This document shows positions 1-64,000 of a DNA stretch of 64,000 nucleotides, one piece after another. Under the pieces are notes generated by a model. That model made no database searches and had not been told where the DNA came from. It worked only from the letters and a program-made list of their open reading frames with translations. Origin of the DNA: Tetrahymena thermophila SB210 (lineage: Eukaryota; Ciliophora; Oligohymenophorea; Hymenostomatida; Tetrahymenidae); NCBI RefSeq assembly GCF_000189635.1, contig NW_002476567.1, positions 372,001 through 436,000 on the forward strand, in the 5' to 3' direction. The position numbers were made by a program, and so were the translations under genes. Position 1 is the stretch's first letter. Every line of letters begins with the position of its first letter.

Positions 1-853
1 GGCTGATCCAAATAAGAATAATAATGAAGAAAATAAGACAACTATAAATACTGAAAATAAACAAAGGGTAGATTTACCAAATGGTAATGCATAAAATGGA
101 ATATAAGTCCAATAAAATAATAACTCTACACCTACTCCTCAACAAAATTAAAATAATGTCGAAAATAAATATTTAGATTAATAGGCTTAAAATATGAATA
201 TTTAGCAATAAAACATTGTGTTGAAAGAATAAAATTCTTCAAAATAAGATAATAGCATCATTAAAAAAGTTAACACTATAACAGTGAAAGAAGAAGATAT
301 TTCTGTTTAGATTAAAAAGAAAGAGTAAGAAAATGTAGATCCTAACTCTCTTAAAGGAGTCAGCTAAACCCTATCTATTTAACAAATGCGTATGAGTAAA
401 GTAGATAAATAGACAGTTAATGTAGAGCCAATTTAGGTAAATTCATATCTAATTTAAGATTACATATTATTATCAGCACTAAATTTCATAAGAAATAGAT
501 AAATAATTTTATTTTATTTTTTAAAATAATAATAGCAAAAGTAAGAAAAATCAAAACACGATAGTGAATATGAGCTATAAGATGAACCTGAAACAAATAT
601 GATTAATTATAGATAACAATAAACGTTCTAAAATAAATAAATGAAGGATAATATCTTGAACAAGCATATGAGAAGTATTTTGAGCAGTATCAAAACTAAT
701 GAATATGTTTCTAAAACTTGTTATTCTACACCTCCCATTCTTTATGTGGATACTGATGCTAATAGTAAGGGAGAATGGATGTAAATTGAAACTTTTGGAG
801 TCTATGGATAGGCTGAATAGAATCAGGGTAACAAAAACTTTATGGACGACTGA
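1..853 (+). CDS. C-terminal part of a Q/N-rich protein (5' end outside window)
   Basis: The reading frame is open from base 2 to a TGA at 851-853 when TAA/TAG are read as Gln. The protein is rich in Asn, Gln, Lys and Glu, with a stretch containing KEEDISVQIKKKEQE and a more ordered tail (CYSTPPILYVDTDA, then WMQIETFGVYGQ) just before the stop. A likely 99-nt AT-rich intron (GTAAAT...AATAG) lies at 437-535. It is a multiple of three and has no TGA, so removal or retention both keep the frame. No family is recognised, and most of the protein lies outside the window. The next gene is on the opposite strand and converges on it. The frame is well supported; the function is unknown. Confidence 0.7.
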
Positions 854-1776
854 TAAATAAAAGTAAAAAAATCTATAGATAAATGTAGTAATTAATCTAA
901 GAGAAAATATCTCAAATGAGATTAAAAGTAAAAATAAAATTCAGTTAATTGAAAGAAAGAATAATATTAAAATAAGTTAATTATTTAACATATAATAAAA
1001 CCTTTATTTATAATTTAAATTACAATATCAATATCCTCCTTTAATTTTAGTAATAAAATAAATTTATATTATTTCGTATTAATTTGTACGAATTTTTAAT
1101 TATAATTTTATTTAATAATGAATTTTGGATTATGTTTTATTATTTGAGTATTATTTAAAGAAATATAGAAAAGATAATCAATTAATTCACTTTAAAAAAA
1201 TTTTAATCAAATTAAAAAATAATTTATCTTTATTAAAAAAATATTATTATATTTTGTAATTTCTATAATTAAGGTAATCTAGAAAAAATTTTTAATTAAA
1301 ATTTTATCTATAGTTGACCTTTTAAAAATTTCATAAGTTGGTTTTCAGTAAATAGTCTTAATCTATTAGATATTATGATAGACATAATAAAAAATTTAAT
1401 TTCTAACAAAAAATTGTTTTAACTTAAAATACTACAATTTACTATGTTCTTTCTAGCTCTTTATTAAAATAAATTAAAAGGCCATATTTAAACATGTAAG
1501 CAAGTAAATTTTATTAATCTTTAAGAATAGTTATTGAAGTAAAAGTTAAACTAAAACAAATATGGAATGTAGTAATAATATAATGATATTAATAATTAAT
1601 AATAAACAATACAGGTTTATAATATTTATATAATATTTGTGTATTTTAGTCAAATAAATAAATTATTTTTTAGAAATTAGAAAATCTTAAAACTATCCCT
1701 TGCCTGAATGGATAGAATTACCTGCTGGCTAGTTAGTTAGTTGCTGATGCTAAATAAATTAAACTAACAAAGAGTA
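854..1776. other. intergenic, convergent 3' ends
   Basis: AT-rich spacer between two convergent genes. I see no coding frame, RNA gene or repeat in it, only A/T runs and a slightly more mixed stretch just before the CTL stop codon. Confidence 0.6.
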
Positions 1777-4382
1777 TCAATTTTTGGTCTCTTCTTTATC
1801 AAAGAATTCTTGCAAAAGAGGGGGACAGTGAGGAGGAGTAGCCTTTTAGAACATTTTTTCATCCCACAAGAAGCAAACTAAAATAGCAGACATTCCCATA
1901 CCATAGACACACATAAAGCAGACACTTATAGCATAGGCTATGAAAAAGATAATCTAATTAATTCATTTAAAAATTATTGAATAAAAATTTAATAAAAAAA
2001 TTGTTTGTTTACTATGCAAGGTAAGACATAATTATCAATATTATCCTTATAGGGAGATTCCTTAGTAAGTATTATGTAAGAAATAAACACAGTGGCACAA
2101 GTAATGAAAATTTTTCCTAAGAAAATGAAAGCTCCTCCTATACCATTCACAAGAGCAAATCTTGCAGCATTTGACCAAATAATTTCCATAGCATTCTTAG
2201 CAGCAACGCAGAAGTTTGATCCCTTCAAGGCAATCTATATTTATAAATATTTAAAGTATTAAAAAATAATTCAGAATAAAATAATAAAAAATGCTTAAAA
2301 TTAATTATAATTTTTCTTTCAATAGTTTAATTTTTCTTAAAAACTAGGCAATTTAATACTTGGATGAAGGCATTTTTATTGAGGAATTTAATGAATCTTT
2401 CAAAACAGGCCATATAGCAAGACATGCATTTGAGTATGCACATAGTAAGCTTGTTATTACTTCCACCAGCCCTTTTAATTTGTTATTCCATATAAGCAAG
2501 AATAACTCTGATAAATTAAACAATAGCAAGTAGAAGAGCTCCAAAAGCAATTGAACCTAAGTGATATCTGAAAGCTCTATATACAGATGTTCTAATAGGT
2601 GCATGCTTTTATCCAGATTCACCATGACTGAAGTACCATATACATGCAGAACTCTTTTTTAAATAATAAAATATATTAAAAATGCTTTTAATAAAGACAA
2701 AAAGTATATTTACAGCTAAAATGAACTGGCACAGTGATTGTATAAATGCATTAACCCAAAGACCTATAAAAAGATAAGACCAAAGAAGTCTTGTCACGAA
2801 CTAAGAGTGGTTAACAGTAGCAAACATGGAAGAGCTAGATTTCTATATTTATCCTGAAGAGTCAATTGCATAAAGATAGACATAACCGACTAACCACATT
2901 AACCACCAACCAGCAACTAAACAAGTAAAAATAGGGGGAACGAGCATTGCAGTCCAAACTTCTGCAACATAAGAAGAAGTGGTCTTTATTTAAATTTAAA
3001 AAGGTTTATATATTATTTAATACAACAATTAATTTATTTTTTTAATAAACTAACTAACTTATTTATTATTTTAAAATGATTAAAATTAAGAGTAAATAAA
3101 TTTTGTAATTAATATTTACTTTGATAATAGCAATAGCTTATCTAATTTTGGTATACATGCAAAGTAATCCAACAAGACTCAAACCTGCAAATGCCCATAG
3201 AATATATGCTAGGTATTTATAACTATTCATATTATCTTTGGTGTTGTTTCCGCTCTCTACTTAATTATTAGCATTTAAATAGCTGTTTTTTAAAAAGATA
3301 ACGTTTTTTTTATTAGAGATAGTTTTAAATAACGAATTACTCTTTAATGTCAGTAGATTTCTTATAGCTGAGGTAACCAAGAACAATTACTCCTGCAAAA
3401 TAAGCTGCAATAGCAATCCATACTATTAATCCTGCAAAGAATCTGAGGAAAATCATATAGACTAAACCAATACCAAAGGCAATACCTACAGAACCTGCAA
3501 TCACATTTTTCGCATTGGTAACATCATTAATCCATTGGGTTAAGGTGCTAGAATTTATCAATGATTAGATTTGAGAAGCAGAGTCACTACTAAAACTTGA
3601 TAAAGCTGAGGCTGAAGGAAAACAAATTTTCTTTAAGACTTTTATTAAAATTTTAAGTTAAAAAAAATTTTACAAACAATAAAAAATTTTTACAAACTGT
3701 TGTTTAATAGTAGCAAACTGAATTTGCACCAAGCGAATTAATTTGAGCACAATTACTCTAGCTACAAGAACCACTAGTCATAGCTGTAGTATCGCAATCA
3801 AGGGTAGAATCAGTTTAAGATTATGGGCAAGATGCTACACAAGTTGAATGACTTGTGTATCCAGTAAAAGGTGTGTATAAGAAAAGATAGGGGCGACTTG
3901 ATTATGAACCCAATCCACACGGGTTACCTTTTTATATAAAAATTAGTTAAATAAAATAGGTAGTTATTTACTTTTTTATTAGATAAAAATAAAGCTTTTA
4001 TTTTTTAAAGCCAATTATAAAACTTTAATTAATAAGTTATCTAATATGATAGAAAATTTTTTTTTTTTAAAGGTTTCTTTATCATTTTTAAAATAAATAA
4101 TGATTTTAGATTTATTAATTCTTTTATTTTTTTATAAGTGTAGGCTATTATTATGTATAATTTACCTGCCATATCATAGACAGAGAATAGACGGTCAGGT
4201 TATCCATTTGCAAGACCAAAGGCGAAGAAATATACACAAGAAACACATGCTGCAATAAACATAAGGCAGCATAAAATATCTCTGCATTCTCTTTTGTTGA
4301 TTGGTCCATTCATTAGCTCCTGATCAACTTAATCAGTAGCATTTAATTACTGAGGATGTACTTTAACTACTTGGTTACTCAT
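1777..4382 (-). CDS. choline transporter-like protein (CTL/SLC44 family), copy 1
   Basis: Polytopic plasma- or organelle-membrane transporter of the CTL/SLC44 family, which is linked to choline uptake in other eukaryotes; the substrate here is inferred. Exons on the minus strand: 4166-4382, 3694-3927, about 3330-3638, 3120 to about 3260, 2714-2983, 2360-2653, 2013-2234 and 1777-1953. Family hallmarks are RECRDILCCLMF before the first membrane segment, a Cys-rich extracellular loop (NPCGLGS...CVASCP), LAYILWAFAGLSLVG, ending RQAIAIIK, SACIWYFSHGE, YRAFRYHLGSIAFGALLLA, the Cys-rich CMSCYMACFERF, NAFIQ/IALKG and FCVAAKNAMEIIWSNAARF. The start is the first ATG before the conserved N-terminus. The exon 3/4 junction (about 3230-3330) is ambiguous because several GTT donors fit. 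It is a paralogue of the gene at 51999-54624. Confidence 0.9.
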
Positions 4383-6501
4383 TTTAATTCAATCAAATGC
4401 TTTATTTAATTGTAAAATTTGGTAGAATTTAAATTATTTTGCTGCGCTTTTTAAAGGTAGGTAAGTCTCTTACAATTAAATAAGCGATAAAGAGAGTTTT
4501 TTTAACTTTTAGCCTTCTATGTTTTTAATATGCTTTTTATCTTTCAATAAAGCCAAACAAATAGGATTGATGATTGATTGATCGATTGCTAAAGATTGTT
4601 TTGGAGAAGAGTTTTTATTTTTACTTTTGTTTACTTTTTTAATATAAGAAAATTTTTTAATAATTTCAATTTATAAAGAACTTCGAAATAAGCGAAAGAT
4701 TAAACTAAGAATAAGAGTTATGATTGTTTGTATTAAAAATATTAAGTTTTAATTAATTTGTTTGTTTGTTAGCTTGCTCTATTTAAATTGGTAATTTATT
4801 TACTATTATCAAAATAAATAATCACTCGAAATAGAACAACTAGAATGCTTTCAAATAATCGTTTGAGTATAAGCATATTTTACTTGCGTTTTTAAATTTT
4901 TTTTTTACTTGTTAATAAATTAGTGCATTTTTTGCCAGAATATAAATCAATAGTCTATAACTTATTTTTATTAATTAACGCTTATAGTAGCAAATATTTG
5001 TTAGATTAAAAGAAAAACAATAGACAATTATTTCTTTTGTTCTATTCAAGTTACCTATATTTGCTATTCAAATTGATTCTTTTACAAGAATTAGCAATAA
5101 CTCATAAAATATATATTAGATGAGCTGAATTATTTTGAATTTCGAGAACAGATAAATTTCACTCTCGAATTATGAAATGTTTTTTATCTTTTTGTTTTGC
5201 GTTATGATATACTATTATTTTGCCTGAATTTAGTATTATCATAACATTTTTTAAAATAGATAATTAAATAAAAGATTACAGTTACTGATCCTTTTTATTT
5301 ATTTAAAATTTTTTAAAATAAATAATTATAGACTATTTATTTTATTAAAAATAAATAGATTATTGAATGATTTTAAAATAAATGAATTGCATCAAATTTC
5401 TTCAATCAATCATAATAGTGGTAACTTAAGTATTTTCAAAATACTTTAATATAAAATTGGATGGTTATAATATAATTTTTGTTAAATATAATTTCAAACA
5501 TTGCTAAATTTTAAAAATGTTTAGTTTTTTTCTTGCTTTATTGAATAAAAAAATGATTTCTTTGACTCTTAAAATTTTAAAATACTAGTTTAAAAGTATT
5601 TTATGTAAGAGGAATTTTTTTAAAAATTGGTATTGTTGTAAGCAAACGGAATACAATATGACATAAAATAAAAAAATTAACTAACCATTTACCAGAGAAA
5701 CTCAATTTTCTCTATGAAAATTAAATAAGGTATTTAATTCGTTTACTAATCCTACAAATAATCTAAAAAATAATAAAAAATAGAATATTTTAGATAAATT
5801 TTGGAGGTAGTACAGTATTTTCTTTGCCATAAATAAAATAATCAAAGGAACTAACAAAAATATTTTTGTAATAGTAAACTGCTTAATTTTTAATAGAAGT
5901 TTGTAAATAATACTTGTTTCCTTAGATTGCAAATTATTTATTTGGTGATAGAGTGAGGAAAAACTAAATATTTAGTTTGCCTATTAATTTTCTTATCATT
6001 TATTAAATAATTTAAACAAATTAATTAGGTTAACTTTTCTGCCATAACATCTCATTGATTTTGAAAAATTTTGTGCTTAAAAAAAATAAAATTTCCAAAA
6101 ATTGCTTTTCTATATTGTTATTGGAATCGATTATTATAATATTAAAAAAAGTTTATTTGGAGGTAAAATAATAAAAAATATATATCAAGTTAATATTAAA
6201 TATGTCTTTTTATTAGGATAATTATTTGTTTAAATTAAATAATTTATTATAGTAGAACTATTCTTTTTTAAAGAGGATTTTATGATTCTATTTTTTTAAA
6301 ATATACTGATAAAATTGCTTACATTTTTGGCTTTTTGGAATAAAGAAATTTATTCTTTTTAATTTCAATAAGTATTTCACTTTTATTTATGTGAAGGCTT
6401 ATCAAAAATATTCAATTTAATATATTTATTTGACTTCTAGATGTGTAAATTTTTGTATTGATTTTGTAGAAGATAAGATAAAAAATTATAGGTTTAAGCA
6501 A
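4383..6501. other. intergenic, divergent promoters region
   Basis: About 2.1 kb between two divergently transcribed genes. It holds long A/T runs and a short TGAT microsatellite near 4564-4590. A minus-strand frame at 5702-5932 looks hydrophobic but is not supported. The region must hold the upstream signals of the CTL gene and the small gene at 6502, but no specific site is recognisable. Confidence 0.55.
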
Positions 6502-6868
6502 ATGAGTCTCAATAAGATAAGCAATAGGGAATAATTATCAATTTTAGCATAGCATTATTACGCCTTTATAAACACTTATGCCTTTACAGAATTAAATGTG
6601 GACTACGATGACGATGACCCAATTAATTTTGCTAAAATTGATGTATTAAAATTTATAATTTCAAAGATGTAAAAGTGTTTTTTATTAATAGGAAAAGCTA
6701 AAAAATCAATTATATGAGTCCGATATAGATTTCATATAAGATATAAAATCCATTCTTAAGTTATTTTTTGATAAATCTTTTAAAGATGCTTAGCTTATTG
6801 AAACAGTTAGGTTATTTTTTAATTCTGTAATTTAAGACCAAAACAAGCATATTCCTAAATTAGGTTGA
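6502..6868 (+). CDS. small orphan protein, 105 aa, one intron
   Basis: Two exons, 6502-6642 and 6692-6868, joined across a 49-nt intron (GTATTA...AATAG) in phase 0, give a 105-residue protein ending at TGA. It starts MSLNKISNREQLSILAQHYY, has an acidic centre (VDYDDDDPINF) and then a mostly helical half (KLKNQLYESDIDFIQDIK, FFDKSFKDAQLIETVRLFF). There is no signal peptide or membrane segment. I do not recognise the family. The clean splice, balanced composition and higher GC than its surroundings argue for a real gene. It sits alone between long spacers. It could be a small adaptor or subunit, but nothing in the sequence says which. Confidence 0.65.
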
Positions 6869-8082
6869 TAGATATATATAGGCAGAAAATTTAAAAGAAT
6901 GTTTTAATATAAAGTGTTTATTGTACTCTAGTTAAATTTAATTAAAATTTTAATTGTTATAATAAAATATATTATATTTAAAAATAATTAATTATAAGGA
7001 GAATAACTATTATATATTCATATGACTAAAAATAATTATTAGGTTATTTCTCATATTTTGAGGATTTGATATTAATTACTTTAAATTAAAACAAAAAGCT
7101 TTCATTCAACATTTTTCAATTAAAATTTTTAAATTTCATAATTTTAAAAATATTAGAATCGTTATTTTTGTTATATTTGTTAGCATTTATATTATGAAAT
7201 TATTTTTAAAATCTATAATATAATTTATCATTAAAAGTTATTAGAATTTTTTTATCAACAATATAAAGGAAGGTCTTCCATCAATAAATTGCATGCAAAA
7301 AGCTTAGCTCCAAAAAATTTAAACTTTTTTAAAATTAAATAAATAAATTAATTTTAATCTTAATTCAAATTTTAGGCGTTATCTTTAAGTCTAAATTTCA
7401 TCAAAACAACTTTTGAATTTTACTATAATTATAAGGTATAATATATAGTATGATGTACTCAAATAATTATTTGATTGATGTTATAATTTATTTTAAATAA
7501 ATAAAAGTTCCCAAACTATATAATTTTTAGACAAAAATTTATTGTTTAAATTTTAAAATAAATGGTTGGATAAATAAAATGAAGGAGCCCATTAAAAACA
7601 TAATTTAAAAGGATAATTTAACAAATAAAAAATAAAATTTAAAAAAAAGAAAATTAAAAAGAAATCTATTATTTTCAATAATTTGTAATTCATTTTGAAT
7701 AATGGTTTCAGGCTAAAAAATTAAAGAAGATATTTATTTATATATGAAAATTTAAATATGAAATTAATAACACAAAAAAAAATGAACAATCAGAATGATT
7801 AGATAAACTCAATATAATTAAACAAATAAACAATCAAGCAAGCAAGCATGGAAACACAAAGAAACAGAATAGTAAATTAAAATTTCGATTCAAAGAAATG
7901 AAAGAAGAAATGTTAAAACATATTAAAAATAAATAGAGATTTTTTACAGAGAAGAAAGGAAATAAATTATTGTTATTTATTATCTTTTAGTTATTAATTG
8001 ATTAATTAATTAATTTTTTTATAGTATATCTAATCAAGTAGTATTAGCTATTTATTGATTTTCAAAATTAAGATTATACACT
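6869..8082. other. intergenic
   Basis: AT-rich spacer of about 1.2 kb with repeated AATTAATTAATT tracts and a CAAG-type short repeat near 7830. No gene seen. Confidence 0.6.
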
Positions 8083-11000
8083 ATGGGCAATTTCTGTGGT
8101 AAAAAGCCACAAAAGAGTCATTTTCAATACAGGGATAACATGTTGCGTAAACAATAATATAAATACATCCCAATTTGCATTTAATTTAATAATGAAATGG
8201 TTTCATTATAAAACTCCACATTTTATTTCTAAAAAAAGCCAACATGATCCCTAATATCAACGATGATATAATAAACAGATTAGTTGACTAGTGGTAAGGT
8301 TCTGTGATAGCATATTTTAAATAAAGGTTTAAACAATATGCCAACAAAGAAGATAATTCTCTAGATCAACATGATTTTATAAAAATTTTTCCTTAGCTTG
8401 CTTCATTTCCTAAGGTATTTATTTGTTAAAGCACTGATAAGTTGTCAGTATTTTTATTTTTTTTTGGAGAGGAGATATTTATTTATTTACTTTGCTTACC
8501 ATCAGACGAGTTAGTTAGTAATTTAGTGTTAATACAGCTTCTAATTACAGTTCAAAAACATAATCTTTGAAATACTACTTCTAGAAGCAAAAATTTCTAG
8601 CATATTTTACAGACATTTTAAATTATTTTTTTTTATTGGAATGATGTTTATTATATTCTTTCATATTGCACATAGAAAAAATTTTATTTATTTTTATTTT
8701 AAGTGATATCTCTCTTCATATCAGCCCTTTTTTCATATTTTTTGAGAGATAGCTTTCTGATTAAATAATAAAGAGGCTATATAAAAAAAAGTCAAATTCA
8801 CAAATTTAAATGACAAAATTTATAAAATATTTTAAATTATGAATCATTTGTGTTAAAATAGAATGTGAAGAAGAAGGCATTCGACTTTTTTGATAGGGAC
8901 AGGAATGGAAAAGTAGATTTTAAGGAGTTTTGCTAGAGTTTATCAGTTTGTTGCAAAAGTGATGTCAATTCTAAAATATATTTATTGTATATGCTTTTCG
9001 ATACAGATAGTGACAAGTATTTAAGCAGGAATGAAGTTTAAACTATGATAAAATATTGTTCGCATTATATTTTTAAGATACGCACAAACGATTTAGTAGT
9101 GAACAATAGCTCAACCAATAAAATTGTAGGAAATATAGAAAAGGACTCATTAGATTAATAAAGGTTAAAGCAGCATTAAAGCTAATTAGACAAACTATCA
9201 GTTACACAAGGCAATATAGCAATAAATGATGCTTATATAGTAAATGATAATATAAAAATCTTAAGTAAAACAACCTCTAAAGAAATTGGAGCAGCATATG
9301 ATGCTACGACTAACAACACTTAAGATAAAAATTAGAAGCAATAGCAAAAAACGCAAAAAGAAATTTAAAAAAAGTAGTAAATTTTAATAGAATAGCAAGA
9401 AAAGGAAACATTGGCTTATTTATTTAGCAAAAAGCAAGACAAAATAGGGTATCAAACTTTCTATAACTGGGCTATAGATTATTTTAATGTAGAAGAGTTT
9501 TTTTTAATGTTTGAATTAGTACCTGATCCACTGCTAGAAAGAGAAATTATTAGGTCTATTATAAAAGAAGAGGGTTAAAAAGATAGGCAAATCAATTAAG
9601 TGTTGTTAGAATACCGTCAAAAGTAGCAGCTGCTGGAAGAATAAAATTAAGTCAGAAATGGGAATGAAACAAATAATCAGGATACTTCAAAAAATAATAA
9701 AAAGAATAGTAATGGTAATATAAAGCAATAGCAAGGTAAAGTAGCTAATAGCTTTGAAAAACTCCTCTAAAAGGAAAGATTTACAGAAACAATTTATGTT
9801 GTCTCATGGAAATGGTGGTTTATGTGGAGGTATTACATAAATTATGCATACAAAATTAAAAAGATGAATACTCATAATTAGCAAAAAATGTTTAAAAACT
9901 TTAATGGATAGGATACTTAATAGCAAGATAAAAATTCTACTAATGCAGTTAACTATAATGATTTAAAAAATAGCAGCCCACCAGAATTAGGTATAAACCT
10001 TATTTCTGAAGCAGGAAATAAATAGTAGGATAAAATCAGTGCGGCGAATAACAACAATAATAATTTAGCAAGTAACATTCAAACAAATTAGTAGAAGGGA
10101 ATAGGTTTGATTGGAGAAGAGCAAAATGATCGTTAACTTAATGATTTTAGTAATATTGCAAATAATGATAGCCTATACCGTTCATAGGAGTAGTTTGAAT
10201 CAAATTCTAACTCACCAGCTTTCTCCCCATAACGCAGAGACTCTAACCATTCCAGAAACAGTATGGTTGATTTGGAATTTAATAATAGCATTCCTAGTGA
10301 AAGATAAGAAGAGTAAAAGGTAAAGTACCATTTAAAGCCAAATGCCTTTAAAAACAATTTAGAGATTAACATGCGTAATTTACAAGAGAATGAAATAGGA
10401 CACTATTAGTATCATAATCAATAGTATAATAGCAATAAAATATTAGGTGGAGAAGAAGATATAATTAGTGATCACAATCTGTTTCGTCCATACTCTCCTT
10501 CTAAAGTTAATCATGATCTAAATTCTTTCGGATAAGCACATTAAATAATAAAAAATACTTACGTTGAAAAAATAGACCATATCAAAACAAATGAGATATA
10601 AGAAAATAAAAGTCTAGGTGATGATGGATAATAGAATTTTTAAGGCATACAAAATCATAATTAGCCTTAAGAAAGCTAAGTTAGATCAGTTTCTCATCAC
10701 CATCAATTTTAGTAATAAGGAAGTTTCTTTACTCCCAGATAAAGTTAATTACAAAATTAAAATTATCAATAAGAAACATCAGGCAATAAATAAATATATT
10801 TTAGCAACGCTGCTGCTGATAAGCATCTGCTAAATTATAATAATAACACTTAAAGAGATATAAATGATTCTGAACTCTTCTAGAATCCTAATTGGAATAA
10901 TTAGCAATTTGAGAACTCACAGAATAACTCACCATCCAAATATAAAGGAATTATAAATCCATAATAAGTTTAGATTTAAAAAATTGAATAATTTGAAGAT

Positions 11001-14000
11001 CAACATTAAAATATATTAAATTACTAAGGGTAGTAACTATTGAATTTCCCAGACACACCATCTAGCATTCCTGCTGGGCTGGTTCCTCTTTAGAGCATAA
11101 GGAATGGAGCCATAGATAATAATTAAAATATTAATTTTTAAGATAAAACCAAGCATTAAGTAGAAACTCACAATTTTGTTGCTCATTAAAATGAAACTGA
11201 AGTAATTTCTTAAAATAATAGCAATCTTTAGTAGTAGTAATAAGAAAATAAACAACAATAATAATATAATTTAAATTAAAAGCAAGCTTAAGAAAAGTAC
11301 AATGATAATTAAACAATATATAATGAAGTCCTGCACCCAGAAACTAGAGGCATGAATACAAGTATTGTTTAGATGTTTTAATAATCACAAATATAATAAT
11401 AGTAATTGTATCAAAATTAATTTGAAAAAGTAAATTCTGTGAATGATGGCTTTGATATAATGCAAATAGAATAGAGTGAACGAGTAGAATAAGGATAGTC
11501 TCCCTAAGATCATGTTTAGTTTTATATTTAAAAATCTGTTTATGCTGGATAAAATTAAAATGAAAGAAATAAACCAACAATAAATCCAAACATTCAAGGA
11601 AATATCAATTAAATTGCAAATAAAAATGATCAACAGTCAATTTAACAGTAAACAAAAAATATTGATCAACCCTCTACTCTGTTTTCTTAAATAAAATTTA
11701 ATATTTGCAAGCCTTTGTAAGGTCTTAAAGGCGAAACACACGATCTTTTATCTTAAGACGATTTATCGAAATCAAATATAGCTGCTGCAACTAATAAGCA
11801 TATAAATAATTACAACAGTAACCAAGTTGAGTAGAGTTAATTTGCTAAAGAATTTTAGAATAATTAATAACCAGAGTTATTGAATTAGACCAGCAATTCA
11901 CCAAAGAAGTCAGAGGAGCCTTCTTCTCCAGATAAACAACAAAATATTATTGATGTGAATTTAAATACAATTCTTACAACCTAAAATAATACAAAAAAAT
12001 CCAATGAAATAAACTTAAATACTGTTCATATCCCTACTGATAAGATGCTACATGATGACTATATGGACGAATTCGATAAGGGAATATAAAATACAGAAGA
12101 GTTCGGTGACCATGAGGAAGAAGAAGACCATAAAAAAGTTAACGATGATAGACTTCGCTTTTAACAGTACAGCGGACATAACCTAGGTAATAAAGAAAAC
12201 TTTATTAATTTTAAAAGAAAACAAAAACAAAATTATTTATTAAATAATCAGGTGATAGACCAACTTAAATAGACAATACCGATATTGAAGGTGAGTTTCA
12301 AGGAGAACTACAAAAAAATATTTTAAAAAATAATGATTATGTTATTATTCCTGAGAAAGCTTGGGAAAAATTATTTTCTTGGTACTCAGGTGGACCAACA
12401 TTTAAAAGGAAGAGAATAGTCGATATTCAAAAGAATTATAAAACTGTAGAGCTATATCCACCACTTGTGATTGGATACAAATGTAAAAAAGCATATTTAT
12501 TATTCAAAAAATAGTAAAAGAAAATTAATAAAAATAAAATAGGTCGTAAAAATGGTGAAATTAATTATGACACTAGGTAAGAGTTAATGGTGAGTAGTTG
12601 GAAAACTTTAAAAGAAGTTATGAAAAAATTTTAAAAATACTTTAAAAGTGAAAAGTAAGAAGACATACTTTACTATAAAAAAATGGGCTCTTATTGGAAT
12701 AAGGCTACTGACCTAGATAAAACAATGATAGTAGATTTGTAAATTGAAAGTGGAACTATCTTTTTGTTTCTTAATAAGGCAATAGAGGAGAAATTTTTGG
12801 AAAAATAAAAGATGAAAAGTTAAATAAAAGGGGGAATCAATACCTTTACAGAAATCTTAGATACTTATGAAGTCGGAGATCGCATCTGTGTGTTTCATCC
12901 ATCAGAGAGAATAGAAAAAAAAGGTTATATATTCTCAATAAAGTAATTTCTTTGATTGAAATATTTTTGAAAATTTAAATTTATGGAAAAATTATTTTAT
13001 GTTTCAAAAAACAAACAGCTTTTCTTATAAAAATAAAGGAGAAACTTTAAAATTTTAAAAATACATTTATAAATTTTATTTTTTAATTATTTGATTAATT
13101 TTATTGATAATTTTTTGAATAATAAAAAGGAATGATACCATTTAAATACATTTCAAAAGAGAATCATACAGAAATGATATAATATTTGAGAAGAAAAAAT
13201 TAGAAAATTATTTGAAGTAAGAGAGTAACTAAGTTTCTTAATTGAATATTGACTAAAGCATGACTCATTTAAATAATCATATTAAATACAATCCCAAGAT
13301 GATAGGTTTAGCTAATTTAGGCAACACCTGCTTTATTAATTGTATCATTTAATTTTTGGTTCACACTCCTTTTTTTAGATAATATTTGCTTGATGAGATT
13401 TATCGTGATTCTATAAAAGAAAATATTATTGTAAACTAGTCTTAGAATCCATAGACTGTAGTAGCAGCAGCTAATTCAGTTGCAGGAAATTTTAACAACT
13501 AGGCTATAGCAAATGTAAATTCTGTTATTTCAAATAACAACCCCTCAAACATATATAAAGATCAATAGCCTTAAAATTAAGGAAATTCACAAGAATAATA
13601 AATTTCTCTTATTCATGAGCTTTCACAGCTTGCAAAGTACTTGAAATAAAAGCCTTATAATGATATTTATGATCCAGTTAAGCCAGAAAGCTTGAAAAAG
13701 TCTATTGATAAATTAATGCCTAATTTTTCAGGCCATGAATAGCATGATGCTTAAGAATTTTTGTAGGGATTTTTAGATAAACTAAATGATGAAATCAAAA
13801 TAAAAAAACTAGTTAATATAAACAAACCTGACGAAACTAATAATAGTGTATCAAACACTGCAACTAATGCATTAGCTAATTAAAATACTGCTAAACAAAA
13901 TACAAGGACCATTTCAAATAGCAATACTCAACCACTATAGTTATAAAAGAATTCTTTTTCTAATAATAAAGATATAACTAGTTTAGTTAAATAAACACTA

Positions 14001-17000
14001 TCTAAATACGTCTATGAAGAAAATTTAACTTCTCAGCCTCCATAATTTCCTCCTGAACCTATTTCTAATCTACCTTTACAGCCAGCAGTCTCTTCTCAAA
14101 TGCAAACAGATTAGATAATTGAAACAAATCAAAATAACAAAAGAGAGTCTGGGGATAAATTAGAAAATTAATAAAATACAAAACCTTAGTAAGTGTTTTA
14201 AGAATTTTCAATTATCAAAGATGTATATATGGGATAGACAATCAATACGATTTAATGCTCTGTATGTGGAAACGTCAATCACAAATATGAGGATTTTTTC
14301 ACAATCTCCTTACCTTTACCTATCAAAGTAAATTAATTTATTTTTAGATCTCTTTTTAAATTGATAAATAAAAAACAATTTAAGTTTAATTTATTTATTT
14401 ACTTTGCAAAAAAAGAATGAGGTACTCTATGAAGTTACTTATGTACCTAGAATAAATAAGGGAATAATGAAGCCTATAAAAAAATATGGTATAAAATTAC
14501 ATCGCTCAGCTACATATGCTGATTTTTAGTAAGCATTTTACAAAACTTCAAGGATAAATCCATAAACAGTTGTTTTTGCAGAAATATGTAAAAACTATAA
14601 CTTCAAAAATTTGTATCTCATTGATCCAAGTATTCCAATGAGAAATTTAGGTAACTTGTTTATTTTCTAGATTAATTTTTGTTACGCTTTCTAAAATTTT
14701 AGGTATTAGAAGTAATGATGAAATTACAGCTTTTGAAGTTATTAATACTAATTAATTGTTAGAGGAAGAAACAAAATCGCTATATCCTCATAACTACACT
14801 ATTCACTCATAGAATAAAAATATCAAAGAAGGTGATTTCGTTGATTATAATTATTAATCTAATGGATTTAATTTATGGATGCATGGCTAAATAGAAAGGA
14901 TAACCTTTGCTGAATAAAAAAATGAATAAATAGTCTAACTTAGATTACTTGATGAAAATTTGGTAATATTATTTATTTTTTTCAATAATTAAAAATAATT
15001 AAATTTATTTTTTACAAAATCTAGAAATAGTTTAATCATCTGTACAAATTTAAAAGCGAGCAAAAAAGGATTATGCCTTTTAGGACTTAGATACCATTTT
15101 ATCCAAATTAAAAGGGATATGTTGTATTTCTTGTAAACAGAAGGAAAATGAATAACATGATAGAGAGATTTGGAATTCCTCTATGTATTATTATACCAGG
15201 CTGGCTCACTTGGAAAGAGTTACATCTTTTGGTTTTCAGCTAAGTTAAAAGATGCATTGACTTTGTAATTTTAAATTAAGCTTTATGATTTAATAGATAT
15301 ATTTACAATATTTATAATTAAAAGAATTACTTGATCAAAAAGTACTAAACAACAGCTAAAGCTTAAACTAAACAAAAAATAAAATCAGCTAAGACTTAAG
15401 GTTATACTTAATTAGGAGGAGAATTAGAAGAAATAGATTTCAATAATGCTGCTCAAACTTATTAAAACGATGACTACAGGACTAAGGAAAAGACCCACCA
15501 AGAGCAATTATAATATGTCAGAGAGTACAGATAAAAAGCCCCTTCTTTTCATGGATTTGGAGAAGATTAATTTTAAGGTAATTAGATTAATTAAGATGAC
15601 GAGTACATAAGAAACAGAAAATCTCTAGTCAACTAAACGGATGCTTACAGAATTTCAAGTAAATCACCAATAAAAAACAAGCAATAAAAAGATGAAGAGC
15701 CACCTTAACTTCGTCCAACAATCTCTGATTACTAAAATATATATAAAGCTAACACTAGTACTTTTATTCATCAGTACTAGGAAAACCTTTAATCAAATGG
15801 GTATTCCAATTAAAATCAAGATGGAAATACAAATTCTTAATAAAACAACTTAAAAAATACAATTAAATAATCTGTAAATTTAGAAAAAAATTAAAAGTTT
15901 GAAAGCCATGCATAAAAAAGCTAGTAATATTAAAACCTAGATGAATACTACTCAGCTTTTAATGGAGAAATAAAGGATTCAATAGACTTCTTATAATGTA
16001 AATATTATTCTTAAAACAAATTAAAAGTTTTAATTTCAACTAAAATAAAAGCGAGTTATTTCCCTTATAGATTAAGAGTAATTGATTCAGTCACTTAAAG
16101 ATGTGTAATTTGTGATCTTCCTTTAATTCCTGATATCACCTAAAAGGAGAGTTGTTAAGGCTGTGAACCTGGGCTTATAGAAAGACCAATATTTTGGGAT
16201 ATAAAATAACTTGCCTTAGTTTTTGCTATTGATTGGAAAGACTCGCTTAGTTTCAATCCCTCAAGCATGGTACCTTAAAATGATGAAAGGTAACTTTGAA
16301 TTAATACTAAAAAAAATATTGAATAATTTTAATTAAATTTTTTAGCTACATCGATCTAAAAAAATAAAAGAATGAAATAAAAATGGGAATACCAATTTAA
16401 TCTTGCTTCGATCTATTCTCTGCTTAGGTAATTAATTAATTAATACATTAATTTTATTAAAATTTAAGTAATATTTTAAAATAGGAAAAAGTATAATTAG
16501 AATGTGATGTCTGTAAAGTTAACTAAATATAAACTACTATGCATCTACTTAATAAACTGCCTAATATTTTAATAGTATTTAATTATTTCATATTAAATTT
16601 ATTTTAAAAGTTTTATTTAATATCATAAAAGATACATCTTAGCCGATTCTAATATCAAAATGGTTTGTTTGAAAAAATTGATGATTTAGTTAATTTCCCA
16701 TTGAAGAAGCTAGATTTATCGAAATGGGTTTTCAAAGATAACAAATTATAATAAGCTCAATAAAATTCAAAATAAATATAAGATAATCAAAATGAAATTT
16801 ATGATTTGTTTGCAGTTGTGAATCACCTTGGTAACGGCCATGGAGGTAAAAAATAAAGCTTAGCAGTAAAAATATTTTAAAAAACGTATTTTAAATTAAA
16901 TAGGTCACTACACTAGCTTTGTTAATATAAAAGAAGATGGATCTGAGCTTAAAGATTGCTGGGTAAATTTTGATGATGAATAAGTAAATTATATAAATTA

Positions 17001-17094
17001 AGAAGAAGTTTTATCAAACAAAGGATATCTCCTCATATATAAAAAGAAATTTTCTACTTCTGCAATAGTAAATCTAACATATAAAAAGCTTTGA
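8083..17094 (+). CDS. giant EF-hand/DUSP ubiquitin carboxyl-terminal hydrolase, USP32-like
   Basis: Deubiquitinating cysteine protease with the USP32 domain order, about 2,560 residues. It starts MGNFC, a likely N-myristoylation/palmitoylation signal. EF-hands follow: DRDRNGKVDFKEF (about residue 73), DTDSDKYLSRNEV (about 110), and a weaker one before them. The DUSP domain begins at VVSWKWWFMWRYYINY (about 375) and resumes at PTQIDNTDI, with YVIIPEKAWEKLFSWYSGG (about 1,175), after a Q/N-rich insert. The catalytic domain has GLANLGNTCFIN (Cys box, about 1,469), GHEQHDAQEFL, CxxC pairs (CSVCGN, CDVCKVNQ), IHLSRFQYQNG and GGHYTSF (His box), then WVNFDDEQV. Exons: 8083-8098 (or longer), 8239-8414, 8862-12186, 12252-12942, 13130-14327, 14416-14650, 14703-14962, 15025-15264, 15325-16289, 16346-16427, 16485-16574, 16632-16845, 16904-17094. 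All catalytic residues are present, so it is probably active. The first exon boundary is uncertain. Confidence 0.9.
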
Positions 17095-18561
17095 GCTAAA
17101 AGAACAAAATAAAAAATTTCAAATTAATTACTAAGTAACTATAAAATAATTTTGAATAGATTAACAAAAGTAAGACTTAATTCTATAAAAAAGCAAGCAT
17201 GCAATCAAGCTAACAAATAAATTAACTAACTAACTAAGTAACTAAATAAATAAATAAACATAATTGCTATATTATAAATTCGGAAAAGAGCATACTTATT
17301 TATAAAATGTCTGTTCTAAATTTAAATAACTTTAGATTTTAAAACAAATAAATATAATTAATTCATTGTAATGATTTTAATGATTATATACAACAACTAT
17401 TTACTAAATTTGACAAAATCTCTTGTTTGATAATTAAATTACATGATATAATTAAATTTACTGATATTCCCTTGCAATGCTCTTACTAATTAATGCTTTT
17501 GACCACAACAATTAATTAATTAATATAAATCATAAAAATAAATATTCTTTTAAAATAAGAATAAGTTTTATTTCAATTTTTTTATATCAACCAGTAATTA
17601 TATATGCAAACAAATAAAAAATATAAATAAAAAGATTACAAAGTTAATAAATAAGAGATGAATGTTTATTTTAAATCATTTTTAGTAAATTCTTTTCCAT
17701 TAACTTATAATGAAAATTTTTTTAACTTTATGGCAAAACAAAAATTAATTTAATTTTTAAATCACTCTAACTCATTCTATATAATATGTATTCTCATTAA
17801 TTAAAGTTAGTTTACAAAAAATATTTTTTCAAAAATTTGCCTTTGTTTAGATTTAAATATTATTTTTTAATATAGAAAAATGCTATAATTAATGAGAATG
17901 CTGGGTATACTGTAAAAAAATTTAAATTTAAAAATACAAACCACTTTTAAATCTATGATAATATTTATACTATAAATTATTTAGAGATAAAAAATTAATA
18001 ATTGTTTTAAAGTATTATTATTTAGATTATTTTATATTATCACAATATGCATGTTGTAAATTTAAATATTATTCAAAGTAAAAAATAAAAATATTTTTTT
18101 TAAAACTAATTAAAATTTTATATTTAAACTACTTTTAAATCAATTATGTGATAATATTTAATATAAAAACTATTTTAAGCTATCAAATATAGATAATTAT
18201 ATGAAGGAATTATTAACTAATTAAATTTTACATAATCATTTTATGGATAAATATAAATTTTAATGCTTTAAATTGTTAATATTAATTTACTGTTAAATCT
18301 TAATATTTATTTTAAAAATCATTTTGAGCTGTCATATATTGATAAATGTATAATTAACTGGATCGTTTTGTATCATTATATTATGGAGGTAAGTAATCAA
18401 TGCTGCAAATTTGATTTAATAAATAAAAAAGTAAATCTTTTCAATTCAAACAAAAAGATTTTTTAAAATTTTATATATCGTTAAATAAATTGATTTAGTG
18501 ATTAATAAATTAGATTCAATAACTAAACTAAACAAATAAATAATAAGTTTGTACTTTATAA
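17095..18561. other. intergenic
   Basis: About 1.5 kb of AT-rich spacer between two same-strand genes. It holds a short AACT/AAAT microsatellite near 17210-17262 and no gene that I can support. Confidence 0.6.
17210..17262. repeat. AACT/AAAT microsatellite-like tract
   Basis: Imperfect tetranucleotide tract (TAACTAACTAACTAAG, then AAATAAATAAATAAAC) just downstream of the ubiquitin hydrolase stop codon. Confidence 0.6.
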
Positions 18562-21500
18562 ATGACATCCAAAGAAGAAATTCAAAGTTAAATTTTAACA
18601 TTATGTGAATCTTAAGATAGTTTTGATGCATATTATGAAGAGATAGAAGAATAAATTCTACAAAAAAAAGACTCGTAATTTATTTTATTTGTTAAAATGC
18701 TTTCATTTAAAAAAAATGATAATCATAACTATAGCTTAAAGATTTAATTAATTGATTGATTGTTATAAATCATTTTAATATATTATATGTAAAAAGAAAT
18801 TTGGTTAAAGCAATAGTACAGCTAACGACTTAAGTACTTGAGTAAAATAAGAAGGAACCTATTTAGCAATTTTTACTTTTGCTCGTAATAAATAAAACAT
18901 ATTTATTTATAAATTGTTTAGATGAATTAATTTTAAATATTAAATTTATATACAGCTCATTTAGAAAACAGTTGTTAAGAAGTCTAATGAAATGATTAAC
19001 TAAGTGCATAACACATCAGCACTATTAAAAGTACTAGAAAAAATTGCTAAACATGAAGCTAGAAGCTCTGATCCTAATCGTGGAGCTTCTTATTTTCCAA
19101 GAGGTATATATAAATATAAATATTAAGGCGAATTACATATTTTAATTTAATGCATGAAAACTAAAAAAAGATCCTGAAGTAGGTAAAAAGTTCTTAATTT
19201 TAGTGCTTGAATTCCTTTACAAGTCAGCTAAATCATTTTCTTAGGATGCTAAAAAAAATCCTACTTAGTTTGCATTAATTTATAATAGACTGCTAGAAGA
19301 AGGGGTAACATTTCCTCAAGAACCTTTAACCTTTTATGAAACGAAGAAAAAGAAAAATGCCTCTTAATCTCAAAATGCACCTTAACAATCTGCAGTTTCT
19401 AAAAGAGATAAAAGTCCAGCACCAGAAACTTAAACTGCTTAAGGAGTTAACTAAAAAACATCTAAAAATATATAAATTTCAAGTATTTATTTATTTATAA
19501 TATTTATTAATTACTAATTAATGTATCTTATTTAAAGATAAGATTTTTGATGATGTACAAGCAAGCATTAGCACTTTGTTGTATATTTTTTCGAATTTAG
19601 ATGACATTGATTAAGACACAAAAGATGGTAAGATTTTTATTTTATTAAAAAATGTTTATTTATTATAAAATTGTTTTATTAGAAATTGAAAACTAATATA
19701 AGAGATTCCAAAAACAAATTTAGTAAATAAATTCTATGCTTGAGGAGGCAGATTTTGATGAGGAATCATTTAACAAAATGTTAACTTTCTCAGATTTAAT
19801 GAATCAATTTATCTAGTAGGTTGAGAAACTTCAAAAAAATAAGTATAATAATAGCTCTGTAATAGAATTCAAGTAATGGTTATTCACTTACGAGCTTCCA
19901 TTTTAATTAGAATAAGAATAATTTGAAAATGACTAAATGAATCAATAAATGAAAAACCAAGTACAATAATAAAACTAATAGCAGTAACCTGATAATAAAA
20001 GCAAGTTTTAAGATAGCAAACCATAAGGAAACTTTGAAGAAAATAAATTTGATGCCCATAAAGATGATAATTTTGATTTCAATTAGTTTGGGTCTTAACC
20101 TGTAGCTCACTAAGGGAATCAAAATAATAATGAGGACTTGTTCGGTACCTTTACAAATAATCAAATGAAGGATTTATAAAATAAGAATTAAGGTTAATAA
20201 GGTTAGTTTTAATCTCATTTTGATGACTTTGAATAATTTGGAAGTAACTTTTAGAACCTAAATAAGAAGAATGAGGAATAAGAAAATCAATCTAAGCTGC
20301 AACAAGAAGAATTAGACAGACAATATTAAAAATAGAAAGAATTAGAAAAATAATAGTAACTTGAGAGGGAATAAGAAGAAGAAAGAAAAAAATAGGCAGA
20401 ATTACTTAGGAAGGAGTAGGAGGAATTGAAAAAAAGAGATTAAGAAGAAAAAATTAGAAAATAAAAAGAATAATAAGAAGAGTAAGAAAGACAAGCCAAA
20501 TTAAGAAGACAACAAGAAGAAGACGAGGAACAAGAAAGAATGTTGCAATAGTAACTTTATGAAGAGGAGTAGGAGCGCTTAAGATTGGAACACGAATAAT
20601 AATAGTTGGCTGAAGAATAAAGAAGATAAAAAATGATTAAATAATAGTAAGAGGAGCAAGAAAGACAAAGAAGGCTCTTGGAAGAATAGTAGAGAGAGGA
20701 TGAATAATAATAAGAAGAGTCAAAATAAATAGAAAGTTTAAACAATCCATTCAATTAAAAGTCTAATTTTTATTTTAACAGTAATGATTAGTACAATAGA
20801 GACTCCTTTGGAGCTCAAAATCAAGGTTACTTTTTCAATTCACAAACATAATAAGAATAAAATAAAAACCAGAAAAGCAATGACAATAACTATTCAGTTA
20901 CTGTGAATGATAATAATGTTTACACAAGCAAAGCAAATAATAACTTAAACAATAATACGAATTCTAATGTAAATAACAGCGGTCGTCCTCCAGCATTCCC
21001 TTCTTAATAAAAATAAAATTAGGATCCAAAGATATCTAAAATAGAGTCTGCATTTGGAAGCTCAAATTAAAAATTTTCAGTAAAAAATTATATTATTTTT
21101 GGTATATTTTTAAATCATATTAAAATTATTTAAAAGTTTGGTCCTGATTCTAAAAATAACTAAGCAAGCTAATCAAATAGAAATAATAATTTGAATGTCT
21201 AAAATGAAGGTTAAATTAAAAATTTTATTTTACTAAAATAAACATTTTTTTATTAAAAGATAACAGGACTGAAATGTCATTCAACGAACAATTCTCTGTT
21301 TCAAGTAATTTTAAATATAAAAACTTTAAAATTTTTAATAAATAGCTAATGATTGGAGATATTTTGTGTATTTCTAGATAAATGCTAAATAAAGCAAAAA
21401 TAAATTAAATTAAAAATAAACAAATCATGTTTTAACAATTGATTAAATTTAATTTAATTTTAAAGCAAATTAATTTGTTAAAATTATAAAAAATTATTGT

Positions 21501-22708
21501 AAAATCTCAATATATTTTTTTTTAATTTAGAATATTATTTAAAATCTGATTTTACAATTTAGAACTATTTTTTTTAAAAATATAAAATTTAAGAAAATAA
21601 AAACATTTGATTTAAAATTTAACTTACAATTAAAAAATTAGGTTAATAAATCTATTTTATAAAATTTTATTTCAATAGATATTTCTGTTGCTGGAGGATA
21701 TAATTAATATGATTTCCCTATGAAACATATCAAACTAATAGATAATAAAGTTTATAAAGGTTAAGAAGTTCCAGTAGTTAACAGCATAGAATAAACACTT
21801 AAGTAATATTAGTTAAGCCCATAAAATGTAAGGAGATTTAAATTATCAAACTTGAAGAGAAAAAATAATCTTTATGAAAATTCCTAAATTCAATTTGGTT
21901 GCATTTCTGACTTAATATTCGATTATATAAATTCATAAAATTACTTAAAGTTGACCATATTTATTGGAAACAAAACAAGGCTTCCTATCAGGAATATAAA
22001 AATTGAATTTGATGGAGATGAAAGTAAATTTTATTATTCTTTTACATAATTTTCACCATTAATTAATAGATTTATTTATTTAAAAATATTAATGAATTAA
22101 TTAATACTAATAATAATAATAATGTAGGTTCATATATTTATGTTAAGCAAGAAAAAGTTATAGACTTTATTCCTGCTAAAACTTAAGAAAAATTTGAGTT
22201 GATAGTTGGATATAAAGATGTGCCTTTTTCCATGGTTAATTTGGATCTGACTGCTGATTTCGGAGAAATAGAAGAAAGCTAAACAATTGAAACAAGTGTT
22301 TTTCTTCCTAATCTCTTGACAAAATATATTTAATTTAAAGATTTAGACAGTTAAGCATTTCATTCAAAATGGAGAGATCTTCGAAGCCACATTTTAAGAA
22401 CAGATATTTTTCCTGTTTCTAAGCAGATCATTAAGACTCCTGCTTACTTCAGACGCTTTTTCACTAAAGTTTTAGAAATAACTTCGTTAGAAAATTTTGT
22501 ACTTCAGTAAAATAGTAATCAGTATGATATTAAATATTATAAGCTTGGCGCTTTAATTGAGTTGGCTGATTCTGAGAGCGAGTTTTTAATTAAATTCAAT
22601 GTACGTCCTGATAATACACTTTGTATTCAAATAATTTCATTAAATGAAGCATATTAATCTACTGCTGCTACTCTTCTCTAACACTTAAGATTTTTGTTAT
22701 AAGCATGA
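18562..22708 (+). CDS. GGA-like clathrin adaptor: VHS + GAT-like + Q/E hinge + alpha-adaptin-type ear
   Basis: Predicted monomeric clathrin/cargo adaptor, 1,063 residues. The N-terminal helical region (about 20-162) resembles a VHS domain and ends FALIYNRLLEEGVTFP, the usual VHS finish. Residues about 221-305 look like a GAT three-helix bundle (IFDDVQASISTLLYIFSNL, ending KMLTFSDLMNQFIQQVEKL). The hinge carries acidic-Phe motifs (DLFGTF, NFDFNQFG, DDFEQFG) that could bind adaptor ears, then a Q/E/R coiled coil (about 446-602). Residues about 755-1,063 match a two-part adaptin appendage, with FLPNLLTKYIQF before the platform half (HSKWRDLRSHIL). Exons: 18562-18674, 18797-18884, 18956-19103, 19171-19482, 19538-19627, 19683-21079, 21137-21209, 21260-21304, 21679-22023, 22128-22708. 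All junction phases agree. VHS and GAT bind sorting signals and ubiquitin in known families; cargo here is unknown. Confidence 0.8.
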
Positions 22709-23594
22709 TATTTTTATTTTAAATATAATGTTATTGTTATAAGTATAATATTTTTGTTGATAAATATTTTTATAATGTTTATATTTGTTAAGCGTATCAT
22801 AAATTTTAGTAATTTATTTAGTTTCATTAGGTTTACACTTTTTTCTTGAATAATAGGTGAGATAAAAAATATATACTTGAATTAGTATTTGCGTAATTAT
22901 CTAAATTAATATTAAGCCATTCTCTGATTATTTTCTATTATTGTAAAAAATTTTCTTTAGAAGCTTGATATTTTTAAATCATTAATTATAATTTTCCGCC
23001 TAGAATTTCTTGTTAACATGTACTGGCAAGAATTAGAATTTGCATAATATTTTATTAATATAATTAATAAACAGTAATAAATTTTAGGGTTATGAGTTAA
23101 AAATTAATTTTTAATTAGATTTATTAAAAAATAACACTTTTAGAGCTTTCTAGTACTATTTTTATTTTGTTTTGGTATATAAAAACAAATTAATTTTTTT
23201 ATTTGATATATTATTGATTCCAAAAAATGTTTGATATTTTTAGGTTAATCTTGCATCAATAATCTTTGAATTTAAAAAAAGAGATTGAAATTTTGCTTCA
23301 AGTATATTATGCGCAAAGTATTAAAGTATTAAATATCATATTAATATTTTGCATTGAATATTATAGAAAAATATTTGTACAAGATATGTGAGGCACAAAA
23401 AAGGAGTGCTCAAAAACATTACTTGTTACTGAAGAATTTATGATAACTTGATTTTTGTATTAAAAAGTAAAAAAATTATCCAATTAAAAGTCTAATATTT
23501 TAAGGAGTGATTAGATTACTAATGTAGTTAAAAAGATTAGAATCATTAAAATTAGGAAAAATTAAATAATTAAAAGACTCTTCAAAATAAATAA
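22709..23594. other. intergenic
   Basis: AT-rich spacer between two same-strand genes. No coding frame, repeat or RNA recognised. Confidence 0.6.
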
Positions 23595-25742
23595 ATGAAA
23601 AGTGAACACTAAACTGAAATTTGTTAAATTAGATAGCTACTTTTAAAAGAAAAGAATTTAGTTATTACAAATCGAAATTTAAAAGGGCCATTAACTTAGA
23701 GCTATATTTTTGTTGAAGAGGATAATAACACTTTCATTAAATATGCTTTGAAGATTTAAAACATTGCAGTTGAAGGAAGTGGAGAAATCGATCAACTCAA
23801 GTTATTGAAATGCAAAAATGGAGTTTAATTTATTAAAGATTGTTGCCACTAAAGTATTGGGGAAGTCGTAGATGAATTTGTTATAGAAAAATATCATTTT
23901 ACTTAGTTTTAAGATATATTTTGCTCTCTTAATGATTGGGTTAGATAAAATTAAGGCAGAAAAATTTCTGACTATAAATTTGTATCATTTGCTGGTAAAA
24001 TTCTAGATGGACTAGAATTTATTCATGAAAAACAATGTTTTTTGAAAGACATTAGCTTGGATACTCTCTTAATCAATAAAGATGATGAGGTTAAGATTTG
24101 TAGTGTGTGTTAAGATTCATCAGATTTAATTAGTCTTCAAAATCAAAGCTAGAATTTTATTCAATCTCTCCCTTACAAGCCTCCTGAATACATAGAAAAA
24201 ATCTATAATAAAGAGAGCTATAATTATACAAAATAAGGAGACATTTGGTCATATGGAGCTTGCTTATCTTTTCTAGGAGGGGGATAAATTAAATAAGTTT
24301 AGAAAAATAAAAATGAATCGTAATTTATGATAACATACTGTCATAACATTTCTAAAAAATCAAATGAGTTTGTAAAATTCATATTAAATATAGATCCTTT
24401 AAAAAGACCAAATTTAAGAGAGATTAGAGACAAATTAAATTCATTTTTTTAAAACAGCATCCAAAAAGCTATTATAAGCACAGGATCAGAATTAACAAAT
24501 ATACAAGAAGAAGATGAATAAATTATTATTTAAATGGAATAAAATAGCACGAAAAATATCTAAGTTTTGTCTTTAATGAAATGCATTTAAGAAATATTAA
24601 CTTAGAAAGAAATAAGATCACCCTACAAAAAGCTATAAGTACACCTTATATATTTTAAAATAATATGTATTATCTCATTGGGATTAGCTATTGCACTTAC
24701 TTCATTAAAAGATGCAGAAATTTTCCTAATATCTCTAGCCATTTAATTCCTTTTAACTATTATTTAATTTATTTAAGATAAGACAAACTCAATTGGTTAA
24801 TTTTCAATTATTAACTTTTTTTAGAGTATTGTTGAGTTATCTACACTTATCTTTACAACCTCAGATTATTAAGAAATAAACATACTTTATTCATTATTTG
24901 TTCTGCTATAGCAAATCCAAAACTTTTTACCATATTTATAAAGCTTACAAGACCCTAGCTAAAATCAAAATAATAACTAAATCTAAAATTAGAATGAAGC
25001 TCAAAACAAATAAAATGGTGAATTTAGTTATGCCTTCTTTATTATCTTTAACTGCATTCCAATCTTTATTTGTATAAGCTTGGCAAATGATTAAAATTTA
25101 AAAATAGTATCAACTATAAGACTGATAGTATTCTACTTAGCTTTCATCTCAATCTAAGTTTAAATCAAATATAAGACTTAATTCATCAAATCTACTCCTT
25201 AATTTGACTCTATGATTAGATTTTTTTACATATCCTTAAATATCCTAGATTTCTTTATATTCTTTTAAAATTTTACTTAAGTCTCAGATTTTATCTTGGC
25301 TTTTTTCTGCTTAGCTAACACAATATTTATTGGTTTTATTGCCTCAAAGATATTTTCTAATATTTATTTAGCTGGCTAATTACTTTACACATTTGCTTCT
25401 GTTTCTTCATTTATAGCTCAATAAGCTACATAGTAAATATAAATTGAATGCTATTTGATATTTGGTTTATCAACTCTTATTCAGTTTATCTCCATGGCTA
25501 TTTCAATAAAATAGTATAAATTCAAAACAATAGAAAAATGGATTCAAATAGCTTTATTTTTAATTTATATCACTTTATTCTCAATGCTATTGAACCAATC
25601 ATTATAAGTGCAATTTATTAAAGGAAGAAACTATGGAATAGCTTTCTTTTCTTGTTTAGTCTTTCTTGCAAAGTTTGCATTGAAAAATCTGCAAACAGGC
25701 AAATAAAAGTATAAAAATAATCACTCAATCTCATCAAATTGA
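23595..25742 (+). CDS. pseudokinase fused to a multi-pass membrane domain
   Basis: Intronless, 715 residues, ATG to TGA. The first ~290 residues have a protein-kinase fold pattern: FAGKILDGLEFIHEKQCFLK before the catalytic loop, LLINKDDEVKICSV after it, YKPPEYIEKIY (APE-like), GDIWSYGACLSFLGGG (subdomain IX) and NIDPLKRPNLREI (subdomain XI with its Arg). The catalytic loop reads FLKDISLDTLLI instead of HRDLKxxN, and the DFG position reads CSV. It therefore lacks the catalytic Asp/Asn pattern and the Mg-binding Asp and is probably inactive. From about residue 353 to 698 there are 10-12 hydrophobic segments (for example IICIISLGLAIALTSL, FILAFFCLANTIFIGFIAS, LIFGLSTLIQFISMAISI), broken by an NQ-rich loop. 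The product should be an integral membrane protein with a cytosolic kinase-like head. The membrane family is not recognised. Confidence 0.8.
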
Positions 25743-26353
25743 AGTATTTAATAAATATTTTTAATAAAAAAACTAATAAAACTTCTTTTAAATATTACTA
25801 AACCATATTAAATTATATTGAGTCTTTATTTTTTAATTTTAATAAAAATAAATTTAATTTAGAAATAGCTTCTTTGTTCATTTGTTCATCTTTCAACTTA
25901 TTTGAATTTAAAATTTATGTTAAATAAAGTAACTTGCTTGCTTGCTGAATTTCTTGGAATTAAATGTTTTTATTTTTAAATATTGCATATTTTGTAGAAT
26001 TATAAAATTTGTTCTGAAAAAGCATGTATTTAATGGTTAAAGTTTTTACGATTAAATTTAATTCAAACTAATAATTTTCAATTTTAAAAAATACAAATTT
26101 CATAAAATTAAAAGATTTTCATTATTTTTTAAATAATGAAAAAATAATTTTATAGCTTGAATTAATAAATAAATTGATTAATTTGTTTATTTTATTGGTG
26201 TTCTGTTTTTTTATAAAATTTAAGTAGAAAAATAATTTAACTTTTCAATATAAATTTATAAGATTGAGCAAAAGAATGTAGAAATAATAAATATTAGATA
26301 TAAAAATCTGATTAATAAGAAAGTAGTGTATATACAAAATTATAAAAGCAATA
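25743..26353. other. intergenic
   Basis: About 0.6 kb of AT-rich spacer; it must include the KRR1 promoter and leader. Nothing specific seen. Confidence 0.6.
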
Positions 26354-27545
<1,192 letters not shown>

Positions 27546-28237
27546 TCTATAATAAAATCTTTAAGCATTTAATAAGCAAAGGATCAAAATCAATAATAAT
27601 AATAAAGGAAGAATTCTAAAAAAAATAGGTTATTAATTAATTAGTTAATTATCAAAGCAGGAAGAGAATTTATTCAAAAAATGTCTTTTTGTTAAAATGT
27701 ATATTATTAATTCTAGTTAATTTTTATAACTTCTTCATATTGTTAGTTAATTAATTAATTAATTATTTTATTATTCTGTGCTATCATTTTACTTATCTCT
27801 TTCTTTTTTAACCGTATAGTTTTTTAATATGAAATAGTAAATTTAAACAAAAAACAAACAAACAAATGTAAAAATAATGTTTTAATAAAATTTAATTTTT
27901 AATAGAAAATATCTTTTAGTAATTAATTATGGTTTTATTGATATTTTATAATGGAATTTTGTAGAAGATATCAGCTAAGAAAAAGAAGCAATTTGAATTA
28001 TAATAATATAATTTTTCTAAATTTTAATTAGATTCCAATCATTCAATTATAAATAGATTTGGTTAAAAGGTTAAAAATAGAAAAAAATCATAAATTGCTA
28101 CAAAAGTAGAAACAAATATAATTTATATTGTTTATTGAAAGCATAATCTTAAAAAATAAGCAATTAATATTTAAAAGATTCTTCAAACTAATCAAAAATA
28201 AAAGGACAACTATATTATTTTTTACAAAGATTTAAAT
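27546..28237. other. intergenic
   Basis: Spacer of about 0.7 kb between two ribosome-assembly genes, with TTAATTAATTAA tracts. A frame beginning near 27952 runs into TGA after a low-complexity stretch and is not supported as a gene. Confidence 0.55.
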
Positions 28238-29284
28238 ATGAGCAATCAGATTTAAGATATTATCTCTAAAAGAGATGATTATAGAATTAAAATTTTCAAT
28301 TTATTCTATACTACTGCTAAGATATGCAAATAATTCATTTCATAAAAATGTATCAGAAAAATTAAGTAAAGTAAAGATAAGGCCAATAGCTTAGGAGATT
28401 CTATGGATGAAGTCTCTTTGAAATTAAAATTAGCTACTGATTATAAAAAAAATGAAAAAGCTTTAGAAGCTATAAAAGATATTAAATCAACTCATTTAAA
28501 AGCTCTCGCTTTACATTTTATTTTGGAAATAAAGCAGTTCAATATTGAAAAGCAACTTGAATTCTTCAATAAGGAGTTCTCTGGCGACTATTAAACTGCA
28601 TTAAATTAATTAAAGGAAGATCTTAAAAATAAGGACAGCATAGTAGCAATCTATAAAAGAAAATTTGAAAGCCATGCAAGGTATTTATAATTCTTGGAAT
28701 AGTGTGATAAGATTATGGGAGTAGTAAGTAACAAGCTAGGAAAGAGTAAAAGTAGGAGGTAATAAAAGAAAGAAAAGCTAAAACTCAAAAAATAGAATTA
28801 ATAATAAAAATCTTCTGAAGTGCAATAGAGTAAATCACAATAAGATGGTGAGTAAATAGCAGAAAAAGAAGAATAAAATGATTAAAATGAGAACCAATTA
28901 AAAGAATAACAAACAAATGAATAGAAGAAATAGAATAATGGTGAAAATAAATAACAAAAATAAAGTTAGAAAGAAATTAAACAAAAATCTATTTAATAAA
29001 AGTATGACAAATTAGCCTCTAAATATAGAAACGATACTCCTAAAGAAAGAACTGAGTTTAAAAAGAAAGGTAAGGAAAGAAAACAATAACTTAAACAAGA
29101 AAAGTTTGAAAAGAGATAAAAAACTGAAAAATAAGAACAAGAAAACTCTAATACAAGAAAGAATTTTAAATAGCAAAATTTGCAAGAAATAGATAAGTTG
29201 CATCCTTCTTGGGCTGCTAGGTTGCAACAATAGTAATAATAATAAAATCTTTTACAATTTTAGGGAAAAGTAACAATGTTATGA
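28238..29284 (+). CDS. BUD22-like rRNA-processing protein
   Basis: Single exon, 348 residues. The N-terminal half is helical (KLKLATDYKKNEKALEAIKD, then FNKEFSGDYQTALNQLKEDL), the middle is Lys/Gln/Glu-rich, and the C-terminus has KYRNDTPKERTEFKKKGKER followed by EIDKLHPSWAARLQQ. The closing HPSW(A/E)A motif with preceding basic stretches is typical of the BUD22/SRFBP1 family, whose yeast member acts in small-subunit rRNA maturation in the nucleolus. The start is the first ATG of the frame after an in-frame TGA region upstream. Its neighbour is KRR1, of the same pathway. The family call rests mainly on the C-terminal motif and overall composition, so it is probable rather than certain. Confidence 0.7.
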
Positions 29285-30561
29285 TCAATAGAAGATTTTT
29301 TCAATTTGGAAAGTTAACAAAAACATATACCCTCTCCTTTAAGAAAGAAAATAAAAATTATAAAATTATATTTAATGTTAATACTAAATAAATATTTTAT
29401 ATAATTGTAAACAGAATATAAAAAAATTATTCACAATTTGTTAGACTAAACTTTTCAATAATATTTTAATTAAATCAGATAAATCTCAAAGTTAACAAAT
29501 ATATTTTTATTTCATTAAATAAATCAATAAATGTTTGCTTAGAAAAGAGTTTTAAAATGTATATTTTAAAATCTACTAAATATTTCTTTTTTATAGCTAA
29601 TAAAAGATTTTTCAAAATCTTTGAATTGTAAATTTCTAAAAAAAAGAGAGATTTATTTTAAAACTAATTAAAAAAATCAATAAATATTATATATAAAGAA
29701 TGTCCTTGTTTTTAAACATTTAAAAATATAAATTCTACAAATAAATATTTTTGGAATAAAAAAATAGCTATTTAAATTAAATTATTATAAAATAATAATT
29801 TTTTTTAAATTCTACTATCTCAAAATAAAAATAGAAATTAAGGCTTTCTATATAAATAAATTTTAAAGCTTACTAATTTAGATGATATTCAATTTCTTGA
29901 TAATTTATTTTATAAAAAATAAAATATATTTGAATAAATTAATATTAATTAAACGTTGAAAAAATAAAATAATTATTCAAGAATATTTTAAAAACACAAG
30001 AAAATAATTTATATCATTCATTCAATTATACTTTAATGTTTAATTATTATTTTTTAACTTTTGTCTAAAATTTTTAAATATATTTTTTTAAATAAATTTA
30101 ATAGATTTTAAAAATAATTTTAACTTATTTTTGATTTTTTTTATTACCTGTTTTTAACTGCTAAAGAGTTTATAAAATTAAAAAATTTTAAATTAAATTA
30201 ATGATTAATTTATAAAAATGATACAAAATACATTTTTGGAGTGTTGAAATTCATAATTCTTTCTTAGATATGAAAAAATTATGAGAAAGAAAGGCGCAAA
30301 CGGAAAAGTAGCATTTTAATTTCTTTATTGGATTGAAGATATAAAGAAAATAAAAAAAGATATTTAATAATTTGAAATCAATTTAATTTTGAATTTTAAT
30401 CTGACTGAATTCGATAAATTATCAGAAAAATTAAAAACTCATAATCAGCCTTTTTTGGAATATTTTAGTATTTAATAGTGTAGAAAAATTAAAAAGAAAA
30501 ATTAACATATCACATCTACAATTGGTTTATAAAAGAGCTACTTCATAATATTACAATCAAA
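29285..30561. other. intergenic
   Basis: About 1.3 kb of very AT-rich spacer. A small patch near 30285-30315 is more GC-rich but does not extend into a supported frame. Confidence 0.55.
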
Positions 30562-32416
30562 ATGGATCTATCTGACAAAAATAATTTATTCGACTATTTG
30601 AGTAAAGAAGAGCATATTAATCCTCAAAAGCGTTTGTAAGATATGTTATTATAATAGGTTTGATCTAATGAAATATTAATCTTTATAGATTTGGCGATGA
30701 TGATGAGGATGATGTTGATAAAGAAAATAAATTTAAGTTTTCTAAATTAAAAGATGAAAGCGGCTAGTTAGTTAACTTCTAAGTAGAAAAGGAGCAGAAG
30801 TAAAATACAAGTTTTTAGCTAATAATATAAAATTTATGTTTTATTTGTCTAATATAGCTAATCGCTATGTGGTAGCAATTTAAGCGATACTAAATCATTT
30901 TATAGAGCAAATGGTTTTAGTAAAATAGAAATTGCTTCTGAAATAACTAGTAGCTTGCCTAGAGATTAATTATTGAAAGACTGGTAAGAAAAGAAGAGTG
31001 TAGAAAAGAGTGGTAGCAAGAGTAATGTATTTTCAGAGAGAAAGAATAATCTTTTAAGCTCTGTTGAAAAGTAGAAGCCTGAGTATTTAAGTCAAGCTCA
31101 GCTAATTGAAAAATATTTTAACTCTAGAGTTGGATATGGTGACGGTAAGGTATCTGCTCCTGTCAAAACAACAACTAAACCTCAATCCCCTAAATTCTAA
31201 ACAACTCAAAGATCCATAATTCATTCTTTAAGGTATTCAATACTTTTTGGTCTTTTCTCCTTCATATTTTACTATTGTATGCAAATAAAAATTTTAAAAT
31301 AAAATTATTTTTATCAGAAATAAGTAAATGGAAGAAATGGAGTCAATGAATAATAGCAAAAATTCTGCAAAGAAAATTGATCCAAAGAATTTTTTTTTAG
31401 AAACAGAAAAGAGAGCAAGATCTCGTCCATAAACTCCAATCAAAGAAGATGAAGAGTTTGTCTTTAAAGCCCGCCCTAAACCAGATGATTCATTAAAGTT
31501 TGAAATTAAGAAGGTCGAAAGAAATCCTATTTAGTTCACAGAATTTCGTCTAAATACTGAGCAAAGAGGACGCTCTAAGGAATAACAATTGCAATTGAAA
31601 CTTGAAAATGAAAAGAAGTAAGAAGAATTGTAGAGACATTTCCATGCTTAGGAGATTCCTGATTATAGTGAATTGTCATAAAAATATGCTAACTATAGTT
31701 GCGGATCTCCAAAACCTACTCTTCCTATGGAGTTTAAATTTGAAACTGAAAAAAGATCTGAATTTGCACAAAAAAGATCTTAATTTAGCTAATCTGCTGA
31801 GAAATATGAATTCAAAGCTAGAAAGGTTCCTGATTTTTCAAAGATTAGATCACCCAATAAACCCTCTCCTAAAAAAGCCACAGTTCCTGTAGAAATAAAG
31901 TTGTAGTCAACCTTGAGAGCAGAAGAGAGAAAACTTTTTGATGAAAAAGTAGAATTCAAAATGCAACAAGAAATGAAAGAGTAAAGGTAGTGACCAAAAT
32001 ACCAAAAAAAGAAGAGATTTTTTCAACCATTTTTTTTCTTCATAAAATAAATAATTTTTATCTCTTTCTTTACATTTGATTTTAGTCACTTTTTTATTTA
32101 ACTAATTTTAAATTTATTTTAGATCATTTAACTAAAAGAATTTTAATAAAATTTAGATATATTGATGAAAATTAAAAAGCCAAAGAAGATGAAGAAGAAG
32201 AGGCTTTAAGAAAATAAGCACAATTTAAGGTAATTTTTAAATATTCAGAAATAATAAATAACAGGATAATATTATATTAAATAGGCTTAGCCAGTAAGAA
32301 AATATAGATAAGTAGAAATACATAAAAGTGAAATACCTTTGACCCAACCTTAATCTCCTAAATTTAGAACAGATTAAAGATTGCGTAGCACTGAAAAATC
32401 ATAAGAATTTTTATGA
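30562..32416 (+). CDS. TPX2-like spindle assembly factor
   Basis: Microtubule-associated protein of the TPX2 family, which nucleates spindle microtubules and activates Aurora A in animals. Six exons give 477 residues: 30562-30635, 30689-30799, 30858-31232, 31318-31986, 32157-32229 and 32285-32416; all junction phases agree. The TPX2-type repeats are clear: KNFFLETEKRARSRPQTP, FVFKARPKPDD, FTEFRLNTEQRGRSKEQQ, FHAQEIPDYS, FKFETEKRSEF, FKARKVPDFSKI, LQSTLRAEERKLFDEKVEF and a closing SPKFRTDQRLRSTEKS. The N-terminus is acidic (FGDDDEDDVDKENKFKF). Like plant and protist family members it is shorter than human TPX2. The kinesin gene that follows may work on the same structures, but no functional link is shown by the sequence. 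Confidence 0.85.
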
Positions 32417-33978
32417 AAACTTGGAGAAAAAGTTGATTTAGAGAATGGCTAATTTAGGTAGTTATGAAATATTAGTAACTCATTAAAAATAGCCTAAATT
32501 AATTAATAAATTAAATATTTTATAATAGATTTCATAGCTAATTATATTAAAGCAACATATAAATAAATAAAATCTATCTTTTTATTTTGAATACTAATTA
32601 AATTTTAATATTACTGTATCATTTATATATATATTGCATTTATTCATTTTGATGTTTTAAATATTTTGAGTTCTTTATTTGTTCATTTATATTTTTATTA
32701 TAATTCATTATATCATTATATCGTTTCTTTTAATTTATTTATTTCACTCTTATTTCTATAAATTTAAGATTTTATTACAATAAATATATATTTTAAAAAT
32801 TTATTGAGCTCTAAATTTATTTTGTTTAGTAGATCTCATAATTTTTTTGTTTTAAATATTTTGTTTTTAGTTAAATTAAGCTTTGAATTTATTTATATAT
32901 TATAATTAATATCTTACATGATGATCCATTTTCAAAATTGAAAATTTGATAAAAGTATTCGATTTTATTTTAATTTGAAATTTTTTTATTTAATAATTTT
33001 TCAATTTAAATCAAAGTTTTAAATTTATTTCTTAGCTCTATACAAAATTTGAATTGGTTTATCAATTTTGATATTTCAAAAGTTTATAAAATCCATATCA
33101 TTTATCATTATTTAAATAGATTTAATTTTAATTTAATAGGCATTTAATTCTTTGAACATTTTTTAGATTGACTAATTTTATCAAATATTTTTAAAGTATA
33201 TGAGATTATTTTTTTAATATAGTGAAATTAAAAAATAATTAATAATGTTTGATCAAACAGTTAATATATTTTTTATATGAATAAATTACAAGTTTTATAA
33301 TATTTGAGTTTATGGTGAGAAATTAATTGTTTTCAATTTTTAAAGTTGTTAAATTAATTTTCAATTTCAAGTTGCTTTAATAATTTACAAATATTAACCA
33401 TAAATTAAATTAATTTAAAGGAAAGAGTCTTTCTTTCATTTTACATTACTTTTTAATTTATTGATTTATTTCTTAACTAATTTTTTTTATTGTCAATTTT
33501 GAAATCTATCTTGTTTAGAATTAAAGTTGTTTCATTTAATTTATAAATTTTCAATATAATATTTATTGATGTATCTAAGCTATTTTATTTTGATTTTATT
33601 TATAAATAAATGGCTCTTGGGATATTATTTAAATTAAAAATTTTTGATTTCTTTGATTTTGTGTTTGTTAGTTTGTTTCCTTTACCTATAAAACGATACT
33701 GTGGGAAATAAAGAAATGAGATCTATCTATTTATTGTATTTTTAATTAAGAAAAATTAAAAAATATCTTGCATGATAATATCTCAACGAAAAAGCTGCAG
33801 AAAATAATTTATAAATCTGCATGCATTTATACATTCATACATACATACAAATATACAATCTAACAAAAAATATATTTATCAAATAAACATTTAGCAAATT
33901 AATTGATTTATAAACAAAGTAAAATCAATCCGTATCCAATTAATTTTATAGAGATAAATCGTTAAGGCCTTTAAAGTA
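32417..33978. other. intergenic
   Basis: About 1.6 kb of AT-rich spacer between same-strand genes, with an ATAC-type microsatellite near 33829-33855. No gene seen. Confidence 0.6.
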
Positions 33979-36900
33979 ATGAATTATTCATAAGGTACTT
34001 GCTTTTGTTTAACGCCCTACTTAGCTTATTGCAATTTATTATTCTAAAATAGTATACAGTCAGAATTTTAAAATATTTAAATTTCATCATAATAGATTCT
34101 CCTGATATTGATAGACCTGTTAGAAGCGACGGTGGATGGGTTTAGACTGGTGCTAGAATCAAGCCCCACTTAGAGGTTAGAGATTTAAATGCAAAAGATG
34201 AAGCAATTAGCGTAATTTCAGGTTCTTAAGAAGATGGAAGAATTATAGTCACAACTAGAAATGGAATTAAGTAATCAGTCGTTAATAAGCTATTTAAAAA
34301 AGATGAAGACTTAGCATCATTTAGGGAATCTTTCAAAGACAGAATTGAAACATATAAGTTTGACTAGGTATTTGGCATAAATTCAAAGTAAGACCATTAT
34401 TTTTTGTTTGAAATTTCCCCTTAAAATCATATAAAACAGAGCAATCAATATTTACAAATAAAAGTTAGCAAATTTTAGTATTTAATATAAAGGCCAGTGA
34501 AACAGATTTTTTTTAATTTGAAATAAATCCTTATCTACATATATACATACATAGATATAGGGTATTCCTTTATTGATTCATTCATAATCATAATAGCATT
34601 TAAATATTAAATAAAATCTTATTGTAATAATTTTTTTGTTAATAAAAAGCTAAGATAAAATTTATTAAGTGTACTTTTCTGAGGCAACAAAGCAGCTATT
34701 TTCAGGAATAAATGCATCTTTTTTGATTTATGGACCATCTGGGTAATTATCACTTATAATAATATATATAAATCTTAATATACGTTAATTCATAGGAAAT
34801 TATTCTATAGAATGATGATAAATAAATAATTGATTAATTGTTAGGTTTAGTTGTTTTATTTTATTCTTTATATCAAAAAAGAGCTGGTAAAAGCTTCAGT
34901 TTTAGTGGAAATGAGGCTAAAAACGAAAAAGGTATTGTTTTTAAAGCTTGTGAAGATATCATGCAAAATCTTTCTCCCCATCTTTTTGGAGGATAAACAG
35001 CTGCCCCTTCTGCTGGAAAAGTTTAAAGACCATAATCTGGTTAACTTTCTTCTAAGCTTTCCAATTTAAAAGTTTCTGTGTATTCTATCTATCAAGATGA
35101 AGTTTTTGATTTATTGCACTCTTTTTCTCCCAAAAACATAAAATAGTCTGTAAATAATATCAATTAATATTTTAATAGCTTTCACCTAAAATAAATTTAA
35201 ATGTTTTTTTTCATTCTTTAACATTTTTGTTTAAATAGTTAATTTGTTGTTTACATAAATTTTAGATTAGAGAATTATATGAGAAATCAAACGCAGAAGT
35301 TAAAATCATGAATATTACAAAAAGAGATATCAAAATGATTTCAGAATTTAAATAAACTTACTCTCAAGCCATCCAAAACTTACTCTTTCTGGGAGAATAA
35401 CTTAAGGAATAAAATATTTATGGCAAATCTCATATCGTAGTTCAATTTGAAGTTTAAACAAGTATCATTGAAGAAAGCAGTTCTGGAAAAGAAAAGAATA
35501 AAATTACTAAATTAAGTGTTATCAGACTTGCAGATACTGATATTTATGAAAATACACAAGAGTCAATTAAGAATGACTTCGTTGTTTTAAAAAAATATTT
35601 ACAACACTGCTCCAGATATAATGAAATCAGCTCAACTTATAAAATTTATAAGTAATCAAAATTCACATTTGCTCTTCGTGATACTTTAAATGAAATTGCT
35701 AATATAAGATTGCTATGCTGTGTTACAACTAATCCTGCAGCTTATATTTCTTCTATTAAAACAATCGAGGTAATTTAAATATACTATTTAAATCTTAATT
35801 TAACAAACAAATCTATATAAGTTTTTTGGCAGAATGACTACTGGTCATGACAGATCATAACTTTAACAAAGCTAATCTGGCTACTAAAGATGGAACACAT
35901 AAGAGGAATCTAGAATTTCTCATCATCAAAACAAGTAATTTTAATTCATGCTAAAATAATTTTTAAACAGCTATTTAAATAAAAAGTGCATCTTAAAACT
36001 CTCCATCTTTTACAGGTAAGTTTAGAAACAACTCTTACTTGAACAATAATAATACATTGGGAAGCAATACTTTGTAACAAAATAGCGTTTCTGGTAATAA
36101 CATTCCTCAATAGGAATTAACAGCTTAAAAGTAAAAAGAAATGGAATCACTCATAGTTGAAGCTGAAAATCTTGTTACTGATTTGACTAAAAACCAAGAA
36201 AATGTCCCTCGTCTTAGTTTAAAAGAAAAAAATACATTCCTTAGCGAGAAATAAGCATAATTAAAGGAATTAATTGGATCACTTGACATCAACTCATATA
36301 ACTAACCATTAAATTAAGTAAATTACTGTGATACTCTATTATAAAATGCTTCCAGAATGCTCTCTAGAATGGCTTCTCCAAGCACGTAATCTATCAAAAA
36401 TATCAATTTGCATTAGTATTAAATATTTTTATGTAATAATTATAGAAGGTTAGGTTCAAATTTAAGAAGTTTCCATAGTGATAGCAGTGATGAAGAAGTT
36501 TAATAAATAAAGCAAAAGATTGATCGTCAAATTAGCAGACTATAAGATACATAGACAGATAAATCTAGAGATATAATTAGTGGTTATACAAGTCCTCAAA
36601 GATTAAATTCATCAGTTTTAAAGTCTCCAGTCAATAGAGTTTCTTCACTTACATCTCCTATAAATAGAACAATTAGAAACTAGAGTATTACTAACTTCTA
36701 AAATTAGACTTTACAAAATACTGACTAACAATTAAAAATCGAAACACTAAATAATGAATAAGAAAAGTTGGCTTCAAGTTTTAGTAATTTAAAAAAATCA
36801 ATGCAACTAAAGGAAGATTTGGAATATTAGAGAAGAAGATAGGACGAATTCGAAATGCGTAGTCTTGATTTAAAATTAAAGGATTAAGTTATTCGTAACT

Positions 36901-38754
36901 AAGATCTTGAAGAGTAGGTTAGACATAAAGAAGAAGTTATTCACCAAATAGATAGAGAGATGAAGAATTGCTAAGACGATCTCTTAGTTAATATGGAAAA
37001 AATGAGAGAAATGGAGCTTAAACACGATAATTGGGCTCGTCTTGAATAACAACTTCGTGAAAATAATGAAGTTTTAAAGCAAAAAATCCTCAAGAAAAAA
37101 AAGAAAATTTAAACTTTAAAGTAAGCGATTTATGTTTAATTTAACTTAATTAGATAAAAATTGTTAATTATTAAATCAAATATCTAATAAATCATATTAA
37201 ACTATATTCTAAAAGGTTGTCAGTTTAGTCAAAAAATAAAGATTACATTGAGTTAGAAGATAATTTGTCATCTAAAATAGATCATTTGTAAAGAGTTCTC
37301 AACGAATGCTAACATTCTCTGTAAACTAAATTAACTCCAATATATATATATTTTAATTCCATGTTATTTTAATTTGAAAAACAGCGACTAAAGCCAAAGA
37401 ACTTCTAATGATTTGAATGAGGAATTATAAAATTTAAGAAAGAAAATAGAAATTAAGGATGAGCAAGTGGAAAGATTCGGTGGAGAAATTGAACATTTAA
37501 GAACTTAAAACAGTAGATTGGTTTAAAAGCTCGATATGGAAATGAATGAGAAGCTAGATAAAGACAATCAAATAAAATCTCTTTCATAAAGATTTGAAGA
37601 AAGCAAAGATCTTAGCCAATCTTTAGAAGCTAAATTATAAAAATTAAGAGCTACTTATGACATTGAAAAAGAGGATTATAAAAAGTAAATTGATAATCTA
37701 AAGAAAAAGAGAAAAGAAAAAATCAAAAAGTTTAAACAGTTCATAAATGAGCAAGAAGACAGAATTGTCTAGCTCGAAAACGAAAAAATTCACCATGAAA
37801 ATCATGTTTAATAAGCTTAAGTTGAATAAGTTGATAACAGAAAAGAAATAGAATCTCTCAAAGAAAATCTCAAGCTTGCCACTTAAGAAATTGTTATTAC
37901 AAAATAAAATGTATTTATTAGAAAAAAAAACTAATTTTTCATATTTATTTTATTTTTAAAAAGAGCAACAATTATCAGATTGAATTAGAAAGATTACAAA
38001 ACCTTGTTACATCTTTAGAGAATAAAATTAAGAATCTTGAGTCTGGAACATTAGAAGATGCAAGAACTATTTAACAAGTAATCTAATAATAGCTGAAAAA
38101 GTGAAATTAATTAAACATTCTTTACAATATAAAGTTGAGAAAATCACTAGAAGAAGAAGAGTCCTCCAACATAGAGCTAAGAGACATCAATAAAAAATTA
38201 GAAATTGATTTATAAAACTTAGAAGAAAAATAAAATGAGGTTGATTAATTATAGTTTAGCTTTTACAAATCAACAATCATTCATTTTAATAAAATTAATA
38301 GGAAATAACTGCAATCGAAAAACAAGTTGATATATTGATCTTAGATATTAATTCTTCAAAGGCACTAAACGAAGAATATAAGATAAAAGATGAGGGTTAT
38401 AGAAAATAAATTGTAAGTCTAAATGACGTTATAGAATCTTATAAGGAGAAATATTACAAAGCCAAACATTCTAATAAGGCATTAAAGTCTCAGATTAAGA
38501 ATGTATGCTTTTTTGTTAATAAAATTATAGAACTTTTTGTAAATACTTAAAAATTTATTTACCATTATTTTATTTAATAGCTTGAAGATAAATTCAAAGC
38601 TATAGAAACATAAAAATTATTGGAGTTGAAGGAGTTAGAAAAGAATAAACTAAGCTAAAAGGTATAAGAATAAAAGGAAAATAAGTTAAAGGTAATTGAT
38701 GAAATTTAAGGACTCATTTCTACTCATAAAAAAATAAGATTTTAAAAAGACTGA
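33979..38754 (+). CDS. divergent kinesin-like protein with long coiled-coil tail
   Basis: 1,204 residues from 14 exons whose phases all agree: 33979-33994, 34096-34387, 34650-34742, 34882-35149, 35266-35769, 35822-35934, 35987-36415, 36446-37120, 37216-37320, 37385-37910, 37964-38077, 38135-38239, 38302-38502, 38581-38754. The N-terminal third keeps the kinesin motor skeleton: YKFDQVFGINSNQDKIYQ, SGINASFLIYGPSGAGKSFS (P-loop), SVYSIYQDEVFDLL, KSHIVVQFEV, LSVIRLADTD and YKQSKFTFALRDTLNEI followed by CCVTTNPAAYISSIKTIEF. Switch I and switch II differ from the usual SSRSH and LAGSE. A Ser/Asn-rich linker (about 400-670) and near-continuous coiled coil (about 673-1,204) follow, indicating a dimer. 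It is a plus-strand neighbour of the TPX2-like gene. Motor activity is uncertain. Confidence 0.85.
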
Positions 38755-39411
38755 TTAAATTCTGCTATTTGAAAATTTTATTTAATTAGCTCTAAATAAA
38801 TAAATAAAAAATATTATTAGTAGTTAAATGATTGAAGTCTTCTTTTTATTAGTATCAATCTATGTATCAATCTATCTATCTATCAATTTTTGTAAATAAT
38901 TTATTAAAATCTCTCAAAAATATTTGAAACTGAAAATAAACTTAACTTAATATTTAGATTTATAAGATTGTTCTAAGTGTATTCATTCATGCATTAATTC
39001 TGTTTTATGTAAATTTAGGGTTATCCTTTATTAAATATTTGTGATTTAGCAATACAAATAAATACTAGATAGTTATATTAAATTTCATTAAATTAGATAG
39101 TAATTATACGATACAAAATATAGAGACTTTATTTATATTTTTAATAATGGTAATTTAGGTGTGTAATTTATTTTTTATTCGTTCATTCAACTAGATTCAT
39201 TAATAAAATTGTTTGTTTGCTTGTAAAATATCAAAAAAAACTTAATATATTTTTGTTACTATTTTCAATTACTGAAATAAAAAATAACAAAATAAGCATT
39301 TGTAGAAACACTTCGTTTTTAGCTTCTTAGAGTTTTTTATTATAATTTAGAATTATATTTTTGCAGAAAAGTATTAAATCAAGAAATTTTATATTTTTTA
39401 CTTTTAAAGCA
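38755..39411. other. intergenic
   Basis: AT-rich spacer with an ATCT-type microsatellite at about 38854-38886. No gene seen. Confidence 0.6.
38854..38886. repeat. ATCT/ATCA microsatellite
   Basis: Short imperfect tetranucleotide run (TCAATCTATG, then TCAATCTATCTATCTATC) downstream of the kinesin stop codon. Confidence 0.6.
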
Positions 39412-41651
39412 ATGAATTCATCACCTGGTAAATAAGAAAAATTTACAAAACAGAAATTTTTAGAGTTTCTCAAACATGGTACTACCTACAGACCGTTTGA
39501 AAGAAATATCACTCAATTTTAAACTGATTTTAGTAATTAATCTAACTAGGGTTTTAATTCGGATCGAAAAGTAGAATAAAATCGATCTTCATCATATAAA
39601 AGCCAAATATTTTAGCCCTATCAACAAGAAAGAAATGGGTTAGGAAAGATAATTGTAAAGCTACATTTTAAATTATGAAAATGAATGAATTATCCAATAA
39701 AATATTTTTTAATTTAATTATTAAAAATTAGGTGTAGAAGTAGCATTTAAAAAATGATCTTGAAATGGACTTTGAAAAAAAACTGTCTCAATATGAGTTG
39801 TACAAAAAGAAAATCTTGAATAGAAAATTAATAGATTCATTAGAGAGAGTGAAGAATTTTAAGATTGATACAGCAACTTAAGTCACTCCAAGAAACTAGC
39901 CTATTTAAAAGAATGGAAAGCTCCTCTTTGATAAAGGACTAAAGGTTAAACAACAATTATTTATCTAGAACAAAAAAAATACTATATTGGCTAGTATTAG
40001 TTAATTTTCTAACCAATAATCTACCTAGAACTTATCTAAAATTCATTTAAATCACTCTCAATCCAATTAAAGAATATCAAATGAAACTAAACATACCGAT
40101 TTGCAATAGCAATAAGACCAATAAAAATACCCTGAAGTTTAAGAGTATTTTCATATATTTTTTTTAAAATAAAATAATTTCAAATAAATAAACTCTTTTA
40201 AAAAATTTAAAATAAAAGCCATGGATCAGACAAAAGCAATAAAAATAAAATGCTTAATCTTTAAAATAAATATCATGTTTTAAATTATTTAAAAAACAGA
40301 CCTGAAAACTAGGGAATAATTTAATTATTAATGACAGATTCAAAATTATCTAAAACATAGGATCATTCAATTGAAGAAAATATGAATTCAAATACGAGTA
40401 ATAAAAATCAAAGAATACCTACAATAAATTATTATTTAAGCAAACCAAATAAAAATGGAAACAAAGGTGAATAAACTGCAAATACAAGCAACAGAAGCTT
40501 TTTAACTTCTGTCAGATAGGATGATAGTAAAACTACTCTAAATCAATCAAAGTTAACTAATTCGGAATACATTACAAATAAAAACTCAAATAAGCCTACA
40601 TTAAATTAAATTCAAGCAACTTAAGAGTAATTAATAGAAGAAAACATTAATTCTGATGACATTTAGTTTTAATGTAACTAACAAATTAAAAGACCTTATT
40701 TACCACAACTCACTGCAAGCACAGAGAGTTATGAAAATTTATAGAAAGAAGATTTTACTAAAAGCAAACAAAGTGGCATGCAGGAAAGTGCTGCAGAACT
40801 AAAAACAAGTGAAAATATTAAGGATAACAGAACTCTTTATCAAACAAATTTACCACTTATAAATTAAAGCAGTTACTTTGACTACCCAGAAATTCTTTTT
40901 TATAGTCATGATCTTGATGAGATGGTTCCTTTTGAAAGCTTTAAAAAGTATAAATTTAATCACCCTAAAAATGGAATCTAAACCTACTAATCAGATACAG
41001 GAAAACTTAAAATGTTTAATTAAAAGAAAAATTAATCCACTAAAATTAGTAACAATTCTTCAAATATAGAAAGATGTTTTTCAGACAGATTTAGGCCTGA
41101 ATAAATTGTTCCACCAGTTGGAACTTATGAAAAAAACTATAGTCTTATCGAAAAGAAGATACCAACGTTTACTATAAAACAAGAGCATATTAAATAATTA
41201 GAATCCTCACTTAAAAGCTAAAATCAAGAAAATAAAATAAAAACGCAAGCACCTAGCAGCTTTAAAAAAATTAATAAGTAAATGACTTCTATAATTATAT
41301 TTAAGTTAAATAATTAAACTTTCTTTATAAAAGGACTGAGGTAGATGATGAAAGCTTTGAAAAGATGTATTTTGATCTAATAAAATCAATATAGAGTAAA
41401 TAACTTATGAAGATATTTCAAATTTATTTTATTATTTATTACAAAAAATATAAAAAGATGAAGTTTAAGAATAAATTTAAAAGTGTGGTGACAAGTATCT
41501 CCATCCTGATGGAGATTTATAATTACAAAGGCACTTGAGCATTGAAGATATTTAAATGGTAGATTAAAGATTTAAAGTTTAAGCAAAACACCTCAAAGAT
41601 AAATTAAATAAAATGAAAGCTTACTTAACATTTTATCAGTATTAAGTCTGA
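39412..41651 (+). CDS. low-complexity protein with one STPG/SHIPPO-like motif
   Basis: Five exons with consistent phases (39412-39654, 39732-40144, 40219-41277, 41334-41395, 41458-41651) give 656 residues. The protein is rich in Asn, Ser, Gln and Lys. More ordered parts are FLKHGTTYRPFERNITQF near the N-terminus, a short coiled coil (LKNDLEMDFEKKLSQYELYK), FDYPEILFYSHDLDEMVPF, and FSDRFRPEQIVPPVGTYEKN continuing YSLIEKKIPTF. The last resembles the PGPGxY-type sperm-tail (STPG/SHIPPO) repeats of axonemal and cortical microtubule proteins, here present once. The C-terminal 60 residues form an amphipathic helix ending AYLTFYQYQV. A role at cilia or the cortex is only an inference from that motif. 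The gene model is well supported; the function is unknown. Confidence 0.7.
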
Positions 41652-42383
41652 TATTTATTCCCAATTAAAATAATTAAAAGAAAAATTATTATTTTAATAA
41701 TATAATTTTAATCTATTTTATTTATACATTTACAATAATTACTTCTGAGAGATTACAATTGGGCTTTTGAATAAGTTTTATTATATATTACTAATATTCT
41801 CTTTCAGCCTGCTTAAATATTTTTATGTAATTTACTTAATATTTTATCAGTATTATATCAGATATTTATTTGTAAAATTCACTACTTTAAATTAAAATAA
41901 ATAAAGCAAAAATATATTTTTTTAATTTATTTACCCTAATTAACTACTTAAACTAAAGTTTATTTTTCAGCTTTTGAATATATTTTAAAAATATTCTCCT
42001 TCCTTAAATCTTTTTTGTTTTAACATTTGTAATTTGTATTCTTTTTTATATTATATCTTATTGAGAAATATCTAAGTAGGAATTACATTTATACAATGTA
42101 TTTGTTTAATTATTTAATTATGCTTTTTTATCGAGATGCTTATTTAATTAATATTAGTTCAGATAGAATTATTGAAGAAAATATTTTTTTATAAAATGTT
42201 TAAATTTCTAAATTGTTTTTTCATAAAAAAAAATATTAATTAATAAATTATCTATTACAAAAATCTAAAAAAATTTTAATTTTTACTGTAAGAATTTTGG
42301 AATGAAACAGACTTATTACTTTTTATTAATTAATAATTGTAAATTCTGATTTTAGAAATTAGTAGTTGATAATATAAATTTTA
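41652..42383. other. intergenic
   Basis: About 0.7 kb AT-rich spacer. Two short stretches of it repeat the sequence around the preceding stop codon (TTAACATTTTATCAGTATTA at 41624-41643 against ATTTTATCAGTATTATATCA near 41850). No gene seen. Confidence 0.5.
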
Positions 42384-44093
42384 ATGTCAGAAAGATTTGG
42401 TTTTTTAACAGACCCAAAGTTAACCTCTAATTATCATGGAAATAAAAAGAATAGTAATTAGAATAGTTTTCAGCATGATCAAAATGCCTCTTTGTAAGAA
42501 TACGATTTCGATTTCACAGAAGAAGAGTACATTGAATTTTTGAAATAAGCAAATAAATACGAAACTAACCCGTACATGAGAGATATAAGTTAGCAAGAAT
42601 GTGATGAATTTTAAAAGAAATTAGATAATAAATATATTTAAAGGATATGGAAATCATTTAGAGAAAGTGGTAATAGCGATTCAGGAAAAATATCAAGATA
42701 AGTGTTCAAAAAAGTTTTCATTAATATAATTGATGATTAAGTTAGAGAATTATTTCTAGATGCTCTCTTTGAAAGTAAAATATTATTTTGGATATATATG
42801 ATAGATTGATGGATGATATGAATATGAATACTTCAAATGTGTTGATGTAAATAATATAATTTTTATAAAATTATAGGGTTTAAATTGGAAAAATTAAGTG
42901 AAAAATTCGAAGATTCTGAGTTCAGTAAAATAGTGACTTAGTAGAATATTGATGCTGAAAAAGTTGATATTTAAGATTTGGTAATTTCTTTAACTATTCT
43001 TGCGAGAATGAGCGAAGAGCAGAAGCTAAAGTGTAAATATATTGATATACTTAGCAAGCAATCATCTATTTTTTAAATAAATAAAAATATTATTTTAGTA
43101 ATTTTCACCTTAACAGATGTTGATGAAGATGAATGTTTGTCCACTGAAGATATTAGAAAAATGATATAAAGAATAGAAAGAAATTTTACAGTAGAGTAGT
43201 CTCATATTTACTCAGAGAGTTCTTGCCTTGCACAAGAATTTGCTTTAAATAAATCATAGCGTAGGTATTAGTGGACAATTTATAATTTAGGATAGAAGGA
43301 TCTAACAAAAGATAATACTAAGTAAGAGGCGGGATCAATAAGTGGTAGTTATGAATTAGATGAAAATAAGCTAATTACATGGGAGGAATTCATAGAATGT
43401 CTAAATAAAAAGCAAAATTTGAAGAGAAAATTTTTACCTAACAACTATTTATTATATCATTGTTTGGTAAACAAACTTTAAATTACATATTTATGTTTTA
43501 TCAATAAAATAAACTGTTCTTACTTATGTATGTTCCTTTAAAATAACAGAAAAACACAAACAAAGAAAAAGAGTACAAAATTAACAGTGATAATGCAAAT
43601 GACTTTGATGTTTTCAGAAAACTGATACACTTGAAGCTGAGAAATTTTTATGAAAAAGATTACACACAAGCTTATCCTCTCAAAGAAAAAGGTATAAGGT
43701 ACCCAGGAAAAATAAAAATTGAACCTCCTCCACCTGATAAAAAATCTGATTTACTTCCTAATTTTTAAAAGACAACTGATCAAAAGAAGTTGAACACATT
43801 TGTTAAAGATTTCAAGCAACAAACATCTAACTTATAAAAGAATTTCATTGAAGAGCAGTTGAAAAAAATGGAAAGTTAAGAAGACAGCTACAGCAAGTAG
43901 TTTGGTTCAAAGCCAGAAAACTCAAATAACTTAAAAAAATTCAGTAAGTTGTTTTTAAATAGAATAAGATATATATAAAAAATTATTTGAAAACTCTTAA
44001 TTAGTTGAGATATTAGAGAAATAAAAAGGAATGAATGAGGTATTAGACAAATATAGAGCAATGAAAGACAACCAGATAGATTTTAAAATATGA
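42384..44093 (+). CDS. EF-hand protein, 459 aa
   Basis: Five exons with agreeing phases (42384-42774, 42877-43032, 43117-43466, 43550-43943, 44005-44093). The sequence has an EF-hand-pair style layout: SGNSDSGKISRQVFKKVFIN (weak loop), VISLTILARMSEEQKLKY, then DVDEDECLSTEDIRKMIQRI with a good Ca-binding loop at about residue 184, followed by ELDENKLITWEEFIECLNKK, whose loop lacks some ligands. This order is like calcineurin-B/recoverin-type sensors, with long N- and C-terminal extensions. The C-terminal part (LIHLKLRNFYEKDYTQAYPL, a Pro-rich IEPPPPDKK, then helix) is not recognised. It may be a ciliate-specific calcium sensor or a ciliary EF-hand protein. The start ATG follows an AT-only leader. 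Confidence 0.75.
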
Positions 44094-44891
44094 AAAAAAA
44101 GAAAGAAAGTTAAAAATTTCTTAATTTATTTTAAAGTATTTTCAAAAAATAAAAAAATTGTCTTAATAAAATAAATGTAGAAAAAATGAGTTAAAAAAAT
44201 TAAATGCCTAATTTTCCTTATTTGAAATTCAATATATATATATTAGTCAATCTACATTTAATTAAATTAAGACCATTGAATATATATGTTGATAATATTG
44301 TGTTTTAAGCTGGAATAATTAATTTAAAATAAAAATTATTGGACAAAAAATTAATTTTAATTGCCTTTACTTAAAATTAAACTTATACTTTGCTCTTTAT
44401 TTATTTGTATGTAAATCATTTTTAAAAAGTTCAAAATATTTTTATTTTTTCTGATTAATTTTTAAAATAACAAAGAAATAGGTAAAAAGCTTTGTAAGAT
44501 AATATTTTTTAATTTAATAATCTAAGAAAGATAAAAGTAAATTTTTATAAATTGAAAACTACTTTAGAAGTGAAAAAAATACTTCAATAAATTTCATTTT
44601 TTGAATAGGTAAAAAATAATTCTAATTCTTATTTTTATTTTTTAAATTAAATTTATTTTATCATCTGTCTTGTATCAAAATTTAAATTAAATTTTAAACT
44701 CATAAATATGTTGATATATTTATATAATAGTTATATCATTTTTTGAGAAAATAAATTGTTAATTGATAATGTAAATTTTGTATAGGAAAAAATTTGCTGA
44801 GCTAAAATATATTAAATGTATTTAATTTGAGCACTTTACATTTAAATACATAAATAGTTGTTAATATGTTAATTTAGAAATCTATCTATAA
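44094..44891. other. intergenic, convergent 3' ends
   Basis: AT-rich spacer between two converging genes. No gene or clear repeat seen. Confidence 0.6.
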
Positions 44892-46124
<1,233 letters not shown>

Positions 46125-46991
46125 TTCTTGCTAATTTACTTTTATTTTAAATATATTTCTATCTAATATTTGAACTGTTTTTATTATTAAAAAATATCAA
46201 ATAAAAAATTAAAATACAAAAATATATTTTTCCTTCAATTTTTAAGAAATCTTAAATCTACTTAAAAAATTAAATGAAGTATTTATTTAAAATCAATTTA
46301 AAAAAATGAAAAATCAACAAATAAATAAATATCTTATCAACAAATTCTAATTTACTTAACAAAATAATTAAATCTGTTATTAGATCTATTTAAAAAATGA
46401 AAAGAAGTATTTAAAATCAATTTAAAAAGAATAAAAAATCAACATGTAAATATCTTATCAACAAATTTTAATTTAATAAACAAAATAATTAAATATGTCA
46501 TTAGATCTATTTTAAAAATGAAACGACGTATTTAAAATCAATTTAAAAAAATGAAAAATCAACAAATAAATAAATATCTTATCAACAAATTTTAATTTAA
46601 TAAACAAAATAATAAAATTTGTTTTTAGATCTATTTAAAAAATGAAAAGAAGTATTTAAAATCAATTTAAAAAATTAAATATCAAGAAATAAATATCTTA
46701 TCAACACATTTTAATTTACTAAACAGTTTTAAAAATTTAACATACTTTAATTCATTTTCTTGCAAATATGCTTTAGAAAATAAAGTAGCTTTATTATCTT
46801 AAGTTATTAATTTTATTAACCTTAGTTAATTATTTTTAATATAAATTAATTGTAAAACAACAAATCAATTAAATTGCAACAAATCTCATATGAAACAAAA
46901 ATTTTTTTTTCATAAACTTTTATATTTGTTATGGTTATTCATATAAAACAAACAAATAAATAAATATAGTTGAATATCATGCTAATAAAAT
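46125..46991. other. intergenic with minisatellite
   Basis: Spacer between the DPM1 start and the 3' end of the CFAP97-like gene, both minus strand. More than half of it is a four-copy tandem repeat, listed separately; the rest is AT-rich and featureless. Confidence 0.7.
46254..46735. repeat. tandem repeat, 4 copies of about 121-124 bp
   Basis: The marker AATCAATTTA recurs at about 46291, 46415, 46536 and 46660, a spacing of 124, 121 and 124 bases. Each unit also carries AGATCTATTT, a GAAGTATTTAAAA stretch, AAATATCTTATCAACA and TTTTAATTTA in the same order. The first and last copies are the most diverged. The array lies upstream of the DPM1 start codon, in what should be its promoter or leader region. 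No reading frame is conserved among the copies. Confidence 0.9.
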
Positions 46992-49047
46992 TCAATTTTA
47001 AGCTCCTAGAATTTCATCTCCTTCTTCTTCTTCATCCTCATACTCATCTTTTTCATATTTAGTTTTATTATTCAATTCAGGTTATCTTTTTTATTCTTTT
47101 TAGCTGTTTTGGTAATTTTATTATTATTATTATTATTTTGAGTTACTTTAGTTTTAGGTAGTTTTGTAATTCTTTTCGAATTCTTACTAATTGTTATAAA
47201 AATCCATCATTAACTTAGAATTTGTAAATGTTTAATTATTGTTTTATTAGTTTGGGCTATTGTTAAAAGATTATCTTTCATTCATTTAAATTGGAGATCT
47301 ACTATCTAGAGTATTGTTATTTGTGCTATTTTACTCTGTGATTTCACGGAGTACTTTTCTATTAGGAGTTTCTTAGTTTTAATTTTATTTTATTTACTAG
47401 TTCTATGACTTATTTAATGAGGATCTCCTTACTGATTATTTTAATTATTGCTATTATTATAATTGATTTTAATCAAATTAAGCATTATTTTCTTTAAGGG
47501 TATATATTTATTAATCTTTATTTTAATAAGAATCGTTAGTAGTATAGCCGTTATCTTGTTAGCTCTCAAAGCCTTTATCAAAAATAAAAGGAGAACTTTT
47601 ATTATTACTTAAAATTTAAGACTTATCTGTATATAATTTCTCATTTTATGAATTATAATTCTCTGATGGCTCAGTTTGGTATTTTTCTAATCCCTTAATG
47701 TATATTTTATCAGTTATTTTCAAATTTGACACAAGTTCTTCTAAATTATTATGGAAGAATTTATTTAATACTTTGAGCCCATCATTTTCAAACATTTCTA
47801 AAACTCTCGTAAGAGGATTTTCAATGTCATCTGCAATAATCCTAAATATACTAATTCATTTGTTAAATTATTTTCTAAAAATTATTATCAATTAATTAAT
47901 TAATTTACCCATTTTCTATAGAGATTTCCACAATGTAAAAATTAAGTCCAAACTGACGTGACTGTCTATAGAGAATAGTTTTGTTTTCATCTATTTTATT
48001 ATTGCTGTTACTTAAAGGTTCTAAGTGAAACGATCTATCTCTTTCTGTTTTATAAGTTTTTGATTTTAAATTGAAATAAAAGCAAAATTTATATATTAGA
48101 TTATTACTATGGTTAGCTGTCTTCTATTATGGTGCTCCAATCTGTCTCTGTTAACAATTTTTATTAAAAATTAAAATATATTAAATTGTAAAAGAGATAA
48201 ATTCCAAATAAAAATTATTATGAAAATAGATAGGTTGATTGATTGAATTGAATGACACATTATAAAATTATAGGTATTAAATTACCAACCAATCAACTTT
48301 ATCTAACGAATATTATTAAAATTTTATGAAATGTCTAAATTTCTACATCAAGCGAGTAATTCTAACGTTTAATTGAAGCTGATGATTAGTCTAAATTTTA
48401 ACCATTTGGGTTATATTAGCAATCATTTCTAGTGAACATTGCTTTTGAATCACTCTTCTTGTAAAGATTAACAGGATATTCTGATATTTTATGCAAAAGA
48501 ACTTCATTTTTCTTGTGATCTTCTTCCCATTTACGATGGTCATATTCGCTTTTCCTGGACTTTATTCTTTCCAAAATTTTTTTATTCTCTTCCATAATGC
48601 TCAACAATTCTTTTCTTCTATTTAGCTAATTTAATGACTTCTTTTTTGTATATGAAGACTGTTATATAGTTGAATAGTTGTTATTTCTGCTTAGTCTATT
48701 CATAACTGATTGATCCTAATACTAATTTTCTTAATGGTTATTTTATTTAAACTTTATTTAAGCTTACAATAATATAAATTACTGTTGCTAGTAGTCTTTG
48801 GAGGATTCATAATTTTAGTTATTTTCTCTAACAAAATTCTGTTTTCTCTTTCTATTTCTGTATATTTATCTTCCATCAATTGTATTTTCTTTTTATTTTA
48901 AGTGTATGAAAGTGGATTGAAATGATCTGGCCTCTTAGTATCAATTTAACTGGATATTTATTTTAATTTCGTTTCATGAATTTGAGAATCCCTCTCTTTT
49001 ATTTTTCTGCTTACAATCTTGCTAGAAACTGGCACTTATCTATACAT
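46992..49047 (-). CDS. CFAP97/hemingway-domain protein
   Basis: Four minus-strand exons (48768-49047, 48347-48729, 47909-48147, 46992-47841) with agreeing phases give 583 residues. The N-terminal 170 residues match the CFAP97/hemingway (KIAA1430) pattern: RPDHFNPLSYTQNKKK, MEDKYTEIERENRILLEKIT, and then LNQLNRRKELLSIMEENKKI with EYDHRKWEEDHKKNEVLLHK. The family is tied to ciliary axonemes. The middle (RSFHLEPLSN...ILYRQSRQFGLNFYIVEIS) may be a small beta domain, followed by ADDIENPLTRVLEMFENDG. The last 250 residues are Q/N-rich, with a six-Gln run and an acidic end (DEYEDEEEEGDEILGAQN). Intron 1 is only 38 nt. An exon upstream of the chosen ATG cannot be excluded because a TTTTAG lies just before it. 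Confidence 0.75.
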
Positions 49048-50374
49048 TGATTAGTCTAAGGCTTTACTAAAACAACGCAATCCTTATTTTAAAACTTAAA
49101 TATGTGTATGTATATATATATGTATCTATGTATTTATGCCAATTTAATTAAGTAAAGCTAAATCACTAAAATGAATAAATAAATAAGTAAATCTAAATAC
49201 TACTACCTAAATTATTAATTAAATAATAAACTAACAAACAAACTATTTTTTTTGTGCATAAATTTTATTAAATAGCAATTTAATCATGTAAATCTAAGAA
49301 AAGAAAAGTAAAACGAAATATTTGTAAAGAAATTAATCGTTTATAAACAACTATTTATAGACCATGCTTATAACTAATAAAATTGCTTGAAATAAATTGC
49401 CCAAAGAAAAATATATTTTTATTTATTAAGAATTATTTTCATGTAAATAATTTTCTTTTACATTTCAATTCAAGTTCATTTTAAAAATTAAAAATTTATC
49501 TGAAAAAGTTCAAATAATTTAATTTAAAACTTCATCAAAATATATTTTTTCAAACTATTAACTAAAACCATACTCTTAAGCTCCTAAAGTAACTTTTGAA
49601 TAAAACAGAAAACTAATCTGTCATTTTTCAAAAAAAATATTTAAGTCCAAAAATATTTATTTTCAAAATATTTCTTATTTAATTTTTTATTTTTAAAAAT
49701 CAATTTTTAATGAGCAAAAATAATTCTATTAAAAGCAAAACAAAAATTAAATATATTATTGCATATACAACTTTTTTTGAGAATATAAAAGAATATAATT
49801 GATAGAAAAGTTAGTTTTTTTCTGATCAAAATTGAATTTGATTCATTTTTAATAATTATTAATCTTGTAAACTGTTTTTTAAATTCTTTTATTTCTTTTT
49901 ATTTAAATTTTATTTAAATCTCTTTTCTACATAATTTTTAATTTTTTTCAATAAAGTTTAATCAACTAAAAGATTTTGGATTGATTGCCAAATAGAAAAT
50001 TAACTTTCAATCATTGTTTTATATATTTTATGTTTCTAGTTAATTATATTAAAAATTTTTTGTATTAAAAACAAGGATTAAATTTATTTTATATTGTCTG
50101 TTATAGGGCTTCCCATAGATTTCTATTTAATGTAAGCCTTAAGAGTATCTAAAAACATATTAAATAAAAGATTTAGCTTAATTTTTCATCAGATTTTTGA
50201 TCAATATATTTATACATAGAAAAATAAAGATACACTAATTTATTATATATATTAAAATTTTAGAACCATCAATATTTTTAAAAGAAATTTAATATTACAA
50301 ATAAATTAAGATTCTTTCCCTAAAATAAACAAAAAAAATATAAAATCAAAATACTACTAAATAATTTTTTAAAA
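49048..50374. other. intergenic, divergent
   Basis: About 1.3 kb of AT-rich DNA between divergent genes, with short ATGT/ATAT runs near 49107-49135. No gene seen. Confidence 0.6.
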
Positions 50375-51340
50375 ATGGAATATTACGATAACTTAGAAAA
50401 TATTTAAAAGTAATTAACTGATAACTTATCAAACAAATGTCTTAGAGTAGAGTTAAGCCCTTATTTAACTGAGCCACAGTTGAATAATTTTAAATTTTTA
50501 ATGAAAGATTTAGAGTATGATTCACTATTTATAACAAGCTGGGAATAAAATATCTGGAAAAAAGAAGGATTTACAAAATTATCTAACTTTTATTCTGATT
50601 TGTGCCATTTAAAAAAGTTTGGGTTAAAAATCTTTGTTAATGATCTGAATCCAGTTGGATCTGAAATTTTAGCTTAAGGATTATCTAACTTAAATAATAT
50701 ATAAGAATTAACTTTAGATCTAACATCATGCCCAGTTTAAGATTAAGGACTGAATTACTTTTTGGAAGCTATCAGCTAGCTAGATAAATTACAAAGCATA
50801 AGTCTATTATTAGATGAAATTAAGATTGGGAAAAATGGTATTGAAGGCATATTTAACACTATACAAAAAAATATTTGCCTAAAAAAATTAGAAATAAGTT
50901 TTGATACTAATACAACCAGCAAATTTTATTAAGAAATATCAAATGGTTTATAAAAGTTGATTGGCCTAGAAAAGTTAATAATATAGGTTAAGGCTGAAAA
51001 ATAATCACAAATTTATGAAATTACAAACTCTATTTAAATACTTGAAAACCTCAAATATTTACTTTTAGAGATTTAATCAAATGAGAAATTAGTAGATCTT
51101 GACATTCAAATCATAGGAATGCTAGATAAGTTGCAAAATTTAAGCACACTTTATTTTTATGTACACTCTTATAAAAATAATCTTCATAAAAATAAGCTTT
51201 TGATCTTAAGCTATCTAAACTAGAGGTAAAAAATAATAGATTTTAAAATAAATCATGAAGAAAAGCAATAAGAAAATGTTAAACTAATTCAAAAAACAAA
51301 AAAAATAAAGCAATTAGTGTTTGTTGATTTCTTTGAATGA
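50375..51340 (+). CDS. LRR-like (ribonuclease-inhibitor type) protein, intronless
   Basis: Single exon of 321 residues. The body is a series of irregular leucine-rich units of about 25-30 residues, visible as KKFGLKIFVNDLNPVGSEIL, LSNLNNIQELTLDL, LDKLQSISLLLDEIKIGKNG, CLKKLEISFDTNT, LIGLEKLIIQVKAE, LENLKYLLLEI and LDKLQNLSTLYFYVHS. This pattern and the GSEILAQGLSNL helix are like the LRR_RI families that are very numerous in ciliates. No signal peptide or membrane segment is visible, so a cytosolic protein-binding role is likely, but no partner can be named. It converges on the second CTL gene. Confidence 0.75.
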
Positions 51341-51998
51341 AAATGTTGGTTAGCATATTGATAGCTTAATTAATTGATTTCTCAAATTAAAATATATAAA
51401 ACCTTTAAAATAAAAAAAATAAATATAAATCTAATTTATGTTTTTAATTTTTTAAATAAATAAAAGCTTGTTTGTATGTTTGTTAGATTGATTATTTGTT
51501 TTTTAGTTAATTAATTCAAATATTAAAAAATTTTTCTAATATTTTTTTAAAATTTAGTTAGAATTTAAATAAGCTTCTAATAAATAAAAATAAATAGATT
51601 TTCTAAAATAAAAATATAAATATGTTGTAAACTTAAACACAAATTAAAAGCATTTAATATTATCTAAATTATGATTTATTTATTTTATTGCTGAAGAATA
51701 CATACTAATTAATTATTTTCTAAAATTTCTGAAAATTTTGTTTATTTGGATTTATAATTTTAAAATATATTCCAACAAAATTTATTTTTTTAACTAAGAA
51801 ATTGATATTTAAGTTTAACTAGAACTGAATTGCAAATTAATAAAAATTAAACAAATTTTTATTTTTTAAACAAAAATTTACTTTTGATTTTAACAATTCG
51901 TGAGAATCATCAAATCAAAAAAAATATAAACCAAAATCAAAAAATGTAATATTAACTATTAATCTATATTCTTTAATCTAAATAATTCAAATATTTTA
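51341..51998. other. intergenic, convergent 3' ends
   Basis: AT-rich spacer between converging genes. Nothing recognisable. Confidence 0.6.
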
Positions 51999-54624
51999 TC
52001 ATTTTTTTCCTTGTTAGTCGAAAAATTCTTTGAGTGGTCCTGGACATCTTTGAGAATCTTTACCAGTTTTTTTAGTAAGTTCTTCATCCAAGCATGTGCA
52101 TTACAAAATAGTATCGATACCCATACCTTTATAACATAATTAGGTTAAATTTAAACGCCGATTTCAAAATTTGAATAAATAAATATTTTATTAATTAATT
52201 AATTACCATAAACGCTCATGAAAAATGTACCAACAAAGTAACCAATAACAACACAAAAAACTGTAGGAACTATAGGAGAGAATAAGTGACTGTCGTAATA
52301 TGAGCTCTTGATAAGGATAATATATGAAATCAAACCAGTAATACCAGCAATAAAGAGACGACCTATAAAGATGAATATGTTACCAATAGTAGCAACAGTT
52401 CCGAACTTAGCAGGATTGCACCAAATCAATTCAAAGGCATCTTTTGCAGCACTACAGAAACCCTTACCAGTTAAAGCAATTTAAATGTAAGCATTCTTAT
52501 TTAAGAATTTAATAAATCTTTCAAAACAAGCAACATAACATTGCAAGCACTTAAGTAAGTATTTAACACAAGTATTGTTGCCCTAACCAGATTTTTTTAC
52601 TTATTGCTCCATAAATTCAAGTACGAGTCTAATAAATTAAACCTAAAAATAAAAAATGTTTTTGTTAGATTATTTTAAAATAAAATTTAATCTTTACAAT
52701 TGCCAAAATCAAAGCACCAAATGCTAAGGAACCAAAGTGATTAGTGAGACCTCTCTTTACACCAGTGTAAACAGGTTAATGAGGCTATTGAAATAATAAA
52801 ATAAATAAATAAACGGAAATACTAAATGCTTTTTAAATTATTGGTATAATTTCGCTTAAAAATTTTTTAGATAACAAAAATAAATAATTAAATTACTTCA
52901 TTTGGTTTACTAAAGTACCAGAGAGAACATGCTGTAGCTAAGATGAATTGAATTAAAGCTCCAAAGAATGCATTAATCCACAAACCTCCGAAAATATGAT
53001 AGATAAGCATGTATCTTGTATTTTTTTACCATTTAACAGAAGCGAAGGGGCCATATTCACTTCCTTGAATATCACCAACACTATAAACAAAAACAAAAGC
53101 AACAATCCTATTTATAAAAAATTGTAAATAAATTGGCTATTTTATTTGATATTTAGGAAAAAAATCCTTTAAAACAAAGAAAAAATTAAATCAAAAAATA
53201 GAAAGATATTCATACCACCAAGCAGTGAAGAGCATGCAAAAAATAGTAACAACAGGAGGTACTAAGAAAGAAGTCTTAACTTCCCCGACAAAAAGAGCAG
53301 CACTCTTAATAATAGCAATAGCTAATCTTATACGATTGAACAAGCATAAGAATGTAATAAGGAATAAACCATCTAAGGCAAAAACGGCATAAGAAAGATA
53401 TTTTAAATTTTTTCCATCTTATTGCATGTCTTTATCACTGGCGGTGACTCCCTTTTTAATGAAATTTGTTGATATTTAAAAAAAAATATATTTATTATAA
53501 ATAGTTTTACTTCATCATATTTATTTTATCCTTTTACTAATAATATGATAGCAAAGGCTGTTATGATAGCAAAATAAGCAATGATTGTCAACCAAGTTAT
53601 TAATCCAGAGCAGTATCTAAGGATAACCATGTAAACAAAAGCAATAACAAAAGCAATACCAACACTGCCTAAAATCATACCCCAAGCTGTTTTAATATCA
53701 CTAATATACCTTTCTAAATTAGTTGTACCACTAGCACCAAATGCATCTCCTATTTATCCCATTACCTTATCATAAGAAGCTCCATAAGGTAAGCAAACTC
53801 TATTAAAATAACCTCTAGTTTGATAAACAGCAACATGATAATCATCAAAACTAATCGAATTTGTGTTAGCCATGTAAGTTTCTATATTCAAAGTGTAATA
53901 AGTTTTATCAGTTTATAAGGCTCCTGGAGTGGTTACAAATTTAACTTTTTACCAAGATGCTTATGCTTAAGAATTATTTTAATTAGGAGTTAGTGGAGCT
54001 GATTCGTCAGAAACTAATTTATATATCATAAATATAAAAAATATAACTCAAAATATTATTGTAGGCTTACTTGGGTCTGTAGGGCAGGTATCCAAGCAAA
54101 TACTTTTTTTAATACTACCAGGTGCAGTCAAATAAACGTATTTATAATCAGAGAGGGAATCAAAACCACAAGCTCTACCATAAGAATCATAACTAGTTAG
54201 ATAAAAATATAATTTAGGTATTTTTTTATTGTTTTTTTTTTTAATTTTTTTTATTTTCATAAATGATTAATAAACGCCATTAAATTCCAAAAAAAAAAAT
54301 GTTTATAAATATAAAGTTGTTTGTAGAAATTCATAGTTTTATCATCATTTAATCAATCAAAAAATGGCATCTATCGAATTTTAAATAAATTGATATTATA
54401 TTTGCAAATAAAACATGTATTTATTATATGCGTTACCCAACCAAAAGCCTATCTGGATGTCCTTTACTTAAACCATAAGCACCTATAGCTATGATGGCAG
54501 CTATGTTGGCTAAGAAAAGCAAACAACAAAAAATATCATTGCAGCCTCTTGAAGCAAGAGGTCCGTTTGCCAAGTTCTCATCAACGTTATATTGTTTCTT
54601 CTCTTCAGTTTTATCTTAAGCCAT
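51999..54624 (-). CDS. choline transporter-like protein (CTL/SLC44 family), copy 2
   Basis: Eight minus-strand exons with all phases agreeing give 636 residues: 54437-54624, 54071-54192, 53511-54013, 53216-53451, 52897-53107, 52698-52784, 52207-52642, 51999-52126. CTL features: ASRGCNDIFCCLLFLAN before the first membrane segment, GYDSYGRACGFDSLSDYKYV, CLDTCPTDPS, AWGMILGSVGIAFVIAFVYM, NRIRLAIAIIKSAALF, ACSLWYFSKPNE, GLTNHFGSLAFGALILAIVQ, CLQCYVACFERFIKFLNKNA, GKGFCSAAKDAFELIWCNPA and a C-terminus with GMGIDTILQCTCLDEEL, the most canonical CTL tail of the two copies. About ten membrane segments are expected. The large extracellular loop lies between membrane segments 1 and 2. Function by family: choline or related organic-cation transport, inferred. 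Confidence 0.93.
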
Positions 54625-57297
54625 TTTTAAAGAAGTAGATATATGTTTTATCAATAATTTAAATTATTCTTCCTGTTTTTGAAACTAATGCAAACTAACA
54701 AAAATAATTTAATAAATTTTGATTTATATTATATTATTATTAGATTTTTTAGTTTTTCTTATCAAGTTAAACCAACTAATTAATATTCTTTTACTTTGAT
54801 CGCACATCCTCTATTAAAAAAATAATATCTGCTTTATAAGCAAAAGTGCGCTTCAAATTTTCTTCACCTTACAATAATACAAAAGACAATTAGATATTCG
54901 TTGGTTCTAAAATAAAGAAACTAATTTGTTCGTTATTACAAAACATCAATTTTAGTAAATCAATGCTTTAGTACATTATAAGTGATATTTAATCTTTAAA
55001 TTATTTTTAGATAAATGAAAACTAAACCAATTAGATTTACTAATAAGTTTGAATATTTTATGAAAATCAAACACTTTTACTAATTTCGATGAAGATCAAA
55101 GCTTTAATAGCTGTTAATGCTTTACTTTTATATTATCCTTCTTTTAATCAAGGAGTAAATAAATTTTAAAGTCTATAAAAGAATTCATGATTAAATATCT
55201 AAATCTATGCGTTAAAATACAACATTTTAAAAACTAAATACTATTGTAAGCCATTGTTATTTTTTTAAATTTAAAATATAAAAATCTTTTTTTTGAAAAT
55301 GCGACTGACTAATTGTTTATTTTTACTCTCGAATTTAGTTTTTTATAAAAAATACACAGTTAAATGAATAAATTTTAATTGATTTTCTTATTTTTTCTCC
55401 CTTAAACTTTTTGTTCGAACGAAGATTTTTTATCTAAGACTGAAAGATATTGTATTGCTTTTACAAATGCGTTATCATCATAAAATAATATTTTAATACC
55501 AAGCTATTTTTATAATTATCCTAATTAGAGACTTTTAAAAATTCAGGCTAAAAAATTAATTAATATTAACAAATAGAATTTTTAGTGGTTTATAAATTTT
55601 TTAATATTATCTATTTCAAAAATAAATCTATTTTGAATATCTTTTGTATTATGCAGATAAGTATCTGAAAAGATAGTCATTTTTTACATTTAATACGTAC
55701 ATATTTTAAAAGGGTATTTAAAAATAATTTGCTAGTGTTAATAGCTATTTTTAGCCACTTAGTATTACAATAATAATTTATATTACAAGATATATAATTA
55801 AGAAAAATAGTTAACTTGGAATAGAAAAACTGAATACGCTTGAAAGCATAATAAAATTATAATTAAAAGATTATAACTCTATTAAATTTTGAAATCCAAA
55901 TTGTTATAGAATAATCTAATAGCCAAAAAATATTTATTTATGAAAATTGTTTAATTCTATAAATTCAATAATACTTGTTTGTAATTTTAAAGAAAAGTTA
56001 CTTATAAAAAGAACTTTATCTCATTTACTTTTTTTTTGATATATTTTGTGTTTTTAAATTTATTCAGCACATTTTTTGTTTTTATTTGAGTGTCTTTAAA
56101 TAACAAAAACAGTTAATAATGCTATAGACAAATTTTAAGTAATAGTAAGCATTTGCTCTTTTTTTTCTTTTCTATTCTCTCCAAGAAAATAAATTTGATT
56201 AAATTATTTTGAATGACATAATTTAAAATATCATTAAAGTTTATTTTAAAAAATTTTCTAATTTTTAGAAATAATCAATGAAAAAAATTTAAAATAAAAT
56301 TCAGAAATTAGGGTAATAATTAACTTTTTTTATTTGAAAATTAAAATGTCTAAATTATCATTTTTTAATGAAATTAATATTTTTATTAATTTGAAATTTA
56401 AAAAAATTATTTAAAAATTTTTCATAATTAAATAATAAAATAATTAATATCAAAAATAAATTGAAAATATTATCAAAAAAATAAAAATCTATTTTGAATT
56501 ATTTTAATTAATTTTTTTCTTTTTAAAAGAAATGATATTAATTAAAGGTGTAAATAACTTAAAATATTTTAAATAATTAATATTTGTTGAATTTAAAATT
56601 TTAATTATTAAAATAAAATCTATTTGAAAATTTAAAAAAAATGAGTATCAATTAAAAAAAGAAACAGTCAAATAAAAAATATCTTTTTTACATGATTTAT
56701 TTATCATAGAAATAAATAAAATTATTAATTAATTAAATTAATATTATTTTAATCTTTATAAAAATAAATTAAAGAAATGTTATTTAGTTTATAAATAATG
56801 AGAAATATTTATAAATAATTATTTTTTATTGAAATTAACATTTTAATTTATTTTGAAAAATCTGTTTGCAAGTTCTAAAAAAAATAAATGCCAAAATATT
56901 TAATTAAAAAATAAATAAAAGAAAAAATTAAGAAAGAAATAAATATCTTTTTTTTTTATTTTATTGAAAAATTTCACATGATTTTTTTCACAAATAGATC
57001 AATTAATTTATTTCTTTCAATTCAATTCAATTTTTCTGTTTATTTTTAATTTTTATATAATCAAATGTTAAAGAGATGGTATTAAACATACAAATAATTA
57101 ATTTTGACCACTTAGCTTTAAAAATTGGAGTTTAAGAGTTGAATTTAATGATTTTATAAAGAAAAGTTAAAAAATGTCTCAAATACAAAGCATACATAAA
57201 ATTTCTTTGTACAGTGTTATATGTTATTTTCATATTAGTTAGGACAAATTAATATTAGTGTGTATTGATTTGTTAAAGAAATTGGTTATTATTTTGC
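54625..57297. other. long intergenic region
   Basis: About 2.7 kb without a supportable gene. The part from about 56250 to 57050 is almost pure A/T. A 34-codon frame at 55089-55190 was considered and rejected. The region lies upstream of the CTL gene and downstream of the TCBP-like gene. Confidence 0.55.
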
Positions 57298-58634
57298 TCA
57301 GAAAACTAAGGATTACTTTTCGACTCTAATACCAGCCTTTTGGAGAGACTTGATAATGAGGTCTTCGTATTCTTCAAGGGAGACTGAACCATCAGAGTTG
57401 GTGTCAGCCATTTATAACCAGATCTTAACGTCTTCCTTAGTAGGGGTGAAGTTGGACATACCCATTTCAGCATAGGTGTCCTTTAATAAGCCAGCGATTT
57501 CGTCATCTTGTAATTAACCAGAACCGTCCTTGTCGTATCTCTTGAAGAGTCTTCTAGCCTATTTTAATTTAAAAAGATATTTTAAAATTACGTTTTAAAA
57601 TTTTTTATAAGTTCTAAAAAAGAATAAAATGTATTTATTTCTTACGACGTCGAGCTTAGCTTCAACTTCAGGGTTGTATTTGGGCTTGCTGGACTTCTTA
57701 ACCTTTTCTTCAGTGACGATAGTTCTTTAGACAGTGGTACCAGTGAGGTATCTGATGCAAAGTTCTTCAATATCTTAGTAAGTAACAATACCGTCACCGT
57801 TTCTGTCGAGGACTCTGTGGTAGGCCTTGATGTCATCAGAAGAGGGGGCAAAGAAGGAGTTGAAGGACTTGTAGGCTTCAGTAATCATGGGAACACAGTC
57901 GGTGTTTTCGATTCTGCCCTTTCTGCCCTTGTCGTAGTTTTCGAAGATTCTTCTAGCGACAGTCTTAGCACCCTATTAGAAAAGATTAATTAGATTATAA
58001 GAAAAAATGTTTGTCAAATAATTATAGCCAAAGTCTTTTGATCACTAACTCATCAACTAGCTAACTCAATACCGCTTTTGTTCATATCTGATCTGTATCT
58101 AGAGCCTCTGCTTCTTAAGTAAATTGATTTCATATTGTTTTGATGCTAGATAAGAATCAAGAGTTATCATAAAAAGAAGAAGTAAGTTTATTTATTTATT
58201 TTTTGTTAATTTTTGCTTGTATTTATACTTGCTGACTTGATTTATTTTATATGGTACCAAGCTTTTTAAAGTGTATCTTCAAAATTTTTTTGCTATCTTT
58301 TAAAGGCTAAATACCATTTCGTTTTATTCATTCTAGTAAATATGGTTGATAACTTACTTCTTTATTTATATTCTTTTACTCTATAACATGCTCTATTTGC
58401 TTCCTTTTACAAAACCATCAAATTTCTTTTCACTGGCTCAAGTAAAATCAGCATCAGTTCGTGATGATTGATATCGATGTGTGGTAGATGATATTAGTGA
58501 GAGTTAATAACCTGAAAGACTGTAGGCTAAGGGATATAATTGTTTTGAATGGTGGGAGTATTTACTTCAATATCGGTGAGACCAACAGTGGAAGTGAAAC
58601 CAGAAGATCTGAGAGTTTGAGAGTATTGAGCCAT
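57298..58634 (-). CDS. four-EF-hand calcium-binding protein, Tetrahymena TCBP-25/TCBP-23 type
   Basis: Three minus-strand exons (58512-58634, 57646-57972, 57298-57558), all phase 0, give 236 residues. The four EF-hands have loops DKGRKGRIENTD (degenerate), DRNGDGIVTYQD, DKDGSGQLQDDE and DTNSDGSVSLEE; the last three are canonical. The N-terminus is MAQYSQTLRSSGFTSTVGLT and the C-terminus ends AGIRVEKQSLVF. Domain arrangement and size agree with the Tetrahymena 25/23-kDa calcium-binding proteins of cortex and cilia; which paralogue it is cannot be decided here. Exons 2 and 3 use many C-ending codons (GCC, AAC, GAC, CTC, GTC), unlike any other gene in the window, a mark of strong expression in Tetrahymena. 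Intron 1 is long (539 nt), unusually mixed in composition and has a GTTATT donor. Confidence 0.9.
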
Positions 58635-61600
58635 TTATTTATTTATTGTTTGTTTGTTGTTTTTTGAATTTTATTTAATTAATTTTTTTTTGCTTTAAAG
58701 ATTATAAATAATTTTTTATTTAAGTTTTTATTTAAATCGTTCTGAATGAGATACTTGAAAATAAACAAGTAATAAAAAGAAGATAATTCGTAATTTATTA
58801 AATTAAATTATTAAAGCAATCACGCATATCTATTTAAAGTTTTTATTTATTTATTTCATTATTCATTCATTCTTTCATATTAATTCATTGCTTTATATGG
58901 AACAAATTCTTTCTTTCTCTCTTTCACTTTGATTTTTCTTTCAGTTTAACTTCATTTTTCTTTGACATTCTAAAAAACTACTCTCTGCTCATGCAAAACA
59001 ATCATGATAACTAACTAAAAAATCTCTATATGAATATAAAAATTTTAAAACAGCAAACTCTTCTTTGTATCTTTTTTTTGTACAATATTTTTCTCAGCTA
59101 AATAAAAATTTGCGGGGATCTTTACTATTTTGTGATGTTTTTGATATCCAAATAAATAGAAAAAATTTAATTTTAAGGAAACAAACAAACTCAAAGGTTC
59201 TATTCTGATGAGTAATTATTTGCAATTAATTTATTTACTTAAAGATATCTACTGTTGATGTTATTGAAAATATTTCAAAAGATTTTTACCATTAAAATTC
59301 TCAGTTTTTTCGTTTAGTAACTACGAAAATTGCTCTAGTAAAATAAATAAATTAATATGGCTTTCATGTTAGATATCTAAATATATATGCTGCCAATTAT
59401 AATTTCTATCGTTAACAACAAAAGATTATTAAAAATCAGGTGCAGACTATTCAAGCTAAAAAATAGTTAAGTTTTCTAATTAATTTTCAATACTTCCCAA
59501 AAAGATATTTTCTACAGCTAAGCTGTAATATCCTAATCGTTCTATCAATTCTCACGTTTTTTTATTTAGTAAATTTGGTCTTAATATTTTTCAAACATCT
59601 AAACAATTAAATATCACTAAAAAGAGATATATAAAAACAATTCTAAAATCACCATCCAACCAAAATAGTTAGTTGAACTTAAAGTAATTAAATTTATATT
59701 AGCCTATTATATTTTTTGGCACTTAGTTTCCATTTAAAATTTAGTTCATTAATTAAGAAGAATAATCTAAAATGTGTGATGATTATTTATTGACTTAAAG
59801 ATAACAAACCTATAGAAAAAAGTTAATTCAAAAAGCTTAAAAAGAGTTGATAAAAAATATTTTGCATCAAAGTATTTGATTTAGTTTTTATTTATTATTT
59901 TTTAGCTTCTACCTCAAAATGCTTATGCTCTTGAGGTTTTTATAATGAGTCATTGCTTCTTTCTTAAATGGACCAATAAAGTTGGTATGTCATAAAATAT
60001 CTTATGAATTTTACAGAATATAAATACTAAAGCATAGGATTAGCTCGTTTAATATATTTGATTTATATTCTCGAATAGCAAATAAAGCTACCAGTAATGC
60101 TTGATTAATGACCATTTTAACAAATCAATATAAATAAAAAATATTTTTGTAAAAGTAATAATTTTGGCTTTTATGACACTAATCTGGAATAAAATCTTTA
60201 GAATATCTGAGTAATGTAATTAATTGAGTGGGATTTTTCTTTATTTCCATTTTTAGTTCAGAATTTTTTTTATTACAATTGAAAAATGTAAGAAAAAAAA
60301 TTTGTTTCAATTACGTATGTAAAATAAATTAATAAATACAAAATAAAGTTTCTTAAGAAGATATAATTTAATTCTATAATTTATCCTATTAATGGTATCA
60401 AAAGGAGATAAAGTTTATTACTTATTTTATTTTCTTTTTAAATTTTAATAATTTGCCATATTTTTATTAGAGAGTAACTTCTCATTTTTTTAAGTATTGT
60501 TCTAAAAAAATTTTTTGGAATTTCACATAGATATTTTTAAGAGTTTGTTATTTTTAATGATGTGTATGTAAACAAGCAAATTCTATTTATAATCTTATAA
60601 TATTTAGAATACATATAAACAACAAATATGAAATATTAGGACAAATACATTTTATCGCGTATAAGTATTATCTAAAACATGAACGATAACTTTTTAGATT
60701 TTGCAAAATAAAAAAATTTTGTTTTACCACTATTAATAATGTTATATTTTTTCTAGTAGAGATATTTTACCAATCAAATACATCTAAAAAATCTGCTCAT
60801 TGCAAATAAAACTTAATATATTATTTGCAAATGATGTTCCATTAGGCTAAATTTTTTCTTCATAAACACCTTTTATAGATTTTTCCATGATAGAAAATAG
60901 ATCAAATGATTTTCTTTTTTTATCAAATCGCATCATAAATATAGATAATTTTTGAATATCTTTAGATATAAAATAAAAAACGAATAAATAAATTAATAAA
61001 AAATAAAAATTGTGATATCACCTAAATGAAAGTAGTATTTTATGAAATATAAAAATAGATAAGGTAAATCGAAATTTATTTTTACATACTTAATTAGGGC
61101 ATTTTTAGAATATTTTATTGACATTTTTATTTTCTAATTTAAGTATGGAAAGATAATGGTTCAATTTTCTTAAAATATATTTTAACTTACAAATCTTAAG
61201 GATAGTGAAAAATGAAAAAATCATCTATTTATTTTTTATTACAATAATTATAAAAAATAAAAAAATAATAAATTTAAAAAAAATTAAAAAAACAAAATTA
61301 ATATCTTTATGAATTAAAAAATCTATTGTAATTGATAATTAATTTTTATTAAAAAAGGATAATAATTATTAATAGCACTTAGAAATTTTAAATAATTTTA
61401 AATAAATAACATTGAAATCGTTGAAAATTAAAATAAATTTTTTTAAAAGAGTAATATCATAAATTAATTTTTAAACTTATTAATTTGATAAGTATAATAT
61501 TTGTTTATTAAAGCAGTAACAATCACAGGTTGTATCACTTAATAAGTGAATTGTTCTTGAAATTACACAGTTTTCGGTAATATATGCTAATAAATAAAGA

Positions 61601-61793
61601 TGATATGAAATTAAAAGTAGTAGTGTGTTTAATTCTTTATTTATTTATATTTTGTTAAATTAATTTTTTTTATTTTTTATGATATTTATGATTTTAATTT
61701 TTATATCATATCATCATAAATTTCTTTATCAAAACTATTACGATTAAAAATTTATAAAAATAAATATATCAACTTCAGTGAAATCTTATATTT
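58635..61793. other. long intergenic region, divergent
   Basis: About 3.2 kb between divergent genes, the longest gene-free stretch here. It starts with TTTATT and TTCATT repeats (58836-58930). A small stem (ACCTCAA...TTGAGGT, 59911-59937) and a short palindrome (CACTTAATAAGTG, near 61538) are the only structured elements noticed. No coding frame or RNA gene is supported. Confidence 0.55.
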
Positions 61794-64000
61794 ATGGATA
61801 GCCAATAGTAATAAACTTAATAAGGAGTCAATTCGAACTTGCAGTAAGTTAATATACAAAAAGGCAGGGATCCTTTAGGAGTTATGAAGACAAAGCCATC
61901 TTAAAATGACCGTATGCTTTTTTACTAAGTTCGCAACATATGCTTACTTATAATAATAATTAGTCTGCAGTTTACAAAGCGTTTATAAAATATAACTTTA
62001 CTCTGCAATTTCTTAGCATTAAAAATAAGAATAACTTATTTTATTTAATAAAATTAGAGTTTGTCATCAACAAGAATACAAATAATGTCATCTTATCTGT
62101 AATTTTTAAATTATTTGATTTTACTTTCGCAAATTTATCCATTTATTTATTTATTAACTACTTCTCGATAGTTTTTTAAATAATTTTTCTATGAATAATA
62201 AATAAAAAGGGCGATAGATCATCTAACTAAAGAAGAGTAAATTATTTAATTTAAAACATGAGCATTATCAAAAACATAATGAATTTATTTTAAAAATTAG
62301 ATTATTAGCTTTAACTCGGCAAGATCTTCCGAAGCTCCATAAAATTAGTTTTAACAAAATTTATAGCAAAATTAATAGCAAAGTTAGGAGTCTTTGATTC
62401 GTAGAGAGTCACCTCCTTAATAAACTAATAAATAAAACTCACATAAGGATAATTTCTCTCCTATTAAAAAGAACCCTGACCCTGCTATTGCAATATTCTC
62501 AAATTATTCAACTTAAAATCCCTTTAAAGAGCATGATAAATTTGATGATATAAATAAAAACAGATAGAGCACATAAAATTAAAATAACAACAATTCAAGC
62601 AATAGCAGCAGCTAAAATATATCAAATGACTGGATTGATATTAGGAAAGATAATTAAAGCCAAACATTTGAAAAAGGTTAAGTTAAAGTAGTAAATTTAA
62701 AAGGGAAGGATCCTCATATTATTGCATAAGAATAGGAAATTATGTTTAATTCTCTAAAAAATATGAAAGTAGATCGCGATTTTATTTTAAAGGGTGAGGA
62801 ATTGAAAGCGTTTTCAGAAACTTTTCTCAAGTTTGGTTAGTATATGGTTGAAGGCAAATTAATTCTAACAAACTACAAAGTAATTTATATTAAATTAAGA
62901 GCATATATATCATTAAATTAATATAAATGTATTTAAATTTATCTTTAATATCAAAGTTAATATTTGTGCCAAATGATGAAGGTAGATTATTCTAATTTAT
63001 TGATAGAAAAGATTTTCAGTTGATACCATTAGGGTTCATTCATAAGCTAGAAAGAAGTGTAGAAAAGAAGGGTTTATAGTATTCTTATATTGATATAACA
63101 TGTAAAGATGGCAGAAATTATAGGTTTAGATACTAGCCAGAGTGCTAAAACTAATCATTTGAAATGTAAATCAAAATACATGCAACTGCATTTCCTGAGG
63201 ATGTAAGGAGACTCTTTTCCTATTCTTATAGCATCTATGACAGATAATTAGAAGATTAATTTTAAGGATGGTAACTATTAGACATCAAAGCTGAATTTGA
63301 AAGACAAGGTGTTATTATTTAACCAGTCGAATTTGATAAAAGCCAAACAGATAAGGATTATGCATCAGTAAAAGAATTTGTTTCTATGAAAATAGATTTT
63401 AAAAATTCCATTTTATTGTAAAAATTCTAATTAACTTTTTGAATAATTAATTAGAGTCCTTTCAAGTATATGGACAATAGCACAGGTGGAGTTTGCTCAA
63501 CTTATCCCCCTTTGATAGTTGTTCCTAGCAAGTTGTCTAATGATGATGTTATAAAATGCTCGAAATTTCGTTCAAGAGAAAGATTACCAGCACTTTCATT
63601 TGCTTTTAAAAGGAGACCAAATTCTAGCTATACAACTTTATGGAGATGTGCTCAATGTAAGCCTGGTATTAACTCTAATAGATCTATTGAAGATGAGACA
63701 TTCATAAAAGTTATCGGATGTCTTGAAAAAAACTCTAATATTCGTAAATAATTTTCATTACTAAATAAGAAGAATTAATTTTATTTCTATTTTATTAATA
63801 AAAACTAGCTAAGGTAGTAAAAATATACGATGCCAGACCATATCTTAATGCTGTTGGCCAACAAATTACAGGTAAAGGTTATGAGCAGAAATAGTATTAT
63901 AGGAATGGTGATATCGAATTTTTAGATATTCATAATATTCACAAAGTACGTGAGTCTTACAAAAAAATGGCTGCTGCAGCTTATGCTGGTACAAACGAAT
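61794..64000 (+). CDS. myotubularin-family phosphoinositide phosphatase, 5' part (runs off the window)
   Basis: PI3P/PI(3,5)P2 phosphatase family of endosomal membranes. Sure exons: 62301 (or nearby) to 62879, 62957-63417, 63457-63743, and 63809 to the window end. A likely first exon starts at the ATG at 61794 (MDSQQQQTQQGVNSNL); its splice to the 62.3-kb exon is unresolved. After a Q/N/S-rich leader comes a PH-GRAM domain (GQYMVEGKLILTNYKLIFVP, FIDRKDFQLIPLGFIHKLE, ATAFPEDVRRLFSYSY). The start of the phosphatase domain follows: FKYMDNSTGGVCSTYPPLIV, CSKFRSRERLPALSFAFKRR, WRCAQCKPGINSNRS, IYDARPYLNAVGQQITGKGY, DIEFLDIHNIHKVRESYKKM. The CxxGWDR active-site loop lies beyond base 64000, so an active or dead enzyme cannot be told apart. 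Confidence 0.9.

Follow-up and report, generated by a model that had tools for sequence, protein, structure and literature searches.

The window analysed here is a stretch of 64,000 nucleotides of the Tetrahymena thermophila SB210 genome, namely positions 372001-436000 of contig C13 (NW_002476567.1), one of the 445 contigs (101 Mb) that were searched. On its forward strand lies a gene of ten exons with the following composition.

18562..22708, + strand: whole gene, 10 exons, ciliate code 6, 1060 aa, TGA stop
18562-18690, 18822-18884, 18956-19103, 19171-19482, 19538-19627 and 19683-21079, + strand: exons 1-6 of the gene model
21079/21137, 21209/21260 and 21304/21679, + strand: later exon junctions of the gene model
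18574..19325, + strand: putative VHS-like N-terminal domain, aa ~5-165, exons 1-4, from the family profile and shuffles
19476..19840, + strand: GAT-like helical segment, aa ~216-300, across the end of exon 4, exon 19538-19627 and the start of exon 19683-21079
20261..20740, + strand: Q/E/K/R-rich hinge stretch, probable coiled coil or long helix, aa 441-600, from composition
20744..20752, + strand: NPF motif, aa 602-604, from a pattern search
21834..22023, + strand: first half of the sandwich of an alpha-type ear, aa 805-867, with F847 and G849 (mouse F740 and G742)
22128..22708, + strand: remaining sandwich and platform region of the alpha-type ear, aa 868-1060, with Q887 (mouse Q782) and W949 (mouse W840; 22370-22372)

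Upstream on the same strand we found a ubiquitin-specific protease gene (13299-17094, +), three pieces of which match Pfam UCH (7.2e-12, 1.4e-13 and 1.9e-7). For the K13 compartment of Plasmodium, PMC10718435 reports a ubiquitin protease with a VHS domain, UBP1; the side-by-side placement of an adaptor gene and a ubiquitin protease gene may be due to chance. At 23595-25742 (+) a protein kinase domain (6.1e-17) is followed by a long hydrophobic tail, probably multi-spanning.

The window is A+T-rich, with frames that stay open if glutamine is assigned to TAA and TAG. The gene model, built from sequence, uses GT..AG introns whose splice sites were picked by rule and frame; its nine introns have an A+T content of 82-92%, against 67-78% in the exons. 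A coding sequence at 18562..22708 had been proposed in an earlier sequence-only reading, and the code 6 translation in ten exons bears it out; the residue numbering of that reading implied 1063 aa, three more than the present model gives. A simple gene finder recovered six of the nine introns exactly. This agreement is not independent, since the training set, composed of long open frames, also held the coding sequence of the gene under study. The gene finder missed the first two introns, read through 21080-21136 and overran the stop into the next gene. Given a model built by rule and frame, one may ask whether two adjoining genes, one for a VHS-GAT protein and one for a separate ear protein, have been wrongly merged. 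We regard this as very improbable: a single exon, 19683-21079, extends from the GAT-like segment to the end of the coiled coil, and two other loci, on contigs C209 and C160, likewise have head and ear on the same strand.

Sequence comparison confirms that the ear is of the AP-2 alpha type over the sandwich and into the beginning of the platform. Searched alone against the PDB, the window ear gave seven matches, six of them AP-2 alpha appendages (E 0.18-0.38) and the seventh a tenascin. A profile of six ears (the window and five paralogues from its own genome) gave eight, seven to AP-2 alpha (best 2e-10) and a lone non-alpha match to the GGA2 ear (0.16), with no beta appendage among them. In hhalign the ear profile scored 59.7 on the mouse alpha ear and 15.8 on the human beta2 ear, while 60 shuffles of the mouse alpha ear reached a maximum of 24.7; the beta2 score was compared with these alpha shuffles and falls within them. 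With no beta match in the PDB and a whole-ear beta score of this size, we disfavour a beta-type ear for the window protein as a whole; its last ~100 residues, taken alone, fit neither alpha nor beta. The Pfam family Alpha_adaptinC2 was found in three of the six family ears (best 1.4e-6) and on pieces of the window protein at 0.0097, short of the cut-off; up to E = 5 the full window protein had no Pfam match, and none of its pieces passed a cut-off.

The alpha alignment block runs from the sandwich through the first platform helix and ends just past the helix that carries W949. For the last ~100 residues, global-mode scores were 5.6 on alpha and 2.6 on beta, no better than shuffles (mean 3.3, maximum 11.6), and so this part matches neither platform by sequence; by eye, the spacing of the alpha platform is kept. 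AlphaFold models from single sequences (22130-22705 and 22295-22705) were poor and disagreed with each other (mean pLDDT 43.9 and 68.0), the latter consisting of helices only, unlike a platform. The proposed alpha-adaptin-type ear with platform is borne out for the sandwich and first platform helix and stays putative for the last ~100 residues. The claim of a longer ear of ~300 residues is not upheld, the alpha-homologous part (aa ~805-1060) comprising ~256 residues, about as many as the mouse alpha ear has.

The sandwich and platform positions that we compared in a MAFFT alignment of window and mouse alpha are, W840 apart, ones which we take to be pocket residues of the alpha ear. Three of the four sandwich positions are identical (F740, G742 and Q782) and the fourth differs (K727I). 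Six more positions were compared in the platform: F836 is unchanged, R905K is a conservative exchange, and F837H, E849R, R916I and R920N differ. Of the six paralogous ears, three have F at position F740 and the other three Y; G742 is retained in two, and Q782 and W840 in five each. W840 is itself named as a pocket residue in PMC5694535.

As to the N-terminal domain, Pfam gives no VHS match in the window protein, and the N-terminal 313 aa alone gave zero matches in the PDB. Among five family heads Pfam VHS was found in one (0.13) and is outscored by four unrelated Pfam families, each in one member. A first profile of these five heads placed the TOM1 VHS domain at the top of 78 PDB matches (0.012); most of the best 60 of the 78 were cytochrome c peroxidases, at 0.5-0.6. 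A second profile, composed of the four heads of the window, C389, C178 and C209, with the C209 head completed and the partial C160 row omitted, gave five matches, the TOM1 VHS domain first at 8.3e-4, followed by a glucanase (0.23), the plant entry 1vdy (0.26), presumably an ENTH/VHS domain, a designed protein (1.1) and GGA2 (1.3). The head scores, 27.9 on TOM1 VHS (38 columns) and 30.1 on GGA1 VHS (82 columns), were reached by none of 50 shuffles each, which amounts to modest support, shuffled sequences being no control for helical patterning. We therefore speak of a VHS-like head: the VHS domain of the earlier reading is seen by the family profile and the shuffles, not by Pfam in the window protein. 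The second profile finds the omitted C160 head at 1.7e-8. On C114 and C214 it gave 0.066 and 0.062, scarcely ahead of the 0.13 for an exon of the unrelated AP-2 alpha gene, and the heads at these two loci are weakly assigned, from position and by-eye likeness. The strong score of the C178 head is not independent, because C178 entered the profile by eye. Pfam VHS itself detects two loci, C91 and C309; at neither did the profile have a significant match.

The helical segment after the head is possibly a GAT domain. Pfam GAT scores 0.22 on the window protein, covering 72 of its 77 positions, but 11 other families rank above it, and no GAT occurs among the 19 PDB matches of the family profile. In shuffle tests the TOM1 score was reached by 5 of 50 and the GGA1 score by 0 of 50, each over 15 aligned columns. 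The GAT-like bundle read here earlier is accordingly kept as a label of resemblance, also with regard to the Arf-binding GAT of GGA adaptors. The Q/E/R-rich coiled-coil hinge proposed earlier fits the composition of aa 441-600, a stretch that contains 42 Q, 45 E, 18 K and 18 R but lacks both P and G. The acidic-Phe motifs attributed to the hinge come down to one DDF by pattern, other D/F-rich stretches being looser and picked by eye. NPF motifs, of which one follows the hinge stretch, are bound by EH domains. Neither a clathrin box, degenerate variants of which could escape, nor a GAE-type motif was found by pattern in the window protein.

With a VHS-like head, a hinge and a C-terminal ear in one chain, the protein resembles GGA adaptors, and a GGA at the trans-Golgi with a diverged gamma-type ear could be envisaged, the more so as the head scores on GGA1 VHS as well as on TOM1, and one GGA2 ear is retrieved by the six-ear profile. 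However, in that profile alpha appendages lead by nearly nine orders of magnitude, the ear has residues beyond the sandwich (~110 follow Trp949, too many for the GGA2 ear chain with its 123 residues), and pattern searches found neither of the two motifs named above. Since the ear is not gamma-type and no clathrin box turned up by pattern, we conclude that the window protein is not a GGA, and rejected a Golgi GGA as quite unlikely. The GGA-like label thus breaks down at the ear; what stands is a single-chain adaptor with the VHS-like part first and the ear last, the latter of alpha rather than gamma type. The head and helical segment also recall TOM1-like VHS-GAT proteins, from which the window protein differs in its C-terminal ear.

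The gene is not alone in its genome. Ear searches gave ten matches at six loci, the window included. Head and ear occur together at the window, C209 and C160 by search, at C178 by eye, and weakly at C114 and C214. On C209 (head 319051-319266, ear 316182-317086) and C160 they follow in head-to-ear order on one strand. Rough models of four ear paralogues (L023-L026, on C214, C160, C178 and C114) are longer than the window protein, at ~1250-2120 aa, and contain long stretches resembling coiled coil. A further locus (L027; C389, 1572-3509) has a VHS-like head (0.007) and a GAT-like segment in one exon, and no ear match at C389; like TOM1-like proteins it would lack an ear, either because it is truncated or because this family member has none.

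The ear type is that of AP-2 alpha, but the window protein has no adaptin trunk: Adaptin_N has 36 matches in the genome, none on C13, and by Pfam none in the window protein. AP-2 alpha is encoded by a separate gene on C86, with 4.2e-110 to AP-2 alpha versus 3.7e-53 to AP-1 gamma. Its tail is ear-like, all seven PDB matches being alpha appendages (0.068-1.4), and since the tail prefers alpha appendages we consider that this AP-2 alpha keeps an ear of its own. The C86 ear is not among the matches of the genome ear search, and its alignment with KAE-type ears spans only 39 columns. Pfam Alpha_adaptin_C found nothing in the genome, which does not show absence. Two further genes, L028 (C172) and L029 (C329), combine an adaptin trunk with an Alpha_adaptinC2 ear above the Pfam cut-off and look like two AP-1 gamma genes. 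Regarding possible partners, the EH search of the genome gave one match, an EF-hand kinase, and thus no Eps15-like partner was found. The model PF24981 has at least 100 matches in the genome; as a general kelch propeller model it is uninformative on K13. On viral contigs there were 11 pattern matches, none confirmed.

Which known protein does this arrangement resemble most? In Schmidt et al. (2023, PMC10718435), Plasmodium KIC4 is described with a VHS, a GAT and an appendage with a beta-type C-terminal subdomain, a layout said there to occur in no other protein by InterPro. The same text gives its Toxoplasma homologue, TgKAE, as essential and located at the micropore, while in P. falciparum a KIC4 truncation and knock-sideways are stated to show no endocytosis defect. 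According to Koreny et al. (2023, PMC10105704), the TgKAE ear binds Eps15L via WxxF and TgAP-2alpha does not; the AP-2alpha/KAE split is stated for all alveolates; dinoflagellates and chrompodellids have two KAE paralogues, the duplicate having been lost in apicomplexans; and K13 is apparently absent in ciliates. The suggestion that our protein has the layout of KIC4 agrees with both sources. Like KIC4 (VHS, GAT, ear) and KAE (TGME49_272600), it carries an AP-2-type C-terminal ear without adaptin trunk, and probable coiled-coil parts; the VHS of KIC4 would have its counterpart in the VHS-like head; as in KAE, the ear is of alpha type, and the WxxF site of the sandwich is largely kept. In contrast, the C-terminal subdomain of KIC4 is called beta-type by its authors, Tetrahymena has six ear loci versus two paralogues in dinoflagellates and chrompodellids, and ciliates apparently have no K13 (PMC10105704).

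We consider the window protein to be, with fair probability, a ciliate single-chain adaptor of the KAE/KIC4 kind, in which a VHS-like head is followed by a helical segment that may be GAT, by a long hinge rich in Q and E, and finally by an ear of AP-2 alpha type. Its putative orthology to KAE/KIC4 is based on layout and ear type. Kinship founded on these traits, the long branches of the ear tree and the beta-type subdomain described for KIC4 (PMC10718435) would also suit a convergent fusion, in which the union of an alpha ear with a VHS-like protein took place in ciliates separately from apicomplexan KAE/KIC4. We find this unlikely, given that the order of parts is that of KIC4, the ear type that of TgKAE, and the split is stated for all alveolates by Koreny et al. 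(PMC10105704). That alveolate-wide split is already in print; as far as we could read, including De Craene et al. (2012, PMC3473312), what is new is the VHS-to-ear layout in a ciliate and the presence of six ear loci in a genome whose AP-2 alpha has an ear as well. No title among the open-licence papers listed points to a VHS-to-ear protein from a ciliate, and searches of that literature gave nothing on ciliate clathrin/AP-2 adaptors at parasomal sacs.

The adaptor of the KAE/KIC4 kind that we favour is likely an endocytic hub recruiting WxxF partners, and we infer that it acts in endocytosis instead of at the Golgi. VHS and GAT proteins hold to membranes through cargo, lipid or ubiquitin, and by analogy the head and helical segment would hold the protein at the membrane in one of these ways. 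The hinge, judging from its composition, might allow self-association or reaching out. The sandwich site of the ear, with three of four positions as in mouse alpha, would recruit WxxF accessory proteins as the TgKAE ear does. The adaptor would work alongside AP-2, whose ear-bearing alpha subunit has its separate gene. Given six ear loci, the family members may serve different sites, conceivably the parasomal sacs, the oral region and the contractile vacuole.

KAE and KIC4 are found at the pore where apicomplexan parasites (malaria, Toxoplasma) take up host material. The C-terminal part of KIC4 is held to be beta-type in one paper and that of its Toxoplasma homologue alpha-type in another; the ciliate ear, on sequence grounds, adds support for the alpha reading of the KAE/KIC4-type ear, which may be the better one. 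As a possible, still tentative scenario, we put forward that an adaptor running from VHS to alpha ear predates the alveolate split and K13, that ciliates enlarged it into a family of at least six members differing in their hinges, around which endocytic or oral membrane sites were built with AP-2 and without K13, and that the K13 complex was a later addition in malaria parasites. A free-living ciliate with several such adaptors and apparently no K13 would allow the function of the adaptor itself to be studied separately from K13.
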